Part shown: in pieces, positions 1-64,000 of the stretch
Layout: every line of letters starts with the position of its first letter
Numbering within the stretch: the stretch's first letter is position 1
Assembly: GCF_001428305.1 (NCBI RefSeq)
Contig: NZ_LMRZ01000006.1
Location: 310,001 to 374,000, forward strand
Length of the DNA: 64,000 bases
Source: Janibacter sp. Soil728
GTDB taxonomy: Bacteria > Actinomycetota > Actinomycetes > Actinomycetales > Dermatophilaceae
Reading direction: 5' to 3'
The notes under the pieces: generated by a model
Seen by the model: the letters and a program-made list of their open reading frames with translations, nothing else
What the model was told of the DNA's origin: nothing
Databases searched by the model: none
Made by a program: the position numbers and the translations under genes

Positions 1-1
1 C

Positions 2-1123
2 TGGGGCCGCGTGGCCACCTTCCGCGCGACCGGGGCCGACCGCTTCGAACGGGCCCAGGCGTGGTGGCGTGATGTGACGGCCGAGGCGATCGTGCGCGAC
101 GACGTCGACGAGCCCGGCACGGGGCCGATCGCCTTCGGGTCGATGGCCTACTCCCGTCGCTCCGAGACCGAGTCCGTGCTCGTCGTGCCCGAGGTCGTCG
201 TCGGACGCCGCGGGGACCTCGCCTGGATCACGACGACCACCACCGACTCCACGGTCCCGCCGGCCGACGAGCCGCTCACCGCCCAGCCCGGGCCCCGCGA
301 CCCGGGAGAGGTCACCTTCGTCGACCGCGACCTGAGCGCCGAGCGTTGGGCAGGTGCGGTCGACGAGGCCGTCGCCCGGATCAGCACCGGCGACCTCGAC
401 AAGGTCGTCCTCGCCCGGGCCGTCCAGGCCACCGCCCAGCAGCGCATCGACCCCCGCTGGCTCCTCACCCGGCTGGTCGAGGACTACGACACGACCTGGG
501 TCTTCGCCGTCGACGGGCTCGTGGGGGCCACCCCCGAGATGCTCGTCCGGCTCGAGCGTGGCCTGGTCACCTCGCGTGTGCTCGCCGGCACGATCCGCCG
601 CACCGGCGACGACAGCCACGACCTGGCCCTCGCCGGGTCGCTGGCCCGCAGCAGCAAGGACCTCGAGGAGCACGAGTACGCGGTGCGCTCGGTGGCCGAC
701 GCGCTGACGGCGCACACCTCGTCGATCAACGTGCCGGAGACCCCCTTCGTCCTGCACCTCAACAACGTCATGCACCTGGCGACCGATGTCGCGGGCGTCG
801 TGCGTGACGGGTCGACCTCGCTGGCGCTGGCCGCGTCGCTGCACCCCTCGGCCGCCGTGTGCGGCACCCCGACGACGGACGCCGACGCCGTCATCGCCGA
901 GCTGGAGCAGATGGACCGGGGCCGCTACGCCGGGCCGGTCGGCTGGATGGACGCCTCCGGCGACGGCGAGTGGGGCATCGCCCTGCGCTGCGGCTGGTAC
1001 GACAACCCGCAGTCCCTGCGCCTGTACGCCGGCTGCGGCATCGTGGCGGGATCGGTCGCCGAGGACGAGGTCGCCGAGTCGGTGGCCAAGCTGATGCCGA
1101 TGCGCTCCGCGCTGGGCGGCTGA
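2..1123 (+). CDS. menF: Isochorismate synthase (MenF/EntC/DhbC type), 5' end cut by window edge
   Basis: Converts chorismate to isochorismate, the first step of menaquinone synthesis, in the cytoplasm. The reading frame is open to the left edge and the residues just before the first GTG (position 11) read W-G-R, which fits the GWG stretch of the family, so the true start lies outside the window. Counting from that GTG, the chorismate-binding domain shows LDKVVLARAV with the general-base lysine near 131, GATPE near 172, HEY near 221 and GCGIVAGS near 341. It converges on menD. It could in principle feed a siderophore, but the neighbouring menD and menC favour the menaquinone role. Confidence 0.93.
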   Translation, partial: WGRVATFRATGADRFERAQAWWRDVTAEAIVRDDVDEPGTGPIAFGSMAYSRRSETESVLVVPEVVVGRRGDLAWITTTTTDSTVPPADEPLTAQPGPRDPGEVTFVDRDLSAERWAGAVDEAVARISTGDLDKVVLARAVQATAQQRIDPRWLLTRLVEDYDTTWVFAVDGLVGATPEMLVRLERGLVTSRVLAGTIRRTGDDSHDLALAGSLARSSKDLEEHEYAVRSVADALTAHTSSINVPETPFVLHLNNVMHLATDVAGVVRDGSTSLALAASLHPSAAVCGTPTTDADAVIAELEQMDRGRYAGPVGWMDASGDGEWGIALRCGWYDNPQSLRLYAGCGIVAGSVAEDEVAESVAKLMPMRSALGG

Positions 1124-1133
1124 GCGCTCCCCC

Positions 1134-1199
1134 TCGTCAGCGCGAGAGCGCCGCTTCGTCAGCGCGAGAGCGCCGCTTCGTCAGCGCGAGAGCGCCGCG
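1134..1199. repeat. 22-bp tandem repeat, three copies, made from the menD 3' end
   Basis: Three head-to-tail copies of TCGTCAGCGCGAGAGCGCCGCT lie at 1134-1155, 1156-1177 and 1178-1199; the last differs only in its final base. Read on the minus strand each copy encodes AALSR plus a stop, exactly the end of MenD. The third copy is the authentic menD terminus and the other two lie beyond its stop, so they look like duplications of the gene end, or slippage products, between convergent menF and menD. Confidence 0.93.
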
Positions 1200-2926
1200 A
1201 TCACCACATCACGCGCCGCCTGACCGGCAGCCCGACGGGCCCCCGGGTCGACGGGGACCCGGACCACCCGGATGCCCGTGCTCGGACGGCTCACCAGATC
1301 AGCCAGCCCCTGGGCACCGCTCACTGTCGTGGCGGGCACCCCGTGGGCCGCGCAGAGCAGCTCGATGTCGGTGCCCGTCGGCGTGGTGAAGAGTCGGCGC
1401 ATCGGTCCCGCGAGCTCGTCGGCGCCGTACTCGAGGGTGCTGAAGATGCTTCCGCCGTCGTCGTCCACGACCACGATCGTCAGGTCCGGTCGGGGTTCGT
1501 CCGGACCGATGAGCAGGCCGTTGGCGTCGTGGAGGAAGGTCAGGTCGCCCAGCAGCGCGACGGTCGGGCCGCGCCGCGAGAGTGCCAGACCGACGGCGGT
1601 GGAGACGCACCCGTCGATCCCGGCCAGGCCACGACTGGTGACGATCTCCACGTCCTCACGCACCCGGGCGACGCCGTGCGCGATGTCGCGGGCGACGCTG
1701 CTGCTGCCGAGGAAGAGCGCGCTGCCCTCGGGGAGGGCGTCGTGGACGGCCGCTGCAGTGGCCGGCCCGTCGAGGGCGGTGCCTTCGGTGGCGAGTGCCT
1801 CGGCGATGCGCTCCCCTGCGGCCTGCCACCTGCGGGCGAAGGGGGTGGCTCCTCGCTCCTCGTCCGGGACCGCGAGCGCAGCGAAGGGGTGGACCGCCGC
1901 GGCGGTGTGCGTGGCGTCGGCCCAGCCGGCGGCTCCGGGCTCACCCGGGGTGACCACCTCGACCCGCAGCCCGGGGGCGCGGGTGAGCATGGGGACGGCC
2001 CGGCCGAGGGTCGGCCGGCCGATGACCACGACGCGCGAAGGGAGGTGCTCCCCCACCCAGTCCGTCGCCGCGAGGATCCGGTCGCCGTGGGGCAGGACGA
2101 GCGGGCTGCTCCCCGGTCCGGGCTCGGCGATGACCGGCGCTCCGTGGTGCGTCGCCCAGGCGAGGGCCACGTCACGGTGCTGCCGCGTCGGCAGCTCGCC
2201 GATGACGACGAGGGTGTCGGGGTCATGGGTCAGCGGAGTCGCTGCGCCGACGCTCGGGTCAGCGGTCGCGGTGGTCGGCTCGGGCAAGGTCACCCAGGGC
2301 GCGCCGTCGGGTCGACCGAGCAGCGGGTCGAGACCCTCGCGCCCGGTCGGCGCCAGGTCGTCGCGCCCGGTCGGCGCCAGCGGGTCACGGTAGGGCAGGT
2401 CGAGGTGCACCGGTCCGGCCGCGCCGGTCCCGCCGAGGGCACCGGTGGCGGCAGCGACGGCCCGTGCAGCAGCCGTGCGCCAACCGGGTGACTGTCGCGC
2501 CGGGTCGGAGGGCGTCTCGAGCTCGAGGGCGAGGCGGACGTGCTCGCCGTAGACGCCGATCTGGTCGGTCGCCTGGTTGGCGCCGATGCCGCGCAGCTCG
2601 GGCGGACGGTCAGCGGTGAGCAGCAGCAGCGGGACCGCGCCGTGGTGCGCCTCGAGCACCGCAGGGTGCAGGTTGGCCACGGCTGTGCCGCTCGTCGTGA
2701 TGACGGCCGCGGGACGCCGGGAGGACTTGGCCAGTCCCAGTGCGAGGAAGGCTGCGCTGCGCTCGTCGACCCGCACGTGCAGCCGGATCCGACCAGCGAG
2801 CTCGAGGTCATGGGCGGCGTAGGCCAGCGGGGCCGAGCGCGAACCGGGGCAGAGCACCACCTCGCGCAGCCCCAGACGCACGAGCTCGTCGAGGAGCACG
2901 CGGGCGCCGGTCGTCGAGGGGTTCAC
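1181..2926 (-). CDS. menD: 2-succinyl-5-enolpyruvyl-6-hydroxy-3-cyclohexene-1-carboxylate synthase (SEPHCHC synthase)
   Basis: Thiamine-diphosphate enzyme that joins isochorismate and 2-oxoglutarate in menaquinone synthesis. The N-terminal CPGSRSAPLA motif and the C-terminal cofactor region (GDLTFLHDANGLL followed by DDDGGSIF) are clear, and the length of about 581 aa suits the family. I chose the GTG at 2926 because AGGA lies 8 bases upstream and family members begin near NPST. An in-frame ATG at 2959 overlaps the stop of the upstream hydrolase gene as ATGA and is the alternative, which would allow translational coupling. The last codons are copied in the adjacent tandem repeat. Confidence 0.95.
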   Translation of the reverse strand: MNPSTTGARVLLDELVRLGLREVVLCPGSRSAPLAYAAHDLELAGRIRLHVRVDERSAAFLALGLAKSSRRPAAVITTSGTAVANLHPAVLEAHHGAVPLLLLTADRPPELRGIGANQATDQIGVYGEHVRLALELETPSDPARQSPGWRTAAARAVAAATGALGGTGAAGPVHLDLPYRDPLAPTGRDDLAPTGREGLDPLLGRPDGAPWVTLPEPTTATADPSVGAATPLTHDPDTLVVIGELPTRQHRDVALAWATHHGAPVIAEPGPGSSPLVLPHGDRILAATDWVGEHLPSRVVVIGRPTLGRAVPMLTRAPGLRVEVVTPGEPGAAGWADATHTAAAVHPFAALAVPDEERGATPFARRWQAAGERIAEALATEGTALDGPATAAAVHDALPEGSALFLGSSSVARDIAHGVARVREDVEIVTSRGLAGIDGCVSTAVGLALSRRGPTVALLGDLTFLHDANGLLIGPDEPRPDLTIVVVDDDGGSIFSTLEYGADELAGPMRRLFTTPTGTDIELLCAAHGVPATTVSGAQGLADLVSRPSTGIRVVRVPVDPGARRAAGQAARDVVIAALSR

Positions 2927-2955
2927 GGGCTCGATCCTGCCACTTGCGCCGTGGT

Positions 2956-4407
2956 TCATCGGCGCTCGATGTCGTAGTCGATCGTCACGGTGGGGCCACC
3001 GAAGCCACCGACATAGGCAGCGGCGCCGTCCCGCCAGGCAGCGATCGACGGATCATCGCTCGCGTCGACCATCCGTGCCGTGTCCGCGTAAAGCCCGTTG
3101 TCATGAGCCTGCGTCGCCCGCCCGTCGGGACCCAGCTCGTCGGCGATCGACCGCTCCACGCTCACCCAGCTCGCCCGGTCGGGGTTGTCCGCGCCCTCGG
3201 ACGCCGGCACGAGGTCCTGCGTGTGCTCGAGGCTGAGGACGGACACGTCCTGCGGGATGTCGAGGCGCGCCACGGGAGCCGCCGAGGTCACGACATGGGT
3301 GATGCCGAGCCGCGCCCTGAAGGCGGGGTCCGCCGCGAGCGCCGCCGCCGTGAGCCCGCCCTGGCTGTGACCGGTGACCATCACGCGTGGGGGGCCGGTG
3401 TCGCCCGTGCGGCGACGGGCGTCCTCGACCGCGTCGACGACGGCCTGCATGGTGCGGGTGCGCTGACCAGCGGCGAGCAGGATGTTGCTCGTCATGTCGT
3501 AGGGGTTGCTGCCGGCTCGTGGGTCGAAGGTCTGCGTCCCCGGCACGTCGACCACCCAGGTCCAGGACCCGTCCGGCTGAGGGATGCCGGACACCCGAAC
3601 CCGCGACCCGCCCGACGTGGGTCCGTCGCCCGTCACGAGGTCGCCAACCCCCCGGGGAGCCACCCCGACCCGAGGGGCGTGTGCCGTGAGGCGGACGTCC
3701 TTGCTGCTCTCGTCGAGCATCACCCCCCGGGTCGTCGCGAGGACGACGGCGAGCGCCTCCTCCTGCGTCCGGGGCGGGTAGCTCGCTCCTGCCCGGCCGC
3801 TGCGCCGGGCCATCAGCACGCCGAGGGCGGGGACCCCTTCGCCGAGCCCGAGGACCAGTCCGTCGAGCCCGTCTGCTGCCACCGGGACGAGCCAAGGGTG
3901 GTCGAAGAGGATCTCGTCCACCTCTCGACCGAGGCCGAGCCCCACGGCCAGTGCGGCATCTCGGCCGGCGGGCACGGACAGCACGGCGGCGGCGACTGGC
4001 GCGACCACCACCCCCGCTCCGAGGAGCACCGGGCCGGCGCTCCGCCCCACCCAGCGCCCGGCTGCGGTCGCGATGCCGTCGGTGAGGGCCTCGGCGGCGC
4101 CCTCGCCCGCCCGGTAGGTCCGCACCGCGGTGGTCGTCGCGAGCGAGGTGGCGACGACATCGGCCGCTGCGCCGGCCACCCCTGAGGCGCCTGAGCAGCC
4201 GAGCAGGGCCAGCTCGACGGCCATGAGCTCACGCGGTGCAAGCACCCCGGCCAGCACCAGCCGTGGCTCGGTCGCCACCGAGGCCACCGACACGGCGATC
4301 TCCGTCAGCTGGGTCCCGATGCCGCGCAGCCTGTGGGCAGAGTCCTCGAGCTCGGCGAGCCCGACCGACAGGCCCGCGACACCTCCGGTGACCTCGATGC
4401 CGCTCAC
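2956..4407 (-). CDS. Alpha/beta hydrolase with helical N-terminal region, downstream of a WXG100-like gene
   Basis: Predicted 483-aa protein. The C-terminal half is an alpha/beta hydrolase: GHSQGG at about 346-351 gives the nucleophile Ser348, with Asp398 (HTQD) and His435 (QAHD) as likely triad partners. The first 100 residues or so are Ala/Val/Leu-rich and helical, like ESX-type partner proteins, followed by a hydrophobic Ala/Val/Gly stretch near 120-165. The GTG start overlaps the stop of the WXG100-like gene as GTGA, so the two are probably co-translated. Substrate unknown; a secreted lipase or esterase is possible. No classical signal peptide is obvious. Confidence 0.75.
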   Translation of the reverse strand: MSGIEVTGGVAGLSVGLAELEDSAHRLRGIGTQLTEIAVSVASVATEPRLVLAGVLAPRELMAVELALLGCSGASGVAGAAADVVATSLATTTAVRTYRAGEGAAEALTDGIATAAGRWVGRSAGPVLLGAGVVVAPVAAAVLSVPAGRDAALAVGLGLGREVDEILFDHPWLVPVAADGLDGLVLGLGEGVPALGVLMARRSGRAGASYPPRTQEEALAVVLATTRGVMLDESSKDVRLTAHAPRVGVAPRGVGDLVTGDGPTSGGSRVRVSGIPQPDGSWTWVVDVPGTQTFDPRAGSNPYDMTSNILLAAGQRTRTMQAVVDAVEDARRRTGDTGPPRVMVTGHSQGGLTAAALAADPAFRARLGITHVVTSAAPVARLDIPQDVSVLSLEHTQDLVPASEGADNPDRASWVSVERSIADELGPDGRATQAHDNGLYADTARMVDASDDPSIAAWRDGAAAYVGGFGGPTVTIDYDIERR

Positions 4408-4700
4408 GGCAGCAGCCCGACGGTCAGGTCGACGTCGCCGATCAGCCGCAGCCGGGACTCGGCGACGGCCTGCAGCTCGCGGACCAGGCGCGCGCTCTCG
4501 CGAACTCGACTCGCGAGGGTCGTGATGTCGTCGGCGTGGCCGGTGACCCGGTCACGGTGCAGGTCCGCGGCCCCGCCCCGCCAGGTCGTCGCCGTCGCGA
4601 CGCGCACCTGCGCCGCGCACACCTCGAGTCGCTGCGCGCTCCGATCCAGTCGGGCCGCGACTCCGCTCAGCTCCCCCGGAAGGAATGTCCCCATGTCCAT
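4404..4700 (-). CDS. WXG100-like small helical protein
   Basis: 98-aa protein with no signal peptide, predicted as two helices around W40-R41-G42, the hallmark of the WXG100/ESAT-6 family of type VII secretion substrates and chaperone-like partners. It lacks an obvious C-terminal YxxxD/E signal. The start is taken at the ATG at 4700; an ATG two codons later (4694) is equally possible and neither has a strong ribosome site. Its stop overlaps the start of the hydrolase gene, suggesting a secreted pair. No T7SS core gene is in the window, so secretion is inference. Confidence 0.68.
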   Translation of the reverse strand: MDMGTFLPGELSGVAARLDRSAQRLEVCAAQVRVATATTWRGGAADLHRDRVTGHADDITTLASRVRESARLVRELQAVAESRLRLIGDVDLTVGLLP

Positions 4701-4794
4701 GGACCCAGCCCACCGCCTCGACGCGGTGAGCGGGGCTCCCTTCGCCTCGCTGTGCATGTCTGACCACACCCCTGGCCGGGATGTGGACGAGCGC

Positions 4795-5802
4795 TCAGCC
4801 GCGTGCGGCCCAGGCCGCGCGCACCCGCTCGCGCCACCACCGCTCACGGTGGGCAGGAGACGCGTGCTGCACCAACAGCTCCTCGTCGGGGACCACCTCA
4901 CGCACGGGCAGCACACCGCCGACGGGCAGGAGTGGGGCGGTCGTGACATCTGCCGCGAGCAGCGCGCCGGTGCCCAGTCCGCAGGCATGCTCGAGGCTCG
5001 GCAGCGCGGCGGCGAGGGCGACGCCGGCCCGCAGTCCGATGCTGGAGTCGATGGCCGAGGAGACGACGGCCGGGAGGCCGCACTCGTCGACGATGCGCAG
5101 TGCAGCGGCCACGCCGCCGAGCGGCGCGACCTTGACGACGATGACATCAGCAGCACGCAGACGGGCGACCTCGAAGGGGTCTTCCGCCTTGCGGATGGAC
5201 TCGTCCGCGGCGATGGGCACATCGACACCGTTGTGCGCCAAGTCGATCCGCAGATGGGCGAGGTCCCGCACGTCGGCGCACGGCTGCTCGGCGTACTCCA
5301 GCTCGAAGGGGGCCAACCTGGCCAGCATGTCGGCCGCCTGGGTGAGTGACCACCCGCCGTTGGCGTCCACGCGGATCCGCGCGTCGGGCCCCATGAGGTC
5401 GCGGACGGCGGCCACCCGGTCGATGTCGTCCTGCTCGACCTGGCCGCGCTCGGCGACCTTGATCTTGGCCGTGGTGCAGCCGTCGTACCGGCTCAGCACC
5501 TGTGCGACGCGCTCGGCCGGCACCGCGGGCACGGTCGCGTTGACCGGCACCTCGGTGCGCACCGGGTCGGGCCACGTCGTCCACGCGGCCTCGACCGCGG
5601 CGTCGAGCCAGCGCGCCGCCTCGGTCGGTCCGTACTCGACGAAGGGGGCGAACTCTCCAAAACCGCAGGGTCCTTGGACGAGCGCGACCTCGCGCTCGTC
5701 GACGCCGCGGAAGCGGGTGTTGAGCGGCAGGGTCACCACTCGCAGCCCGTCGAGCAGCTCGTCGACGGAGTCCGGCCACTGCGTGGGCTGCACGCGGCTC
5801 AT
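4795..5802 (-). CDS. menC: o-Succinylbenzoate synthase
   Basis: Enolase-superfamily enzyme that dehydrates SHCHC to o-succinylbenzoate in menaquinone synthesis. The superfamily residues are visible: the KxK of TAKIKVAE, the metal ligands in RVDANGGW, YAEQPC and AADES, and the second lysine in VVKVAPLGG. The 335-aa length is usual for the actinobacterial short form. The ATG at 5802 overlaps the stop of the upstream VOC gene as ATGA, which fixes the start and implies coupling. Confidence 0.95.
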   Translation of the reverse strand: MSRVQPTQWPDSVDELLDGLRVVTLPLNTRFRGVDEREVALVQGPCGFGEFAPFVEYGPTEAARWLDAAVEAAWTTWPDPVRTEVPVNATVPAVPAERVAQVLSRYDGCTTAKIKVAERGQVEQDDIDRVAAVRDLMGPDARIRVDANGGWSLTQAADMLARLAPFELEYAEQPCADVRDLAHLRIDLAHNGVDVPIAADESIRKAEDPFEVARLRAADVIVVKVAPLGGVAAALRIVDECGLPAVVSSAIDSSIGLRAGVALAAALPSLEHACGLGTGALLAADVTTAPLLPVGGVLPVREVVPDEELLVQHASPAHRERWWRERVRAAWAARG

Positions 5803-6203
5803 CGGTCGCGGGAGGAGAGCACGCAGAACTCGTTGCCCTCCGGGTCGGCGAGCACGGTCCAGGTGACATCGTGGGTCTGGCCGACGTCGACGCGAGTGGC
5901 TCCCTTGGCCAGCAGCGCCTCGATCTCCGCGTCGCGGTCCTGGTCGATGTGCGGGGCCAGGTCGATGTGCAGGCGGTTCTTGATCGTCTTGCCCTCGGGC
6001 ACGGGGGCGAAGACGAGCGAGGTCCGGCGCGTCATCCACCTCGCCGTGTCGTCCACCGGGTCGTCGGTGTGCTCGGGGGGCACGACATTGCACTCGTGCT
6101 CGTCCTCGTAGTCCACGCGCCACCCGAGCACGTCGGCCCACCACCTCGCGAGGGCCGCATGGTCATGCGCGTCGACGGAGAGCTGGTACAGGTGCAGGGC
6201 CAT
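5799..6203 (-). CDS. VOC-family (glyoxalase/bleomycin-resistance fold) protein
   Basis: 134-aa single-domain protein. It starts LYQLSVDAHDHAALARWW, typical of a short vicinal-oxygen-chelate domain, and ends with the characteristic DPEGNEFCVL motif; LHIDLA gives the central metal-site strand. Substrate unknown. It is translationally coupled to menC, yet no menaquinone role is known for the family. A TACCGT -10-like hexamer ends 7 bases before the ATG on the minus strand (6211-6216), so this gene and menC probably start as a leaderless transcript. Confidence 0.85.
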   Translation of the reverse strand: MALHLYQLSVDAHDHAALARWWADVLGWRVDYEDEHECNVVPPEHTDDPVDDTARWMTRRTSLVFAPVPEGKTIKNRLHIDLAPHIDQDRDAEIEALLAKGATRVDVGQTHDVTWTVLADPEGNEFCVLSSRDR

Positions 6204-6237
6204 GGGGCAGACGGTAACCCGGCAGCCCCGCCGCGGA

Positions 6238-7230
6238 TCAGTCGGCGAGCCGGCCGAGCCGGGCCGTCAGCAGCGGGATGCGGTGCGCATTGCCGTGCAG
6301 CGCCACGTAGTGGTCGCCGTAGACGGACAGCAGCGCGTCGTCGAGGCGACGGACTGCGCCGGGCGGGTAGCGATAGCCCATGTGTCCCTCGATCGACTCG
6401 ACGTCGACGTCGCGCAGGACCTCACGCAGCTCGGAGAGCGAGCCGATGCCCAGCTCGAGCAGCAGCCCGCTGATCCACGCGTAGTGGTCGGTGCGCGACC
6501 AGCCGGCGTCGGTGAACTGGCCGGCGAGGAAGGCCGCCAGGTCGGTCGGGCTGATCCGGGGGTCGTCGTCAGCGCCCTCGGCCGGCGAGGTGAGCTCCTC
6601 GCGGTGGCGGTCCCTGATGGCCGAGAACTGCTGGTCGGCCAGCTCGAGCAGACCGGCGGCGAGGGTGAAGCGGCGGTCGAAGTCGGGGGCGTGCTCGGCC
6701 GAGACCGAGCCCTTGTACCGGACGTCGTGCTCGAACTCGGCCCAGGCGTGCTGGAGCACCGTGCGGATCTGCACCGAGGCCGGTCGATCCGTCGGGATGC
6801 CCGCCTCCGCGCGCTCCTCGTCGAGGGCGACCAGCAGGTGGCGGCTGGAGTAGCCGAAGCGTCCGGCATCGGCCGTCTCCTGGCCCATGTCCCGGTCCTC
6901 GCGCACCACGAGCTGGGAGGAGAGCAGCTGCGCCACCGCGTCGACGTCGGCGAGGACATAGGTCACCACGCGCACACCGACCTGGTCGGTGATGTCGCTC
7001 AGCGGCTTGGGGTGTGCGAGTCGGCCGCCCTGCAGCCGTCGTGCGGCCTTGCCGGCGAAGGACTCCACCGACTTGGTCCGGCCCGTCACCGCCAGGTAGT
7101 TGATACCGGCGTCGTCCAGCAGCCGGGTCACGAGCGCGACATAGGCGTCGGTGACGCCGCGCAGCTCCTCTTGGCTCGCGGCGTACCTCTGGACAGCCCG
7201 GCGTATCCGGGTCGACTGCGTGCTCGCCAT
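6238..7230 (-). CDS. RelA/SpoT-domain nucleotidyltransferase (single-domain alarmone synthetase-like)
   Basis: About 330-aa protein with a synthetase domain in its N-terminal half: GRTKSVESFAGK, TDQVGVRVV, FGYSSRHL and VQIRTVLQHAWAEFEHDVRYK match the (p)ppGpp synthetase fold, including the acidic catalytic E and the H-D/Y elements. There is no HD hydrolase, TGS or ACT domain, so it is a short alarmone synthetase with a helical C-terminal extension of about 130 residues. The ATG at 7230 is chosen; a GTG at 7248 is possible. The gene follows a hypothetical gene by about 40 bases. Product could be (p)ppGpp, (p)ppApp or RNA pyrophosphorylation; the sequence cannot say. Confidence 0.85.
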   Translation of the reverse strand: MASTQSTRIRRAVQRYAASQEELRGVTDAYVALVTRLLDDAGINYLAVTGRTKSVESFAGKAARRLQGGRLAHPKPLSDITDQVGVRVVTYVLADVDAVAQLLSSQLVVREDRDMGQETADAGRFGYSSRHLLVALDEERAEAGIPTDRPASVQIRTVLQHAWAEFEHDVRYKGSVSAEHAPDFDRRFTLAAGLLELADQQFSAIRDRHREELTSPAEGADDDPRISPTDLAAFLAGQFTDAGWSRTDHYAWISGLLLELGIGSLSELREVLRDVDVESIEGHMGYRYPPGAVRRLDDALLSVYGDHYVALHGNAHRIPLLTARLGRLAD

Positions 7231-7269
7231 GGGGACATGGTGCACCACGGCTCGCCCGCTGGGGGCGAG

Positions 7270-8115
7270 TCACTCCTCGCGGATCCTGACCGCGAGGTCG
7301 CGGTAGTCCATGAGCTCCCGGCGAAATCGGCTGACGAGCATGCCTGCGTCCCCGAGCACGTAGACGTCAGGGACCTCGGTCGGCGTCTGCCCGTGCGCCC
7401 AGCGACTGCCGCCGATCGTCGTGGCGAGGGTCGCCGACCGGCTCGACGGTGCCTGGGTCGTCCCGAGGTCACGCAGCCAGTGCGCGACGGTGAAGGGCGC
7501 CCCCGCCCCCGCCAGGCCGTTGGCCTTGACGATGCAGTGCACGACGACAGCGGCGACCTTGGCGGGCTCGAGGTCGCGCCACAGGCGCAACGTGCCCGCC
7601 GTCGCGGCTGCCGTCAGCAGGCGACGACACGCGGTGAGCACCTCGTCGGTGACGAGCCACCCGGCGGAGGCCCGCGCGAGCTGCTCGTCGACCGCCTGCG
7701 CGAGCTCGCGCTCCTGGTCCGGGAACCCACCGACGTCGACCGGCGACGAGGCCGGGAGCGGCTGGGCGTCGAGCTCGGCGAGCGGCCGCTCCCCGCCGAC
7801 GACCCGGGTGAGCCAGTCGAGCATCGCCTCGTGCGGAGGCACACGTACCTCGACCCGTTGGACGATCGGCGCGGGCGCCCTCCCGCGCAGGTGGTCCAGC
7901 TCGAGCGCAGCGCACTCGTACCCACTGCCACTGATCGGCCGCCGGCAGGACTCGACGACGTGCCCGTCGATGACCACGATCTCGGTGAGCTCGCCGAGAC
8001 CTCCACGCGCTGCCTGCTGGTCGTACCCGTCGTCCTCGTCGTGCGTCTCGTGCTCGACGTACCAGCGCTCAGGTCCGAAGAGCCCGTCCGCTTCCCTGAT
8101 CATCCCGTCGACCAT
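7270..8115 (-). CDS. Hypothetical protein with DUF6398-like helical segment
   Basis: 281 aa, soluble, acidic N-terminus (HETHDEDDGYDQQ). I do not recognise the whole. A segment near the middle of the C-terminal half (EPAKVAAVVVHCIVKANG, then HWLRDLG) resembles DUF6398-type proteins, which combine a helical bundle with a helix-turn-helix; this is a weak call. The ATG at 8115 is preceded by GGGAGG at 8-base spacing, which decides the start over an upstream in-frame codon. It is the first gene of a likely pair with the RelA/SpoT-domain gene downstream. Confidence 0.7.
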   Translation of the reverse strand: MVDGMIREADGLFGPERWYVEHETHDEDDGYDQQAARGGLGELTEIVVIDGHVVESCRRPISGSGYECAALELDHLRGRAPAPIVQRVEVRVPPHEAMLDWLTRVVGGERPLAELDAQPLPASSPVDVGGFPDQERELAQAVDEQLARASAGWLVTDEVLTACRRLLTAAATAGTLRLWRDLEPAKVAAVVVHCIVKANGLAGAGAPFTVAHWLRDLGTTQAPSSRSATLATTIGGSRWAHGQTPTEVPDVYVLGDAGMLVSRFRRELMDYRDLAVRIREE

Positions 8116-8381
8116 GTGCTGTCCTCCCGTCGTGGCCGCCCCCGGTGTGTGGCCGTGCACTCCACCCCACCGCCTACGAAGAGCGAGGGGGACCCCCCTT
8201 CGCCTGCTGTGGACGGACCCCGGCCCGGCGTGCGGGATGTGGACGGTCACAGCACGGTGCTGACCGCCTTGGCCACGTGGTTGATCGCGAGCGCCGCGAA
8301 GCTGCCACGAGGCGGATGTTCGACATCAACCGCACCTGAGCCCGTCCTGTGAGGGGCGTCACAGACGCGTAGGCTCGGCGG

Positions 8382-9806
8382 GTGACCATTGCGCTGACCC
8401 TCATCGCGATCGCCCTGGCGATCCTGCTCATCATCCGCTTCAAGGTCGATCCGGTGATCTCGCTGATCATCGCCTCGGTCTTCCTCGGGCTGTCGGCAGG
8501 GGTGGGCCTGGAGAAGACCGTCACGGAGATCACCGGCGGCTTCGGCGAGATCATGGGCGAGGTCGGCCTGCTCATCGGCTTCGGCGTGCTCATCGGCTCG
8601 CTGCTGCAGGCCACCGGGACCTTCCGCGCACTCGTGGAGATCATCGCCCGCCGGGTGGGCGGCAAGCTCCCGTACGCCATGGCGGCAGCGCTGGCCACGA
8701 TCTTCCCGTCGATCTACGTCGACGTGCAGGTCGTCCTCGCCTCCCCCATGGCCCGCCAGGCCGCGCCGGTCGTCGACCGCAAGAAGGGCCTGCCCTGGCT
8801 CGCCGGCGCCATCGGGATCGGCATCTTCGCCGGCTACGTCTTCGTCGTCCCGGGGTTGGCCGCTGTCGCGGTCGCCGGGCTCCTGGAGGTCCCACTCGGT
8901 CGCTACCTCGTCTTCGGCGCCCCCATCGGGCTGGCCACGGCCTTGGTGACGACGCTCCTCTTCCGCCTCCTGCTGCGCGCCGGCCTCTGGAACGAGCTGA
9001 CCGACATCGACCCCGACGAGGAGGAGCACCCCGACAACCCGGGTCACCGCACCTACCTCGCCCGCGCCGATGCCGAGTCCACCCCGCGCGACGCCGACCA
9101 CGTCGCCACCGATGTCGAGGACCCGGACGCCGTCCCCGAGCGCGCCCTCCGGCTCCCGCTGCTCGTGCGCCTCTCCCCCATCCTCGTGCCGCTGGTCCTC
9201 ATCGCCTTCGGCGCCTTCATGGAGCTCTTCAAGCGCAGCAACGACGTCATCGCCTTCTTCGGCAACGCCAACATCGCGCTCTTCATCGGTCTGCTCATCG
9301 CCTTCCTCATCGGCCGGACCACGCTCGGCGGGGACGGTACCGAGAATGCGCTGTCCAGCGGCTTCCGCACCACCGGCGAGATCCTGCTCATCACCGGCAT
9401 CGGCGGCTCGCTCGGCGCGGTCATCAAGGCGACCGGCCTCGGCGACACGCTCAAGGGCCTCTTCTCCGCGGACGCCGGCGCACCGGTGCTGATCAGCGTG
9501 CTGCTGGCCTGGTTCATCGCCGCGCTGCTGCACTTCGCCATCGGCTCGGTGTCGGTCGGCGCGATCACGGCGGCCGGCATCATCGGCCCGGTGGTCGCCT
9601 CGACGGGTGTCGACCCGGTCGTCATCGGCCTGGCGATCGCCTCGGGCGCGATGTTCGCGCTGCACGTCAACAGCAACTTCTTCTGGATGTTCAAGAGCCT
9701 GCTGGGGCTGTCGACCAAGGGCGCGCTCAAGACGCTGACCCTCGCCACCTCGCTCGGCGCGGTCGTCTCCTTGCCGATGGTGCTGCTGATCAGCCTCGTC
9801 GCATGA
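8382..9806 (+). CDS. GntP-family gluconate/organic acid:H+ symporter
   Basis: 474-aa integral membrane protein with about 12 hydrophobic segments. The first 120 residues (FKVDPVISLIIAS, EVGLLIGFGVLIGSLL, YAMAAALATIFPSIYVDV) are typical of the GntP/gluconate permease family, as is the C-terminal half with IGSVSVGAITAAG. A hydrophilic loop of about 60 residues near 210-255 is rich in Asp/Glu. The start is the GTG at 8382, preceded by TAGGCT with 6 bases between, so probably leaderless. No kinase or sugar-acid gene is adjacent; the substrate is unproven. The preceding 266 bases (8116-8381) hold no gene I can support. Confidence 0.92.
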   Translation: MTIALTLIAIALAILLIIRFKVDPVISLIIASVFLGLSAGVGLEKTVTEITGGFGEIMGEVGLLIGFGVLIGSLLQATGTFRALVEIIARRVGGKLPYAMAAALATIFPSIYVDVQVVLASPMARQAAPVVDRKKGLPWLAGAIGIGIFAGYVFVVPGLAAVAVAGLLEVPLGRYLVFGAPIGLATALVTTLLFRLLLRAGLWNELTDIDPDEEEHPDNPGHRTYLARADAESTPRDADHVATDVEDPDAVPERALRLPLLVRLSPILVPLVLIAFGAFMELFKRSNDVIAFFGNANIALFIGLLIAFLIGRTTLGGDGTENALSSGFRTTGEILLITGIGGSLGAVIKATGLGDTLKGLFSADAGAPVLISVLLAWFIAALLHFAIGSVSVGAITAAGIIGPVVASTGVDPVVIGLAIASGAMFALHVNSNFFWMFKSLLGLSTKGALKTLTLATSLGAVVSLPMVLLISLVA

Positions 9807-9808
9807 GC

Positions 9809-9843
9809 GGAGCCCCCTTTGTCGTCGTGACGAAGGGGGCTCC
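9809..9843. terminator. Bidirectional hairpin terminator between gntP-like and doxX-like genes
   Basis: Arms GGAGCCCCCTT (9809-9819) and AAGGGGGCTCC (9833-9843) are perfectly complementary over 11 bp with a 13-base loop. It sits between two convergent genes. There is no T-run, as is usual for high-GC actinobacteria. Confidence 0.85.
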
Positions 9844-9863
9844 GGCCCGACGGTCGTGCGCGG

Positions 9864-10319
9864 TCAGGCCGCGACGCGCTCGCGCTCTGTGTCGTCGACC
9901 GTCGCGTCCGCACGACGGCGCCCGGCGATGACCGCGTCGAGCGACCACGCTCCCGGGCCGGCGAGGGCCAGCGCAGCGGCCACGGCGCCGAGGATCAGGA
10001 CCAGCTCGTAGCCACCCTCGGCGACGAAGAAGCCGGCGGCCAGGTGGACGATGACGAGCGCCCCGAGCATGACGGCGGCGTAGATCGCCGAGACGACGCG
10101 GGTGCCGAGCCCGAGGACGATGAGGATCCCGCCGACGAGCTCGACGAGGAGGGTCATCGGACCCGCCACGCCGGCGAGCGGCACACCCATCCCGGCGAAC
10201 ATGTCCCCGACCCCGCCGAAGCCTGCTCCGGTCAGCTTCTGCCATCCGTGGAGGAAGATGGTCAGCCCGCCCGCGACCCGGAGGACGAGGAGGGCGGAGT
10301 CGATCTGGTGGCGGCGCAT
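9864..10319 (-). CDS. DoxX-family membrane protein
   Basis: 151-aa protein with four hydrophobic helices. The family pattern LLVLRVAGGLTIFLHGWQKL near the N-terminus and the GLGTRVVSAIYAAVMLGA helix are clear. DoxX relatives act near quinones or in redox stress, but the role here is unknown. The ATG at 10319 is preceded by GGAAGG at 8-base spacing and is preferred over an upstream in-frame ATG at 10361. The leader carries a palindromic site (10348-10358) that may control it. Confidence 0.85.
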   Translation of the reverse strand: MRRHQIDSALLVLRVAGGLTIFLHGWQKLTGAGFGGVGDMFAGMGVPLAGVAGPMTLLVELVGGILIVLGLGTRVVSAIYAAVMLGALVIVHLAAGFFVAEGGYELVLILGAVAAALALAGPGAWSLDAVIAGRRRADATVDDTERERVAA

Positions 10320-10347
10320 GTGCGCGTCCTTCCGATTGATTGCACTT

Positions 10348-10358
10348 ACAACAGTTGT
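10348..10358. promoter_or_regulatory. Palindrome upstream of the doxX-like gene, possible operator
   Basis: ACAACAGTTGT is a perfect 5+1+5 inverted repeat in an unusually AT-rich patch 29 bases upstream of the doxX-like ATG and 77 bases upstream of menB. It resembles MarR/TetR-type operators in size and symmetry. No regulator gene is next to it, so the binding protein is unknown. Confidence 0.35.
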
Positions 10359-10435
10359 CACTTTAACGAATGCGACCGGCCGCGCGCAATCGGGCGCCCA
10401 TCGACCGGAGCGTGCCGGTCAGTAGGCTCACCCCC

Positions 10436-11392
10436 GTGAGCGCACTGGACAACGTCAGCGAGACCTTCGACCCACAGGCCTGGGAGGTGGTCCCCGGCTT
10501 CGAGGACCTCACCGACCTCACCTACCACCGGGCCAAGGACGTGGGGTGCGTCCGCATCGCCTTCGACCGGCCGGAGATCCTCAACGCCTTCCGTCCGCAC
10601 ACGGTCGACGAGCTCCACCGCACCCTCGACCACGCCCGTCGCACCTCCGACGTGGGCGTCGTCCTGCTCACCGGCAACGGCCCGACCCCGCGCGAGGGCA
10701 GCAGCGCGACCACCGAGGGCTGGTCCTTCTGCACCGGTGGCGACCAGCGCATCCGCGGCCGCTCCGGCTACCAGTACGCGGCCGACCCGACCGGCGACGA
10801 CAGCGTCGCGGGCATCGACGAGCGTCGCGTCAAGGCCGAAGGGGGGCGCCTGCACATCCTCGAGGTCCAGCGCCTCATCCGCACCATGCCCAAGGTCGTC
10901 ATCGCCCTCGTCGGCGGGTGGGCGGCAGGCGGCGGTCACTCGCTGCACGTCGTGTGCGACATGACGCTCGCCAGCCAGCACGCGCGCTTCAAGCAGACCG
11001 ACGCCGACGTGGGCTCCTTCGACGGTGGCTACGGCAGCGCCTACCTCGCCAAGATGGTGGGGCAGAAGCGTGCTCGCGAGATCTTCTTCCTCGGCCGGAC
11101 CTACACCGGTCAGGAGATGTTCGAGATGGGCGCGGTCAACGCGGTCGTCGACCACGCCGAGCTCGAGGTCGAGGCTCTGACGATGGCCCGCGAGATCATG
11201 GCCAAGTCGCCCACCGCGATCCGCATGCTCAAGTTCGCCTTCAACCTCACCGACGACGGGCTCATGGGCCAGCAGGTCTTCGCCGGCGAGGCGACTCGCC
11301 TGGCGTACATGACCGACGAGGCCGTCGAGGGACGCGACCAGTTCCTCGAGAAGCGTGAGCCTGACTGGTCGCCCTTCCCCTGGTACTTCTGA
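10436..11392 (+). CDS. menB: 1,4-Dihydroxy-2-naphthoyl-CoA synthase
   Basis: Crotonase-fold enzyme that closes the naphthoate ring from o-succinylbenzoyl-CoA. MenB-specific features are WSFCTGGDQ in the oxyanion region, VGGWAAGGGHSLHVVCD, KQTDADVGSFDGGYGS and the C-terminal REPDWSPFPWYF. The GTG at 10436 is chosen because a TAGGCT -10 hexamer ends 7 bases before it (leaderless); upstream in-frame codons add 22 residues not typical of the family. 318 aa is the usual actinobacterial length. Confidence 0.96.
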   Translation: MSALDNVSETFDPQAWEVVPGFEDLTDLTYHRAKDVGCVRIAFDRPEILNAFRPHTVDELHRTLDHARRTSDVGVVLLTGNGPTPREGSSATTEGWSFCTGGDQRIRGRSGYQYAADPTGDDSVAGIDERRVKAEGGRLHILEVQRLIRTMPKVVIALVGGWAAGGGHSLHVVCDMTLASQHARFKQTDADVGSFDGGYGSAYLAKMVGQKRAREIFFLGRTYTGQEMFEMGAVNAVVDHAELEVEALTMAREIMAKSPTAIRMLKFAFNLTDDGLMGQQVFAGEATRLAYMTDEAVEGRDQFLEKREPDWSPFPWYF

Positions 11393-11402
11393 GGTTCTGC
11401 TG

Positions 11403-12194
11403 ATGGGTCAGCCCGAGTCCCGCGTGGCGATCTACATCGACTTCGACAACGTCGTCATCTCCCGCGCCAGTCAGGTGAAGGAGTCCGGAGACTCGGCAGA
11501 GGTGGCCATCAACGTCCTGCTCGACTTCGCCACCCGCTATGGGCGCCTGACCATCTCGCGGGCCTACGCCGATTGGTCGGTCAAGAAGAACGCGGACTAC
11601 AAGGAGCAACTCGTGGCCCGTGCGGTCGAGTTGGTCCAGCTCTTCCCCGCTGCGAAGACGAAGAACGGCGCCGACATCCGGCTCGCCGTGGACGCCATCG
11701 AGGACCTCTACCTGCATCCCGACATCACGCACGTCGTGATCGCCGCTGGCGACTCCGACTTTGTTCCCCTCGCCCAGCGAGCCCGCCGCCTTGGCCGTGT
11801 GGTGCTGGGCGTGGGCGTCGCGGGCAGCATCAGCAAGACCTTGGCCAGTGCCTGCGACGTCTACATCGACTACGACGAGTTGCTGGACGACAGGGAGAAA
11901 CTCGAAGCACAGGCGAAGGACGACGCTCCGCATGCATCGAAGGGCGCGCCGACACCGAGTCACGGGCCACGCACACCGCGTCGGCCCTACCCACTGATCA
12001 ACGAGGCGCTCCAGGGCCTGATTGCGCAGCACCCCGAACGTGATTGGCACGCTCTCAGCGCCCTGAAGAACCAGATCCTGCGCATCGACTCGACGTTCAA
12101 GGAGAGGGACTACGAGGCAGGCAGCTTCAGTGATCTCCTCGGCCGCTACACAAGTCAGGTCGAGGTGAAGGACAACTGCGCGCGACTGCGGTGA
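11403..12194 (+). CDS. NYN-domain ribonuclease-like protein with C-terminal LOTUS/OST-HTH-like region
   Basis: 263 aa. The N-terminal 150 residues form a NYN (PIN-like) domain: YIDFDNVV at about 10-17, KKNGADIRLAVDA and the acidic AAGDSDFVPL motif are the metal-binding clusters seen in Mut7-C/LabA-type nucleases. After a linker of about 40 residues, the last 70 (YPLINEALQGLI to CARLR) fit a LOTUS/OST-HTH RNA-binding domain. It probably acts on RNA; the target is unknown. It begins 10 bases after menB and interrupts the menB-menE pair. Confidence 0.82.
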   Translation: MGQPESRVAIYIDFDNVVISRASQVKESGDSAEVAINVLLDFATRYGRLTISRAYADWSVKKNADYKEQLVARAVELVQLFPAAKTKNGADIRLAVDAIEDLYLHPDITHVVIAAGDSDFVPLAQRARRLGRVVLGVGVAGSISKTLASACDVYIDYDELLDDREKLEAQAKDDAPHASKGAPTPSHGPRTPRRPYPLINEALQGLIAQHPERDWHALSALKNQILRIDSTFKERDYEAGSFSDLLGRYTSQVEVKDNCARLR

Positions 12195-12372
12195 CCGTGG
12201 AGACGACCGGTCCCGTGTCGCCTCGGCGTTGTGCGCACCAGGGGGTCTCAGACCTTCTTCACGCGCACCCACCGCGCCCGCTCAGCTTCGGTCGCTCTGA
12301 GGTCTGGGTGCCTGCACGTGCGCTGTGGACAGGCCTCGTCGTCCGACCGGCTTGACCACCTAAACTCGGTCC

Positions 12373-12531
12373 ATGCGGGAAAGCATCGAGGACGTCGACC
12401 CCTCCACTGAGCCATGGCTGTTCACCGAAGTGGCCGATGCCTACGACTCGTTGAAGGCTGACCCGTCGCGAGCGATCCCCTCCGACGTGGTGCGCGCACA
12501 CTTCGCGGACAAGTGGATGACCCGCCCATGA
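12373..12531 (+). CDS. 52-aa hypothetical protein, antitoxin-like, coupled to menE
   Basis: Short acidic protein, not assignable to a known family. The C-terminal part (KADPSRAIPSDVV) is reminiscent of short RelB/ParD-type antitoxin tails, but there is no toxin gene beside it; this is a weak comparison. A TAAACT hexamer ends 6 bases before the ATG, a good leaderless promoter. The stop TGA overlaps the menE ATG as ATGA, so the micro-ORF probably drives and couples menE translation. The 178 bases before it hold no gene; GGTCTCAGACC there is a short palindrome of unknown meaning. Confidence 0.72.
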   Translation: MRESIEDVDPSTEPWLFTEVADAYDSLKADPSRAIPSDVVRAHFADKWMTRP

Positions 12532-13676
12532 CCATCACCACGCTCCCCCTCCCCACCGGACCCGCGGTCCTCGAGTCACTCCCTTCGCTCGAGCGCGCGC
12601 TGACCGGGACGGCGCCGATCCACCCGCACGCACCGGACACGTCGCCGGACCTGCCCGCCGGCGACCTGCCCGACGATCTGGCTGTCGCCATCGCGACCTC
12701 CGGCTCGACCGGCACCCCCAAGCTCTCGCTGCTCACCGCGGCCGGCCTCATCGCGAGCGCGGACGCGACGGCCGAGCGCCTGGGCGGCCACGGCCAGTGG
12801 CTGCTCGCCCTCCCTGCGCACCACATCGCGGGCCTGCAGGTCCTCCTGCGCAGCGTCGCCGCCGGGACCACCCCGGTGGTCCTCGACCCCGGGAGCGTCA
12901 CCCCCTTCGACCTCGTCCAGGCCACGGCGGGCATGCACGGGGAGCGCCGCTACACCTCGCTCGTCCCGACCCTGCTCGCCCGCCTCGTCGAGGACCCGCT
13001 GGGGCTGGAGGCGCTGCGACGCTTCGACGCGATCCTCGTCGGCGGCGCGGCCACCCCGCGCACGCTGCTCGATCGGGCCCGCTCCGAGGGCGTCCGGGTC
13101 GTCACGACCTACGGCATGTCCGAGACCGGCGGCGGCTGCGTCTACAACGGCAAGCCCCTCAAGGGCGTCGCGGCCCGCGCCGGCGCCGACGGCGTCCTGG
13201 AGCTCGGCGGCGCAGTCGTCGCGCACGGCTACCTCGGCCGGGAGAGCGACGCCTTCACGACCGAAGGGGGGCAGCGCTGGTTCCGCACCGGCGACCTCGG
13301 GTCCGTCGACGGTGACGGTCGGGTGAGCGTCACCGGTCGCGCCGACGACATCATCAACACCGGCGGGCTCAAGATCGCGCCACGCGTCGTCGAGGAGGCC
13401 GTCGTGGCGCACATCGCCGCGGTGACCGAAGCCGTCGTCGTGGGCGTGCCCGACCCGCAGTGGGGTCAGTCCGTGGCGCTGGCCGTCGTCACCTCCCCCG
13501 GGGGGCCGCCGGTCGGCCCGGTCCCGGAGGGTGGCGTCGCCGAGATCCGCGACATGCTGCGGCCCCATCTCGAGGCCGCTGCCCTCCCCCGTCGGGTGCT
13601 CGTCGTCGCGGAGCTGCCCATGCGCGGCCCGGGCAAACCGGACCGCACCGCCGTGGCGCGGCTGCTCGGAGCCTGA
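12528..13676 (+). CDS. menE: o-Succinylbenzoate--CoA ligase
   Basis: AMP-forming acyl-CoA synthetase that activates o-succinylbenzoate for MenB. Motifs in order: ATSGSTGTPK (ATP/AMP loop) near 56-65, TTYGMSETGGG near 190, RTGDLGSVDGDGRVSVTGR near 255 and the GPGKPDR C-terminal lysine loop near 370. The 382-aa length is the compact actinobacterial form. The ATG overlaps the stop of the 52-aa ORF; an in-frame GTG at 12513 is an unlikely alternative. Confidence 0.95.
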   Translation: MTITTLPLPTGPAVLESLPSLERALTGTAPIHPHAPDTSPDLPAGDLPDDLAVAIATSGSTGTPKLSLLTAAGLIASADATAERLGGHGQWLLALPAHHIAGLQVLLRSVAAGTTPVVLDPGSVTPFDLVQATAGMHGERRYTSLVPTLLARLVEDPLGLEALRRFDAILVGGAATPRTLLDRARSEGVRVVTTYGMSETGGGCVYNGKPLKGVAARAGADGVLELGGAVVAHGYLGRESDAFTTEGGQRWFRTGDLGSVDGDGRVSVTGRADDIINTGGLKIAPRVVEEAVVAHIAAVTEAVVVGVPDPQWGQSVALAVVTSPGGPPVGPVPEGGVAEIRDMLRPHLEAAALPRRVLVVAELPMRGPGKPDRTAVARLLGA

Positions 13677-13698
13677 CCGCCTCGTAGGATCGGCGATC

Positions 13699-14589
13699 GT
13701 GGCCACCATCAAGCAGTGGATCGCCGGCGCCCGTCCGCGAACCCTCCCCGCAGCAATCGCCCCCGTCATCGTCGGTACCGCAGCGGCAGCAGCCCACCGG
13801 AACCCCGAGGAGGGGCTGCCGGGCGCCAACCTCGGGCTCGCGCTGCTCGCCATGCTCGTCTCCTGCTGCCTGCAGATCGGCGTCAACTACGCCAACGACT
13901 ACAGCGACGGCATCCGCGGCACCGACGAGGAGCGAGTCGGCCCGGTCCGGCTGGTCGGCCAGCGTCTCGCCGACCCGGCGAACGTCAAGATCGCGGCCTT
14001 CACCTTCTTCGGGCTCGGGGCCTTCGCCGGCTTCACGCTCGTGGCCCTGAGCCAGGCGTGGATCCTCATCCCGATCGGCGTCCTGGCGATCATCGCGGCC
14101 TGGCGCTACACCGGCGGCGACAACCCCTACGGCTACCGCGGCCTCGGCGAGGTCTACGTCTTCATCTTCTTCGGGCTCGTCGCGACCCTCGGCACCCTGT
14201 ACACCCAGATCGGGACCCTCACCGTCGTGGGCGTGCTCGGCGCGATCGCCGTCGGGTCACTGGCCACGGCGATCCTCGTCGCCAACAACCTGCGCGACAT
14301 CCCGACCGACTCGGTGACGGGCAAGCGGACCCTGGCGGTGCGCCTCGGGGATGCCCGCACCCGCCAGCTCTACCTCGGACTTTTCGCTGTCGCGATCGTC
14401 TGCACCCTGCTCATGGCCTTCTGGCGCCCGTGGGCCCCGCTCGGCCTGCTCGGCCTCGTCATCGCCTGGCCGGGCATCCAGGCCGTGCGCTCCGGCGAGA
14501 CCGGCCGCGCGCTCATCCCCGCACTCGCGCTCACCGGCTTCGCCGAGCTGATGTGGGCGGTCTGGCTCTTCGCCCCGCTCGCGCGCTGA
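13699..14589 (+). CDS. menA: 1,4-Dihydroxy-2-naphthoate polyprenyltransferase
   Basis: Membrane UbiA-family prenyltransferase that attaches the isoprenoid tail to DHNA, giving demethylmenaquinone. The Asp-rich motif NYANDYSDGIRGTD lies near 59-72 and the second motif around NNLRDIPTDSVTGKRTLA near 195-212; about eight hydrophobic helices follow the UbiA layout. The GTG at 13699 is chosen: TAGGAT ends 8 bases before it and the MenA N-terminus (IAGARPRTLPAAI) follows at once. menG is not in the window. Confidence 0.95.
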   Translation: MATIKQWIAGARPRTLPAAIAPVIVGTAAAAAHRNPEEGLPGANLGLALLAMLVSCCLQIGVNYANDYSDGIRGTDEERVGPVRLVGQRLADPANVKIAAFTFFGLGAFAGFTLVALSQAWILIPIGVLAIIAAWRYTGGDNPYGYRGLGEVYVFIFFGLVATLGTLYTQIGTLTVVGVLGAIAVGSLATAILVANNLRDIPTDSVTGKRTLAVRLGDARTRQLYLGLFAVAIVCTLLMAFWRPWAPLGLLGLVIAWPGIQAVRSGETGRALIPALALTGFAELMWAVWLFAPLAR

Positions 14590-14604
14590 CCCCCTTCGCC
14601 CGAC

Positions 14605-14632
14605 AGGCCCTCGCTCACCGGAGCGGGGGCCT
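14605..14632 (+). terminator. Rho-independent-type hairpin after menA
   Basis: AGGCCCTCGCTC (14605-14616) and GAGCGGGGGCCT (14621-14632) pair in 11 of 12 positions around a 4-base loop, 15 bases after the menA stop. No T-run. Confidence 0.75.
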
Positions 14633-14656
14633 TCGTCGTGGCCGGCGCTCACGCCC

Positions 14657-14716
14657 GGCGTCGATGTGCCGGCATGGCCGACAACCGGTCGTCGGCCATG
14701 CCGGCACAACGACGCC
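14657..14716. repeat. 60-bp near-perfect inverted repeat in the menA/DUF4229 intergenic region
   Basis: Arms 14657-14682 and 14691-14716 pair in 25 of 26 positions around the 8-base loop AACCGGTC; the inner 18 bp (14665-14682 with 14691-14708) are perfect. It follows the menA terminator and lies about 80 bases beyond the end of the convergent DUF4229 gene. It may end the ccs operon transcript or be a REP/MITE-like element; no coding sequence is visible. Confidence 0.85.
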
Positions 14717-14797
14717 AGGCCCCCCTAACGACGCCGGGTAGGGACACTCACCGAAGACCTTGGGCGACACCCAATCCGAGGCCGGGCGCGTCGCCAC

Positions 14798-15118
14798 TCA
14801 GCGGAAGGTCTCGGGCTCCTCGTCGGCCGACTTCGCCAGAGGTGCGGCGTCCGAGCGCTCCCGAGCAGCGTCCTCGACGGCCTCGTCGGTGTCGGTGCGC
14901 GCCGAGCGGGCGTTCTCCTTGGCGGCCTGACGGTCCTGGATCTGCTGGATCATCTCGGCCCGGAAGGGCCGCAGGACGACCGCCGAGATGATCATCGAGG
15001 CGAGCGCTGCGCCGACGACCAGCCAGGGCAGCTCGGTGGGCTCGCGCAGGCCGACCAGCCACAGCAGCGCGAGGCAGCCGAAGAAGATCATCATGCGGAG
15101 CAGGGTGTAGCGGACCAT
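14798..15118 (-). CDS. DUF4229-family membrane protein of the cytochrome c maturation cluster
   Basis: 106 aa with two hydrophobic helices (about 8-25 and 30-50) and a charged C-terminal tail. The order matches DUF4229 proteins usually found at the end of actinobacterial ccsA/ccsB-resB clusters. It starts 9 bases after the ccsB stop, so it is the last gene of that operon. Function unknown; a scaffold or assembly role is only a guess from context. Confidence 0.82.
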   Translation of the reverse strand: MVRYTLLRMMIFFGCLALLWLVGLREPTELPWLVVGAALASMIISAVVLRPFRAEMIQQIQDRQAAKENARSARTDTDEAVEDAARERSDAAPLAKSADEEPETFR

Positions 15119-15127
15119 GTCAGAGCC

Positions 15128-16102
15128 TCACTGGGCGTAGCTGTGCTGGCCGATGAAGTAAAAATTCACGACCGTGTAGTTGATGACGATGCACGCGAAG
15201 CCGGCGATGGCGATCCAGTTCGCCGTGCGACGTGAGGTGTTCTTGGTCGCTCGGGCGTGCAGGTAGGCGGCGTAGACGGTCCAGATGACGAAGGTCCACA
15301 CCTCCTTGGGGTCCCAGTTCCAGTAGGAGCCCCAGGCCTCGCGGGCCCAGATCGCGCCCGCGATGAGCGTGAAGGTCCACAGCGGGAAGCCGATGATGTG
15401 CAGCGAGTAGGAGAACTTCTCGAGGGACTTGGCGTCCGGCAGCTTGCGCCAGAAGCGCTCACCGCCCACCCCCCGGTCGCTCATCAGGTAGAGGGCCGAC
15501 ACGATGGCGCCGACGACGAAGATCCCGACGGACAGGGTCGCGACCGTGACGTGGATCGGCAGCCAGTAGGACTTCAGCGAGGGCACGAGCTCGTCGGCCT
15601 CGACGTACCAGGCGGTCGACGCGACCATCAGCAGCAGCGTGACGAAGGCGGTGACGAAGACGCCCAGCCAGCGCACGTCACGGCGCAGGGTCGCCACGCA
15701 GTAGACCGCCATGGCGAAGAAGGCGCCGGCGATGCTGAACTCGAAGAGGTTGCCCAGCGGGAAGCGCTGCACGGCCAGCCCACGGAAGATGCACGAGAGC
15801 AGCAGCAGAGCGGCGCCCAGCCACGACAGGGACTGGGCGATGCCGGCCGCCTTGCGGGCCCGAGCAGGGGTCTCGCTCACGACCTCCGCGGCAGCACCCC
15901 CTTCGTCCGGGTCTGTGGTGCCGGGCTCGGCGGAGTCGCCACCCCCGACGGTCGCGGGAACCTTGGCGTCCGCCGTCGCCTGCTCTCGCACGGGCACGGC
16001 CTGCGCGAGGTAGAGGGCGTAGCAGAGCATCGCCACGGTGATCACCAGCGCGGCCGAGGCCAGCGCGTAGTTGGCGTTCTGGGCCAGCATCTCGTTCGTC
16101 AT
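15128..16102 (-). CDS. ccsB: Cytochrome c biogenesis heme handling protein (CcsB/ResC type)
   Basis: Membrane component of System II cytochrome c maturation that, with ResB, exports heme and ligates it to apocytochrome. 324 aa; an N-terminal helix, a Pro/Glu-rich linker (about 40-80) and then seven or so helices. The tryptophan-rich WWD-type motif WGSYWNWDPKEVW near residue 260 and conserved histidines around it (LHIIGFPLW, LHARATKN) mark the family. The ATG at 16102 overlaps the resB stop as ATGA. Confidence 0.93.
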   Translation of the reverse strand: MTNEMLAQNANYALASAALVITVAMLCYALYLAQAVPVREQATADAKVPATVGGGDSAEPGTTDPDEGGAAAEVVSETPARARKAAGIAQSLSWLGAALLLLSCIFRGLAVQRFPLGNLFEFSIAGAFFAMAVYCVATLRRDVRWLGVFVTAFVTLLLMVASTAWYVEADELVPSLKSYWLPIHVTVATLSVGIFVVGAIVSALYLMSDRGVGGERFWRKLPDAKSLEKFSYSLHIIGFPLWTFTLIAGAIWAREAWGSYWNWDPKEVWTFVIWTVYAAYLHARATKNTSRRTANWIAIAGFACIVINYTVVNFYFIGQHSYAQ

Positions 16103-17664
16103 GATGTCCTCGATTGTCCCACGAGCTCGTCGCGGATCTCCTGGACGATCTCGAGGAGGCCCTCGTCGTCGTCCTTGCTCATGCCGCCCACGTCGACACG
16201 CACGACCTCGCCCTCCTGGACGAGTCGCACGAAGACGCGGCGGCGCTTGATGGTCAGCGTCGCGATCAGGCCGGCCAGAGCAGCCAGCGCCGACCACAGG
16301 GTCAGGCCCTTGCCGGGGTCGTGCCGGACCGAGAAGCCCGCGAAGCGCTCGACACCGTCGAAGGTGATCGTGCCCTTGCCGTCGGGCAGCGTGGCGCCCT
16401 CGCCGGGCTGCAGCCACAGTCGCAGCGCGTCCTTGCCGTCCTTGGTCTCCACCTTCTCCATCGATGCCGTGTCGAGGGTGAAGACCGACTGCGGACGGCC
16501 GTCGGGGTAGAGCTCGCCGGTGTACATGCTCATCGCGAGCGCCGGGCTCTTGGTGTCCGGGAAGACCGAGATCGGGCCCTGGTCGGGGTCGATGAAGGCG
16601 GTGGGGAGGAAGAGCCCGACGAAGCCGAACTGCTCCTTGGCGGCCCCCACCTTGATCGCGCCGGTCGAGCGGTAGTTGCCGTCCTGCGCGAGGAAGGGGG
16701 TGGCCCCCTGGTAGAGGACCTCACCCGCCTTGTCCTTGACCGTGACGACGGGGGCGTAGCCGTTGCCGAGGAGGAAGACGGTCGCGCCCTTCATCTCCAG
16801 CGGGTGGTTGACCTTGACGCTGTCGGTGAAGGCGTTGCCGTCCTCCTCGACCACCTTGACGTGCGCCTCGAAGTCGCGCGGCTGGCCGAAGGTCGCTGCG
16901 CCGGGCTCACGGTCGTTGAAGTCGGCCGTCATCTCCTCCACCTCGATGGCGAAGGGGGAGAGAGTGGACTCGTCGACGAGCGGCCCGGGGGCGAAGGTGT
17001 CGTAGCGCGTCACCGTGCTGACGAAGGAGTCCCCGGAGGGGACGACGATGTCGGCCTTCCAGCCCCACAGGTGCCCGACGGCCACGCCGATGATGAGGGT
17101 GACGAGCGCCGTGTGGAAGATGAGGTTGCCGGTCTCCTTGGCGTACCCCTTCTCCGCGGACACGGACGCGTCGTCGTGGCTGGCGACCCGGTAGCGGCGC
17201 CCACGCAGCGCCGCGGTGGCGGCCGCGCGGACCTCCTCGAGGCTGCCGTCGACCTCACCGTCGGCATGGGCCTCGAGCCGAGCGAGCCTCCTCGGCGCGC
17301 GAGGAGGCTTGCTGCGCAAGGCCTTCCAGTGCACCGCGGTGCGCGGCAGGATGCAGCCGATGAGCGAGATGAAGAGCAGCAGGTAGATCGCGGAGAACCA
17401 CGGCGAGGAGTAGACCTCGAAGGCACCGAGCTTGTCGAGGGTCGGCCCGGTGGTCTCGTGGCGGGCGATCCAGTCGGCGGTGCGCGCCGGGTCGAGGCTG
17501 CGCTGGGGGAAGACCGAGCCGGGCACGGCGCCGATCGCGAGCAGCAGGAGCAGGAAGAGCGCGGTGCGCATGCTCGTCAGCTGTCGCCAGCCCCACCGCA
17601 GGTAGCCGATGGGCCCGAGCTTGGGCTGCGTCACGTCAGGCGTGGACCGGGTGCTGCGGGCCAT
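16099..17664 (-). CDS. resB: Cytochrome c biogenesis protein ResB
   Basis: 521-aa partner of CcsB in System II. Three N-terminal helices (about 30-50, 90-110, 175-195), a long extracytoplasmic domain, and a last helix near 460 before a short cytoplasmic tail. RQLTSMRTALFLLLLLAIGA and the SLDP..ADWI region are typical for actinobacterial ResB. The ATG at 17664 overlaps the ccdA stop by one base; the longer frame reaching 17709 is not preferred. Confidence 0.93.
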   Translation of the reverse strand: MARSTRSTPDVTQPKLGPIGYLRWGWRQLTSMRTALFLLLLLAIGAVPGSVFPQRSLDPARTADWIARHETTGPTLDKLGAFEVYSSPWFSAIYLLLFISLIGCILPRTAVHWKALRSKPPRAPRRLARLEAHADGEVDGSLEEVRAAATAALRGRRYRVASHDDASVSAEKGYAKETGNLIFHTALVTLIIGVAVGHLWGWKADIVVPSGDSFVSTVTRYDTFAPGPLVDESTLSPFAIEVEEMTADFNDREPGAATFGQPRDFEAHVKVVEEDGNAFTDSVKVNHPLEMKGATVFLLGNGYAPVVTVKDKAGEVLYQGATPFLAQDGNYRSTGAIKVGAAKEQFGFVGLFLPTAFIDPDQGPISVFPDTKSPALAMSMYTGELYPDGRPQSVFTLDTASMEKVETKDGKDALRLWLQPGEGATLPDGKGTITFDGVERFAGFSVRHDPGKGLTLWSALAALAGLIATLTIKRRRVFVRLVQEGEVVRVDVGGMSKDDDEGLLEIVQEIRDELVGQSRTS

Positions 17665-18440
17665 CAGAGGATGAGCTCCATGTCGTTGAGGAGGTGGATC
17701 TGCAGCCACTGCGTCAGGCCGTCCCAGGCGCCGGTGACCAGCAGCAGGCCGATGACCATGAGCAGCAGCGCGCCGACGACCTGGATCGCGCGCTGGCGGC
17801 GGCGCAGCCAGGCCGACACGGGCGCCCAGCGCTCGTAGGCAGCAGCGATGAGCAGGAAGGGCAGGCCCAGCCCCAGGCAGTAGGCGACGGCCAGGATCAC
17901 GGCACGGGTGGTCGACGCGTCACCGGTGAGGTTGAGCGTGAGGACCGCCGCGAGGGTCGGCCCCATGCAAGGGGCCCAGCCGAGGCCGAAGACCGCACCG
18001 AGCAGCGGCGCTCCGGCGAGTCCGGCCACCGGCTTGATCGGGAGTCGGAAGGTGCGCTGCGTGCCCGTCCCGAGGAAGACGAAGGCCATGAGGATCACGA
18101 GGACGCCGCCGACGCGCATGAGCAGCTCGCGGTGCTCGCCGAGGACCTGCCCCACGCCGGCGACGAACATCGACAGCAGGATGAAGACCGCGGTGAACCC
18201 GAGGATGAACAGGAGCGTCCCGAGGAGCATCCGTCCCTTGCCCCGCTTCTCGAGCGCGACATCGGACAGGCCGGTGACGTAGCCGAGGTACCCGGGGACG
18301 AGTGGCAGCACGCAGGGCGTGGCGAAGGAGACGAGGCCGGCCAGCGCCGCGACGAGCACGGCCAGCGGCAGGGCTCCACCACTGATCTGGTCGCTCAGCG
18401 AGGACGAGGCCGCGGTGAGCGAAGGGAGGGCAGTGATCAT
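17664..18440 (-). CDS. ccdA: Cytochrome c biogenesis CcdA-type thiol-disulfide transporter
   Basis: 258-aa membrane protein, about six helices, that carries reducing power from cytoplasmic thioredoxin across the membrane. Its two redox cysteines lie in FATPCVLPLVPGYLGYV (helix 1) and GWAPCMGP (helix 4). It sits between the resA-like thioredoxin gene and resB with overlapping codons, giving a single operon that keeps apocytochrome CXXCH motifs reduced. Confidence 0.94.
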   Translation of the reverse strand: MITALPSLTAASSSLSDQISGGALPLAVLVAALAGLVSFATPCVLPLVPGYLGYVTGLSDVALEKRGKGRMLLGTLLFILGFTAVFILLSMFVAGVGQVLGEHRELLMRVGGVLVILMAFVFLGTGTQRTFRLPIKPVAGLAGAPLLGAVFGLGWAPCMGPTLAAVLTLNLTGDASTTRAVILAVAYCLGLGLPFLLIAAAYERWAPVSAWLRRRQRAIQVVGALLLMVIGLLLVTGAWDGLTQWLQIHLLNDMELIL

Positions 18441-19027
18441 CCGGCTTCTGCCAGCGTGTCCTGGACGACCCCCACGAGGGTCGAGGTCGTCACCGGACCG
18501 AGGACGACGGCCGCGATCCGCCCCTCACGGTCGAGGACCGCGGTGGAGGGCTGGGTGGTCATCTTGCCCTGCATGTCGATCGCGCTCTTGCCCGACTTGT
18601 CGTAGACGGAGGGCCAGGTGAAGCCCCACTCCTTGGCCTGCGCCAGGCCGGTCGCCTTGGAGGACTCGCGGTAGTTGATGCCGACGAACTCGACGTCCTC
18701 CCCCTTCGTCTCCTGGTGGGCCTCGACGAGGTGCGGGGCCTCCTTGGCGCACGGCCCGCACCAGCTGGCCCAGAGGTTGACCACGACGACCTGGCCGCGC
18801 TCGTCCGCGCTGTCCCACGTCTTGCCGGCGATGGTGTCACCCGCCAGCTCCACGGGCGCGCCGCGATCCTGCGGCGCGAAGAGGGTCATCGACCCGTCGC
18901 CGTTGCGTGAGCCGACCTCCTTGGCGGCCTTCTCGGTGGCGGACTCACCGCACGCGGACAGCCCACCGACGAGGGCGAGCGCGCTCACGGAGGCGACGAG
19001 GGTGGAGGTCAGGCGACGGGTCTTCAT
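18437..19027 (-). CDS. TlpA/ResA-like lipoprotein thioredoxin
   Basis: 196 aa. A signal peptide ends in the lipobox LSAC (cysteine about 26), so it is anchored on the outer face of the membrane. The redox site WCGPC lies in NLWASWCGPCAKEAPHL and a cis-proline in TTQPST. It should reduce apocytochrome c and be recycled by CcdA, its overlapping downstream neighbour. It is the first gene of the ccs operon or follows the phosphatase gene by 9 bases. Confidence 0.92.
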   Translation of the reverse strand: MKTRRLTSTLVASVSALALVGGLSACGESATEKAAKEVGSRNGDGSMTLFAPQDRGAPVELAGDTIAGKTWDSADERGQVVVVNLWASWCGPCAKEAPHLVEAHQETKGEDVEFVGINYRESSKATGLAQAKEWGFTWPSVYDKSGKSAIDMQGKMTTQPSTAVLDREGRIAAVVLGPVTTSTLVGVVQDTLAEAG

Positions 19028-19036
19028 CGAGGGGGG

Positions 19037-19813
19037 TCAGGCTCCAGGGGTCGTGGCGGCGTGCGCGTAGAGGTGCGCAGCGGGCTCGCTGTAGGTGACA
19101 TCGGTGATCTCGTCCCCGGTGAAGGTCACCGAGGTGAGGGAGGCAAGGTTGCACTTGCGCCGGCGCGGGTCGTGCCAGAGGTTGCGGTGCTCGAGCACGC
19201 TGCGGATGGTCCAGATCGGCAGCTGGTGGCTGACGATCAGCACCTCCTGGCCTCGAGCGTGGTCGCGGGCGTCCTCGATGGCGGCCATCATCCGCTTGCC
19301 GATGGCTCGGTAGGGCTCACCCCAGGTGGGCTTGGTCGGGTCCCGCAGCCACCACCAGCGGCGCGGGTCGAGCAGCAGGCGCTTGCGGAAGCGACGCCCC
19401 TCGAACTTGTTGCCCGCCTCGATGACCCGGGGGTCGACGACGGCCGTCAGGCCATGACGGGCGAGCGTCGGCGCCGCGGTCTCGGCGGTGCGCTCCAGCG
19501 GGCTGTGCACGACGAGTGCCAGATCGGCGTCCGCGAGGTGCTCCGCGACGACCTCGGCCATCTCCCGACCCAGGGCCGAGAGGTGGTAGTCGGGCAGACG
19601 CCCGTAGAGGACCTTGTCGGGGTTGTCGACCTCGCCGTGACGCAGCAGGTGCACGACGGTGCGCTCGCTCCCGGGCCGGGCCCCGTGCTCGGCGCGGGCC
19701 TCGCTGGCGCCCTCTGCGGCTTCTCTGGCGGCTTCTGCGGCCTGGGCTGAGGTCTCTGCGGTCTCGGTGTCGACGGGCAGGTCGGTGCCTGATTCGGGCA
19801 GCGGCTCGGTCAT
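19037..19813 (-). CDS. Histidine phosphatase (phosphoglycerate mutase-like) family protein
   Basis: 258 aa. After an Ala/Glu-rich N-terminal tail of about 45 residues comes the catalytic LLRHGEVDN (phospho-acceptor His), HSPLERTAETA and IVSHQLPI with the second His. Substrate cannot be told from sequence. It lies directly before the ccs operon, an arrangement common in actinobacteria, but no functional link is known. Confidence 0.9.
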   Translation of the reverse strand: MTEPLPESGTDLPVDTETAETSAQAAEAAREAAEGASEARAEHGARPGSERTVVHLLRHGEVDNPDKVLYGRLPDYHLSALGREMAEVVAEHLADADLALVVHSPLERTAETAAPTLARHGLTAVVDPRVIEAGNKFEGRRFRKRLLLDPRRWWWLRDPTKPTWGEPYRAIGKRMMAAIEDARDHARGQEVLIVSHQLPIWTIRSVLEHRNLWHDPRRRKCNLASLTSVTFTGDEITDVTYSEPAAHLYAHAATTPGA

Positions 19814-19831
19814 GGCCGGGATTGTCCCACC

Positions 19832-20668
19832 TCAGTCTGAGAGGGACCTGCGGTGGGCCAGCACGGCGTCGTAGAGGGCCTTCTTGCCGTGCCCCGTGGA
19901 CGTGGCCACGGCGGCGCAGACGTCCTTGAGCCGGGCGCCGCGGTCCTTGCGGGCGAGGACCTCGGCGACCGCGTCCTCGAGGGAGACGCTCCTCTCCTCG
20001 GCCCCACCGACGACGATCGTGATCTCGCCCTTGACCCCCTCGGCGGCCCACTCGGCGAGCTCGGCGAGGCCGCCCCGGCGCACCTCCTCGTAGGTCTTGG
20101 TCAGCTCACGGCAGACGGCGGCCTGACGGTCGGCGCCCAGGACCTCGGCCATGATCTCCAGCGACGCGGCGATGCGGTGGGGCGCCTCGAAGAAGACCAT
20201 CGTGCGGCGCTCCGCCGCGACCTCCTGCAGGACCGAGCGCCGCTCCCCTGCCTTGCGCGGGAGGAAGCCCTCGAAGCAGAAGCGGTCGACCGGCAGCCCC
20301 GAGACGGCCAGCGCCATGAGCACGGCGCTCGGACCGGGGACGCAGGTCACGACCTGGTCGGCGTCGATGCAGGCGCGCACGAAGCGGTAGCCGGGGTCGG
20401 ACACCGACGGCATCCCGGCGTCCGTCACGAGGACGATCCGTTGGCCCTCCCGCACCAGCTCGAGCAGCTCTGCGGTCTTGGTGGCCTCGTTGTGCTCGTG
20501 GTAGCTGACGACGCGCGCAGGCAGGTCGACACCGATCCGGGCGGCGAGGCCGCGCAGGCGCCGGGTGTCCTCCGCGGCGATGACGTCCGCCCCCGCGAGC
20601 TCCTCCCGCAGACGCGGGCTGGCGTCGCGCGGATCGCCGATGGGTGTGGCAGCGAGGACGAGGGGCAT
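19832..20668 (-). CDS. rsmI: 16S rRNA (cytidine(1402)-2'-O)-methyltransferase
   Basis: Methylates the ribose of C1402 in 16S rRNA using SAM. 278 aa. Tetrapyrrole-methylase fold with LAATPIGDPRDAS near 5, AEDTRR near 35, TDAGMPSVSDPG near 82-93, PGPSAVLMAL near 110 and FEGFLPRK near 130. Diverges from the protein mannosyltransferase gene, a pairing common in actinobacteria. Confidence 0.95.
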   Translation of the reverse strand: MPLVLAATPIGDPRDASPRLREELAGADVIAAEDTRRLRGLAARIGVDLPARVVSYHEHNEATKTAELLELVREGQRIVLVTDAGMPSVSDPGYRFVRACIDADQVVTCVPGPSAVLMALAVSGLPVDRFCFEGFLPRKAGERRSVLQEVAAERRTMVFFEAPHRIAASLEIMAEVLGADRQAAVCRELTKTYEEVRRGGLAELAEWAAEGVKGEITIVVGGAEERSVSLEDAVAEVLARKDRGARLKDVCAAVATSTGHGKKALYDAVLAHRRSLSD

Positions 20669-20727
20669 GCGGGCATCATCCCAGCACCTCGCCGCGAGGA
20701 GCCATTCGCTCGCCTACGATGGCGCGC

Positions 20728-22278
20728 ATGGACCGGGGGCAGCAGCTGCGTGAGCGCCTGCTCGGATTCCGCCCCACCGATGTCCTGTGGGGCTGGGTCG
20801 GTCCGCTGCTCTTCGCCGCGATCGGCGGGTTCCTGCGCTTCTCGGCCCTGGGTCGCCCCCACCAGCTGGTCTTCGACGAGACCTACTACGTCAAGCAGGG
20901 CGTCTCGATGCTCGACTACGGCGTCGAGCAGCGCTGGAACGGCGACGGCGAAAAGGTCGACCCCCTCTTCACCCAGGGCACGACCGCGATCTTCAACGCC
21001 ACCGAGGGCGACATGGTCGTGCACCCGCCGGTCGGCAAGTGGATCATCGCCTTCGGCGAGTGGATCTTCGGACCGACGTCCAGCTTCGGCTGGCGTTTTT
21101 CGGTCGCCCTCCTGGGCACCATCTCGATCCTCATGGTCGGCCGGATCGCGCGGCGCCTCTTCGGGTCCAGCTGGCTCGGGGCGATCGCCTCCTTCCTGAT
21201 GGCCTTCGAGGGGCACCACTTCGTCCACTCGCGCACGGGTCTGCTCGACATCATCCTGATGTTCTTCGCCCTGGCCGCCTTCGGCGCGCTGCTCATCGAC
21301 CGGGACTGGTCGCGAGCCCGACTGGCGGAGCGGGCCGCCACGCTTTCGTCGAGCTTCCGCACCGGGCCGATGCTCTGGTGGCGGCCGTGGCGGCTCGTCG
21401 CCGCACTCTCGCTGGGTCTGGCCTGCGGCACGAAGTGGTCCGGTCTGTACTTCTTCGCCGCCTTCGGCCTGATGACCGTCTTCTGGGACATCGGGGCACG
21501 AAGGGCGGCGGGCGCCCGTCACTGGGTCGTCGCGGGCATCGGCAAGGACGGGGTCTGGGCCGGCCTGTCGATGACCCTCGTCGTCCTCGCGACCTACCTC
21601 GCGTCGTGGGTCGGCTGGTTCGTCACGCGCACGGGCTACGACCGCACCTGGGCCGCCGACCACCCGGGTGAGGGCGTGCAGTGGCTGCCCCCCGCCCTTC
21701 GCTCGCTGTGGCAGTACCACGTGCAGGTCCTGGACTTCCACGATCACCTGACCTCGCCGCACACCTACCAGTCCAACCCCTGGTCGTGGATGATCCAGTC
21801 CCGACCGACCTCCTTCTTCTACGAGTCGCCGACGCAGGGCATGACCGGCTGCCACGTGGAGAAGTGCTCCAAGGCGATCACCTCGCTCGGCTCCGTCTCG
21901 ATCTGGTGGCTGGCGACGGCCGCGCTCTTCTTCCTCGCCTACCACTGGGCCTTCAAGCGCGACTGGCGCGCCGGGGCGGTCCTCGCCGGGTTCGTCGGCG
22001 GCTGGGTGCCGTGGTTCTTCCTGCAGCACCGCACGATCTTCACCTTCTACACGATCGCCTTCGAGCCCTGGGTGATCCTCGCGGTGGTCTTCATGCTCGG
22101 CCTCGCGCTCGGCCCACCGGGCGCCGATGCCCGCCGACGCCGCATCGGGCAGATCGCCGTGGGCATCTACCTGCTGATCGTCCTGGCCAACTTCGCCTTC
22201 TACTGGCCGATCTGGACCGCTCAGGTGATCCCGTACGACCAGTGGCGCTGGCGCATGTGGTTCCCCAGCTGGGTGTGA
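20728..22278 (+). CDS. pmt: Dolichyl-phosphate-mannose--protein mannosyltransferase (PMT)
   Basis: GT39 membrane enzyme that O-mannosylates exported proteins from polyprenyl-phosphate mannose. 516 aa with about 11 helices. The first extracytoplasmic loop has the catalytic acidic pair in LVFDETYYVKQ, followed by HPPVGKWIIAFGEW and later the NPWSWMIQSRPTSFFY region typical of bacterial PMT. The ATG at 20728 is chosen since TACGAT ends 7 bases before it (leaderless); an ATG at 20719 lies inside that hexamer. Confidence 0.94.
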   Translation: MDRGQQLRERLLGFRPTDVLWGWVGPLLFAAIGGFLRFSALGRPHQLVFDETYYVKQGVSMLDYGVEQRWNGDGEKVDPLFTQGTTAIFNATEGDMVVHPPVGKWIIAFGEWIFGPTSSFGWRFSVALLGTISILMVGRIARRLFGSSWLGAIASFLMAFEGHHFVHSRTGLLDIILMFFALAAFGALLIDRDWSRARLAERAATLSSSFRTGPMLWWRPWRLVAALSLGLACGTKWSGLYFFAAFGLMTVFWDIGARRAAGARHWVVAGIGKDGVWAGLSMTLVVLATYLASWVGWFVTRTGYDRTWAADHPGEGVQWLPPALRSLWQYHVQVLDFHDHLTSPHTYQSNPWSWMIQSRPTSFFYESPTQGMTGCHVEKCSKAITSLGSVSIWWLATAALFFLAYHWAFKRDWRAGAVLAGFVGGWVPWFFLQHRTIFTFYTIAFEPWVILAVVFMLGLALGPPGADARRRRIGQIAVGIYLLIVLANFAFYWPIWTAQVIPYDQWRWRMWFPSWV

Positions 22279-22330
22279 CGCAGCCGGGTGTGACGCAGCG
22301 CTGTCGCAGCCTCCTCGTACCCTCGAGGCC

Positions 22331-23869
22331 ATGGACTTCCCCCTCGTCGACGGTCTCCCCCAGCCCGCGGTCATCACCGCGGGTGACCTGAGATACGGGC
22401 GCGAGTGCGAGTACGGGCTGCTCGTGACCGCTGACGTGCGGCTGGGGCGCCGCGCGAGCGTGCCGGTCGAGCCCGACCCGATCCGGGAGCGCTTCGGCGA
22501 CCTCGGCCGGGACTACGAGCGTGAGGTCACCGAGGCGCTGACCGTCGAGGTCGGCGGACTCGCCGGCGACGGCGTCGTCGATGCCCGTCGCCTGGGCCCC
22601 GACGAGGTCCTCGGCACGCTCCGGGACCCCCGGACCCGCCTCGTGCACCAGGCCGCCGTGCGTGGCGAGCGCTTCGTCGGCCGTGCCGACCACCTCCTGC
22701 GCGATGACCACGGGAGGTGGGTCGTCGCCGAGACCAAGCTGGCTCGCAGCGCTCGGCCGCACGCGCTCCTGCAGGTCGCCGCCTACGCCGAGGCGCTCGC
22801 CGACGCCGGGGTGCAGGTCGCTCCCTTCGTCCGCCTGATCCTCGGCGACGGGACCCACCACGACACCCTGCGCGAGGACCTGGCGGAGGAGCTCGCCGAG
22901 GTCCGCGAGCGTCTGCTCGAGGTCCTGGACACCCATGTCGAGCAGACGCGACCCGTCACCTGGGGAGATGCGCGCTGGCGCGCCTGCCTGCACTGCGACG
23001 CCTGCCGGGCCGAGCTCGCCTCGCGCGGCGATGTGGGGCTCGTGGCGGGGGTCAGCTCCTCGATCCGGCGGCTGCTCCTGGAGGCGGGCATCACCACCAT
23101 GACCCAGCTCGCTGAGGGCACCGACCCCGTTGCGGGAGTTGACGACTCGCGGCTCGTCAGCATCCGCAGCCAGGCCACGCTCCAGCTCACCGAGCCGAGC
23201 CCGGGTCAACCGCTGCCCTACGAGATCCACGACCCGGCCGCGCTCGCGGCGCTCCCCCTGCCGAGCGAGGGCGATGTCTTCTTCGACTTCGAGGGCGACC
23301 CGCTGTGGAAGGGCGCGACCCTCACCGATCAGGGGCTGGAGTACCTCTTCGGGTCCCTCACGGCGAGTGGGGAGTTCGTCCCCTTCTGGGCCCATGACCG
23401 CGAGCAGGAGCGCGCCGCACTCGTCGGCTTCGTCGACTGGCTGCGCGAGCGGCTCGAGCGCTGGCCGGACCTGCACGTCTTCCACTACTCCCCGTACGAG
23501 CGCACCGCCCTCACCCGACTGGCCGCCCGTCACGAGGTCTGCCAGCAGGAGGTCGCCGACCTGCTCGACGGCGGCGTCTTCGTCGACCTCTATGCCGCGG
23601 TCAAGTCGGCGGTGCGGGTGGGCAGCCCGTCGTACTCGATCAAGCGGCTGGAGCCGCTCTACATGGGCGATGACCTGCGTGACGCCGACGGCGTGACCGC
23701 CGGCGGGGACTCGATCATCGAGTACCAGCGCTACCGAGAGGCGGTCGCCGTGGGCGATGCGGCAGAGGCGGCCGTCCGACTGGAGGATCTGCGCCAGTAC
23801 AACGAGTACGACTGCCTCTCCACGCTGCGACTGCGTGACTGGTTGATCGCTCACGCGCACGTATCCTGA
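22331..23869 (+). CDS. TM0106-family RecB-like putative nuclease, without helicase part
   Basis: 512 aa. An N-terminal RecB-like region carries GRADHLL and AETKLARS (the D..ExK nuclease core) and CLHCDACRAEL cysteines near 220; the C-terminal part is an RNase H/DEDD-type exonuclease with FFDFEGDP and YNEYDCLSTLRLRDWL. Many actinobacterial homologues continue into an SF1 helicase of about 600 more residues; this one stops after the exonuclease domain. TACCCT ends 7 bases before the ATG. Probable role in DNA processing. Confidence 0.85.
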   Translation: MDFPLVDGLPQPAVITAGDLRYGRECEYGLLVTADVRLGRRASVPVEPDPIRERFGDLGRDYEREVTEALTVEVGGLAGDGVVDARRLGPDEVLGTLRDPRTRLVHQAAVRGERFVGRADHLLRDDHGRWVVAETKLARSARPHALLQVAAYAEALADAGVQVAPFVRLILGDGTHHDTLREDLAEELAEVRERLLEVLDTHVEQTRPVTWGDARWRACLHCDACRAELASRGDVGLVAGVSSSIRRLLLEAGITTMTQLAEGTDPVAGVDDSRLVSIRSQATLQLTEPSPGQPLPYEIHDPAALAALPLPSEGDVFFDFEGDPLWKGATLTDQGLEYLFGSLTASGEFVPFWAHDREQERAALVGFVDWLRERLERWPDLHVFHYSPYERTALTRLAARHEVCQQEVADLLDGGVFVDLYAAVKSAVRVGSPSYSIKRLEPLYMGDDLRDADGVTAGGDSIIEYQRYREAVAVGDAAEAAVRLEDLRQYNEYDCLSTLRLRDWLIAHAHVS

Positions 23870-23874
23870 GGCTC

Positions 23875-24729
23875 GTGCCCTCACACCGCCCACTCGCACC
23901 TCGCGACGTCGACCAGGCCCGGCGCCGCCAGGTGGCTGCCGTCCTCGCCGTCGTCGTGCTGATCGTCGCGATCGCGGTGGGGCTCAAGGGCGCTCGCGCC
24001 TCGGAGTCCGAGCAGAGCACCTCGCCCGGGCCGGCGAGCCCGGCCGGCGCCACCTCGACGACGTCGACGACTCCCCCTTCGTCGACCACGACGTCACCGA
24101 CCCGCGCCACCACTTCGTCGACCACGACGTCACCGACCCGCGCCACCCCTTCGTCGAGCAAGCGCACCTACCGCTCCACCGGGCGCTACCGAGCCGTGCC
24201 CACGCGCAGCCCGGTCCGCGGGACCAAGGGCGAGCTGATCACCTACCGCATCGAGGTCGAGCAGGGTGCTCGGGTGTCCCCGAGGGGCTTCGCCACCGCG
24301 GTCGACCGCACCCTGCGCCACCCGCGAGGCTGGACGGCGCGTGGGCACTGGCGCTTCCAGCGCGTCACCACCACCGATGCCGACCTGACCATCCGTCTGG
24401 CCACGCCGGACACGGTCGACAAGCAGTGCGCGGCCGCTGGAGCCAACACCCACGGCTACACCTCCTGCAGGGCGGGGCAGTACGTCCTGCTCAACCTGGA
24501 CCGTTGGTTGGAGGGGGTCCCGCACATCAAGGACCTCGAGCTCTACCGGCACTACCTCGTCAACCACGAGGTCGGTCACGGGCTCGGGCTGGGCCATCAG
24601 CGCTGCCCGCGCAAGGGCAGTCCGGCTCCTGTCATGGTGCAGCAGACCCTCTCGCTGCACGGGTGCACCGCCAACGCCTGGCCGCGGTCGGCGGACGGGC
24701 GGCTGATCACCGGGCCCTCCGCTCCCTGA
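23875..24729 (+). CDS. DUF3152 zinc-metallopeptidase-like membrane-anchored protein
   Basis: 284 aa: a cytoplasmic start, one transmembrane helix (about 22-38), a Ser/Thr/Pro linker (about 45-100) and an extracytoplasmic DUF3152 domain ending in HEVGHGLGLGHQRC, a metzincin-like zinc motif. Two Cys (KQCAAA, TSCRAG) may form a disulfide. A TATCCT hexamer overlapping the previous stop ends 7 bases before the GTG. Substrate unknown. The linker contains a 36-bp tandem duplication. Confidence 0.88.
   Translation: MPSHRPLAPRDVDQARRRQVAAVLAVVVLIVAIAVGLKGARASESEQSTSPGPASPAGATSTTSTTPPSSTTTSPTRATTSSTTTSPTRATPSSSKRTYRSTGRYRAVPTRSPVRGTKGELITYRIEVEQGARVSPRGFATAVDRTLRHPRGWTARGHWRFQRVTTTDADLTIRLATPDTVDKQCAAAGANTHGYTSCRAGQYVLLNLDRWLEGVPHIKDLELYRHYLVNHEVGHGLGLGHQRCPRKGSPAPVMVQQTLSLHGCTANAWPRSADGRLITGPSAP
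24078..24149 (+). repeat. 36-bp tandem duplication in the DUF3152 linker
   Basis: Two copies (24078-24113, 24114-24149) encode SSTTTSPTRATT and a near-identical unit ending in P; a partial third copy follows. In frame, so it lengthens the Ser/Thr-rich linker, which is a plausible target of the nearby protein mannosyltransferase. Confidence 0.85.
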
Positions 24730-24767
24730 CCGGCCACGGCCGCTCCCCCCGTGCGAGGCTGGTCCGC

Positions 24768-25142
24768 ATGGACTCGCACGCCCCGTACCCCGCCCCATGG
24801 CGCGTCGACCTCGACTGGCTCTGGGGCACCGATCCTGAGGGTCCCGTCGCGACCCTCCGGCTGCACGTGGACCACGACGACGCGGCCGTCGCCTCCGCGG
24901 CCGTCGCCCGCTTCCTCGCCGACCTGCCGGCGGACGACCATGGCATGCGCGGACGCGGTGGCTGGGCCGCGATCCCGCGGCCGGAGCTGACCGGGGCGAC
25001 GAGCCGGGTGCTGGATCTGGTCTGCGGAGGGGAGGACGTCGCGGACGGCCTCCGGGAGGCTGCCGAGGCGGCCTTCGAGTCGCTCTCGACGACCCCCGCC
25101 ATCCGCCTGCAGTGGCAGCAGTTGCCCCTCGCCACGGGGTGA
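24768..25142 (+). CDS. Hypothetical protein (124 aa)
   Basis: Small soluble protein, no membrane segment or signal. Begins with YPAPWRVDLDWLWG and contains repeated Asp/Glu-Ala stretches. I do not recognise a family. The ATG at 24768 is the start because the frame is open far upstream only as an antisense-like shadow of the DUF3152 gene. It is separated by 38 bases from DUF3152 and by 60 bases from the MFS gene. Confidence 0.68.
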   Translation: MDSHAPYPAPWRVDLDWLWGTDPEGPVATLRLHVDHDDAAVASAAVARFLADLPADDHGMRGRGGWAAIPRPELTGATSRVLDLVCGGEDVADGLREAAEAAFESLSTTPAIRLQWQQLPLATG

Positions 25143-25202
25143 GGGCTTGGCTAGGCTCGCAGCACCGCGCCCGCGGCCCACGTCCCGCCCCGGAGGTCGT
25201 CG

Positions 25203-26417
25203 ATGAGCAGCACCCAGTCGGCGCAGCCACGCGTCGGGTCCCCGTGGACCATGCTGGCCCTGGCCACGATCGGGTCGGTCCTGAACTTCTGGGCCTGGGC
25301 GCTGCTCAGCCCGCTGGGTCCGCTCTTCCGCAGCACAGGCCAGCTCGGTGAGCTCAGCGAGTCCGATGTCTCGCTGCTCGTCGCGGTCCCGGTCGTCGTC
25401 GGCTCACTCGGGCGGATCATCGTCGGGTCGCTCACCGACAGCCACGGCGGACGAGTGATGTTCCCGGTGATCTCGGTCCTGACGATCATCCCGGTGCTGG
25501 CGATCCCCTTCCTCGCTCTCGAGTCCTACGCTCTCCTGATCGTGATCGGGTTCTTCCTGGGCATCGCCGGCACGATCTTCGCCGTCGGCGTGCCGTACGT
25601 GAATGCCTGGTTCCCACCCGCCAAGCGCGGTCTCGCCGTCGGCATCTTCGGCGCTGGCATGGGCGGCACCGCGATCTCCGCGCTGACGACCGTGCGTCTG
25701 TTCGACAAGGGTGCGGCCCTCCCCTTCGTCATCACGGCCGCCCTCCTGGCCGGATACGCCGTCGTCGCGTGGCTCCTCATGCGTGACGCCCCGGGTCGGG
25801 TCGTGCCGACGACGAGCCTGGTGCAGCGCCTGCGGACCAATGCCACGCTGCCCGTGACGTGGATGGCGGCGCTCCTCTACGCCGTCGCCTTCGGCGGGTA
25901 CGTCGCCTTCTCGGTCTACCTGCCCGCCTACCTCATCACCGGGCACGGCCTGGACGCTGCCGATGCCTCGCTCCGGATGGCCGGCTTCGTCCTCGTCGCC
26001 GTCATCGCGCGACCGATCGGCGGCGCGATGGCCGACAAGGTCGGAGCCATCCCGGTGCTCGGCGTGGTCTTCGCCGTCACCGCCGTCTGCGCCGCGATGG
26101 CGGCAGCCAACCCGCCACTCCACGCGGGCGGCACGATCGCCTTCCTCGCGATGGCCGCCGCCCTGGGCGCTGGCAGCGGCGCGGTCTTCGCCCTCGTCGC
26201 GCAGGTCACCGAGCCCGCCCGAGTCGGTGGCGTCACCGGCATCGTCGGTGCGGCCGGCGGTCTGGGCGGCTTCATCCCGCCGCTGCTCATGGGCTTCGTC
26301 TACGGCCGCACCGAGTCCTATGCGATCGGTCTGTGGCTCCTCGCGATCACCGCGGCCCTGACTCTGGCCCTGACCTTCGGCCCCGTCCGTCGCCTCGGGG
26401 AGCGCACAGACACATAG
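25203..26417 (+). CDS. MFS transporter, NarK/nitrate-nitrite porter-like
   Basis: 404 aa with 12 predicted helices. GRIIVGSLTDSHGGR is the MFS loop 2-3 motif, and FAVGVPYVNAWFPPAKRGLAVG followed by GAGMGG resembles the nitrate signature of the NarK family, where Gly-rich helices 5 and 11 line the path; the second, GIVGAAGGLGGFIPP, is also present. A GGAGG site lies 7 bases before the ATG. No nitrate reductase gene is in the window, so nitrate or nitrite as substrate is inference. Confidence 0.82.
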   Translation: MSSTQSAQPRVGSPWTMLALATIGSVLNFWAWALLSPLGPLFRSTGQLGELSESDVSLLVAVPVVVGSLGRIIVGSLTDSHGGRVMFPVISVLTIIPVLAIPFLALESYALLIVIGFFLGIAGTIFAVGVPYVNAWFPPAKRGLAVGIFGAGMGGTAISALTTVRLFDKGAALPFVITAALLAGYAVVAWLLMRDAPGRVVPTTSLVQRLRTNATLPVTWMAALLYAVAFGGYVAFSVYLPAYLITGHGLDAADASLRMAGFVLVAVIARPIGGAMADKVGAIPVLGVVFAVTAVCAAMAAANPPLHAGGTIAFLAMAAALGAGSGAVFALVAQVTEPARVGGVTGIVGAAGGLGGFIPPLLMGFVYGRTESYAIGLWLLAITAALTLALTFGPVRRLGERTDT

Positions 26418-26427
26418 GATCCGGGGC

Positions 26428-27021
26428 ATGGTCTCTCCGAGCACGGGTGCGCTACGCCTGGCTCGGGCGAGTGCCTGGTCAGCGGCCGCACTGGGCCTGT
26501 CGACCGGCGCCCACGTCGTCGGTGGCGGAGCCCTCCCTTCGCCGGGGGTGGCCACGCTCACCGGGCTCGCCCTCCTGTGGTGCGGGCTCCTGCTCACCCG
26601 GAGCCGGGTTGGCCGGGTGGCCCTGACGCTCTCGCTCGGTGCCTCCCAGGTCCTGCTCCACGCCGTCCTGACCGCCGCCGAGACGAGCACCGCCACCTGC
26701 ACGACCATCGACTCGCACCACGCCGTGGTCACCTGTGCAGGTGGGACCACGCCCACGCCGCACGACACGGGTGCGGGGATGGTCCTCGCGCACACCGTCG
26801 CCGCCCTGCTGCTGGCGCTCGTCCTCGCACGTGGCGAGGAGGCCGTCTGGCGCGTCGCCCAGATGCTCTGGCCGAGGCTGCCTGCCGTCCCCGTCCTGCT
26901 CCTCGTGGTGGGTCAGGCGTTCGCCCCCTCCAGAGGGGGCGAACCGAGCCGCGCCGTCGTGGCGCCCGGTGGTGTCGGTCAGCGTGGCCCACCGATCGGC
27001 CACGCCCCCACGGCCGCCTGA
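26428..27021 (+). CDS. Hypothetical membrane protein next to ycnI
   Basis: 197 aa with four likely helices (about 10-30, 38-55, 60-80, 115-135 and possibly 150-165). A loop between helices holds Cys and His residues (TATCTTIDSHHAVVTCAG) that could bind metal. TAGGAT ends 7 bases before the ATG. Family not recognised. Adjacent YcnI-type gene suggests a copper-linked role, which is speculation. Confidence 0.7.
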   Translation: MVSPSTGALRLARASAWSAAALGLSTGAHVVGGGALPSPGVATLTGLALLWCGLLLTRSRVGRVALTLSLGASQVLLHAVLTAAETSTATCTTIDSHHAVVTCAGGTTPTPHDTGAGMVLAHTVAALLLALVLARGEEAVWRVAQMLWPRLPAVPVLLLVVGQAFAPSRGGEPSRAVVAPGGVGQRGPPIGHAPTAA

Positions 27022-27088
27022 CCCACCCCCTTCGTCGGGGTGCGGCGGGAGGCCTCTCCCGCTCACCCATTCTTTCGAAGGATCCTCC

Positions 27089-27802
27089 ATGAACCGCACG
27101 ACCCTGCGCTCCGGCGCTGCCCTGACCCTCGCCCTCGCCGCCCTGACCGCGAGCGCCCTGCCCGCCTCGGCCCACGTCCGCGTCACGCCCGACGCCACCG
27201 CCTCCGGCGGCTACGCGGCTCTGACCTTCCGCGTGCCCAACGAGTCCGACAAGGCCTCCACGACCAAGCTCGCGGTCACCCTCCCCCAGGACCGGCCTCT
27301 CGCGAGCGTGTCCGTCCGTCCGGTCCCCGGGTGGACCGCCAAGGTCACGACCGAGAAGCTGCCCGAGAAGGTGACCGCCAACGAGCTCACGCTCAGCGAG
27401 GCTCCGCGCACGATCACGTGGACCGCGGACTCCACGGCCGCCGGCATCGCCCCCGGCGAGTACCAGGAGTTCGCGATCAGCGCGGGACCGCTCCCGAAGC
27501 CCGGCACGCTGACGCTCCCCGCGAAGCAGACCTACTCCGACGGTGAGGTCTATGACTGGTCGGACCTGCCGAAGGCGGATGGCGAGGAGCCGGAGAACCC
27601 GGCGCCGAGCTTCGAGGTCACTGCGGCAGAGGAGGGCGGCCACGACGCCACCGCTGACGAAGGGGGCGAGACGGCCACTCCCGCGGCCCCCACCGCCACG
27701 GCTGACTCCTCCGACACCCTCGCCCGGGTGCTCGGTGGGCTCGCGCTCGTCGTCGCCCTGGCGGGCGCCGGTCTTGCGCTGAGGGGGCGCCGCCGAGTCT
27801 GA
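27089..27802 (+). CDS. YcnI-family (DUF1775) copper-associated membrane protein
   Basis: 237 aa. A signal peptide ends after SALPASA, leaving a mature N-terminal His (AHVRVTPD), the copper ligand of YcnI. The immunoglobulin-like domain holds TFRVPNES and WTAKVTTEKL. A Glu/Ala/Thr-rich linker precedes a C-terminal helix with an Arg-rich tail (RGRRRV). The RBS GAAGGAT lies 6 bases before the ATG. A hairpin terminator follows. Confidence 0.9.
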   Translation: MNRTTLRSGAALTLALAALTASALPASAHVRVTPDATASGGYAALTFRVPNESDKASTTKLAVTLPQDRPLASVSVRPVPGWTAKVTTEKLPEKVTANELTLSEAPRTITWTADSTAAGIAPGEYQEFAISAGPLPKPGTLTLPAKQTYSDGEVYDWSDLPKADGEEPENPAPSFEVTAAEEGGHDATADEGGETATPAAPTATADSSDTLARVLGGLALVVALAGAGLALRGRRRV

Positions 27803-27811
27803 ACCTGAACA

Positions 27812-27842
27812 TCCTGGTTGGGCCGGGGTGGCCCAACCAGGA
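27812..27842. terminator. Hairpin terminator after the ycnI-like gene
   Basis: Perfect 13-bp arms TCCTGGTTGGGCC (27812-27824) and GGCCCAACCAGGA (27830-27842) with a 5-base loop. It lies between convergent genes and probably serves both. Confidence 0.88.
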
Positions 27843-27894
27843 CCGGATTTCCCGGCTACCGAGGAGCGACGGCACGACCCGACGTTGACGTCAG

Positions 27895-29106
27895 TCACCC
27901 GAGAGTGACGAGATCTGGCGTGATTTCGCGGACGGATGCGACGCCGAGCAGCTGCATCGTGCGGCGGATGTCGTCCTCGAGGATCGTCAGGGCTCGTGTG
28001 GCGCCGTACTCTCCTCCTGCCATCAGACCGTAGAGGTATGCGCGACCGACGAGGACGAAGTCGGCGCCCAGGGCGAGTGCCGCGACGATGTCGGCGCCGC
28101 TCATCACGCCGCTGTCGACGAGCACTTCGGCGCCGGTCCCGTCGAGGACCTGGCGCACTGCAGGTAGTTGTCGAAGAGGTGCGGTGGTGCGGTCCAGCTG
28201 GCGTCCTCCGTGGCTGGACACCACCACGCCGTCAGCGCCCAGGCCGACGGCACGACGTGCGTCACGGGGATCCTGCAGGCCCTTGACGAGCAGCCGCCCC
28301 TTCCACACCGAGCGCAACCAGGTCAGGTCATCGAAGGTCAGGCTGGCGTCGAACATCTCTGTGATGAGGTCGCTGACCGAGCCGGGGAAGGATTTCAGCG
28401 ATGCGAAGGCGGGCGGCTCCGTGGTGAGGAAGTTTGCCAGCCACACCGGGCGGGTGGCGACGCGTGCAGCGTCTCGGATCCCGAAGGACGGGGGGATCGT
28501 CATGCCGTTGTGGACGTCCCGCCGGCGATGACCGCCCACGGGGGTGTCGACCGCGAGCAGCAGTGTGTCGTAACCCTGCTCGGAGGCCCGTGACATCAGC
28601 TCGACGGACGCGGCCCGGTCCTTCCACAGATAGAGCTGGAACCAGCGCCGGGCGCCTGGTGCTGCCGCGGCAACGTCCTCCAGCGACACCGAGCTCATGG
28701 TCGACAGTGCGAAGGGGATGCCCGCGGCGGCTGCGGCGCGGACCCCGGCAGCCTCCCCTTCGTGGTGCAGGAGACGGGTGAGCCCGATCGGGGCGATGCC
28801 GAAGGGGAGCGCCGAGGGAGCCCCACCGATGGTCGTCGTCAAGTCGATGCTGCTGACGTCGGTGAGGACACGGGGATGGAAGTGGACATCACGAAAGGCC
28901 TGTCGACCGCGGGCCATGCTCAGCTCCGAGCCGGCCGCCCCATCCATGTAGTCGTAGGCGACACCTGGTACCCGCCGCCGGGCGATGTCACGGAGGTCTT
29001 CGATGCTCGTGGCGCGGTCCACCCGGTCTCGGACGGGGTGGCGCGAGGGTCGGGGCGGGCGCAGGGTCTCGCGGAGGAAGGTCGGTGACGGCCACTGACG
29101 TTTCAC
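27895..29106 (-). CDS. FMN-dependent alpha-hydroxy-acid oxidase/dehydrogenase
   Basis: 403 aa, TIM-barrel flavoprotein that oxidises an L-2-hydroxy acid to the 2-oxo acid (lactate, glycolate or mandelate type). Visible FMN and catalytic motifs: YDYMDGAAGSE, FGIAPIGLT, FQLYLWKD, LLAVDTPVGGHRRRD, VKGLQDPRDA and SHGGRQLD with the base His near 295. The start is the GTG at 29106 with AAGGAG close upstream. Substrate is not settled by sequence; the divergent 2-oxoacid oxidoreductase argues that its product is decarboxylated onward. Confidence 0.92.
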   Translation of the reverse strand: MKRQWPSPTFLRETLRPPRPSRHPVRDRVDRATSIEDLRDIARRRVPGVAYDYMDGAAGSELSMARGRQAFRDVHFHPRVLTDVSSIDLTTTIGGAPSALPFGIAPIGLTRLLHHEGEAAGVRAAAAAGIPFALSTMSSVSLEDVAAAAPGARRWFQLYLWKDRAASVELMSRASEQGYDTLLLAVDTPVGGHRRRDVHNGMTIPPSFGIRDAARVATRPVWLANFLTTEPPAFASLKSFPGSVSDLITEMFDASLTFDDLTWLRSVWKGRLLVKGLQDPRDARRAVGLGADGVVVSSHGGRQLDRTTAPLRQLPAVRQVLDGTGAEVLVDSGVMSGADIVAALALGADFVLVGRAYLYGLMAGGEYGATRALTILEDDIRRTMQLLGVASVREITPDLVTLG

Positions 29107-29166
29107 GTGTGCTCCTTGGACTCGACATCTTCATCACTTGACGAGGCACCATCGCTCCCGCACACT

Positions 29167-29195
29167 GATTGTGACACAAAGACTGTGTCACAATC
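29167..29195. promoter_or_regulatory. Double palindromic operator in the oxidase/oxidoreductase divergent region
   Basis: GATTGTGACACA (29167-29178) and TGTGTCACAATC (29184-29195) form a perfect inverted repeat around 5 bases. Each arm is itself palindromic: TTGTGACACAA (29169-29179) matches the GntR/FadR-type TNGTNNNACNA operator exactly and the second site (29183-29193) in 10 of 11 positions. Its end is 16 bases upstream of the ATG at 29212, so binding could block the promoter of the oxidoreductase and perhaps of the divergent oxidase. The GntR gene at 34632 is the obvious candidate binder. Confidence 0.72.
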
Positions 29196-29211
29196 TTGGA
29201 GGACGATGTCA

Positions 29212-32200
29212 ATGAAGTTGTCGGACCGCCTGGTGGCCGAAGGTGGCACCCACTATCTGCCAGGGATGCAGGCACTCATTCGCTTCCCGTTGGAGCAGGC
29301 ACGACGCGACCGTGCCGCCGGCTTGCGGATCGGCACCTTCATCTGCGGGTACCCGGGCTCCCCCATCGGCAGCCTCGACCTCAATCTCGAGCGCATTCCC
29401 GATCTGCTGGCTGAGCACGACACGACCTTCCTCCCCGCAGGCAACGAAGAGCTCGCGATGACCGCCCACATGGGCACGCAGATGCTCGACGACCACCCGC
29501 ACTCGCAGTGGGACGGCGTCACGAGCATCTGGTTCGGCAAGGGCCCTGGGGTCGACCGCAGTGGCGACGCCCTCAAGCACGGCAACTTCGCTGGCACGTC
29601 GAAGCATGGCGCCGTCGTCATCCTCTCCGGCGAAGACCACGAGGCGAAGTCCTCGACGATGCCCTTCCAGCAGGAGTACGCCTTCATGTCCGCGGGTGTC
29701 CCTGTCATCTATCCGTCGTCGGTGGCGGAGTTCCGTACATTCGGAATGCATGCCGTAGCGATGTCGCGCTTCTCGGGCTGTTGGGTCTCGATGAAGCTCA
29801 CGAGCTCACTGTGCGACTCGGCCGCATCGGTCACGTTCGACCCTGATGACGCGCGCCCTGTCCTGCCCGAGGTGACCATCGAGGGTGCCCCCTTCGTCAA
29901 GCGGACCGATTTCTCGTTCTTCCCCGGCAAGAACGTCGAGATGGAGCGTCATCTGTACCAGGAGCGGCACGTCGCCGTCCGCGAGTACGCCCGGACCAAC
30001 CGGCTCGACGAGGTCGTCGTCAGCGGCAAGCGCGACACGATCGGCATCATCACCGCAGGCAAGTCGTACACCGACCTGCGACAGGCGCTGACCAACCTCG
30101 GGGTGACCGAGGAGGATCTGCGGGCTGCAGGGGTGCGGATCCTCAAGCTCGGGCTGATCTACCCGATCGACGCAGACGCGGTGCGCGACTTCACCGACGG
30201 CCTCGACCGGGTCATCATCATCGAGGAGAAGCGCGACGTCATCGAGCAGCAGGTGCGGGCGGCGCTGCAGCCTCTCGGCCGCCCGATCGACGTCACCGGC
30301 AAGACCGACTCGACCGGAGGTCGGGTCTTTCCCGTCGAGGGCGGGATGGACGCCGACTTCGTCACCCTCCGCCTCGCGGAGCTCCTCGGCGCCGACATCG
30401 CCGGCCTCACGGATGCCCCGCGCCTGCGTGTGCTGGCCGAGATCGGCGAGCGTGAGCACGTCGCCCATCAGGCCCGCACGCCGAACTTCTGCTCAGGATG
30501 TCCTCACAGCGCCTCGACTGTCCTGGCCCCCGGACAGGAGGCTTGGGGCGCACCAGGGTGCAACTGCTTCAACACCGTCATCGAACAGCCCGAGCGGCAC
30601 ATCGATGTCATGACGCAGATGGGCGGCGAGGGCCTGCCCTGGGTCGGCCTGAGCCGGTACACCGACAAGAAGCACATGGTCCAGCACCTCGGTGACGGCG
30701 CGCTGTACCACTCGAGCTACCTCAACATCCGTTGGGCGGTCGCTACCGGCACCAACATCACCTACAAGATCCTCTACAACGGCGTGCTGGCCAACACCGG
30801 CGCCCAGACCCCGGTCGGCGAGCACGGGCTCGCCGACCTGACCCGCGGGTTGGAGTCCGAAGGTGTCAAGCGGATGGTCATCCTCAGCAAGGAACCACGC
30901 AAGTACGCGAGCCAACCGATCGCGGCGGTCGTCGAGGTCCGGCACGCGGACAAGATGGTCGCGACGGCCGCGGAGCTCGAGGAGGTCCCCGGCTGCACGG
31001 TGATGATCTACGACGAGTCGTGCGCCAACGAGCGGCGTCGCCTGCAGAAGCGCGGGAAGCTCGAGAAGCCCACCGAGTTCGTCGTCGTCAACGAAGACGT
31101 CTGCGAGAACTGTGGCGACTGCGGCCGCTCCAGCAACTGCATGTCCTTGCAGAAGACGCCGACGGAGTTCGGCCCGAAGACCCGCATCCACACCTCATCG
31201 TGCAACCAGGACTTCTCTTGCATCAAGGGAGACTGCCCCGCCTTCGTCACGGTGCGGACCGAGGAGGGCCATGGCTATCGCAAGCGGGACCCGCGCACGA
31301 TCCAGAACAACGAGCTGGCAGAGCCGACAACCCGGGCGCAGCTACCGGCCGACGAGCCCTTCCACCTCTACATGCCGGGGGTGGGGGGCACCGGAGTCCT
31401 GACCCTCAACAGCGTGCTCGCCGTAGCCGCGATGCTTGATGGCCATGGCGTGCACTCCTTCGACCAGACGGGGGCTGCACAGAAGTGGGGTCCGGTGCTT
31501 TCGAGCTTGGCCATCGTCCCGGAGGGCCTGACGCACTGGACGAGCAAGACCGGCCAAGGACAGGCCCACGCGTACCTCGCGCTCGACGAGGTGGGGGCCG
31601 GCGCGATCACCAATCTTCAGCGCTGCACCCCCGAGCGGACCTCCGCGGTGCTGAACTCCGACCTCTTCCCGACCGGCGAGCAGGTACGCGACGTCTACGC
31701 GACCGTGGACTCGGCCGGGCTGCGCGCCAGCATCGACGAGGTCACCGATGACCTCGTCGAGGTACGCGCCCGGTGGATCGCCGACGAGCTATTCGCCGAC
31801 TACATGCTCACCAACATCATCGTCGTCGGCACTGCATACCAACATGGACTGCTCCCGCTCTCCGCGGATGCGATCGAAGAGGCGCTGCGGATCAACGGAG
31901 TGGCCGTCGACCGCAACATCCAGGCCTTCCGCTACGGCCGGCTGTGGGCGATCGACCGCCAGCAGGTCATCGACGAGATCGTCCCGCCCGCCCCGGACGC
32001 AGCCACTGAGCTGACCCGCCGCCGCAGTGAGTTGGCGGCGCCCGCACAGGCCGTCCTCGACCAGCTCTGGACGCGGACGGAGGGCCTGGACGAAGAGAGC
32101 CGACGGTTGCTGGCTGTGCGCCTGCCGGAGCTGCTCGACTACGCGGACCACGCCGCGCCCGCCCACGACTACCTGGGCAAGGTGCTCGAGGTGGCGGCCG

Positions 32201-32757
32201 CCGAGGACCGCGTGGCACCCCAGCGTCGGGAGCTCACCCACGCGGTCATCCGACATCTGTTCAAGGTGACCGCGTACAAGGACGAGTACGAGGTCGCCCG
32301 GCTGCACCTCAAGCGCGGCTTCGCCGACCACGTCGCCGACACCTTCGAGGGCGAAGTCGAGATCGCGTACAACCTCCAACCCCCGTTGGCGCGACGCCTC
32401 GGGATGGGCAAGATCCGCATCGGGTCGTGGTTCGACCCGGCGTTCAAGGCCCTGCGCGCCACCCGACGCCTGCGCGAGACGCCCCTCGACCCCTTCGCCC
32501 GACAGGCCTCCCGTATCGAGGAACGCTCCGTGAAGCGGTGGTATCTCGAGCTCGTCGACGAGCTCGTGGATCGCGTCTCTCCGCTCAATCACGCCGTGGC
32601 CGTACAGCTCGCCGAGCTGCCTGACGGCATCCGCGGATACGAGCAGGTCAAGCACGCGGGAGTTCTCGCGGCACAGGCGAGAGCCGAGCGACTGCGTGAA
32701 CAGCTCACACGTCCTCCATTGACGTTGAGTGTCGCCGCACCAGCGACACGAGGCTGA
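29212..32757 (+). CDS. Fused indolepyruvate:ferredoxin oxidoreductase-family 2-oxoacid oxidoreductase
   Basis: 1181-aa single-chain enzyme that converts an aryl- or branched 2-oxo acid and CoA to acyl-CoA and CO2, passing electrons to ferredoxin or a flavoprotein. Domains: N-terminal thiamine-diphosphate pyrimidine part with CGYPGSP near 40, ThDP-binding part with FCSGCPHSAST near 425, Fe-S cysteines (CENCGDCGRSSNC, then CNQDFSCIKGDC) near 630-670, and a C-terminal gamma-like domain with PGVGGTGVLTL near 720. GGAGG lies 9 bases before the ATG at 29212, preferred over an ATG at 29206. No ferredoxin gene is adjacent. True substrate unknown. Confidence 0.92.
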   Translation: MKLSDRLVAEGGTHYLPGMQALIRFPLEQARRDRAAGLRIGTFICGYPGSPIGSLDLNLERIPDLLAEHDTTFLPAGNEELAMTAHMGTQMLDDHPHSQWDGVTSIWFGKGPGVDRSGDALKHGNFAGTSKHGAVVILSGEDHEAKSSTMPFQQEYAFMSAGVPVIYPSSVAEFRTFGMHAVAMSRFSGCWVSMKLTSSLCDSAASVTFDPDDARPVLPEVTIEGAPFVKRTDFSFFPGKNVEMERHLYQERHVAVREYARTNRLDEVVVSGKRDTIGIITAGKSYTDLRQALTNLGVTEEDLRAAGVRILKLGLIYPIDADAVRDFTDGLDRVIIIEEKRDVIEQQVRAALQPLGRPIDVTGKTDSTGGRVFPVEGGMDADFVTLRLAELLGADIAGLTDAPRLRVLAEIGEREHVAHQARTPNFCSGCPHSASTVLAPGQEAWGAPGCNCFNTVIEQPERHIDVMTQMGGEGLPWVGLSRYTDKKHMVQHLGDGALYHSSYLNIRWAVATGTNITYKILYNGVLANTGAQTPVGEHGLADLTRGLESEGVKRMVILSKEPRKYASQPIAAVVEVRHADKMVATAAELEEVPGCTVMIYDESCANERRRLQKRGKLEKPTEFVVVNEDVCENCGDCGRSSNCMSLQKTPTEFGPKTRIHTSSCNQDFSCIKGDCPAFVTVRTEEGHGYRKRDPRTIQNNELAEPTTRAQLPADEPFHLYMPGVGGTGVLTLNSVLAVAAMLDGHGVHSFDQTGAAQKWGPVLSSLAIVPEGLTHWTSKTGQGQAHAYLALDEVGAGAITNLQRCTPERTSAVLNSDLFPTGEQVRDVYATVDSAGLRASIDEVTDDLVEVRARWIADELFADYMLTNIIVVGTAYQHGLLPLSADAIEEALRINGVAVDRNIQAFRYGRLWAIDRQQVIDEIVPPAPDAATELTRRRSELAAPAQAVLDQLWTRTEGLDEESRRLLAVRLPELLDYADHAAPAHDYLGKVLEVAAAEDRVAPQRRELTHAVIRHLFKVTAYKDEYEVARLHLKRGFADHVADTFEGEVEIAYNLQPPLARRLGMGKIRIGSWFDPAFKALRATRRLRETPLDPFARQASRIEERSVKRWYLELVDELVDRVSPLNHAVAVQLAELPDGIRGYEQVKHAGVLAAQARAERLREQLTRPPLTLSVAAPATRG

Positions 32758-32821
32758 ATGCCCCGCCGGGAGCGTTCTACCCATCCGCGCAGACTCTCCC
32801 GAGCACCCGTTTGATCGGTCA

Positions 32822-32850
32822 GCCAATAGCCCAACACGGCGTTGGTTGGC
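32822..32850. promoter_or_regulatory. Inverted repeat between the oxidoreductase and the symporter genes
   Basis: GCCAA (32822-32826), CCAAC (32831-32835) and the matching GTTGG (32841-32845), TTGGC (32846-32850) form a bulged stem 64 bases after the oxidoreductase stop. It could end that transcript or act as an operator. A near-match to the GntR-type box, TTGTCCAAGTA at 32861-32871 (one mismatch), follows it. Confidence 0.35.
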
Positions 32851-32903
32851 ACCAGAGAAGTTGTCCAAGTACGCATGTTTCGCCAATGAAGTCGGAGAAG
32901 AAC

Positions 32904-33023
32904 ATGACCATGTGGTGGGTTTTGATCGTGGGACTGATCGTCGGGTGGACCCTGACGATCGGCGTCCTGTACGCAACCTATGGAGCCAATGACGAAGACC
33001 TCGTCACCGAGGAGCCGTCATGA
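32904..33023 (+). CDS. 39-aa single-span accessory protein of a sodium:solute symporter
   Basis: One transmembrane helix (MTMWWVLIVGLIVGWTLTIG) followed by an acidic tail ending EEPS. The ATG at 32904 has GGAGAAG at good spacing. Its stop overlaps the symporter start as ATGA. Very short membrane subunits directly upstream of SSS or NSS carriers are known (for example small subunits of methionine/alanine importers), so a role as a stabilising subunit is likely. It is too short for usual gene finders and easily missed. Confidence 0.78.
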   Translation: MTMWWVLIVGLIVGWTLTIGVLYATYGANDEDLVTEEPS

Positions 33024-34534
33024 TCGAAGTGACGTTCTGGATCCTCATCACCCTGCTCGTCGGGATGCTCGTAGCAATGGGAATCACCGGCGCCAAACGC
33101 TCGAGCTCGATGGCTGACCATCAGGTCCCGAAGGGCCTTAGCCACGTGTCGCTCGCTCTGTCGACGGCTTCCACCCAGGCCAGTCCTGCCACATTCCTAG
33201 GAGTCGCCGGCTTCGCCTTCGCGTCTGGACTCTCCGGACTCTGGTGGATCCTCATCGTGCCTCTTGTCTTCACCGGCGGACTCATCCTCGTCGGCAAGGT
33301 CTTCCGCAGAGTCGGCATGAGGTTCGGCTCCCTCTCGCTGCCGGACTGGGTGGGCTCGCGCTACCAGAGCGATCTGCTCTGCGTGCTCGTGGCCGTGCTG
33401 TACCTGGCCAACGTGTTCTACATCGTCTCGCAGTTCTCGGGAGTGGGACAGATCCTCAACCTCACGGGTGGACTCAACTACTCCGTCGGGCTCGTTGCGG
33501 TTGCCGTCCTCGTCGCGATCTACACCCTGGTGGGCGGCAACTACGCCGTGGTCAAGACCGATGCATGGCAGGCGGTCATCATGGTCATCGCCAGCGGGGT
33601 CGTCATCGTCGGCAGCCTCTTCATCTACAGCAACATCAACGAGATCAGCACCAATCTCGCCAACGAGAGCCCCAACCTCACTGCCGTCTTCAACCCGGAC
33701 TCCCCGGTCTACAGCGGAATCCTCGCGCTTGCCGGCATCGCCCTCTTCCAGGGGATGTTCGCGACGCAACCGCACCTGGCGAACCGGTTCCTGATGCTCG
33801 ACAGTCCCCGACAGTTCCGCTCCTTCATCCTCATCAGCGGGGTCACGGTTCTCATCCTCTCGATGAGCGCCGTGTCCGGACTAGCCGCACGAGCCCTCAT
33901 GCCCGATAGGGTCGACAGCCCCGATCAGGCGCCGATCGTCCTCGTCAACACCCTGTTCCCGACGGTCTTCGCGGCCATCTTCGCCGTGGGAGTCATCGCT
34001 GCGGCCATCTCGACGGTCAACTCCGTGCTTTCGTCGATGGGCGCCTGCGTCGGCAACGACATCTACCGCCGGCTCGCTCTCAAGAAGGGCGACGTGTCAC
34101 CCGAGAGACGGGCGCTCGTCGATCGTCGTGCGCTCCTCATCACCCGGGCCACCATCATGGTGTCGGCGATCGTGGCCCTCGCCCTGGCGTGGGAGCCACC
34201 TGAGTTCCTCGCCGTCGTGGCCACGATCGGTCTCTACGGATTCTTCGCCGGTGTCTCCGGCCCCCTAGTGATGGGCATCTACTGGCGCGGTGCAACGACG
34301 ATCGGCGCTCTGGTGACAGTCGTCCTGGGTCCAGCCTTCTTCTTCTGGCTGCACTTCATCCTCGAAGCCATCCCGAACATCTTCATCAACGGTGGTCTGG
34401 GAATCGTCTTCAGCTTCGTCGTCATGTATCTCGCGAGCCTGCTGACTCCTAAGATGCCCGCCGAATTCGTCGAGTCAGTCGTGGCCCGTGGCCGGATGAC
34501 TCCCACCGAGACGGCCGAAGTCATCTCCCGATAG
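33020..34534 (+). CDS. Sodium:solute symporter (SSS family)
   Basis: 504 aa with 13 predicted helices in the LeuT-like SSS fold. Helices carry LSTASTQASPATFLGVAGFAFA (first core helix, sodium-site Ser/Thr) and VAVLVAIYTLVGGNYAVVKTD, and SVLSSMGACVGNDIYRR in the eighth region. The GntR gene is downstream on the same strand, and the oxidoreductase upstream, suggesting import of a carboxylate such as a hydroxy or 2-oxo acid. Substrate not proven. Confidence 0.9.
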   Translation: MIEVTFWILITLLVGMLVAMGITGAKRSSSMADHQVPKGLSHVSLALSTASTQASPATFLGVAGFAFASGLSGLWWILIVPLVFTGGLILVGKVFRRVGMRFGSLSLPDWVGSRYQSDLLCVLVAVLYLANVFYIVSQFSGVGQILNLTGGLNYSVGLVAVAVLVAIYTLVGGNYAVVKTDAWQAVIMVIASGVVIVGSLFIYSNINEISTNLANESPNLTAVFNPDSPVYSGILALAGIALFQGMFATQPHLANRFLMLDSPRQFRSFILISGVTVLILSMSAVSGLAARALMPDRVDSPDQAPIVLVNTLFPTVFAAIFAVGVIAAAISTVNSVLSSMGACVGNDIYRRLALKKGDVSPERRALVDRRALLITRATIMVSAIVALALAWEPPEFLAVVATIGLYGFFAGVSGPLVMGIYWRGATTIGALVTVVLGPAFFFWLHFILEAIPNIFINGGLGIVFSFVVMYLASLLTPKMPAEFVESVVARGRMTPTETAEVISR

Positions 34535-34574
34535 GACCATGGCCCCGCCACGCCGGACCGCAGCACCGGCTTCC

Positions 34575-34606
34575 GGTGGGGGGACGAGACCGCTTGTCCC
34601 CCCACC
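34575..34606 (+). terminator. Hairpin between symporter and gntR-like genes
   Basis: GGTGGGGGGAC (34575-34585) and GTCCCCCCACC (34596-34606) pair over 11 bp with a 10-base loop, 40 bases after the symporter stop. It may separate the symporter transcript from the regulator or attenuate readthrough. Confidence 0.75.
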
Positions 34607-34631
34607 CGAGGGCCCCTGAAAGGATGAAGGT

Positions 34632-35330
34632 GTGAACAGGGAGTCAAGCCGATCGAAGGTCGTGGCCACAGTACGAGAGTTGCTGTTGGCCGGTGAGTTG
34701 CGCCAGGGCGAGCGCATCACCGAGGAGTCGGTCGCTGCAAGCATGCAGGTCGGTCGCCACACGGTCAGGGCAGCTTTCGCCGAGCTGATGTCGATGGGGC
34801 TGCTCGAGCACGTACCCAACCGCGGCGCTCGCATCCCGATCCTCGATGCCGAGCGGATCAACGACCTGTGGGACTACCGACTCACCCTCGAGGCCGGTGC
34901 CATGCGCATCATCGTGGAGCGCCAGCACGACCTTGGGTCGCTGGAGCAGCGCACGCAGGATCTGCTCGACCTGCCTGCTGACGCACCCCCGGCGGAAGTC
35001 GCCTCCGTCCACCAGCGCATCCACACCTCGATCATCGAACTGTCCGGCGTCGAACGTCTGCACGAGGCATACGCCCGGTGTGAGGCAGAGCTGCTGTGGG
35101 TGGTGTCCACGGTCAACGATGTCTACGACGCCCGTGTCCTGGGCGAGATCCACAGGGAACTGCTGGCGAGCACCCGAGCCGGCGGGCAGGCAGCCGTGGA
35201 CGCCCTCACGACCGATATCGAGAAGGGACGAGCGGCACTCCTCGACTCCATCCGGCGCAGCACCATGAGCAGGGCGCCTTTCATGGGCGTCATGCCCGCG
35301 CACGCGCTACCGCGCGGGGACCACGTCTGA
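34632..35330 (+). CDS. GntR-family transcriptional regulator (FCD-like effector domain)
   Basis: 232 aa. N-terminal winged helix-turn-helix (about 8-72: ELLLAGELRQGERITEESVA, RHTVRAAFAELMSMGLLEHV), then an all-helical FCD-like ligand domain with VHQRIHTSIIEL. FCD members sense small carboxylates such as lactate or pyruvate. Start is GTG 34632 with AAGGATGAAGG upstream. It is the probable binder of the double operator at 29167 and may control the whole island. Confidence 0.9.
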   Translation: MNRESSRSKVVATVRELLLAGELRQGERITEESVAASMQVGRHTVRAAFAELMSMGLLEHVPNRGARIPILDAERINDLWDYRLTLEAGAMRIIVERQHDLGSLEQRTQDLLDLPADAPPAEVASVHQRIHTSIIELSGVERLHEAYARCEAELLWVVSTVNDVYDARVLGEIHRELLASTRAGGQAAVDALTTDIEKGRAALLDSIRRSTMSRAPFMGVMPAHALPRGDHV

Positions 35331-35331
35331 T

Positions 35332-36675
35332 CTACCCGAGCACGGCCTCGAGCACTTCAGCGACCGCCAGCAGTCGGTGGTCTTCGAAGGGCCGCCCTTC
35401 GAGGCAGAGCCCCACGGGCAGGCCGGCCGAGGAACGACCCGCAGGAAGAGTGATCATCGGCAAACCGGCGACTGATCCCGGACCTGCGTTACGGATGATC
35501 GTGCCGAAGGTCGGCCGTTCCACTCCATCGACAGAGATGAGGTCGTCATCCCCGATCGACGGCGGCAGCACCGCCACTGTGGGCCCAAACAGCGCATCGA
35601 CACCCGACTCGGCAAAGGCCCGGGCGAACCGTCGACGAAGATCCCATCGTTGGCGCCGCGCGCGGTCATATGCCTCGAGCGACAGGTTCGTCGCCACCAT
35701 GTCCTGGACGAGACGCCGGACATCAGGTGACGCCATCCGGTGGACGAGAGATCTCATGTCGGGGTGACGGTCTGCGCCCAGGGCAACCCGTCCCGGAATC
35801 AGCCTCATGGCCTCGAAGAAGACCAGGTCCAACCCGGCACCACCGGCCAGCTCAAGGTCGTCTGGAACCTGCACGTCGACGATCCGGACACCGTTGCGGC
35901 GCAGTGTCTCTGTGGCGGCCCCGAGCACCCTCGCAACCTCACGCTCCACGTCCTCGAAACGCGAGGGGACCCGGCCGAGCACTACCTCCCCGAGCTCCGG
36001 GTCCGGGTCGGAACGACCGCTGCGGATGATGATGCGGTCCAGCGTACGAATGTCCGCGACTGTACGGGCATGGACGCCGACGGTGTCGCGTGTCGTCGAC
36101 AAGTTGACCACACCCGAACCCGGATAGCGTCCCGTGGATGGGCGGAAGCCCGGCACTCCGCAGAAGGACGACGGCACCGTCACCGATCCGCCGGTGTCCG
36201 TCCCCAGAGCGAAGGGGACACTGCCGAGTGCGACGGCCGCGGCGCTGCCTCCGCTCGACCCTCCCGCCACGCGGGCGGAGTCGAAGGGGTTGCGGACTGG
36301 GCCGTAGGTCGCGTTGTTGCTCGTGCCCCCGAAGGCCAATTCGTGCAGGTTCGTCTTCCCCACCACTACGGCCCCGGCTTCGCGAAGTGCACCCACGACA
36401 TCAGCGTCGAGGATGGCGTGCTGGTCGGAAAGGAGTGGACTGCCTGCAGTGGTCGTGAACCCTGCGACGTCAATGTTGTCCTTGACCCCGAAGGGGATCC
36501 CCGCGAGCTCTCCGGCGCCCAACTCCCCCGTGTCGGAGGGCGCATCCGACTCGCGCACCGCTATCCAGGCATGGTGGCTGTCCCTCTCGCCCCGTGCCCG
36601 GACGAGGGATTCGTGCCGTCTCGCCCGTCGCCCTCCGCTGTCCAGTTCCACCCACTGCTGCAGGTCAGGTGACAT
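35332..36675 (-). CDS. Amidase (amidase signature family)
   Basis: 447-aa Ser-cisSer-Lys hydrolase. GVKDNID holds the catalytic lysine (about 65), AGGSSGGSAAAV the cis-serine (about 140), and GTDTGGSV the nucleophilic serine (about 164). It hydrolyses amides or amino-acid derivatives; the actual substrate is unknown. The ATG at 36675 has GGAAGGGAG 4 bases before it and is preferred over an ATG at 36690. It ends 1 base from the gntR stop (convergent) and follows the FAD oxidase gene by 14 bases, so the two are one operon. Confidence 0.88.
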   Translation of the reverse strand: MSPDLQQWVELDSGGRRARRHESLVRARGERDSHHAWIAVRESDAPSDTGELGAGELAGIPFGVKDNIDVAGFTTTAGSPLLSDQHAILDADVVGALREAGAVVVGKTNLHELAFGGTSNNATYGPVRNPFDSARVAGGSSGGSAAAVALGSVPFALGTDTGGSVTVPSSFCGVPGFRPSTGRYPGSGVVNLSTTRDTVGVHARTVADIRTLDRIIIRSGRSDPDPELGEVVLGRVPSRFEDVEREVARVLGAATETLRRNGVRIVDVQVPDDLELAGGAGLDLVFFEAMRLIPGRVALGADRHPDMRSLVHRMASPDVRRLVQDMVATNLSLEAYDRARRQRWDLRRRFARAFAESGVDALFGPTVAVLPPSIGDDDLISVDGVERPTFGTIIRNAGPGSVAGLPMITLPAGRSSAGLPVGLCLEGRPFEDHRLLAVAEVLEAVLG

Positions 36676-36689
36676 GGGGCTCCCTTCCA

Positions 36690-38057
36690 TCAGAAACCTC
36701 GACCGGGATTAAGGATCCCGCCGGGGTCCAGAGCACGCTTGATCGCCACCTGGACGTCGATCGACGTCGCGTCCAAATGTTGATGAAGGTGCTCGCGCTT
36801 GAGCTCACCGACACCGTGCTCGCCCGTGATCGTGCCATCGAGGGCAATGGCTGCCGCACAGATGCGATCAGCCGCCTCGAGCCCCATGCGGCGCGAGTGC
36901 TCGGACTGGTCAGGCAGACGCAACATTGGGTGCAAATTGCCGTCCCCGGCATGACCGACGGTGGCGATCGGCAGGCCGACTGCCCGGCTGATGCCCTCCA
37001 CGCGGGTGAGCATCTCCCCGATCCTCGTCCGCGGAACTGCCACGTCCTCGATGACCGTCGGACCTTGCTCCATGACGACCCATCCGGCGAGGCGCCGCGC
37101 GTGCATGAACAGGTGTCCCTCCTCGGGGTCGCTCGTCGCCAAGGCCATGTCAGCACCTGCCTCGAGACACAGCTCGACGAGCGCATCGGCGTCAGCCACC
37201 GATGCCCCGCCATCGGTCTGGCCAATGAGCAGGAGCGCCGCATCCCGGTTCAGGTCCATCCGCTGGTGGTCCTCGACCGCGTTGACCGTGTGCCGATCGA
37301 GCATTTCGAGGACGCTCGGGGTGATTCCGGAGGCGAAGATCGCGGCGAGCGCGCGGCTCCCTTGGTCCAAGGTGCCGAAGCTCGCGATGAAGGTCGCGGT
37401 CTTCGCGGGTGCCGGACGCACCCGCAGAGTGGCTGCGGTGATGACGCCGAGGGTCCCTTCGGAGCCGATCATCAGCTGGGTCAGGTCCAGCCCGGCGACA
37501 TCCTTGACCGTCCGGCCACCCGTCGTCAGCACGCGCCCGTCGGCGAGCACGACCTCGAGGCCGAGGACCGACTGCCTGGTCACGCCGTACTTGACGCACC
37601 GCATGCCGCCCGCATTGGTCGCGAGGTTGCCACCGATCGTCGACACCTCGAAGCTACCCGGGTCCGGCGCGTAGAAGAGTCCGTGCTGGGCGACAGCACG
37701 CGAGACATCGGCGTTGACCACCCCAGCCTCGACGACGACGAGGTGGTTTCCGTGGTCGATCTCCCGGATGCGGTCCATCCGCTCGAGCGACAGGACGATG
37801 CTGCCGTCACGCGCCGCGGCTCCACCCGAGAGGCCCGTGCCGGCGCCCCGCGGTACGACCGGAGTTCCGGTGCGCTGCGCCCAGGCCAGGCAGCGGGAGA
37901 CCTCGGTCGTGCTCGTGGGCCGAACGACCGCGAGCGGACGTCCCGGCTCCACGAGACTGGCCATGTCCGCCCGGTACGCCTCGACGACATCGGCGTCGAT
38001 GACCACGACGCCCTCAGGCAACTCGTCGACGAGATCCGACAGCACGGCAGTGCTCAT
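36690..38057 (-). CDS. FAD-linked oxidase, glycolate oxidase/D-lactate dehydrogenase type
   Basis: 455 aa, PCMH/VAO-fold flavoprotein. FAD-binding VVPRGAGTGLSGGA near 58-72, STIGGNLATNAGGM near 128, VKDVAGLDLTQLMIGSEGTLG near 170, and the C-terminal ITGEHGVGELKREHL and GILNPGRGF. Such enzymes oxidise D-2-hydroxy acids (glycolate, D-lactate and others) to 2-oxo acids. The MFS carrier stop lies 4 bases upstream, so the carrier, this oxidase and the amidase form one minus-strand operon. Confidence 0.88.
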   Translation of the reverse strand: MSTAVLSDLVDELPEGVVVIDADVVEAYRADMASLVEPGRPLAVVRPTSTTEVSRCLAWAQRTGTPVVPRGAGTGLSGGAAARDGSIVLSLERMDRIREIDHGNHLVVVEAGVVNADVSRAVAQHGLFYAPDPGSFEVSTIGGNLATNAGGMRCVKYGVTRQSVLGLEVVLADGRVLTTGGRTVKDVAGLDLTQLMIGSEGTLGVITAATLRVRPAPAKTATFIASFGTLDQGSRALAAIFASGITPSVLEMLDRHTVNAVEDHQRMDLNRDAALLLIGQTDGGASVADADALVELCLEAGADMALATSDPEEGHLFMHARRLAGWVVMEQGPTVIEDVAVPRTRIGEMLTRVEGISRAVGLPIATVGHAGDGNLHPMLRLPDQSEHSRRMGLEAADRICAAAIALDGTITGEHGVGELKREHLHQHLDATSIDVQVAIKRALDPGGILNPGRGF

Positions 38058-38060
38058 CCT

Positions 38061-39383
38061 TCAGCGTCCCGTCTCGACCACTGCCACCGCGGGCTCAGAC
38101 GGCACTCGGGCCGCGACCGCCTTGCGCCGAGGCACCAGGAGGGAGACCACGGCACCGACGCAGGCCACGCCCGCGAACATGTAGAAGGCCGGGGCCACGC
38201 TGCCACCGGCGATGACCAAGCCGGTCAGCGTAGGGCCGACGATGCCACCGATACGACCGACGGACGCAGTCCATGCCGTGCCCGCCGCACGGCACGAGGC
38301 GGGGAAGGATGCGGCAGCGAAGCCGTAGATGAGCACCTGCGCACCGATCGTCCCGGCGCCAGCGACGAAGGCCATGACGTACAGGAAGGCGATCGGCGAG
38401 TCCGTGCTGAGCATGATGATCGCCACGGCTGCCGCCGCCAGCGTTCCAGCCGTGACGATCTGCGCGCCGATCCGATCCGACGCACGTGAGACGACGAGGG
38501 GAACGAGAATGGCGCCTGCGTTGAGCGCCAGCAGGAAGCCGAGGGCAGAGCTCGCACCGAACCCGGTCGATTCCATGATCTTGGGCAGCCAGGTGTTGAG
38601 CCCATAGGTGAGCATCAGGCCGCACGCGCTGAGCAGACCCATGAGCACGGTCGTCACCCAGAGGCCTCGCGTGAAGAGGCCCCGCGGGCCCGAACGCTCC
38701 TCGGCCAGCGGTGGCAGCGGCCGGTCGATGCCTGCGGCGTCGGCGACGGCGTAAGCCTCGTCGTGACGACCTCGCGCCAGGAGGAAGGACGGGGACTCCG
38801 GGAGATGCCGCAGCATGAGGGGCACGAAGACAATGAGAGGGATGGTGCCGATCGCGTACATCGCCCGCGGGCCGAAAGCGTCGATGACCCAGAGGCCGAG
38901 CAGTGAAGCCAGGACCCCGCCAGCGGGATAGCCCGCCCAGACGATTGCGCTGTGGGTGTGAGCCCGGCCCTTCGGCGCGAACTCCACGGCCATCGCGGCA
39001 GCGAGCGGGATGAGGGCACCGACGCCGAAGCCGACCATGAAGCGGGCGAAGCCGAAGAGGGTGGCGTCCGGCGCCACAGCGCAGACCCCGGTCCATGCGG
39101 AGTACCAAGCGGTCGCGCCGATCATCAACCACCGTCGCCCGATGATATCGGCGATGGCGCCGACGGTGATCGATCCGGCGAGCATGCCGACGAGGGCGTA
39201 GCTCCCGACGACCCCCGCGTACTCGGTCGACAGGCCCCAGGCCGGGTCCTCGAGCATCGCCGGCAGGGTCACACCGTAGGCCACCATGTCGTAGCCCTCG
39301 AAGACGATGGACAGGGCACAGAGCACCAGCACCAGGCGGGCTGAGGTACCGGCCGAAGGCGCGGATCGGAAGGGTCGGGGCAT
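38061..39383 (-). CDS. MFS transporter, aromatic acid:H+ symporter (AAHS)-like
   Basis: 440 aa with 12 predicted helices. VFEGYDMVAYGVTLP in helix 1, GAIADIIGRRWLM in loop 2-3 and GARFMVG-like FARFMVGFGVGALIPL fit the AAHS group that imports benzoate-type acids. The ATG at 39383 is chosen since AGGAG lies about 9 bases upstream; the longer frame has no support. First gene of an operon with the FAD oxidase and amidase. Regulated by the divergent LysR gene most likely. Confidence 0.82.
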   Translation of the reverse strand: MPRPFRSAPSAGTSARLVLVLCALSIVFEGYDMVAYGVTLPAMLEDPAWGLSTEYAGVVGSYALVGMLAGSITVGAIADIIGRRWLMIGATAWYSAWTGVCAVAPDATLFGFARFMVGFGVGALIPLAAAMAVEFAPKGRAHTHSAIVWAGYPAGGVLASLLGLWVIDAFGPRAMYAIGTIPLIVFVPLMLRHLPESPSFLLARGRHDEAYAVADAAGIDRPLPPLAEERSGPRGLFTRGLWVTTVLMGLLSACGLMLTYGLNTWLPKIMESTGFGASSALGFLLALNAGAILVPLVVSRASDRIGAQIVTAGTLAAAAVAIIMLSTDSPIAFLYVMAFVAGAGTIGAQVLIYGFAAASFPASCRAAGTAWTASVGRIGGIVGPTLTGLVIAGGSVAPAFYMFAGVACVGAVVSLLVPRRKAVAARVPSEPAVAVVETGR

Positions 39384-39530
39384 GAGGCACAACTCCTCGT
39401 GGCAGGGCGACTGGGCACGCATCGACCCCTGCCACTCGGACCGCGTGCGTGGGCACGAGCAGCCGAAGACCTTCCCGCACTGCTCTGTGCGCGAGGTCAG
39501 ACGCTAGAAGCAACCGAGCCATTAGGTCCA

Positions 39531-39542
39531 ATGAAGATTCAT
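39531..39542. promoter_or_regulatory. Palindrome in the AAHS/LysR divergent region
   Basis: ATGAAGATTCAT is a 5-2-5 inverted repeat 22 bases before the TATACT -10 element of the lysR-like gene, near where a LysR regulator would bind its own promoter. LysR boxes often have T-N11-A symmetry; this one is compatible. Confidence 0.4.
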
Positions 39543-39575
39543 CATGAGTGCATCGACCGCATCTATACTGGGGTG

Positions 39576-40475
39576 GTGTTGTCGGACCTCAACTTGCTCA
39601 GGACGTTCGTCCTGCTCCACGAAACCCGAAGCGTGACCAGAACGGCCGAGCGGCTGTCGGTCACGCAACCCTCGGTGAGCCATGCCCTGGCACGGCTGCG
39701 ACGGGATCTCAACGACCAGCTCTTCAGCCGCTCTCCGCGGGGGTTGCGATCGACCCACCGGGCCGATGAGCTTTACCCGCACCTGAAAGACGCCCTTGAC
39801 GCGATCGACGCGACGCTCGACGGCACCACGGGCTTCGACCAGTCGACCTCCCGCCGCGCCTTCCGCCTCCTGTGGACCGACCTCGGCGAGGTGAGTCTCC
39901 TGCCCCCGCTGCTCGAACGGATATGCGTCGAGGCGCCAGGGGTCAGCCTGAGGGTCGACCCGCTCGACATGGGGCGGGTCGAGGACGAACTGCGACAAGG
40001 ACACGCCGACGCGATCATCTGCATTCCTCGGATCACCTCGCCCGACATCGAGCGCACCATGCTCTTCGACGACGTCTACTGCGGCATACGGGCCACCGAC
40101 CATCCTCGTCTTCGTGAGGATCCGACCCTGGAGGAGTTCTGCGCAGAGCGGCACATCACCGTGGACGCGGCCGCGGGACACACCGACGTCGACGAGGCCC
40201 TCGCTCGCGTCGGCGCCACCCGCGACGCTGCTCTGCGAATCTCGCACTTCGCCGCACTACCCCAGCTCGTAGAAAGCTGTGACTGCCTGGCGATCATCCC
40301 AAGCACCGTGGCCCGGCAGTTCCGCCAGGTTGCGCGGGTCACCCCCTTCGCCCTTCCGCTGGACGTGCCACCCGTGCAGGTGTCCTGCTACACCTACCGA
40401 CGGCGTATCCCCGACCCCGGCATCCAGTGGCTGCGGCAGACAGTCCTTGAGGTCCTGCGCGACTGGAGCAGCTGA
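39576..40475 (+). CDS. LysR-family transcriptional regulator
   Basis: 299 aa. The N-terminal helix-turn-helix TRTAERLSVTQPSVSHALARLR lies near 20-41, followed by the two-lobe effector domain. The GTG at 39576 has a TATACT element ending 6 bases before it, a near-perfect leaderless promoter; an ATG at 39531 could add 15 residues. Divergent from the AAHS-like carrier, which suggests it controls the carrier-oxidase-amidase operon. Confidence 0.9.
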   Translation: MLSDLNLLRTFVLLHETRSVTRTAERLSVTQPSVSHALARLRRDLNDQLFSRSPRGLRSTHRADELYPHLKDALDAIDATLDGTTGFDQSTSRRAFRLLWTDLGEVSLLPPLLERICVEAPGVSLRVDPLDMGRVEDELRQGHADAIICIPRITSPDIERTMLFDDVYCGIRATDHPRLREDPTLEEFCAERHITVDAAAGHTDVDEALARVGATRDAALRISHFAALPQLVESCDCLAIIPSTVARQFRQVARVTPFALPLDVPPVQVSCYTYRRRIPDPGIQWLRQTVLEVLRDWSS

Positions 40476-40494
40476 CCGTCGCTCCGAAGGTCGA

Positions 40495-41055
40495 TCAGCG
40501 CGCCACGCGATAGCGGGAGGCGACGACCCCTGACCCGAAGGCCCGGCTGGAGACCAGCTCGAGCGACACCTGCCGCTCGAGCTCGGGGAAGAAGGTCCGT
40601 CCACCACCGACCAGCACGGGGTGGACGAAGAGCCGGTACTCGTCGATGAGGTCGAGCTCGGCGGCCTCGGCAGCCAGCTCTGCGCCGCCGACGGCGATCT
40701 CGCCCGTGTCGGACTCGGAGCGCAGGCGCTCGATCTCCTCAGCGAGCCCGCCGACGGCCAGCCGGGTGTTGCTGCCGGTGACCTCGGTGAGGGTGGTGGA
40801 GAAGACGACCTTGGGCAGCTCGCGCCACCTCCGCCCCCACTCCCGCTCCGCGGGGTCGAGGTCCGGGCCGTCGCTCTCCCAGTAGAGCATCGTCTCGTGG
40901 AGCCGCCGACCCAGCAGGTGCACGCTCGTGCCCCGCAGGTCGTGGAGGTGCTGGGCGAAGACCTCGTCGTCAGGGGTCGCCCAGTCGAAGCCGCCGTCCG
41001 GCCCCACGACGTAGCCGTCGAGCGTGGAGCCCATCGAGTAGGTCACCTGGCGCAT
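40495..41055 (-). CDS. Dihydrofolate reductase-like (RibD C-terminal domain) protein
   Basis: 186 aa with the fold of the RibD C-terminal/bacterial DHFR superfamily: YSMGSTLDGYVVGPDG near the N-terminus, LLGRRLHETMLYW, FSTTL and PVLVGGGRTFFPEL. Such paralogues are common in actinobacteria and their substrates are mostly unknown. AGGAG lies 7 bases before the ATG. Convergent with the lysR-like gene. Confidence 0.88.
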   Translation of the reverse strand: MRQVTYSMGSTLDGYVVGPDGGFDWATPDDEVFAQHLHDLRGTSVHLLGRRLHETMLYWESDGPDLDPAEREWGRRWRELPKVVFSTTLTEVTGSNTRLAVGGLAEEIERLRSESDTGEIAVGGAELAAEAAELDLIDEYRLFVHPVLVGGGRTFFPELERQVSLELVSSRAFGSGVVASRYRVAR

Positions 41056-41126
41056 GGTCGTCTCCTGGGTCTCGGTGGAGATCGACGCTACTGCCGAAGG
41101 GAGCGCCCGTCACCCCCTTACTCCGA

Positions 41127-41657
41127 TCAGACCGACCGCAGGTACCGGGCGGTGATCGACGACTGGACGCGGCGCCCGACCGGCCCTGCGGCACGGGCCA
41201 GCCACGTCGCCGGGCGTGAGAAGGCGGTGATGGTGAAGTCCACCGAGTCATCTCGCTGAAGCTCGAGGACGAAGGACTCCTCGCCGCTCTCGGGGTGGCC
41301 GGGGAGAGTGCCGTACGCGAACCCTTGGCGTCCCGGCTCGTCCACGACATGAACGACGCGGACCGGTGCCGCAACAGCCAATCTGCCGACTCCCAGACGC
41401 AGGATGGCCACCGCGCCTGTCGCCACGTGGTCGTGGGACGCCTGCACTCTCAGGCCCGCCCGACGATGCATCTCCCAACGCAGGAGGTCACGAGCTGCTA
41501 CCTCGAAGCGCTCCCGCCCCGCTCCCACGGTGCGGGTGCGGCTGAACGTGGCGAACCCGCTCGCGACCTCACCGGTCTGGGTGCCGCCCACCGGCGCGTA
41601 GGTCAGGTCGGCGTCGCGCAGGCGCTGGGCGGCGCTGCTCGAGAGGGTCACGTCCAC
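41127..41657 (-). CDS. DUF1990-family protein
   Basis: 176 aa. Contains DADLTYAPVGGTQTG and FARFSR-like FATFSRTRTVGAG near the N-terminus, and GFAYGTLPGHPESGEESFVLE near 120, typical of DUF1990 proteins of the START-like group. Function unknown. The GTG at 41657 is chosen because this is where family sequence starts; no strong ribosome site is visible. 108 bases separate it from the divergent DUF2231 gene. Confidence 0.82.
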   Translation of the reverse strand: MDVTLSSSAAQRLRDADLTYAPVGGTQTGEVASGFATFSRTRTVGAGRERFEVAARDLLRWEMHRRAGLRVQASHDHVATGAVAILRLGVGRLAVAAPVRVVHVVDEPGRQGFAYGTLPGHPESGEESFVLELQRDDSVDFTITAFSRPATWLARAAGPVGRRVQSSITARYLRSV

Positions 41658-41764
41658 GAGGTCACTGTGGCACGGTCGATGCTTGCGCTCGACCGCACGT
41701 CGGAGCAAGGTGGAAGGGAGCCTGCCCGCGCCATCGCGACACCCAGCCGGTCGAGGAGACCACC

Positions 41765-42331
41765 ATGGAAGCCACCTCAGCATCCGCGCTCGTGAACATG
41801 ACCCGACGCCTCGAGGACGCTGCCGCCCTCGACCCTGCCGTCGAGGCGCTCGAGCCGCACGTCCGCGCCATCTTCGGGTCCGGGACGAGAGGGGCGGTGC
41901 TGCGCGGTGACTGGCTCGGTCATGCGCTCCATCCGGCGCTGACCGACGTCGTCCTCGGGACGTGGCTGTCGGCGAGCATCCTCGACGTGGTCGGGCGCGG
42001 CCGGTGGGCGGCCCCTGCTCGGACCCTGGTCGGCACGGGACTCGTGGCCTTCGGGCCGACCGCTTGGACCGGGTGGGCCCAGTGGTCAGAGGCTGGGCCT
42101 CGCGACAAGCGCGTGGGACTCGTCCACGCCGTGACCAATGCCGTCGCTGTCGGCGCCTACGCCTCGTCATGGTTCGCCCGACGCGCGGGCCACGACGAGC
42201 GCGGTGCGCGACTGGCGCTCGTCGGGGCCGGGGTCTCCGGCGTCGGTGCCTACTTGGGCGGGCATCTGGCGACGGCCCGACGGGTCGGGACCCGGGACGA
42301 CGCGTACCTCGGCGCACCGAGCGTGGGCTGA
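41765..42331 (+). CDS. DUF2231-like membrane protein
   Basis: 188 aa. After a soluble N-terminal segment, HALHPALTDVVLGTWLSASILD starts the first of about four helices; GLVHAVTNAVAVGAYASSW and GGHL later fit the DUF2231 pattern, where conserved histidines suggest metal or heme binding. GAGGAG lies 6 bases before the ATG. Function unknown. Confidence 0.82.
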   Translation: MEATSASALVNMTRRLEDAAALDPAVEALEPHVRAIFGSGTRGAVLRGDWLGHALHPALTDVVLGTWLSASILDVVGRGRWAAPARTLVGTGLVAFGPTAWTGWAQWSEAGPRDKRVGLVHAVTNAVAVGAYASSWFARRAGHDERGARLALVGAGVSGVGAYLGGHLATARRVGTRDDAYLGAPSVG

Positions 42332-42380
42332 GGCCGACCGAGGCTCCACGCCACCTCGGCCCGGTCGACGGGTGGGGCGC

Positions 42381-43301
42381 TCAGACGCCCCAGAGGGCGG
42401 CGACGTGGCGCGCGTCGGTGCCGCAGCAGCCGCCGACGATGGACAACGCCGGAAGCCGCTCGCGCAGGGTGGCGCAGGACGTGACGAGCAGCCCGATGTC
42501 GCCCGCGTGCAGCTCCTCTGCCTCGTCGAGCTCGGCGTGGCTGAGTGTGGAGGCGTTGGGGTTGACCTGGACGATGCGGCCGAGCCACTCACCCTCGTCG
42601 AGCGCGGATGCGATGTGGGTGGGGTGGGCGCAGTTGACGATGAAGCCGTCGGGCGGCTCCTGGGCGTCGACCAGTGCCACCGCGTCTCGCAGCGCCGACC
42701 CGTCCGGCAGCCGACCGTCGGTCTCCACCGTGAAGCCCACCAGCACCGGGACGCCGGCCCGTCGTGCAGCGCGCGAGATCCCCAGGGCCTCGTTGGCGCT
42801 GGGGATCGTGTACGCCGCGACCACGTCGACGCCGGCGGCGGCGAAGGCCTCCACCTGGAGGCGGTGGTACTCGGCCGCCTCCTCGGGGTCGACCTCCCCC
42901 GACGAGACGTACCCGTCGCCTCTCGGACCGATCGTCCCGATGGTCCGCACGTCCGCGAGGTCGGAGTACGAGGCCCGCAGTCCGTCGAGGAACTCGATGG
43001 CGGCACGGTTCACCCGGTCGAGGGCCGCATGGTCGTACCCGACGCGGGCGCCCCAGTCGGGGTTGGCTCGCCAGGTCGGCGCCTCCAGCGTCAGGCCGAC
43101 GCCAGCACGGCGGGCGACCTCCGCGTAGCCGTCGTAGTAGTCGCGCAGCACTGCGCGGCCGTGGTCGCTCTCGACCAGGGGGAAGGAGGCGAACTCGGCG
43201 AGCTCGATGCCGCGGTTGAAGATCAGGTCCGTCTCCAGGCCTCCATCGCTGACATAGCGACCCGTGGTGAGCCAGGACGTGTCGGTCGGGGTGGTGATCA
43301 T
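42381..43301 (-). CDS. Homocysteine S-methyltransferase family protein
   Basis: 306-aa zinc-dependent TIM barrel. SDGGLETDL near the N-terminus, TLEAPTWRAN near 65, FIVNCAHP near 210 (first zinc Cys) and VGGCCGTDARH near 290 (the Cys-Cys pair) are diagnostic. It methylates homocysteine with S-methylmethionine or related donors. GGAGGAG lies before the ATG at 43301; the upstream open frame is not coding. Downstream of the tRNA-Ala terminator on the same strand. Confidence 0.93.
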   Translation of the reverse strand: MITTPTDTSWLTTGRYVSDGGLETDLIFNRGIELAEFASFPLVESDHGRAVLRDYYDGYAEVARRAGVGLTLEAPTWRANPDWGARVGYDHAALDRVNRAAIEFLDGLRASYSDLADVRTIGTIGPRGDGYVSSGEVDPEEAAEYHRLQVEAFAAAGVDVVAAYTIPSANEALGISRAARRAGVPVLVGFTVETDGRLPDGSALRDAVALVDAQEPPDGFIVNCAHPTHIASALDEGEWLGRIVQVNPNASTLSHAELDEAEELHAGDIGLLVTSCATLRERLPALSIVGGCCGTDARHVAALWGV

Positions 43302-43426
43302 GCGCTCCTCCTCCAGAACCAAACTGCGTGATCTGTTGGTAGCAGAGCGCTTGGTCCTGCGGCAAGAGGTGCATGCCGATGGGCGGGGACGGCAGGCCCA
43401 TGCGCGTCGCGGTCGCCCAGCAACGA

Positions 43427-43456
43427 CGAAGGCCCCCGCCATGGCGGGGGCCTTCG
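43427..43456 (-). terminator. Hairpin terminator just downstream of tRNA-Ala
   Basis: Perfect 14-bp arms CGAAGGCCCCCGCC (43427-43440) and GGCGGGGGCCTTCG (43443-43456), 1 base beyond the encoded CCA of the tRNA. It would end the tRNA transcript. Confidence 0.85.
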
Positions 43457-43457
43457 G

Positions 43458-43533
43458 TGGTGGAGCTGAGGGGAATCGAACCCCTGACCTTCTCATTGCG
43501 AACGAGACGCGCTACCAACTGCGCCACAGCCCC
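43458..43533 (-). tRNA. tRNA-Ala (anticodon CGC)
   Basis: Folds as a full cloverleaf: acceptor GGGGCTG with CAGCTCC, D arm GCGC-AGTTGGTA-GCGC, anticodon stem TCTCG/TGAGA around TTCGCAA giving anticodon CGC, and T arm AGGGG-TTCGATT-CCCCT. The 3' CCA is present in the genome copy. Reads GCG alanine codons. Confidence 0.95.
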
Positions 43534-43620
43534 AAGAACGACGGCAACCATAACACCGTGATGGCGCGGGTCAACAATCGCCGCGACTAGAGTCAGGCGC
43601 ACCCCAGTCAAAGGACGTGC

Positions 43621-44910
43621 ATGACCGACAAACGCCGCTTCCAGGGCCTGCGGATCCCGCGTATCCGACACCGCTTGCCCCAGCTGCCACAGCTGCCCGC
43701 GGCGCCGCCGGAGGACCGGCAGATCGTCATTCAGACCACCCCGCCGAGCCCGATCGGCTCGGCATCGGTCCCGCCGAACTTCCGCGCCGCATCCGAGTGG
43801 GTGTGGCGCTCGCTGGTCATCGGCGTCGGGATCGTCGCGCTGCTCTGGTTGATCTCCAAGCTGTCCGAGGTGGTCTTCCCGGTGATCATCGCGCTGCTCC
43901 TCGCGGCGCTGCTGGAGCCCGTCCTCCACCGGCTGCGGATCGTGCTGCCCCGCGGCCTCGCCGCCTTCGTCACGGTCTTGGGCACCCTCGCAGTCCTCGT
44001 GGCCCTCTTCAGCTTCGTCGGCAACCAGTTCGCCACGCAGCTCGACGACATCGTCGGTCAGGTCAGCGAGGGCGTGAGCCAGTCCCGGCAGTGGGCCGTC
44101 GACACCTTCGGCCTCACCGAGGGTCAGATCACGACCTATGTCTCCGACACGTGGAGCAAGTTCGCCGAGGGCGACGCGATGTCCTCCCGGGCGGCCCAGG
44201 CCGGCCTGACCGTCGGGCACCTGCTGACGGGCTTCTTCCTGGCGATGTTCTCGCTCTTCTTCTTCCTCTACGACGGCGCGGGCATCTGGGCCTGGCTCGT
44301 GCGCCTCTTCCCGCGGACCGCCCGGGCCAAGGTCCTCTCGTCCGGCGCGATCGCGTGGAACCAGCTCAAGGCCTTCACCCGCGCGACCATCCTCGTGGCC
44401 GGCACCGATGCGCTCGGCATCAGCGTGGGCGCCCTGGTCCTCGGCGTCCCCTTCGCCTCCGGCATCGCTCTGCTCGTCTTCATCGGGTCCTTCATCCCGA
44501 TCGTCGGCGCCCTGCTGTCCGGGTTCGTCGCGGTCGCGCTGGCCTTCGTCGCCAAGGGCCCGATCACGGCCCTGATCATGCTCGGCGTCGTCATCACCGT
44601 GCAGCAGCTCGAGTCGCACGTGCTCCAGCCCCTGCTCCTCGGCCGGGCAGTCCGGGTGCACCCGCTGGCCGTCATCCTCGCCATCGCGACAGGCATCATC
44701 GTCGGTGGCGTCATCGGGGCACTGACCGCTGTCCCGCTCGTGGCCGTGCTCAACGCCGTGGGTCACAACCTGCTCGCCCCGGTGCCCGAGGACGCCGACG
44801 ACCCGTCCGAGCTCGTGACGGGCGCCGAGCGCGCCGAGATCAGGGCGGACCTCGCCGAGGCCGACGAGCGGGCCAAACGCCATCACGGCCCGTCCCCGCA
44901 CGACGCCTGA
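43621..44910 (+). CDS. AI-2E family (PerM-type) transporter
   Basis: 429-aa membrane protein. A long hydrophilic N-terminal region (1-60, Pro-rich) precedes about eight helices; the second half contains LVFIGSFIPIVGALLSGFVAV and VQQLESHVLQPLLLGRAVRVHPLAV, the most conserved signature of AI-2E/PerM proteins. C-terminal acidic tail (DEDADDPSELV-like). AAAGGACG lies just before the ATG. Substrate unknown; some members are Na+/H+ exchangers. Confidence 0.92.
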   Translation: MTDKRRFQGLRIPRIRHRLPQLPQLPAAPPEDRQIVIQTTPPSPIGSASVPPNFRAASEWVWRSLVIGVGIVALLWLISKLSEVVFPVIIALLLAALLEPVLHRLRIVLPRGLAAFVTVLGTLAVLVALFSFVGNQFATQLDDIVGQVSEGVSQSRQWAVDTFGLTEGQITTYVSDTWSKFAEGDAMSSRAAQAGLTVGHLLTGFFLAMFSLFFFLYDGAGIWAWLVRLFPRTARAKVLSSGAIAWNQLKAFTRATILVAGTDALGISVGALVLGVPFASGIALLVFIGSFIPIVGALLSGFVAVALAFVAKGPITALIMLGVVITVQQLESHVLQPLLLGRAVRVHPLAVILAIATGIIVGGVIGALTAVPLVAVLNAVGHNLLAPVPEDADDPSELVTGAERAEIRADLAEADERAKRHHGPSPHDA

Positions 44911-44926
44911 GGAGGCGAAGGGAGGG

Positions 44927-45754
44927 TCAGCCCCAGCCGGCGATGGCCGGCAGGTCCTCGTCCTCGACGTCGATGACCTGCGGGACCTCAGGGTCCACGG
45001 CCGCGGGGGCGGACGCCTGCGGCATCGGCTCGGGCCGGCCGGCGCGCGCCTTCATCGTGTACATCGGGCGGGGCACCGGAGTCGGCTCCCACGTGCCGGG
45101 CTCGAGTGGACGAGCCTCCAGCGGTGCGTCGTCCACGAGGACCTCTGCGGCCGGTGCGGTGGTCGCGACGTCGTAGATGCGCTCGGCCCTGCGCCGCGGG
45201 GCCGGCGACGGTGCAGCGGTCTCGACACGCTCCACGCGCTCGGAGCGCGCTGCGGTGGACTGGGCTGCCCGTCGTTGGACGACCCGCTCACGACCACGCG
45301 TCGCACGCTCTACCCGGACCGCCTGACGCAGCCACCCGAAGGCAGCCACCGTCCCGACGAGCCAAGCGGCGGCGACCCACCACGGCAGCGGGCCGAAGGC
45401 CGCGACGAGCCCGACGACAGGTGCCATGACGAGCATCGTGAGCAGCGTCAGGCCGCGGAGCCGACGGCCAGCGCCGACGCCGGGCTCGACCTTGCGTGCG
45501 CGGATCGGGGCCTCGGCGTGCTTGACCGTCACCTCGGGGCGGGCAGCACGTGCCGGTGTGACGGAGTACGAGCGGGGGGTGGGCTCAGCGGTGTCGCGAC
45601 GCAGGCGGTGGTCGTCGAGCACCCGCATCGCTGCGGAGAAGCGGTCGACGGAACGCACGGTGGAGAGGTGGTCGCGGCGCTTGATCCAGTACTGGAGCAG
45701 ATAGACAGCCCAGATCGCCACGACAAGGACGAAGATGAGGCTGCTCGGCTGCAC
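44927..45754 (-). CDS. sepX: Divisome protein SepX/GlpR-like
   Basis: 275 aa. N-terminal helix SSLIFVLVVAIWAVYLLQYW followed by KRRDHLSTVRSVDRFSAAM is the hallmark of SepX/GlpR; two further helices near 105-140 and a Pro/Glu-rich C-terminal tail follow. In actinobacteria SepX/GlpR is a membrane divisome factor tied to FtsZ. The GTG at 45754 has TAGCGT ending 7 bases before it; GTG 45763 is the alternative. It follows rimJ-like and UGPase genes, the usual neighbourhood. Confidence 0.82.
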   Translation of the reverse strand: MQPSSLIFVLVVAIWAVYLLQYWIKRRDHLSTVRSVDRFSAAMRVLDDHRLRRDTAEPTPRSYSVTPARAARPEVTVKHAEAPIRARKVEPGVGAGRRLRGLTLLTMLVMAPVVGLVAAFGPLPWWVAAAWLVGTVAAFGWLRQAVRVERATRGRERVVQRRAAQSTAARSERVERVETAAPSPAPRRRAERIYDVATTAPAAEVLVDDAPLEARPLEPGTWEPTPVPRPMYTMKARAGRPEPMPQASAPAAVDPEVPQVIDVEDEDLPAIAGWG

Positions 45755-45780
45755 GGGCCCCACGCTAGGAGGCCGCGGGC

Positions 45781-46449
45781 TCAGGGTGGCGCAGGCTGGT
45801 CGGTGTGTCGCGCGCGTGACTGATGTTGTTGGTGTGAAAGACGTGCCAGCAGACCTCCGGGACCGATCTCCTCGGCCACGAGGGCGAAGGAGCGGTGGTC
45901 GCGCCAGGCCCCGTCGATGTGCAGGTAGGCCCGACGGATGCCCTCGTCGCGCATCCCGAGCTTTTCCGCCACCGCCAGGCTGGGCGCGTTGTCGAGGCGG
46001 ATCTCGAGCTGGATCCGGTGCAGCGCACGGCCGCCCGGGTCCATGAGGTGGTCGCCGAGCAGCGCGATCGCGGTGGGAGCGATGCCCCGGCCGGCGACCT
46101 CGTGCCCGACCCAGTAGCCGATGCTCCCGGAGCGCAGGGCGCCCTCGACGATGCTGCTCGCGGCGACCATCCCCACGATCGCGTCGTCGACGACGATCGC
46201 CAGGCTCACCCCGCTCCCCGACCGCATCTCCGCATCGAGCGCTCGCACGTACCCGCGGAAGTCAGCGGCGATGTCCCGCCGAGGGGTGCCGCCCGGAGGA
46301 ACCGTCGGGTCCCACGGCCGCAGCCAGTCGGCGCTGCGGGCACGCAGCCCGACGAACTCGCCCCGGTCCCACGGGCGCAGTGGACGAAGGGAGACCAGCT
46401 CGCCCGTCGCAGTCGTCCCGGACAGAGCGGGCCCTGGCGAGCGCCTCAC
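45781..46449 (-). CDS. GNAT acetyltransferase, RimJ/RimL type
   Basis: 222 aa. GELVSLRPLRPWDRGEF near the N-terminus, GIGYWVG-like IGYWVGHEVAGRGIAPTAIALL (acetyl-CoA loop) near 125-145 and IRLDNAPSLAVAEKLGMR near 165-180 define the family. Could acetylate a ribosomal protein or another N-terminus. Its GTG overlaps the UGPase stop as GTGA, and sepX follows. Confidence 0.9.
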   Translation of the reverse strand: MRRSPGPALSGTTATGELVSLRPLRPWDRGEFVGLRARSADWLRPWDPTVPPGGTPRRDIAADFRGYVRALDAEMRSGSGVSLAIVVDDAIVGMVAASSIVEGALRSGSIGYWVGHEVAGRGIAPTAIALLGDHLMDPGGRALHRIQLEIRLDNAPSLAVAEKLGMRDEGIRRAYLHIDGAWRDHRSFALVAEEIGPGGLLARLSHQQHQSRARHTDQPAPP

Positions 46450-47843
46450 TGCGACAACACGGTCCGACCCTGAAGCCGGGTCCCGTCGGGCACCGTGGTC
46501 GGGCTCTCGGCCACGATCTCGACGTCGCCGACCGCGTGCACACCGGCACCGAAGGTCACTTCACCCGCCACCGTCAAGGAGGTGCAGTCGCGCATGGACG
46601 GGACCCCCGAGGGGAAGCGGGCGTCGAAGTCGCGCATGAACTTGTAGGCCTTGTCGAGGCTGACCCGGGGCTCGGGGTGATCGATCCGGGAGACGATCTG
46701 CGAGTCCTCGTCGAGGTCGAAGACGTCACTGCGCAGGAGCAGCAGCTCGTTGGTCGTCTTCACCGGACGGAAGCGCGAGCGGGGCACCCGCAGCGCGACG
46801 CTCCCGGCGAAGGACTCGACGGCCGTGCCCATGGCGGACTCGATCTGGATCACCGCCGGGGAGTCCGGGCGGGTGGGATCCACCGTCTTGTGGTTGACGA
46901 TGATCGGCAGCCCGAGCACCCCCTGGCGCTCGCGCAGCAGGGCGTCGAGCTTGTCGAGGTCCACCCACAGGTTGTTGGTGTTGAACCACTGGTGGCGGGT
47001 CGTGTCCTGGAAGAGGTCCTGCTCCTCGTCGACGACCATCGCGGACTCGCGCAGGATGAGACGCCCGTCGCTCTTGCGCACGGCGACGTGACCACCCTTG
47101 CGGTCATTGAGAGTTCGCTCCGCGACCTCTGCGGCGAAGGGGATCCCCTCGGTCATCAGCCAGGCGGCGATGTCGGGGTCGCAGGTGGCACCGAGGTTGT
47201 CGGAGTTGGAGATGAAGGCGTAGCGGATGCCCGCCGAGCGCATCTGGTCGAGCAGGCCCGAGGAGGCCAGAGCCACATAGATGTCGCCGTGGCCCGGGGG
47301 GCACCACTCGAGCTCGGGGTCCTCCGGCCAGGACACGGGCGCGAGGGTCTGCGCGTCGAGCTTGGGCTCCATGTTCTGCAGGAAGTCCAGCGGCAGGTCC
47401 TGGCCCGCCATGTGCGGGTAGCGCTCGAGGATCTCCAGCGAGGGGCCACGGGTGAGGGGGGTGTTCATCAGCATCAGGGGCGGCCGGGAACCGTACCGCT
47501 CCTCGAGCCCGATGAGCTGGCGGACGATGACGTCGAGGAAGGTCAACCCGTCGCGGGCCACGAGAGCCGCCTTGGGACCTGTCATGCCCATGCTCGTACC
47601 GAGCCCACCGTTGAGCTTGATGACCGCGACCTGCGCCAGTGCCGCCCGCCGCTCGTCGTCGCTGACCTCGATGGCCGCCAGCTCGGGCACCTCGCTCAAG
47701 GGCTCGATGGTCTCCTCGCGGATGATGCCCTCAGCGCCGCCGGCGAGCTGCTGCCAGTAGTCCTCGAACACCGTGATCGCACGCTGGTCGACGCCTCGAT
47801 CAGACATCTTGCGGACAGCCTCGGTCAGCCCCTCAGGTCCCAT
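46446..47843 (-). CDS. UTP--glucose-1-phosphate uridylyltransferase, eukaryotic-type (UDPGP family)
   Basis: 465 aa. KLNGGLGTSMGMTGPKAAL near 77-95 is the nucleotide loop of eukaryotic-type UGPases, followed by NSDNLGAT, WCPPGHGDIY and NHKTVDPTRPDSP, absent from classical bacterial GalU. It makes UDP-glucose for glycan and storage polymers. A TAGGGT hexamer ends 7 bases before the ATG on the minus strand. Neighbours are a divergent folate enzyme and downstream rimJ- and sepX-like genes, the place where GalU normally lies. Confidence 0.93.
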   Translation of the reverse strand: MGPEGLTEAVRKMSDRGVDQRAITVFEDYWQQLAGGAEGIIREETIEPLSEVPELAAIEVSDDERRAALAQVAVIKLNGGLGTSMGMTGPKAALVARDGLTFLDVIVRQLIGLEERYGSRPPLMLMNTPLTRGPSLEILERYPHMAGQDLPLDFLQNMEPKLDAQTLAPVSWPEDPELEWCPPGHGDIYVALASSGLLDQMRSAGIRYAFISNSDNLGATCDPDIAAWLMTEGIPFAAEVAERTLNDRKGGHVAVRKSDGRLILRESAMVVDEEQDLFQDTTRHQWFNTNNLWVDLDKLDALLRERQGVLGLPIIVNHKTVDPTRPDSPAVIQIESAMGTAVESFAGSVALRVPRSRFRPVKTTNELLLLRSDVFDLDEDSQIVSRIDHPEPRVSLDKAYKFMRDFDARFPSGVPSMRDCTSLTVAGEVTFGAGVHAVGDVEIVAESPTTVPDGTRLQGRTVLSQ

Positions 47844-47850
47844 GTCGGTA

Positions 47851-47860
47851 ACCCTACGAT
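47851..47860. promoter_or_regulatory. Overlapping divergent -10 elements for UGPase and 5-FTHF cyclo-ligase
   Basis: Minus-strand TAGGGT occupies 47856-47851 and plus-strand TACGAT occupies 47855-47860; they share two bases. Each ends 6 or 7 bases before the start codon of its gene (ATG at 47843 minus, ATG at 47867 plus), and the whole intergenic region is only 23 bases. Both transcripts would be leaderless and the two polymerases would compete for the same DNA. Confidence 0.7.
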
Positions 47861-47866
47861 GCAGTC

Positions 47867-48457
47867 ATGGCACCCGCCCCCCTGTCCAAAGGAGACGTCC
47901 GTCGCGTCCTGCGGGCGCAGCGCAGGCGGCTGACCGCCTCCAGAGACCTCACCGCGGACGGCCTGGCGCTCGCCGAGCACGTTCGCTCCCTTCCGCCCGG
48001 GGCGAGGCCGAGGTCCGCGCCCTGCACGGTCTTGTCCTACGAGTCGCTCCCCCACGAGCCACCCACCGCCGCGATCAACGCTGCACTGCGCGCGAGCGGC
48101 CACCGGGTCCTGGTCCCGATCACCCTCCCCGACATGCAGCTCGACTGGTGCGACCTCGACGACCCGGGGCGGACCCCCTTCGGCATCACCGCACCTGCGC
48201 ACGCGGACCTCGTCCTCGCGCCGGGGCTGGCCGTCGACACCACGGGCACGCGGCTGGGGCAGGGCGGCGGCTGCTACGACCGGGTGCTGCCGATGCTGAC
48301 TGCGGGGACGCCGGTCATCGTCCTGCTCCACCCGGGCGAGCACACGAACGAGCGCCTCCCCAGCGAGCCGCACGACATCCCGATCCCGTGGGTGCTCACG
48401 GCTGACGGATGCACGCCTTCGAACCGCCTGCTGGGGACTACTGCGCCGAAGGGGTGA
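47867..48457 (+). CDS. 5-Formyltetrahydrofolate cyclo-ligase
   Basis: 196 aa, ATP-dependent enzyme converting 5-formyl-THF to 5,10-methenyl-THF. SKGDVRRVLRAQRRRL at the start, APGLAVDTTGTRLGQGGGCYDRVL near 122-145 (the substrate and phosphate loop) are typical. TACGAT ends 6 bases before the ATG. Its 3' end overlaps the penicillin acylase gene by 20 bases on the opposite strand. Confidence 0.94.
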   Translation: MAPAPLSKGDVRRVLRAQRRRLTASRDLTADGLALAEHVRSLPPGARPRSAPCTVLSYESLPHEPPTAAINAALRASGHRVLVPITLPDMQLDWCDLDDPGRTPFGITAPAHADLVLAPGLAVDTTGTRLGQGGGCYDRVLPMLTAGTPVIVLLHPGEHTNERLPSEPHDIPIPWVLTADGCTPSNRLLGTTAPKG

Positions 48458-51017
48458 GGGTCAGCGTCTGCTGGGTGACCTCGCGCACCGCGGCCTCGCT
48501 GCTCGGCCACGGGTGAGTACGACCGGCGAGCCAGTCATCGACCTGGTCGTCGTAGTGGTCGCTGAAGGGGTGCCCCGACGCCCCGGTCTGGTTGACCCAC
48601 CGCGATGCGTCGAGGTCACCGAGGTCGACGACCATCCGCATCGACGGGGCCGAGGTCACCGCGAAGCCCTGCGACGCGTCCCAGCCGGTCGCGTCGACCG
48701 TCGACGAGCCGCCACCGACGGGGTGCGGCCCGGAGTTGACCAGGCTGCGCACCGGCGCGGGGATGGCGTCCCCGCCGAGCACCTGGTGGCGGAAGGTCAC
48801 CTGGTGCAGCTGGTCCCACCGCCAGGTCGTCGGGTCCTTGCCGAGCTCGCGAGTCAGGTCCAGACGGGCATCGACGAGCGCCCGGCGCAGGATCTCGTCG
48901 CGTCCCTCGACGACCCCGGCCGTGGTGCGGTCGTCCCACCAGCCGCTCTTGGGCTTGGCGAGCAGGCCGGTCACGGCCTGCCAGTACTGCGACCCACCGC
49001 TGGCCTGCAGGTCGGCGGGCAGGTCGTCGTTGAAGGTCAGCGCGACGATCCGCTGCCACACGGCGTTGAAGTACATCGCGGCGGCCGCGTCCTCCCCCGC
49101 CCCGCTCGGCTGACGGCCGTCCCAGTCACGCAGCAGGCTGCGCGCGTCCTCGGTGAAGGGGTCGTCGAGCTCCACCTCGAGCAGTGGGCCGAGGAGCGCG
49201 GGCGCGAGTCCGTTGTCCGTGTCGAGCTGGACGCGGGCCATCTTGTCCGGACTGACCTGGTCGTCGCTCTCGAGGAGGTCGTGGATGCGCTGCGAGCGGT
49301 AGCCGGAGTCCCACTCCGTCGTGAGGAAGGGGGTGGTGCTCGCCGTGACCTGCTGGTTGGCCGTGACGAGCAACCCCTCGGGCGGGTCCAGAGAGGTCGG
49401 CATCTCGTCGAAGGGGACGAAGCCCTTCCAGTCATAGGTCGAGTCCCACCCCGGGGCGGGCACGTAGCCGGGCGGCTGGTCGCCGACGCCCTTGCGGATG
49501 GGCACCTGCCCGGGCGCCTGGTAGCCGATGTGGCCGGCGGTGTCGGCATAGACGAGGTTCTGGCTCGGGACTGCGAAGTCCTTTGCGGCGGCGCGGAACT
49601 CGTCCCAGTTGCTCGCCGTGTTGAGCCCGAGCAGCGCGTCGGCCGTCGTGGTCGGGCTCAGGGCCGTCCAGGCGAGGGAGACCGCGTAGTCGCTCGTGGC
49701 CCGCCCCTCGACCTCGACCTCGTCGCCGGCTGCAGCGACGGAGGGGACGGCGTCCGACAGGATCGGCCCGTGCCCGGTCGAGCGCACGGTGATCTGCTGG
49801 CTCGGACCGCCCGCCACCCGGATCGTCTCGGTGCGCGTCTCCAGAGGGAGCAGCCTGCCGTCGCGCAGGTACTCGTCGCCGGTGATCTGCTCGAGGTAGA
49901 AGTCGGTCACGTCGGGCGAGAGATTGGTGAAGCCCCACGCGATGTCCCGGTTGTGCCCGATGACGACACCGGGCACCCCGGCGAAGGTGTACCCGGACAC
50001 GTCGAGCGGACAGGCCTCATCGACCTGACGGCAGTGCAGACCCATCTGGTACCAGATACCGGGCATACCCACCCCGAGGTGAGGGTCGTTGGCCAGCAGC
50101 GGTGCCCCGGTCGTGGACCGCTCGCCGGACACCACCCAGGAGTTGGAGCCGATCCCGTCCCCTCGCCCGAGCAGCGCGGGAACGGCGTCGATCGCGGCCG
50201 CGGTGTCGAGCAGCGCGGGTGTGGCTGCGGGGGTGGACGAGGAGGCCGGCTTCGCTCCCTTCGCCTGTGCTCCCTTCGCCTGTGCTCCCTTCGCTCCCTC
50301 GGGACGCCAGTCCTTGCCCGAGAGGATCGGCACGTGCTCGGCGGTGGGGTAGGCCGGGTAGAGCTCGGCGATCATGGTGTCGCTGACCCGGCCCTGCAGC
50401 GCGGCCCGGGTCAGCTCGCCGGTGTAGTTGCCACGCAGGTCCCACGCCATCGCCTTGAGCCACGCGAGGGAGTCCACGGACGTCCACGGCTCGACGCGGT
50501 ACTCGGGCAGGCTGAGGGACAGGATCGTGTACTCGAGGGCCATCGCGGAGGGCGAGCCCTGCTCGTCGATCCACGCGTTGACCCCGGCGGTGTAGGCCGC
50601 GAGCGCCCGACGGGTCTTCGGCTCGAGCATCGGCAGCTCCTGCTCGGCCACCCGGCGCCAGCCCATCGTGCGGATCACCTTGTCGGTCTCGACCCCGGGC
50701 TCGCCCACGAGCTCGGCGAGGCGGCCGGCGGTGATGTGCCGGCGGGTGTCCATCTCGAAGAAGCGGTCCTGGGCCTGCACATAGCCCTGCGCGCGCATGA
50801 GGTCACCCATGGTGTCGGCGTAGATGTGGGGGATCCCGTGGGCATCCCGCAGCACCTCGACGTCACCGGTCAGCCCGCTGACCTCGAGCGTCCCGGCGGT
50901 CTGGGGAAGGGGGCGGCGGCCCTGGCCGAAGACGACGCCGGCGAGCACCACGACGAGCACGATGACGAGGGCCAGCGTCACGTAGAGGCTGCGGCGTACC
51001 TGACGCGCGAGGGTCAC
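48438..51017 (-). CDS. Penicillin acylase family protein (N-terminal nucleophile hydrolase)
   Basis: 859 aa: a signal or anchor helix (about 12-32), an alpha chain beginning with VEVLRDAHGIPHIYADT, a spacer with a short AQAKG repeat (about 242-252), and the beta chain starting at the autocatalytic SNSWVVSG (Ser about 291). Family members cleave penicillins, acyl-homoserine lactones or peptide-like amides; the substrate here is unknown. Probably secreted or membrane-tethered. TAGTCT ends 6 bases before the GTG. Confidence 0.93.
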   Translation of the reverse strand: MTLARQVRRSLYVTLALVIVLVVVLAGVVFGQGRRPLPQTAGTLEVSGLTGDVEVLRDAHGIPHIYADTMGDLMRAQGYVQAQDRFFEMDTRRHITAGRLAELVGEPGVETDKVIRTMGWRRVAEQELPMLEPKTRRALAAYTAGVNAWIDEQGSPSAMALEYTILSLSLPEYRVEPWTSVDSLAWLKAMAWDLRGNYTGELTRAALQGRVSDTMIAELYPAYPTAEHVPILSGKDWRPEGAKGAQAKGAQAKGAKPASSSTPAATPALLDTAAAIDAVPALLGRGDGIGSNSWVVSGERSTTGAPLLANDPHLGVGMPGIWYQMGLHCRQVDEACPLDVSGYTFAGVPGVVIGHNRDIAWGFTNLSPDVTDFYLEQITGDEYLRDGRLLPLETRTETIRVAGGPSQQITVRSTGHGPILSDAVPSVAAAGDEVEVEGRATSDYAVSLAWTALSPTTTADALLGLNTASNWDEFRAAAKDFAVPSQNLVYADTAGHIGYQAPGQVPIRKGVGDQPPGYVPAPGWDSTYDWKGFVPFDEMPTSLDPPEGLLVTANQQVTASTTPFLTTEWDSGYRSQRIHDLLESDDQVSPDKMARVQLDTDNGLAPALLGPLLEVELDDPFTEDARSLLRDWDGRQPSGAGEDAAAAMYFNAVWQRIVALTFNDDLPADLQASGGSQYWQAVTGLLAKPKSGWWDDRTTAGVVEGRDEILRRALVDARLDLTRELGKDPTTWRWDQLHQVTFRHQVLGGDAIPAPVRSLVNSGPHPVGGGSSTVDATGWDASQGFAVTSAPSMRMVVDLGDLDASRWVNQTGASGHPFSDHYDDQVDDWLAGRTHPWPSSEAAVREVTQQTLTLTPSAQ

Positions 51018-51058
51018 CCTGCGAGACTAGACGCCAGCGACGACGAGAGGGGGATGCG

Positions 51059-52585
51059 GTGACGATGACCGAGCAGGCCTCTGCCTTCGGCCTCTCGGAC
51101 TTGTCGCTGGTCCTCCTGGCCGGGTCGCTCGTGCTCGTCGTGGCCGTCGCCGCAGTGCGCCTGGCCACCAGCTCCGGCCTGCCGACCCTGCTGCTCTACC
51201 TGGCCATCGGGCTCGCCGTGGGCAAGGAGGGCCTGGGGATCCCCTTCGACTCCGACCAGGCCGCGCAGGTGCTCGGCTACTGCGCTCTCGTCCTCATCCT
51301 CATCGAGGGCGGGCTGACGACGAACTGGTCCTCGATCCGCTCATCCGTGGGACCGGCCCTGGCCCTGTCGACCGTCGGCGTCCTCGTGTCGGTCGGGGTG
51401 GTCGCGGTCGCCCTGCACCAGATCCTGCACACCGACTGGCAGATCAGCCTGCTCATCGGCGCGATCCTCGCCTCGACCGACGCCGCCGCCGTCTTCTCGG
51501 TGCTGCGGGTGGTCCCTCTTCCCCGACGACTCTCAGGCATGCTCGAGGCCGAGTCCGGCTTCAACGACGCGCCCGTGGTCCTGCTGGTGACGGCCCTGTC
51601 CCTGCAGATCGCCGACCCGGCCACGGCCGAACCCTGGTGGAGCATCGGGCTGCTCGCGATCGCCGAGCTGGCCGGTGGTGCCCTCGTCGGCCTGGCGATC
51701 GGTTGGCTCGGCGGCAGGCTCATGCGCCGCCTGGCGTCCGGGACGTCCGGGCTCTTCTCCCTCGGGGTCGTCGCGATCGGCGTGCTCGCCTACGCGGGCG
51801 CGGCCACGATCCACACCTCCGGCTTCATCGCCTGCTACCTCGCGGCCCTCGTGCTGGGCAACATGCATCTGCCGCACCGGCAGGCGGTCACCGGCTTCGC
51901 CGAAGCGCTCGGCTGGTTGGCCCAGATCGGCCTCTTCGTCATGCTCGGGATGCTCGCCACCCCGTCCGGATTCTTCGACGAGATCCCGCGCGCCTTCCTC
52001 GTCGGACTCGTCCTGCTCCTCGTGGCCCGGCCGCTGTCGGTCCTCGTCGCGCTCACCCCCTTCCGCGTGCCGTGGCGCGAGCAGGCCTTCCTCTCCTGGG
52101 CCGGCCTACGCGGTGCCGTGCCCGTCGTGCTGGCGACCGTCCCGATCACCAACAACGTCCCCGGGATCGATTGGGTCTTCGACCTCGTCTTCATGCTCGT
52201 CGTCATCTTCACCGTCGTGCAGGCACCGCTCATGCCGTGGGTGGCGCGGGCGCTTCGCGTCACCGAGCCGAGCCGAGCGGCCGGCGTCATCGTCGAGGCC
52301 ATGCCCCTGGAGGAGCTGGGCGCGCAGCTGCTCGAGATCGCGGTCGCGCCGGGGTCCAAGCTCGCGGGCGTCGAGATCTACGAGCTGCGGCTGCCCAAGG
52401 GTGCCAATGTGTCGCTCGTGGTGCGCGCCAAGGAGACCTTCGTCCCCGACGCGCACACCCGCCTGTGGCCGGGCGACCGGCTGCTCGTCGTCACACCCGG
52501 CGACCTGCGCGAGGCGACGGAGAAGCGCTTCCGGGCCGTGTCGGCGAACGGCCGCCTGGCCGGCTGGCGCGGCGACGTACCATAG
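51059..52585 (+). CDS. Potassium/proton antiporter (CPA1/NhaP2 type with RCK_C-like domain)
   Basis: 508 aa. Twelve or so helices from 13 to 400, with ILASTDAAAVFSVLR and GLRGAVPVVLAT in the ion path as in NhaP2/CvrA antiporters. The C-terminal 100 residues (AVAPGSKLAGVEIYELRLP, RLWPGDRLLVVTPG) form a TrkA_C/RCK_C-like domain for ligand control. GAGGGGG lies just upstream of the GTG. Cation exchange role fits osmotic or pH balance. Confidence 0.9.
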   Translation: MTMTEQASAFGLSDLSLVLLAGSLVLVVAVAAVRLATSSGLPTLLLYLAIGLAVGKEGLGIPFDSDQAAQVLGYCALVLILIEGGLTTNWSSIRSSVGPALALSTVGVLVSVGVVAVALHQILHTDWQISLLIGAILASTDAAAVFSVLRVVPLPRRLSGMLEAESGFNDAPVVLLVTALSLQIADPATAEPWWSIGLLAIAELAGGALVGLAIGWLGGRLMRRLASGTSGLFSLGVVAIGVLAYAGAATIHTSGFIACYLAALVLGNMHLPHRQAVTGFAEALGWLAQIGLFVMLGMLATPSGFFDEIPRAFLVGLVLLLVARPLSVLVALTPFRVPWREQAFLSWAGLRGAVPVVLATVPITNNVPGIDWVFDLVFMLVVIFTVVQAPLMPWVARALRVTEPSRAAGVIVEAMPLEELGAQLLEIAVAPGSKLAGVEIYELRLPKGANVSLVVRAKETFVPDAHTRLWPGDRLLVVTPGDLREATEKRFRAVSANGRLAGWRGDVP

Positions 52586-52593
52586 GCCCTGTT

Positions 52594-52938
52594 ATGCCTA
52601 CCTATGCCTACGCCTGCGCTGACTGCGGCCACGCCTTCGACATCGTCCAGTCCTTCAGCGACGACTCGCTGACGGTATGCCCCGTGTGCAGCGGCAAGCT
52701 GCGCAAGCAGTTCAACGCCGTGGGCGTCGTCTTCAAGGGAGGCGGCTTCTACCGCAACGACTCTCGCGCGACCAGCTCCTCGAGCGACACGGCGAAGTCG
52801 AGCTCCTCGAGCGGCGCCTCGAGCGGCGACTCGTCCTCGAGCTCGACGAGCAGCCCCGCCGCCTCCAGCGGCTCCTCCACGAGCAGCTCGTCGTCCACAA
52901 GCTCGAGCACCTCGAGCACGGCGTCCACCGCCAGCTGA
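52594..52938 (+). CDS. FmdB-family zinc-ribbon protein with Ser-rich tail
   Basis: 114 aa. Residues 1-50 form the FmdB zinc ribbon: YACADCGH and TVCPVCSGKL give four Cys, then VVFKGGGFYRND, typical of the family. The last 55 residues are almost only Ser, Thr, Ala and Gly, likely disordered. The start is ATG 52594, 8 bases after the antiporter stop. Proposed as regulatory or assembly protein; function unknown. Followed by SAF and mscL genes, a common order. Confidence 0.9.
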   Translation: MPTYAYACADCGHAFDIVQSFSDDSLTVCPVCSGKLRKQFNAVGVVFKGGGFYRNDSRATSSSSDTAKSSSSSGASSGDSSSSSTSSPAASSGSSTSSSSSTSSSTSSTASTAS

Positions 52939-52980
52939 CCGACCATCCCCGCGGCGCCGGGCGTCCCTAGCGTGGGGTGC

Positions 52981-53415
52981 ATGGCCTCCTCTCGTCTGGC
53001 GCAGCAGCTCCCCTCACTCTTCGGGCCATCGCGGCGTGCTGCGTGGCGGCTCTCACTGGCACGCCGTGCCCTCGCGGCCATCGCGATCCTGCTGGCCCTG
53101 CACCTGAGCGTCGGCGCCCTTCGCCCGCCGGCTGCCGCCCCGGCACCGACTGCTGAGCGCGTCGGGCCCGAGCTGTCGCTTCCTCTGGCCGTGCCGGCCG
53201 ACCATCTGGCCCCGGGCGACACCGTGGCGGTCTACCTGCCCGGCCGGGGGTCCCCGATCGCCACGGGCGCCCGCATCTCCGGCACCTCGCAGACCCCGTC
53301 AGGCACCACCGTGGCGCGAGTCACCCTGCGGCGCACCGATGTCGAGCCGATCATGCGCCAGATGGGGGCCGCCGGGGCCGGGCAGGGAGGCTTCGTCCTC
53401 GTCGCCGGTGGTTGA
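52981..53415 (+). CDS. SAF-domain-like membrane-anchored protein
   Basis: 144 aa. An Arg-rich start and one helix (about 28-46), then an extracytoplasmic region with LSLPLAVPADHLAPGDTVAVYLP, the SAF-like fold also seen in CpaB/RcpC. TAGCGT ends 7 bases before the ATG at 52981. It lies between fmdB and mscL as in many actinobacteria; no pilus gene is nearby, so function is open. Confidence 0.78.
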   Translation: MASSRLAQQLPSLFGPSRRAAWRLSLARRALAAIAILLALHLSVGALRPPAAAPAPTAERVGPELSLPLAVPADHLAPGDTVAVYLPGRGSPIATGARISGTSQTPSGTTVARVTLRRTDVEPIMRQMGAAGAGQGGFVLVAGG

Positions 53416-53530
53416 GCGGCCCACGACACACGTGTAGAGCGGGCGTTCGGCCCGCAGATGGTTCACACTGTAGGACGAGTGACGTCTGTGCGTCACGTCC
53501 CCTGTGTACCCCAACCGAAGGGAGACCCTC

Positions 53531-53893
53531 ATGAAGGGCTTCAAGGACTTCATCATGCGCGGCAATCTCGTCGAGATCGCCGTCGGTCTGATCATCGCCA
53601 CCTCGTTCGCCACCGTGGTCGCCACGTTCACCGCCGTCATCATGGCGCTCATCGCCAAGGTCCTCGGCTCCAACCCGGACTTCTCGGCCTTCAAGCCGGG
53701 CGGCATCCCCCTCGGTGCCTTCATCACCGCCGTCGTCGCCTTCCTCATCCTCGCCGCCGTCGTGTACTTCGGTGTCGTCAAGCCCTACACGCACATGCGT
53801 GAGCGCTTCGTCGCCAACGAGGAGGCGACCACCGACGAGTCCGTCGAGCTGCTCCGCGAGATCCGCGACTCGCTGCGCGCCGGCCGCGCCTGA
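53531..53893 (+). CDS. mscL: Large-conductance mechanosensitive channel MscL
   Basis: 120 aa. Helix 1 RGNLVEIAVGLIIATSFATVV and helix 2 LGAFITAVVAFLILAAVVYFGVV bracket a short periplasmic loop, with the MscL amphipathic N-terminus MKGFKDFIMRGN. A C-terminal helix (EESVELLREIRDSL-like) follows. Opens under membrane tension to release solutes in hypo-osmotic shock. GAAGGGAGA lies before the ATG. A hairpin terminator follows. Confidence 0.95.
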   Translation: MKGFKDFIMRGNLVEIAVGLIIATSFATVVATFTAVIMALIAKVLGSNPDFSAFKPGGIPLGAFITAVVAFLILAAVVYFGVVKPYTHMRERFVANEEATTDESVELLREIRDSLRAGRA

Positions 53894-53911
53894 GTCACAC
53901 CGCTTCACGCC

Positions 53912-53952
53912 CGAAGGGGGCTGGTCACCGTCACGGTGGTCGGCCCCCTTCG
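53912..53952. terminator. Branched hairpin terminator after mscL
   Basis: Outer arms CGAAGGGGGC (53912-53921) and GCCCCCTTCG (53943-53952), with an inner CACCG-TCA-CGGTG stem. It separates convergent mscL and the Lrp-like gene. Confidence 0.82.
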
Positions 53953-53976
53953 TCATGCTCGGGTGCTGCCGGCCGG

Positions 53977-54417
53977 CTACCGGACCACGGAGCTGAGCAG
54001 GAGCGAGGTCTCGCTGTTGACGATGCCCTGGATCCCCCGGATGCGCCGCAGGACGTCGTCGAACTCCCCCAGGTCGGAGCAGGACACCTCCGCGACGAGG
54101 TCCCAGCCGCCGTTGGTCGTGTGCAGGGCCTGGATCTCGGGGAAGCCGCGCAGCTCGCGGATCACCCGATCGGTCGTGCGCCCCTCGACCTCGATGAAGG
54201 AGATCGCGCGCACGTGAGAGGCCTCGGCCGCGTCGCGCACCCGCACCGTGAACCCGACGATGATCCCGTGCGCGGTCAGCTTGGCGATCCGCGAGGTCAC
54301 GGTGGCGCGGGAGACACCGAGCTGGTCCGCGAGAGCCGAGACGGGAGCTCGTCCGTCCTTGCGCAGGGCCGACAGGAGGCGCTTGTCGAGGTCCGTGGGG
54401 CGATACATGCGCACCAT
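53977..54417 (-). CDS. Lrp/AsnC-family transcriptional regulator
   Basis: 146 aa. Helix-turn-helix VSALADQLGVSRATVTSRIAKL near 22-43, then the ligand-binding RAM domain (ISFIEVEGRTTDRV to TSLLLSSV). Divergent from ocd and ctlX, as in amino-acid catabolic operons controlled by Lrp-type sensors. The ATG at 54417 is chosen; an ATG at 54408 is the alternative. Confidence 0.92.
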   Translation of the reverse strand: MVRMYRPTDLDKRLLSALRKDGRAPVSALADQLGVSRATVTSRIAKLTAHGIIVGFTVRVRDAAEASHVRAISFIEVEGRTTDRVIRELRGFPEIQALHTTNGGWDLVAEVSCSDLGEFDDVLRRIRGIQGIVNSETSLLLSSVVR

Positions 54418-54459
54418 GTTGCCTCGATGTGCGCAATCTGCAAAGGACTTGAACACAAG

Positions 54460-54487
54460 TAGCGAGATATGTCTCTACCGCTCGCTA
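54460..54487. promoter_or_regulatory. Inverted repeat in the lrp/ocd divergent promoter
   Basis: TAGCGAG (54460-54466) and CTCGCTA (54481-54487) with a 14-base spacer that itself carries GAGATATGTCTC. The AT-rich patch lies between the divergent lrp-like and ocd genes and is a fair candidate for the Lrp-type binding site. Confidence 0.5.
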
Positions 54488-54552
54488 AATGTTCTTCGTA
54501 GCCTCGTCATCACGGCCGATCTGCGCCGGACCAGACGATGCAGGAGATGACG

Positions 54553-55575
54553 ATGACCCAGTTCCTCGATGTGGCCCAGATGGTCCGCTGGATCCAGCGA
54601 GACGGGACCGAGGCCATCCTGTCGACGATGACCGGCTACCTCGAGGACGACTTCCGACGGTGGGCCTCCTTCGACAAGATCCCGCGCGTGGCCAGCCACA
54701 CCCCCTTCGGCGTCATCGAGCTGATGCCGACGTCGGACGAGCAGACCTATTCCTTCAAGTACGTCAACGGTCACCCGCAGAACCCCGGCCGCGGCTTCCA
54801 GACCGTCACCGCCTTCGGTCTGCTCGCCGACGTCGACAACGGCTACCCGGTCTTCCTCGCCGAGATGACGCTGCTCACCGCGCTGCGCACCGCCGCGACG
54901 TCCGCCCTGACCGCCCGTGTGCTCGCCCGACCCGACTCGCGCATCATGGCGATGATCGGCGCCGGGTCCCAGGCGGAGTTCCAGGCGCTGGCCTTCCGCG
55001 CAGAGCTCGGCATCACGCAGCTGCGGGTCTTCGACGTCGACCCGGCGGCCGTCACCAAGCTGCAGCGCAACCTCGAGCCGCTGGGCTTCACCATCACGGT
55101 GGCCGCCTCCACCGCCGAGGCCGTCGACGGCGCCGACATCATCACGACGTGCACCGCGGACAAGGCGCAGGCCACGATCCTCACGGCCGACATGATCCGA
55201 CCGGGAGTGCACATCAACGCGATCGGCGGCGACTGCCCCGGCAAGACCGAGCTCGACCCGCGGATCCTCGAGCGCGGCCGCGTCCTCGTCGAGTTCCCCC
55301 CGCAGACGCGCATCGAGGGTGAGATCCAGCAGATGGCACCCGATTTCCCCGTCGTCGAGTTCTGGGAGGTGCTGACCGGCGCTGCCGAAGGGCGCCGCTC
55401 GCCCGATGAGGTGACGATCTTCGACTCGGTGGGCTTCGCGATCGCTGACTTCTCGGCGCTGCGGTGCGCGCGGGACTGCACCACCGACCTGCAGACGAGC
55501 ATCGACCTCGTCGCCGATCCGGTCGATCCCAAGGACCTGTACTCGCTCGTCGGCGCGCTGACGCCCGCCCGATGA
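54553..55575 (+). CDS. ocd: Ornithine cyclodeaminase
   Basis: 340 aa, NAD-dependent enzyme of the mu-crystallin family that turns L-ornithine into L-proline and ammonia. SFKYVNGHPQNP near 70 (substrate Lys/Asn), AEMTLLTALRTAATSAL near 106, IGAGSQAEFQALAF (Rossmann loop) near 136 and NAIGGDCPGKTELDP near 222 match ornithine, not lysine, cyclodeaminases. AGGAG lies 6 bases before ATG 54553; ATG 54538 is an alternative. Coupled with ctlX. Confidence 0.92.
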   Translation: MTQFLDVAQMVRWIQRDGTEAILSTMTGYLEDDFRRWASFDKIPRVASHTPFGVIELMPTSDEQTYSFKYVNGHPQNPGRGFQTVTAFGLLADVDNGYPVFLAEMTLLTALRTAATSALTARVLARPDSRIMAMIGAGSQAEFQALAFRAELGITQLRVFDVDPAAVTKLQRNLEPLGFTITVAASTAEAVDGADIITTCTADKAQATILTADMIRPGVHINAIGGDCPGKTELDPRILERGRVLVEFPPQTRIEGEIQQMAPDFPVVEFWEVLTGAAEGRRSPDEVTIFDSVGFAIADFSALRCARDCTTDLQTSIDLVADPVDPKDLYSLVGALTPAR

Positions 55576-56549
55576 CCGGGCTGCTCGCTCACCGGGAGGA
55601 GAAGGTTGACGGTGGTCCCGCGGGGCACGCGCCCTCCCGCGTGGTGCTCGTGCGTCCGCACCACTTCACGCCCAACCCGGCGACCGCGGCAGACAACGCC
55701 TTCCAGACCCGGCTGGCCGAGCACCCCGTCGCCATCGCCGCCCGGGCCCACGACGAGGTCACTGGCCTGGCCCGCGCCCTGGAGGGCGCGGGTGTCGGGG
55801 TCAGCGTCTTCGACGACCGGACCGCGGCCACCCCCGACAGCGTCTTCCCCAACAACTGGTTCTCCACCCACCCGGACGGGTCGGTGGCACTCTTCCCCAT
55901 GTACGCGCACAACCGGCGGGGCGAGCGGCGAACCGACATCATCGAGTCCCTCAAGCGGGACTTCGTCGTGCGCAGGGTCATCGACTACTCGAGTGCGGAG
56001 TACGACGAGCGCTTCCTCGAGGGCACCGGCGCGATGGTCCTCGACCACACCGCACGGGTGGCCTACGCCTGCCGCTCGAGGCGCCTCTCCCCCGAGCTGC
56101 TCGCCGACTTCTGCGGCGACCACGGGTACGACCCGGTCCTCTTCGACGCCTCGGACCGCGCGGGCACGCCGATCTACCACACCAATGTGCTCATGTCGGT
56201 GGGCACGCGACTGGCACTCGTCGGCAGCAGCCTGATCCGCGACCCGGCCCAGCGCGAGGTGGTCCTGGGCCGGCTGCGCGACTGCGGCAAGACCGTGATC
56301 GAGCTGACGGAGGAGCAGGTGTGCCAGTTCGCCGGCAACTGCATCGAGCTGCTGGGCCATCGCCTCGTCCTGGCGATGTCGTCCACCGCGGCGAGCTCGC
56401 TCAGCCGCGAGCAGGTCGAGGTGATCAGCCGCCACTGCCAGGTGCTGCCAGTCGCGATCCCGACCATCGAGAGCGCCGGTGGGTCGGTGCGCTGCATGAT
56501 CGCTGGCAACCACCTACGCCCCCGGACACCACTCACCGCACGCGGCTGA
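55572..56549 (+). CDS. ctlX: CtlX-type amidinotransferase/citrulline hydrolase family protein
   Basis: 325 aa of the guanidino-group-modifying fold. RPHHFTPNPATAADNAFQ near 25-43, FPNNWFSTHPDG near 95, GTGAMVLDH near 150, the catalytic His in YHTNVLMSVG near 200 and the Cys in GSVRCMIAGNHL near 308 fit the family. CtlX members are linked with citrulline or arginine use, releasing ornithine or a related product for the cyclodeaminase. The ATG overlaps the ocd stop as ATGA. Confidence 0.85.
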   Translation: MTGLLAHREEKVDGGPAGHAPSRVVLVRPHHFTPNPATAADNAFQTRLAEHPVAIAARAHDEVTGLARALEGAGVGVSVFDDRTAATPDSVFPNNWFSTHPDGSVALFPMYAHNRRGERRTDIIESLKRDFVVRRVIDYSSAEYDERFLEGTGAMVLDHTARVAYACRSRRLSPELLADFCGDHGYDPVLFDASDRAGTPIYHTNVLMSVGTRLALVGSSLIRDPAQREVVLGRLRDCGKTVIELTEEQVCQFAGNCIELLGHRLVLAMSSTAASSLSREQVEVISRHCQVLPVAIPTIESAGGSVRCMIAGNHLRPRTPLTARG

Positions 56550-56552
56550 GGC

Positions 56553-56774
56553 CTACTCCCAGTGGGGTGGCCGCTGCTCCTGCAACCAGCGGTCGTGGGC
56601 GTCCTCGTCGGGACGCTCCCCCCAGCCGAGGTCGGTGTCGTCGCGCGTCTGCTCGGGCGTGGACGTCGCGGTGGCCTTCGTGGCCGGCTCCGGCTCGACG
56701 GGAAGGGGGCTGCCCTCCCCGTCGTCTGGGCGTCCATCGCCTGGGCGTCCGTCGACTCCTGGTGTCTCGCTCAC
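56553..56774 (-). CDS. Small acidic protein (73 aa) coupled to a helicase-like gene
   Basis: Pro/Glu/Asp-rich and probably unfolded; ends with LGWGERPDEDAHDRWLQEQ then RPPHW, a tail shared by short uncharacterised actinobacterial proteins. AGGAGG lies 4 bases before the GTG at 56774, and the start overlaps the helicase stop as GTGA. Its stop is 3 bases from the ctlX stop. Function unknown; co-expression with the helicase-nuclease suggests a partner or regulator. Confidence 0.78.
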   Translation of the reverse strand: MSETPGVDGRPGDGRPDDGEGSPLPVEPEPATKATATSTPEQTRDDTDLGWGERPDEDAHDRWLQEQRPPHWE

Positions 56775-59700
56775 GACTCCTCCTTGGCGATGGCTTCGCG
56801 GATGGCACGCAGGACCTGGGCCTCCTGCCGGGCCGGGTCGGCGAAGATGTCGACCGTCCACAACCGTAGGTGGGCCCACCCGAGGTCGGTGAGTCGCTCC
56901 ACGAGGATCCGGTCACGTTGCCGGGTCGAGGCCAGACCGGCGTAGCCCGGCCCGTCGACGTCCACGGCCAGCAGCATGCGCTGGGGGTCCCGCGGGTCGG
57001 CGACAGCGATGTCGACTCGGTGCTCGCCCATACCGACGTCGGTGGTCACGACGAGACCACCGTCGCGCAGCCGCTGGACGAAGCCGGCGAGGAGTGGGCT
57101 CAGCTGAGCGGACCCGTCGGACTGCGTCGGGGTCGGCTCCACGAGACCGGTCAGCAGGGTGCGCAGGGCCCGGTGACCGGGCAGGTTTCCACGGTCGCCG
57201 GCGAGATCGCCCGGGTCGATGGTGGTCACCCAGATCGCGGCGCGGCGTGCCCGGGTCGCAGCGATGAGGACGAGCTCGGCGCCGGTGACACCGCTGAGTG
57301 CGCCCAGTCGCTGCACGACCCGCCCCTGAGGGGTGCGGCCGAACCCGACGGCCACGACGACGGTGTCGCGCTGCTGGCGCTGCCACCTCTCGGCGGGCTT
57401 GATGAGGAGCGGCTCACGCAGCGCCGCCAGGGCCTGAGCGACCTCGGGCTCGGACTGTGCGAGTCCGGCGACGGCGTCGGCGACCCGGTCGGCATGCAGC
57501 TGACCGAAGGTCACGATGCCCAAGGTCCGGCGCGGGTACCGCCGCAGGTGCTCACGGACGCGTTCGAGGACCTCATCGACTTCTGCGGTCGTGGTCTCGA
57601 CGAGCCCGGTGCGCTCGTCGAGGACCCCGCGTCCCTCCACGCGCACGAGGTGGACAGCGTCACGGGGCACGGGCGCCGGCGGGTGGACGACCTCGGCTGC
57701 AGTGGTGTCCGGACCGAGCAGGTTGTCGACCCGTGGGCGGGGGTAGGCGCTGTCTCGTAGGGCGGCCGATGGCAGGACACCGGCGGCCAGGTCGGCGAGC
57801 GAGCTGCGCGGCCGAGCCGGTGCAGCGACGCCCGCGTCGGCCGTCCACGTGTCGGGTGGCAGCTGACCACGGTCACCGATGACGAGCAGCTGACCACCTC
57901 GCGCGATGCCCGAGAGGGTGCGGGCCAGTGTCGTGCGCGACGCGTCGTCGACGATCACCAGGTCGAAGCTCTCGTCGAGCGGCAGCACCTGACCGATGAC
58001 GAAGGGAGCCATCGCCCACGCCGGAGAGGCCGCCCGCAGCAGCCCGCCCCAGCGACCGAAGGCCTGGTTCCACGGCGGACTCGTCAGCAGGCCCTCATGG
58101 GCTGCCGCGACCTGCCGCGCCGCAGCGCGGTGTCGCCGTCCGTCGATGTGGAAGAGCTCTCGCTGCCGGGTGGCGATGCGGGCCGCGTTGGCGCCCAGAC
58201 TTGCCCGGTCGGCCACGACGAAGGTGCGCAGCGCCTCGTCGAGCTGCGCACCGGTCACCTGGGCGAAACGCTCGTCCCTCCCGGACTCGGCGAGCACCGA
58301 GGTCCACCAGACGAAGAGCACCTCGTCGGCGACGGACTCCGCGGGGACTCGCCGCGCGGCGAGGTCGTCGACGAGGTCACCGAGGCCCCGTGAGCGCAGG
58401 TCGTCGAGGTCCGCGATGACCGTGGGCACGACGCGGGCTCCCGCGGTGTCCTTGCCCAAGGCGTCCAGCCGTGCGGTCAGCTCGTCCCACGGGGTGTCGA
58501 GCAGGCTCGTGCTCGCATGATCGTCACCGATGACCGACGCGACGTGGGTGAGGTCGGCATAGACCCGCTCGTAGGCGGTGTGCGCTCGATCCATGTCGGT
58601 GGGGATCCTGGGTCGCCCGCCACCTCCGGTGAGCCGGGACCAGGTGCGGCGCTGCTGGGAGGCGAGCTGGAGTGCGGCGTGCAGGTCCTCGGGGGGGCGG
58701 CCGGGTCGCAGCAGACGGCGGGCCTGGGCTCGCAGCCGGCGCTTCTCCACCACGCCGAGGGACTCGCCGTCGACCGCGGCCCCCTTGGGTGCGGTGGCGG
58801 CGAGGAGGTGGTCGAGGGGAGTGTCGAAGACCTCGGGCCGGAAGACGTCGACAGTGTCGCGGATCTCCTCGATGCCGGCGAGGAAGCGACCGTGATCGGC
58901 GGGCGTCGCAGCGCGCGGCTCGGCGATGTCGGCAAAGACCTCGCGCACCGTCGCTCGCAGCTGCGCGAGGGTGCCGTCCTTGCCGCGCAGGCGATCGACT
59001 GCGGCCAGCACCTCGTCGACGTCTGCGTCCCCATGCAGCCGGGCACCGGCCCACGGCTGGTCGCTGCGGCCGGGATGCCACGCCTTGCGTGTGGCCAGAC
59101 CGACCATCTGCTCGACGAGAGCGTCCCTCCCTTCGCCATCGAGGCGGGCGAGGACCTGCCCGCTCAGCCGGACCCGTGAGCGCGGCGCCGGGCGGCGGGT
59201 GCTCAGACCGACGATCGCGTCGTGGGCCTGAGCGATCGAGACACCCCAGGGCTCGCGAGGCTCGTGCATGGCGTGTGTGTGGCCGTCGAGCAGGTGCGCG
59301 GCAGACGTCGCGCGCCGCCCGGGGTTGTCGAAGGAGCGTTCGGACTCGGGCAGGCGACGGGGCCAGCGGTCGACGACGACGGCCGGGTCGATCTCGGCGG
59401 CGGGGTCGACGACGTGGGTGAGCAGGTCCTCGAGACCGGCCTCCTTCAGGTCGTCGACGACGGCCTCGATGGCCGCTGCCTTCTCGGTGAGCAGGAGCAC
59501 GCTGCGGCGCTCACCTGCGGCCTGGGCGATGACGGAGGCGACGAGGCGGGCGATGCCGGTGCCGGGCGGGGCGTCGACGTACAGGTCCTCACCCGCCGCG
59601 ACCCGGTCGAGGACGTCCTGCTGATCTGCGGTGATGTCGAGGACGGCGGCGTCGGCGACGCTGTCCGGCTCGGTCTGCGTGGGCACCACCGGCTCGCCCC

Positions 59701-60406
59701 TGAGCAGGGCAGCCGCAGGGCCGTGCGCGGTCCGGTCACCCAGGCCGGCGAGGTCAGCGAGCGCCTCTGCCTTGCCGTAGGGGAAGGCTGCCAGCACGAT
59801 CCGGGAGGTGATGTTGAGCTCGGGCAGGTCCGCACACAGGCGCCGCAGCTCGTCGAGGATCGGTGTGGGGTTGAAGCCACGCCCGTCTCCGCGGCCGAGG
59901 TCCGCAAGGGCTTCCCCATCGATGTCGCGGCGCAGGGCCCGACGCAGATAGGTGAGGAGTGCCGGGTTGATCTCGACGCGGTGGGCCAGGTCGAGCGCGA
60001 AGTCGGGCCCCGGCCGCAGTCGACGCAGCGTCGCCCGGCGCAGCACGACCGGTGCCAACGGCCGCTCGTCCTCGCCGGGTACCGCCCACGAGGCGGACCC
60101 CATGGCGAGGAACCCGGTGTGGACGCCGTGCTCCTCGGCGATCCGCTCGACGTGCTCGGTCAGCTCGGCCGCTCGGCGCTGGGCGCGCAGCAGGGCGCCG
60201 GGCTCCCGCACGAGGTCGGAGAGGCGAGCGTCCCTGCCGGACAAGAGCATGGCCACGCCACCGGGGTGCGCCGTCGAGAGATCGACGACGTGCGGGTCGC
60301 GGGCCGGCCACAGCAGGGTGTTGGGGCCCCCGAGCTCCATGAGCTCGCGGCGCAGCCGGGAGACGTCAGCCGACACCGGGGCAGGGGTCGTCGACGGAGT
60401 GCTCAC
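56771..60406 (-). CDS. SF1 helicase-like protein with degenerate Walker A and C-terminal REase-like domain
   Basis: 1211 aa. The ATPase region has VDAPPGTGIARL where the P-loop should be GxxGxGK(T/S); the lysine is absent. LVIVDDASRTT replaces the Walker B DEAQ. Later AATRARRA near 1080 is like the SF1 motif VI. The last 100 residues (VDIAVADPRDPQRMLLAVDVDG to HLRLWTVDIF) form a Vsr/DUF559/MTES_1575-type nuclease. Probably a DNA-processing protein, but helicase activity seems doubtful. TAGCGT ends 6 bases before the GTG. Confidence 0.85.
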   Translation of the reverse strand: MSTPSTTPAPVSADVSRLRRELMELGGPNTLLWPARDPHVVDLSTAHPGGVAMLLSGRDARLSDLVREPGALLRAQRRAAELTEHVERIAEEHGVHTGFLAMGSASWAVPGEDERPLAPVVLRRATLRRLRPGPDFALDLAHRVEINPALLTYLRRALRRDIDGEALADLGRGDGRGFNPTPILDELRRLCADLPELNITSRIVLAAFPYGKAEALADLAGLGDRTAHGPAAALLRGEPVVPTQTEPDSVADAAVLDITADQQDVLDRVAAGEDLYVDAPPGTGIARLVASVIAQAAGERRSVLLLTEKAAAIEAVVDDLKEAGLEDLLTHVVDPAAEIDPAVVVDRWPRRLPESERSFDNPGRRATSAAHLLDGHTHAMHEPREPWGVSIAQAHDAIVGLSTRRPAPRSRVRLSGQVLARLDGEGRDALVEQMVGLATRKAWHPGRSDQPWAGARLHGDADVDEVLAAVDRLRGKDGTLAQLRATVREVFADIAEPRAATPADHGRFLAGIEEIRDTVDVFRPEVFDTPLDHLLAATAPKGAAVDGESLGVVEKRRLRAQARRLLRPGRPPEDLHAALQLASQQRRTWSRLTGGGGRPRIPTDMDRAHTAYERVYADLTHVASVIGDDHASTSLLDTPWDELTARLDALGKDTAGARVVPTVIADLDDLRSRGLGDLVDDLAARRVPAESVADEVLFVWWTSVLAESGRDERFAQVTGAQLDEALRTFVVADRASLGANAARIATRQRELFHIDGRRHRAAARQVAAAHEGLLTSPPWNQAFGRWGGLLRAASPAWAMAPFVIGQVLPLDESFDLVIVDDASRTTLARTLSGIARGGQLLVIGDRGQLPPDTWTADAGVAAPARPRSSLADLAAGVLPSAALRDSAYPRPRVDNLLGPDTTAAEVVHPPAPVPRDAVHLVRVEGRGVLDERTGLVETTTAEVDEVLERVREHLRRYPRRTLGIVTFGQLHADRVADAVAGLAQSEPEVAQALAALREPLLIKPAERWQRQQRDTVVVAVGFGRTPQGRVVQRLGALSGVTGAELVLIAATRARRAAIWVTTIDPGDLAGDRGNLPGHRALRTLLTGLVEPTPTQSDGSAQLSPLLAGFVQRLRDGGLVVTTDVGMGEHRVDIAVADPRDPQRMLLAVDVDGPGYAGLASTRQRDRILVERLTDLGWAHLRLWTVDIFADPARQEAQVLRAIREAIAKEES

Positions 60407-60415
60407 CGGGCAACG

Positions 60416-61645
60416 CTAACAACCGCGACGCCTCCCGAGCGGCACCAACAGCCCGACGAGCAGCGCCGCGCCGCCTGCGAGCAGCCCCAGAGCCTGGTAT
60501 CCCCACCACCCGACGACGAGTCCAGCGAGGGCTCCACCCCCGCCTCCGGCCAGCCCCATCGCCACGTCGGCGAGGCCCTGGGCTGCCGGACGTTGGCGAA
60601 GGGGGATCGCCGCCGACAGGAGGGTCGACCCGGCGATGAGGGTGCAGGACCAGCCGAGGCCGAGCAGGATCAGGGCGGTGGTGAGGGCGAGCGACTGGCC
60701 CTCTCGGGTGGATGCCGCCAGGAGGCTCGCGGTGAGCAGGAGGAGCGAGCCGGCCCCGATGACGGACCGGGCGCCCCACCGGTCGACAGCCCATCCGGTG
60801 ACGGGTGAGAAGGCGTACATCCCCACGATGTGGAGGGAGATGACCAGCCCGATGACCTCGAGGGTCGCGTCCCCGTGCCGCATGTGGATGGGGGTCATGA
60901 TCATCACGGAGACCATGACGGTGTGGCCGAGAGCCAAGGCCAGCACGCCGGTGAGCGCGTCGGGCCGGCTGTGGATGACGGCCCACCCGGTGGCCGCTGG
61001 ACCGTGGTCCTCCCCTGGCTCGACGTGGTCGACGTGCAGGGCCCGGGCGGTGAGGAGCGGGTCGGGGCGCAGGGCGAGCGTCAGGACGAGGCCGGCCAGG
61101 AGGACCCCCACGAGCGAGAGGACATACGGGCCGACGAGGACCGGTAGGTGCAGCTGCTGGGCCACCCAGCGGCCGGGCCCGGTGAGGTTGGGCCCGGCGA
61201 CGGCGCCGATGGTGGTGGCCCAGACGACGATCGACAGGTGACGACCCTTGTGCACGTCGTCCGCGAGGTCTGTCGCCGCGAAACGCGCCTGCGAGTTGGC
61301 CGCGGTCGCACCTCCGAAGAGGAGGAATCCCAGGAGCAGCAGGGCGAAGGACCCGACCACCGATGCCCCCACGATGAGCAGGCCACCGGCGATGGCCATG
61401 GCGTACCCGGCGACGAGCCCAGGGCGCCTGCCCTTCGCCGCCATGATCCGCGCGAGGACGATGGCCGCCAGGGCACCGCCGAGCGTCTGGGCCGTGCCTC
61501 CCAGCCCCGCCCATTTTTCGCTGCCCGAGATGTCCGCCGCGAGCAGCGCACCCACGGCCGCCCCCGCGCTGACTCCGACACCCCCGAGGACCTGTGACCC
61601 GGCGAGGGTCGCGATGGTGCGCCGCTGCAGGGCGTGGGTGCTCAC
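60416..61645 (-). CDS. MFS transporter, probable drug/efflux type
   Basis: 409 aa with 12 predicted helices. GWAVDRWGARSVIGAG is the motif-A-like loop after helix 8, and VLARIMAAKGRRPGLVAG the one after helix 2. There is no binding-protein partner, and substrate is unknown. A CATACT hexamer ends 7 bases before the GTG. It lies directly after the helicase gene but with its own promoter, and before the tRNA-Arg. Confidence 0.88.
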   Translation of the reverse strand: MSTHALQRRTIATLAGSQVLGGVGVSAGAAVGALLAADISGSEKWAGLGGTAQTLGGALAAIVLARIMAAKGRRPGLVAGYAMAIAGGLLIVGASVVGSFALLLLGFLLFGGATAANSQARFAATDLADDVHKGRHLSIVVWATTIGAVAGPNLTGPGRWVAQQLHLPVLVGPYVLSLVGVLLAGLVLTLALRPDPLLTARALHVDHVEPGEDHGPAATGWAVIHSRPDALTGVLALALGHTVMVSVMIMTPIHMRHGDATLEVIGLVISLHIVGMYAFSPVTGWAVDRWGARSVIGAGSLLLLTASLLAASTREGQSLALTTALILLGLGWSCTLIAGSTLLSAAIPLRQRPAAQGLADVAMGLAGGGGGALAGLVVGWWGYQALGLLAGGAALLVGLLVPLGRRRGC

Positions 61646-61718
61646 CGAAGGGAGTATGACGCGTACCCTGTGCTTCGGCGCATCGCGCCTCTGGTGAGAG
61701 CCAGGGTGCCCGCGCCAG

Positions 61719-61790
61719 GCCCTCGTAGCTCAGGGGAAGAGCACTTCTCTCCTAAAGAAGGTGTCGCTGGTTCGAATCCAGCCGGGGGCA
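61719..61790 (+). tRNA. tRNA-Arg (anticodon CCT)
   Basis: Acceptor GCCCTCG with CGGGGGC, D arm with AGCTCAGGGGAAGAGC, anticodon stem CTTCT/AGAAG around CTCCTAA giving anticodon CCT, and T arm CTGG-TTCGAAT-CCAG. No CCA encoded. Reads AGG arginine codons. It is the insertion site of the element that follows. Confidence 0.95.
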
Positions 61791-61800
61791 CACCGAAAAA
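61745..61800. other. Probable attachment site (attL) at the 3' end of tRNA-Arg
   Basis: The integrase gene lies immediately beyond the tRNA and points toward it, the usual arrangement when tRNA 3' sequence is the att core. The exact core cannot be set because the other end of the element is outside the window; it should repeat part of 61745-61790. Sequence after 61791 is lower in GC than the chromosome. Confidence 0.6.
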
Positions 61801-61837
61801 TCAAGGTTCTTGTGACCAGCACGACCGCGGCGAACAG

Positions 61838-61859
61838 CAAATGGGCACCAAATGGGCAC
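61838..61859. repeat. Two 11-bp direct repeats, possible integrase arm sites
   Basis: CAAATGGGCAC is present twice in tandem (61838-61848, 61849-61859), between the tRNA end and the int stop. Short direct repeats at this place are typical arm-type binding sites for tyrosine integrases; no binding data are available. Confidence 0.55.
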
Positions 61860-61862
61860 ATG

Positions 61863-62945
61863 TCACTGCTCCCGAGGTGTGGCCGGCGGGTGCAGTCCGT
61901 CGAGGGCGGCCGCGATGGTGTCGAGCTCGTCGTCGTAGAGGTGGGCGTAGATCCGCGCCGTCGTGGTGATCGACTCATGACCCATCGCCTTCTGAATGAA
62001 GCGCAGGTCAGCCCCCGCCATCCGCGCGAGACTTCCGAAGGTGCGCCGCAGGTCGTGCGGGGTCACAACGATGCCCAGGGCTTCTGCGGTCGAGTCGAAA
62101 CCGGAGCGCCGCCGCCAGTTCCGTGACCGGAGAAAGTCACCCTGAGGTGAGGCGAAGACAAGAGCGTCAGCCGGCTTGCCTGCCATCCTCGACTCCAGCA
62201 GGGTCGCGATGCGTCCGGGGATCGGCACATACCGATGCCCAGCGCGACTCTTCGGCTGGTCGACATCGATCCGTCCCTCGACTTCGGTGGCCCGTTGCAC
62301 GACGTGGACCCGCCGCCGGTCAAGGTTGACGTCTTCGCATCGAAGGGCAGCCAACTCCGACCACCGAAGGCCCAAGTACGCCAGGGCCAGCACGACATCA
62401 CCCTCGGATGACATACCGTCCGCCAGTGCGTGGACCTGCGCCATCGTGAGGATCCGCTCGCGAGCTGGTGCGCGCTTTGGAAGGCGCACTCCCCTAGCGA
62501 CGTTGACTGGCACGCGTCGAGTCCGGCAGGCATGGTCCAGCAGCCTGCACAACACCCCATGAGCCCGCCGAACCGTGTCAGTTCCTGCTGTCTTGGACAG
62601 GTTCGTCACCCACTCCGCTACGTCAGCGTGTTCGATCTTGGCCACGGGCCAACGACCGAGGGTCGGCTCGATGTGCTTCCAGGCGTAGCGGTAGCCGTTC
62701 TGTGTCGTGACACGCAGATGAGTCATGCCCGAGCTTTCGTACTCCTCCCACACCATCGCCAGAGTGACCCGGCCACGTTGAGGGTCGACCCAGTCCCCGC
62801 GCCGCTTGTGCGCCTCCATCTCACGCTCGTAGACAACGGCGTCTCCCCTTCGCCGAAAGGAGCGGGAACGGAAGCCACCATCTGGGGTGCGATATCGCAC
62901 GCGATAGGTGATCGCGCCGTCCTTTCGCTCCCGACGCTCAATCAC
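61863..62945 (-). CDS. int: Tyrosine recombinase (integrase) of an AICE-like element
   Basis: 360 aa. N-terminal arm-binding domain (RVRYRTPDGGFRSRSFRR), core-binding SAM-like domain (about 55-150), then the catalytic domain with LGLRWSE (Arg), TPHDLRRTFGS (HxxR), MGHESITTTARIYAHL (His and Tyr nucleophile). The GTG at 62945 overlaps the xis stop as GTGA. Inserts and excises the element at tRNA-Arg. Confidence 0.95.
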   Translation of the reverse strand: MIERRERKDGAITYRVRYRTPDGGFRSRSFRRRGDAVVYEREMEAHKRRGDWVDPQRGRVTLAMVWEEYESSGMTHLRVTTQNGYRYAWKHIEPTLGRWPVAKIEHADVAEWVTNLSKTAGTDTVRRAHGVLCRLLDHACRTRRVPVNVARGVRLPKRAPARERILTMAQVHALADGMSSEGDVVLALAYLGLRWSELAALRCEDVNLDRRRVHVVQRATEVEGRIDVDQPKSRAGHRYVPIPGRIATLLESRMAGKPADALVFASPQGDFLRSRNWRRRSGFDSTAEALGIVVTPHDLRRTFGSLARMAGADLRFIQKAMGHESITTTARIYAHLYDDELDTIAAALDGLHPPATPREQ

Positions 62946-63157
62946 GCCACACCTCGAGCCTCGGCCGCCTCCAGCCACGCGGCGACAGCAGCGGCCTTGA
63001 AGCGGCGATGCTTGCCCACCTTGAATGACGGAGGCCCCTCGCCGTATGCGGCCCAGTGATAGACCGTCGACACGGGCACCTGCAGCAGCTTCGCCACCTC
63101 CTGCACCGTCATGAACTGCGGAAACGTCACGGTGGACTGGTCATCCATGTTCCTCAC
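62942..63157 (-). CDS. xis: Excisionase/helix-turn-helix DNA-binding protein
   Basis: 71 aa with a MerR-like helix-turn-helix: MTVQEVAKLLQVPVSTVYHW, then the wing FKVGKHRRFKAAAVAAWLEA. Excisionases of pSAM2-type elements have this size and position, between int and the replication gene. Start GTG 63157; ATG 63148 is possible. It directs the integrase toward excision. Confidence 0.9.
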   Translation of the reverse strand: MRNMDDQSTVTFPQFMTVQEVAKLLQVPVSTVYHWAAYGEGPPSFKVGKHRRFKAAAVAAWLEAAEARGVA

Positions 63158-63188
63158 TCATCCCTGCGTTGTCGTTGCTCCTGCGTGG

Positions 63189-64000
63189 TCACTGCTTGCC
63201 AGCCCGAAGTTGGGCGTACTCGCGTGCCCTGGCCGCTGCTGCTGTCGCGATCTCCACCTCTCCTTGGTTGGTCCAGCCCACGCCCACGAACTCCCAGACA
63301 CCGATCACCACCGAGGTTTCAGACTCATCCTCTTGGCTCAGTAGGGCTTCTTCCACGGCCGCGAGATCGACGGGCTTCCCCGCGCGCTGGGCCCTCTCAG
63401 TCTCTTCCTGCATGACTTGCTGGAACCGAGCCCGACGCCGGCGCAATGTCCGATAGGTGACGCTGTAGCACCGCGACTTTGTGACTTGCTGGAACCGAGC
63501 CCGACGCCGGCGCAATGTCCGATAGGTGACGCTGTAGCACCGCGACTTTGACGAGTAGTGGCCCCGATAGCCGAGCTCCTTCGCCCACTTGCCGATCAGC
63601 ACGTAGTGATCGCGGCCCTCGGAATCGACCGGCACTGGCACCTCCTCACCGGCTCGACGACTCTCGGCGCGAAGGATGGCCGCTTCATGAACCTCTGCGC
63701 AGGTCTGCTTGATCCGGTGAACGTGCGCACCGTCAGGCACCGCCAAGGAGGTGTCCTTGGTGGAGTACTTCGCCAGGTAGGCCGCAACCTGCTCGCCCGT
63801 GATCGGCGCATCAGGGTCGTCCGTTCGGGACCCTTCTCGCACGATGCGGATGTCGATCTGCTCGCCCCACCGCAGGACACGTGACTGGTCGCACTCGAAC
63901 GTGGGCGGTGCCTGCACCTGGGCTCTCGAGAAGGCCGCCTCGATGGCTTCCACCATCACGTCCACACCCACGCCACACGCCGCACCGATCCCTTCGTCCA
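63189..64000 (-). CDS. RepSA-like replication initiator, 5' end cut by window edge
   Basis: C-terminal part of a replication initiator of actinomycete integrative and conjugative elements. EQVAAYLAKYSTKDTS, GKWAKELGYRGHYSSKSRCYSVTYRTLR are family marks (the Rep region before the stop). The frame is open to the window end, so the start lies outside. A 69-bp in-frame duplication repeats the KSRCYSVTYRTLR region. Together with int and xis this suggests an element that excises and replicates. Confidence 0.85.
   Translation of the reverse strand, partial: DEGIGAACGVGVDVMVEAIEAAFSRAQVQAPPTFECDQSRVLRWGEQIDIRIVREGSRTDDPDAPITGEQVAAYLAKYSTKDTSLAVPDGAHVHRIKQTCAEVHEAAILRAESRRAGEEVPVPVDSEGRDHYVLIGKWAKELGYRGHYSSKSRCYSVTYRTLRRRRARFQQVTKSRCYSVTYRTLRRRRARFQQVMQEETERAQRAGKPVDLAAVEEALLSQEDESETSVVIGVWEFVGVGWTNQGEVEIATAAAARAREYAQLRAGKQ
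63413..63550 (-). repeat. Perfect 69-bp tandem duplication inside the replication initiator
   Basis: Copy 1 (63413-63481) and copy 2 (63482-63550) are identical over all 69 bases. The unit is 23 codons, so the frame is kept and the protein contains KSRCYSVTYRTLRRRRARF twice. Identity implies a very recent event or an assembly error. Confidence 0.95.

What the first reader, a model, noticed from the sequence alone, without database searches (positions are those of the whole stretch)
27895..40475. Island for converting both stereoisomers of a 2-hydroxy acid to acyl-CoA
Seen: an FMN alpha-hydroxy-acid oxidase (L-type), an FAD glycolate/D-lactate-type oxidase, a fused indolepyruvate-type 2-oxoacid oxidoreductase, an amidase, a sodium symporter with a 39-aa subunit, an AAHS-like carrier, and GntR and LysR regulators, all contiguous between ordinary chromosomal genes. 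Known: the first two families yield 2-oxo acids and the third turns 2-oxo acids into acyl-CoA. Inference: the set is one pathway, amide to hydroxy acid to 2-oxo acid to acyl-CoA, perhaps for aryl-lactates or mandelate-like compounds. Codon use and base composition appear less GC-biased here by eye, suggesting acquisition. I know of no described pathway with this exact gene set.
Basis: partly seen in the sequence, partly recalled or inferred. Interest (0 to 1): 0.72.

Follow-up and report, generated by a model that had tools for sequence, protein, structure and literature searches.

The report
Mandelate-to-benzoyl-CoA catabolic gene island (predicted)
A 12.7 kb block of genes in a GC-rich bacterium, probably an actinobacterium, looks like a kit for turning both mirror forms of mandelic-acid-like compounds into benzoyl-CoA, skipping the benzaldehyde step of the textbook route; this is predicted from gene content and neighbours, not yet shown.

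Summary
Window 27,803-40,494 is a discrete island: GC 66.7% against 71.1% elsewhere in the window, exact empty site in three congeners, filled at the same site in one (G063). It encodes an FMN 2-hydroxy-acid oxidase, fused indolepyruvate-type oxidoreductase (IOR), 39-aa protein plus Na+ symporter, GntR, amidase, FAD D-2-hydroxy-acid oxidase, AAHS-like carrier and LysR. Comparison supports one 2-hydroxy-acid to acyl-CoA pathway and favours mandelate-type substrates over aryl-lactates. Top plasmid relatives of FMN, FAD, LysR, amidase and IOR lie near benzoylformate decarboxylase (BFD). A Rhodococcus opacus plasmid has FAD-BFD-FMN-IOR contiguous. A Variovorax boronicumulans plasmid has amidase, LysR, mandelate racemase, FMN oxidase and a two-subunit IOR, where four other racemase loci have BFD. 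In the window genome no BFD or PaaA/C was found; BoxB, BoxC and a BoxD-like gene are present. Proposed: (R)/(S)-mandelate, benzoylformate, benzoyl-CoA (by IOR), Box pathway. No biochemistry is shown; G063's racemase-like protein lacks canonical residues, most IOR loci examined lack such oxidases, and carrier and symporter give no mandelate link. New variant of a known kind.

The parts
27803..40494 (.). whole island; 19 bp in its place in congeners G060 and G061
27895..29106 (-). FMN-dependent 2-hydroxy-acid oxidase/dehydrogenase, predicted (S)-mandelate-type
   Evidence: FMN_dh 421 bits; best PDB match with one full-length stretch is (S)-mandelate dehydrogenase 6bfg, 272 bits, HGGRQLD kept; two double-domain lactate oxidase entries score higher in sum; 56.5% to FMN enzymes of two BFD-bearing plasmids
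29167..29195 (.). perfect 12-bp inverted repeat GATTGTGACACA-AAGAC-TGTGTCACAATC, predicted operator between FMN and IOR genes
   Evidence: 25-bp core at one place only in each of G000 and G063, same position and spacer, at up to 3 mismatches
29206..32757 (+). fused 2-oxoacid:acceptor oxidoreductase (IOR family, 1183 aa from 29,206), predicted benzoylformate to benzoyl-CoA
   Evidence: PRK13030 1192 bits; clade with G063 and two V. paradoxus plasmid IORs 100/100
32904..33023 (+). 39-aa protein, one hydrophobic stretch by eye, overlaps the symporter start by 4 bases
   Evidence: no NCBIfam match at E 0.01
33020..34534 (+). sodium:solute symporter (SSF), predicted uptake; absent from the G063 copy
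   Evidence: SSF 159 bits
34632..35330 (+). GntR/FCD regulator, candidate for the palindrome
   Evidence: 74% in G063
35332..36690 (-). amidase-signature hydrolase, predicted mandelamide-type
   Evidence: Amidase 310 bits; PRK07488 422 bits, cut-off 532 not reached; best two plasmid relatives lie in mandelate-type clusters
36690..38057 (-). FAD D-2-hydroxy-acid dehydrogenase/oxidase, predicted (R)-mandelate-type
   Evidence: 63% to two Rhodococcus plasmid proteins, both next to BFD
38061..39422 (-). AAHS-like aromatic acid carrier (MFS); start codon not settled
   Evidence: TIGR00895 243 bits, below cut-off
39573..40475 (+). LysR regulator (start inferred; longest ORF from 39,399)
   Evidence: 4 of the 8 best plasmid relatives sit directly beside BFD

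Best explanation
The island encodes uptake and oxidation of mandelate-type aryl-glycolates to the aroyl-CoA. The amidase would release the acid from its amide; the symporter and the AAHS-like carrier import the acid; the FMN enzyme oxidises the (S) form and the FAD enzyme the (R) form to the arylglyoxylate (benzoylformate); the fused IOR decarboxylates it oxidatively onto CoA, giving benzoyl-CoA, CO2 and reduced ferredoxin or another acceptor; Box enzymes elsewhere in the genome open the ring with oxygen. IOR thus takes the place of benzoylformate decarboxylase, so neither benzaldehyde nor free benzoate is formed and no CoA ligase is needed. Shown: gene content, families, synteny, island boundaries, presence of BoxB, BoxC and a BoxD-like gene; no BFD, BenA over cut-off or PaaA/C found. 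Inferred: every substrate, the order of steps, regulation by GntR and LysR.
For: (1) R. opacus pRho-VOC14-C342: FAD (63% to window), BFD (771 bits, cut-off 493), FMN (56%), IOR (38%) contiguous on one strand. (2) The two FAD relatives above 60% among 126 matching plasmid records both adjoin BFD; the best listed FAD match in the 393 other class genomes is 52%. (3) FMN: the two top-ranked of 508 plasmid records lie next to BFD or about 4.5 kb from it; in an 84-row tree window+G063 group with R. opacus FMN, 97/71. (4) LysR: 4 of the best 8 of 437 adjoin BFD. (5) The window IOR's sister sequences (V. paradoxus plasmids, clade 100/100) start about 4 kb from BFD. (6) V. boronicumulans plasmid: IOR alpha+beta, FMN oxidase, mandelate racemase (463 bits to PDB mandelate racemase 3uxk), LysR (37%), amidase (44%) within 19 kb and no BFD among them; the four other plasmid loci with racemase at 54.8% or more have BFD within 3 kb. 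(7) G000 and G063 have BoxB and BoxC above cut-off, G000 a BoxD-like gene beside BoxB; PF05138 finds only the BoxB gene; the BFD search finds only 23-29% relatives.
Against: No substrate was tested. FMN relatives of 51-60% are common, and in the 80 loci fetched none had an IOR or FAD relative in the up to 10 kb held on each side; the family includes L-lactate enzymes. In R. opacus and V. paradoxus L131 the IOR also has cupin, fumarylacetoacetate hydrolase and ligase genes near it, so it could serve another aromatic acid. Only 3 of 60 other IOR regions have an FAD or FMN relative near. BoxB also occurs in 7 genus genomes without the island. The MR-like protein of G063 has R and N where true racemases have K and D (K166/D270 numbering recalled). 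The palindrome lies only in the IOR half. V. boronicumulans also has a BFD more than 400 kb away on its circular plasmid. MFS and SSF give no mandelate link.
Confidence: 0.6

Rival explanations
1. The island degrades aryl-lactates (phenyllactate, hydroxyphenyllactate, indolelactate) through arylpyruvates to arylacetyl-CoA, the usual direction proposed for IOR enzymes.
For: IOR families are named for indolepyruvate; A. aromaticum IorAB is said to convert phenylpyruvate to phenylacetyl-CoA (PMC9765128, passage); the amidase scores 422 bits with indoleacetamide hydrolase.
Against: PaaA/PaaC were not found in G000 or G063; top relatives of five island genes lie near BFD; the same 'indoleacetamide hydrolase' model is hit above cut-off by amidases in the mandelate-type clusters of V. 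boronicumulans and B. anthina, so that name does not point to indole.
Confidence: 0.17
2. Two independent units that merely lie side by side: FMN-IOR-symporter-GntR for one acid and amidase-FAD-carrier-LysR for another.
For: One regulator in each half; the palindrome is only in the first; G063 has 5.8 kb of other genes between the halves; most IOR regions examined lack FAD and FMN relatives.
Against: FMN, FAD and IOR are contiguous with BFD in R. opacus; both halves are present or absent together at one site; amidase, LysR, FMN and IOR are together in V. boronicumulans.
Confidence: 0.15
3. Aliphatic 2-hydroxy acids (lactate, 2-hydroxyisocaproate, glycolate) are the substrates and IOR oxidises the matching 2-oxo acid.
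For: FMN and FAD families include lactate and glycolate enzymes.
Against: Such 2-oxo acids usually have dehydrogenase complexes (general knowledge, not checked in G000); BFD, racemase and aromatic-carrier neighbours do not fit.
Confidence: 0.06

Closest known systems
Pseudomonas putida mandelate pathway (mdl: racemase, (S)-mandelate dehydrogenase, benzoylformate decarboxylase, benzaldehyde dehydrogenase, mandelamide hydrolase)
   Same: FMN 2-hydroxy-acid enzyme and amidase-family hydrolase; same entry compounds predicted
   Different: no BFD found in the genome, IOR instead; a D-type FAD enzyme where P. putida uses a racemase; product predicted benzoyl-CoA, not benzoate
Anaerobic phenylglyoxylate:acceptor oxidoreductase route to benzoyl-CoA (Aromatoleum/Azoarcus/Thauera; enzyme recalled, phenylglyoxylate to benzoyl-CoA step mentioned in a passage of PMC9765128)
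   Same: 2-oxoacid oxidoreductase chemistry, phenylglyoxylate to benzoyl-CoA
   Different: there a multi-subunit enzyme feeding oxygen-independent benzoyl-CoA degradation (recalled); here one fused polypeptide and an oxygen-dependent Box pathway
R. opacus pRho-VOC14-C342 FAD-BFD-FMN-IOR operon
   Same: FAD and FMN enzymes are among the two top-ranked plasmid relatives of the window's; IOR present
   Different: keeps BFD; its IOR groups with the other class IORs, not with the window's
V. boronicumulans NZ_CP138497.1 cluster 918,886-938,137
   Same: IOR, FMN oxidase, LysR, amidase, no BFD in the cluster
   Different: two-subunit IOR (25% over the alpha part), mandelate racemase in place of the FAD enzyme, ABC transporters
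bzf cluster of Pseudomonas sp. LLC-1 (PMC7760541, passages)
   Same: LysR plus MFS carrier for benzoylformate
   Different: uses BFD and aldehyde dehydrogenase

Membership tests
fused IOR (PRK13030/NF009589) | score above curated cut-off | tested here: met
   1192 bits, cut-off 816
fused IOR (PRK13030/NF009589) | activity on indolepyruvate | not testable with these tools
   none
classical mdl mandelate pathway | benzoylformate decarboxylase | tested here: not met
   search of G000 and G063 with R. opacus BFD: relatives of 23-29% only
classical mdl mandelate pathway | mandelate racemase | tested here: not met
   none among the eight larger island genes; the G063 relative has R and N at two catalytic positions. 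The rest of G000 was not searched
classical mdl mandelate pathway | FMN (S)-mandelate dehydrogenase | tested here: inconclusive
   family and motif met, 6bfg 272 bits; substrate unknown
classical mdl mandelate pathway | mandelamide hydrolase | tested here: inconclusive
   amidase family met; no MdlY sequence was compared
anaerobic phenylglyoxylate oxidoreductase | multi-subunit architecture (recalled) | tested here: not met
   single fused protein of about 1183 aa
anaerobic phenylglyoxylate oxidoreductase | phenylglyoxylate to benzoyl-CoA activity | not testable with these tools
   none
Box pathway (in the same genome) | BoxB and BoxC | tested here: met
   751 and 870 bits, cut-offs 499 and 712
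Box pathway (in the same genome) | BoxA | not tested
   not searched
acquired genomic island | atypical composition and empty site | tested here: met
acquired genomic island | integrase or transposase within it | tested here: not met
   none of the eight larger island genes is one

The most novel reading that the evidence does not exclude
An aerobic mandelate catabolic route in which a 2-oxoacid oxidoreductase replaces benzoylformate decarboxylase, passing straight to benzoyl-CoA and the Box pathway without benzaldehyde, benzoate or a CoA ligase, and assembled at least twice: with a fused IOR in a probable actinobacterium and with a two-subunit IOR on a Variovorax plasmid.
Probability: 0.5. 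Interest if true: 0.65.

Novelty: new variant of a known kind. Interest (0 to 1): 0.55.

Why it matters
Mandelate catabolism is a textbook pathway defined by benzoylformate decarboxylase. A route that conserves the oxidation energy as a CoA thioester and avoids reactive benzaldehyde would be a second solution to the same problem, would give a concrete substrate to a branch of the large, loosely annotated 'indolepyruvate ferredoxin oxidoreductase' family, and predicts that an enzyme class usually tied to anaerobes works in aerobic aromatic degradation.

Tried and rejected
Tried and of little use: promoter/terminator scan of 27,700-40,600 (0 promoter-like, shuffled mean 1.0; 1 terminator-like, shuffled mean 3.4). 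G063's MR-like gene was first taken as a mandelate racemase; comparison with racemases of other plasmids removed that. The 39-aa protein has no NCBIfam match. The palindrome is not in 12 plasmid loci or the two Box loci at up to 4 mismatches, so it is no general mandelate operator. General IOR synteny was uninformative: 60 regions, covering 61 of the 75 match rows and 23 other than own and G063 (14 rows left out, some regions cut by contig ends), gave an FAD relative in 2 (L147, L156), an FMN relative in 1 (L189), an MR-like one in 1 (L173) and BFD-like ones of only 25-26% in 2 (L143, L144). Rejected: simple lactate use; auxin reading of the amidase. The ten paper searches showed me no paper that links IOR with mandelate; only open-licence papers are held and most hits were seen as listings.

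Control for the BFD-proximity argument (cut 15 kb start to start; 47 BFD plasmids): best 8 rows IOR 2, FAD 2, LysR 4, FMN 2, amidase 1, MFS 0; of 60 rows spread down each ranking LysR 2, FMN 2, FAD 2, each including the list's own first row. The symporter had 2 plasmid matches, neither on a BFD plasmid; GntR was not searched. One FMN record ranked fourth (Curtobacterium, 58.6% over 93%) has higher identity than the two top-ranked and is not on a BFD plasmid. C. occultum FMN was not in the FMN tree.
Full report
WHAT IS THERE. Window 27,803-40,494 holds, left to right: FMN 2-hydroxy-acid oxidase (-), a fused IOR (+), a 39-aa protein and a sodium symporter (+), GntR (+), amidase (-), FAD D-2-hydroxy-acid oxidase (-), AAHS-like carrier (-) and LysR (+). 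The IOR start is better placed at ATG 29,206 or 29,212, after GGAGG (29,198-29,202) and after a perfect 12-bp inverted repeat (29,167-29,195). The 25-bp core of that repeat is found at one place in the whole window genome G000 and one in congener G063, at the same position with the same spacer, at up to 3 mismatches.

AN ISLAND. GC is 66.7% against 71.1% for the rest of the window; GC3 is 0.77-0.87 in eight island genes and 0.90-0.94 in four flanking genes. Congeners G060 and G061 have the two flanks 19 bp apart, G059 34 bp apart. By flank identity G060 and G061 (79-96%) are nearer to G000 than G063 is (73-84%), yet of these only G063 has the island at this site. In G063 the genes are IOR 85%, FMN 80%, FAD 78%, MFS 87%, LysR 79-81%, GntR 74%, amidase 64% identical, GC3 is 0.89-0.96, the symporter and 39-aa gene are missing, and 5.8 kb lies between GntR and amidase: an enolase-superfamily (MR/MLE) protein, a binding protein, an ATPase and an IclR regulator, and an ORF that reads as a fused ABC permease (by eye; 27% to an annotated iron ABC permease). 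No integrase was seen among the scanned genes. Gain in G000 from a lower-GC source is the simplest reading; loss in sister lineages is not excluded.

DO THE GENES BELONG TOGETHER? In the family, 17 of 186 genomes have an IOR at E <= 1e-50, own included; only G063's is close (85%), the others are 38-44%. In 394 class genomes 57 match at E <= 1e-100, own included, the others at 38-42%. In 60 regions around such IORs, covering 61 of 75 match rows, an FAD relative lay near 2 and an FMN relative near 1: the general IOR does not travel with these oxidases. The window IOR is of another branch: with G063 and two V. paradoxus plasmid IORs (49%) it forms a 100/100 clade apart from the 32 other rows of the tree (36 of 65 available sequences were used).

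THE SUBSTRATE LEAD. On 72,556 plasmid records BFD relatives at E <= 1e-70 are on 47; three were checked against the curated BFD model and pass it (771, 769 and 836 bits, cut-off 493). The two FAD relatives above 60% identity, of 126 records, are each next to BFD. The two top-ranked FMN relatives of 508 records are next to or about 4.5 kb from BFD. Four of the eight best LysR relatives of 437 are directly beside BFD. The two best IOR relatives of 159 start 4 kb from BFD. The best amidase relative of 24 starts 11 kb from BFD, in a B. anthina cluster with two annotated alpha-hydroxy-acid oxidising proteins and an aldehyde dehydrogenase. Carrier and symporter show no such link. In rows spread evenly down the rankings 2 of 60 are within 15 kb for each of LysR, FMN and FAD, the top row included. 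In R. opacus the order FAD, BFD, FMN, IOR is contiguous; the tree of 84 FMN sequences puts window and G063 with the R. opacus enzyme, support 97/71, the second value moderate.

THE REPLACEMENT. Relatives of the V. boronicumulans racemase are on 6 plasmids at E <= 1e-80. Five, the query's own included, are at 54.8% or more. Four of these (Cupriavidus CP068436, Caballeronia NK8, Rhizobium RCAM05350, R. rhizogenes K84) have BFD within 3 kb (positions). The fifth, V. boronicumulans EBFNA2, has its only listed BFD more than 400 kb off on the circular plasmid; its chromosome was not looked at. Its racemase (463 bits to PDB mandelate racemase 3uxk) is in a 19-kb stretch with IOR alpha and beta, an FMN oxidase, a LysR (37% to the window's), an amidase (44%), ABC transporters and a HipA-family pair. 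The sixth plasmid (Agrobacterium, 42%) is not on the BFD list. So in Pseudomonadota, with a distant IOR type (25% over the alpha part), an IOR takes the place BFD has elsewhere. NCBI's 'indoleacetamide hydrolase' model scores the amidases of this cluster and of B. anthina above cut-off (611 and 567, cut-off 532), so the window amidase's 422 bits with it do not speak for indole.

DOWNSTREAM. G000 and G063 have BoxB and BoxC above cut-off, and G000 a BoxD-like dehydrogenase beside BoxB (598 bits, cut-off 444; it also exceeds the PaaZ cut-off). PF05138 (PaaA/PaaC) finds only the BoxB gene. BenA: 190 bits against a cut-off of 781 in G000, none in G063. BFD: only 23-29% relatives. BoxB is in 11 of 186 family genomes and 9 of 16 genus genomes, own included, so it is not tied to the island. 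A benzoyl-CoA made by IOR would have an aerobic exit; for phenylacetyl-CoA the usual one was not found.

MECHANISM AND LIMITS. Most likely: both mandelate enantiomers are oxidised to benzoylformate, IOR makes benzoyl-CoA, Box enzymes finish. Shown are genes and neighbourhoods; substrates are inferred. Ring-substituted mandelates are as likely as mandelate itself: in R. opacus and V. paradoxus L131, cupin, FAA-hydrolase and ligase genes lie near IOR, which resembles a gentisate route (my reading). The G063 MR-like protein has KxR for KxK and N for the dyad Asp (roles recalled), so its function is open.

LITERATURE. PMC7760541 (passages) gives the BFD-based bzf and mdl routes. PMC9765128 (passages) gives IorAB on phenylpyruvate and the aerobic box pathway. 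PMC9007349 (passages) held nothing on IOR for the terms used. McLeish 2003 on mandelamide hydrolase was seen only as a reference entry. A search for IOR with mandelate gave one paper, on P. gingivalis and polyphosphate (listing only); mandelate with phenylglyoxylate and benzoyl-CoA none; benzoylformate, benzoyl-CoA, oxidoreductase and mandelic acid none; mandelate, benzoyl-CoA and Actinobacteria one review on aldehydes (listing only). Only open-licence papers are held, so novelty is provisional.

Noticed in passing
L100:9871-15672 (G063): MR/MLE enolase-superfamily protein with KxR and Asn at the dyad position, plus an ABC importer (ATPase nearest to 2-aminoethylphosphonate, polyamine and iron models, all below cut-off) and IclR, between the two halves of the island; function unknown.
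   Followed up: partly
L134:14637-19561 and L135:12550-21471: Rhodococcus plasmids of DK17 and PD04 have IOR and a GlcD-like FAD enzyme adjacent or 4 kb apart, with MFS carriers, adenylate-forming enzymes, and thiolases (L134) or CoA transferases (L135): possibly further 2-hydroxy-acid routes.
   Followed up: no
window 32904-33023: 39-aa protein overlapping the start of an SSF symporter gene; no NCBIfam model found.
   Followed up: partly
window 27803-40494 versus G060, G061, G063: The island is shared with a more distant congener at the same site but missing from nearer ones; exchange through the flanks or repeated loss.
   Followed up: partly
L131:5464-23607: V. paradoxus IOR followed by a DctP-type binding protein, aryl-CoA ligase-like, FAD-binding, cupin and FAA-hydrolase genes, with BFD and an aldehyde dehydrogenase on the other strand: looks like a hydroxy-aryl acid to gentisate route.
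   Followed up: partly
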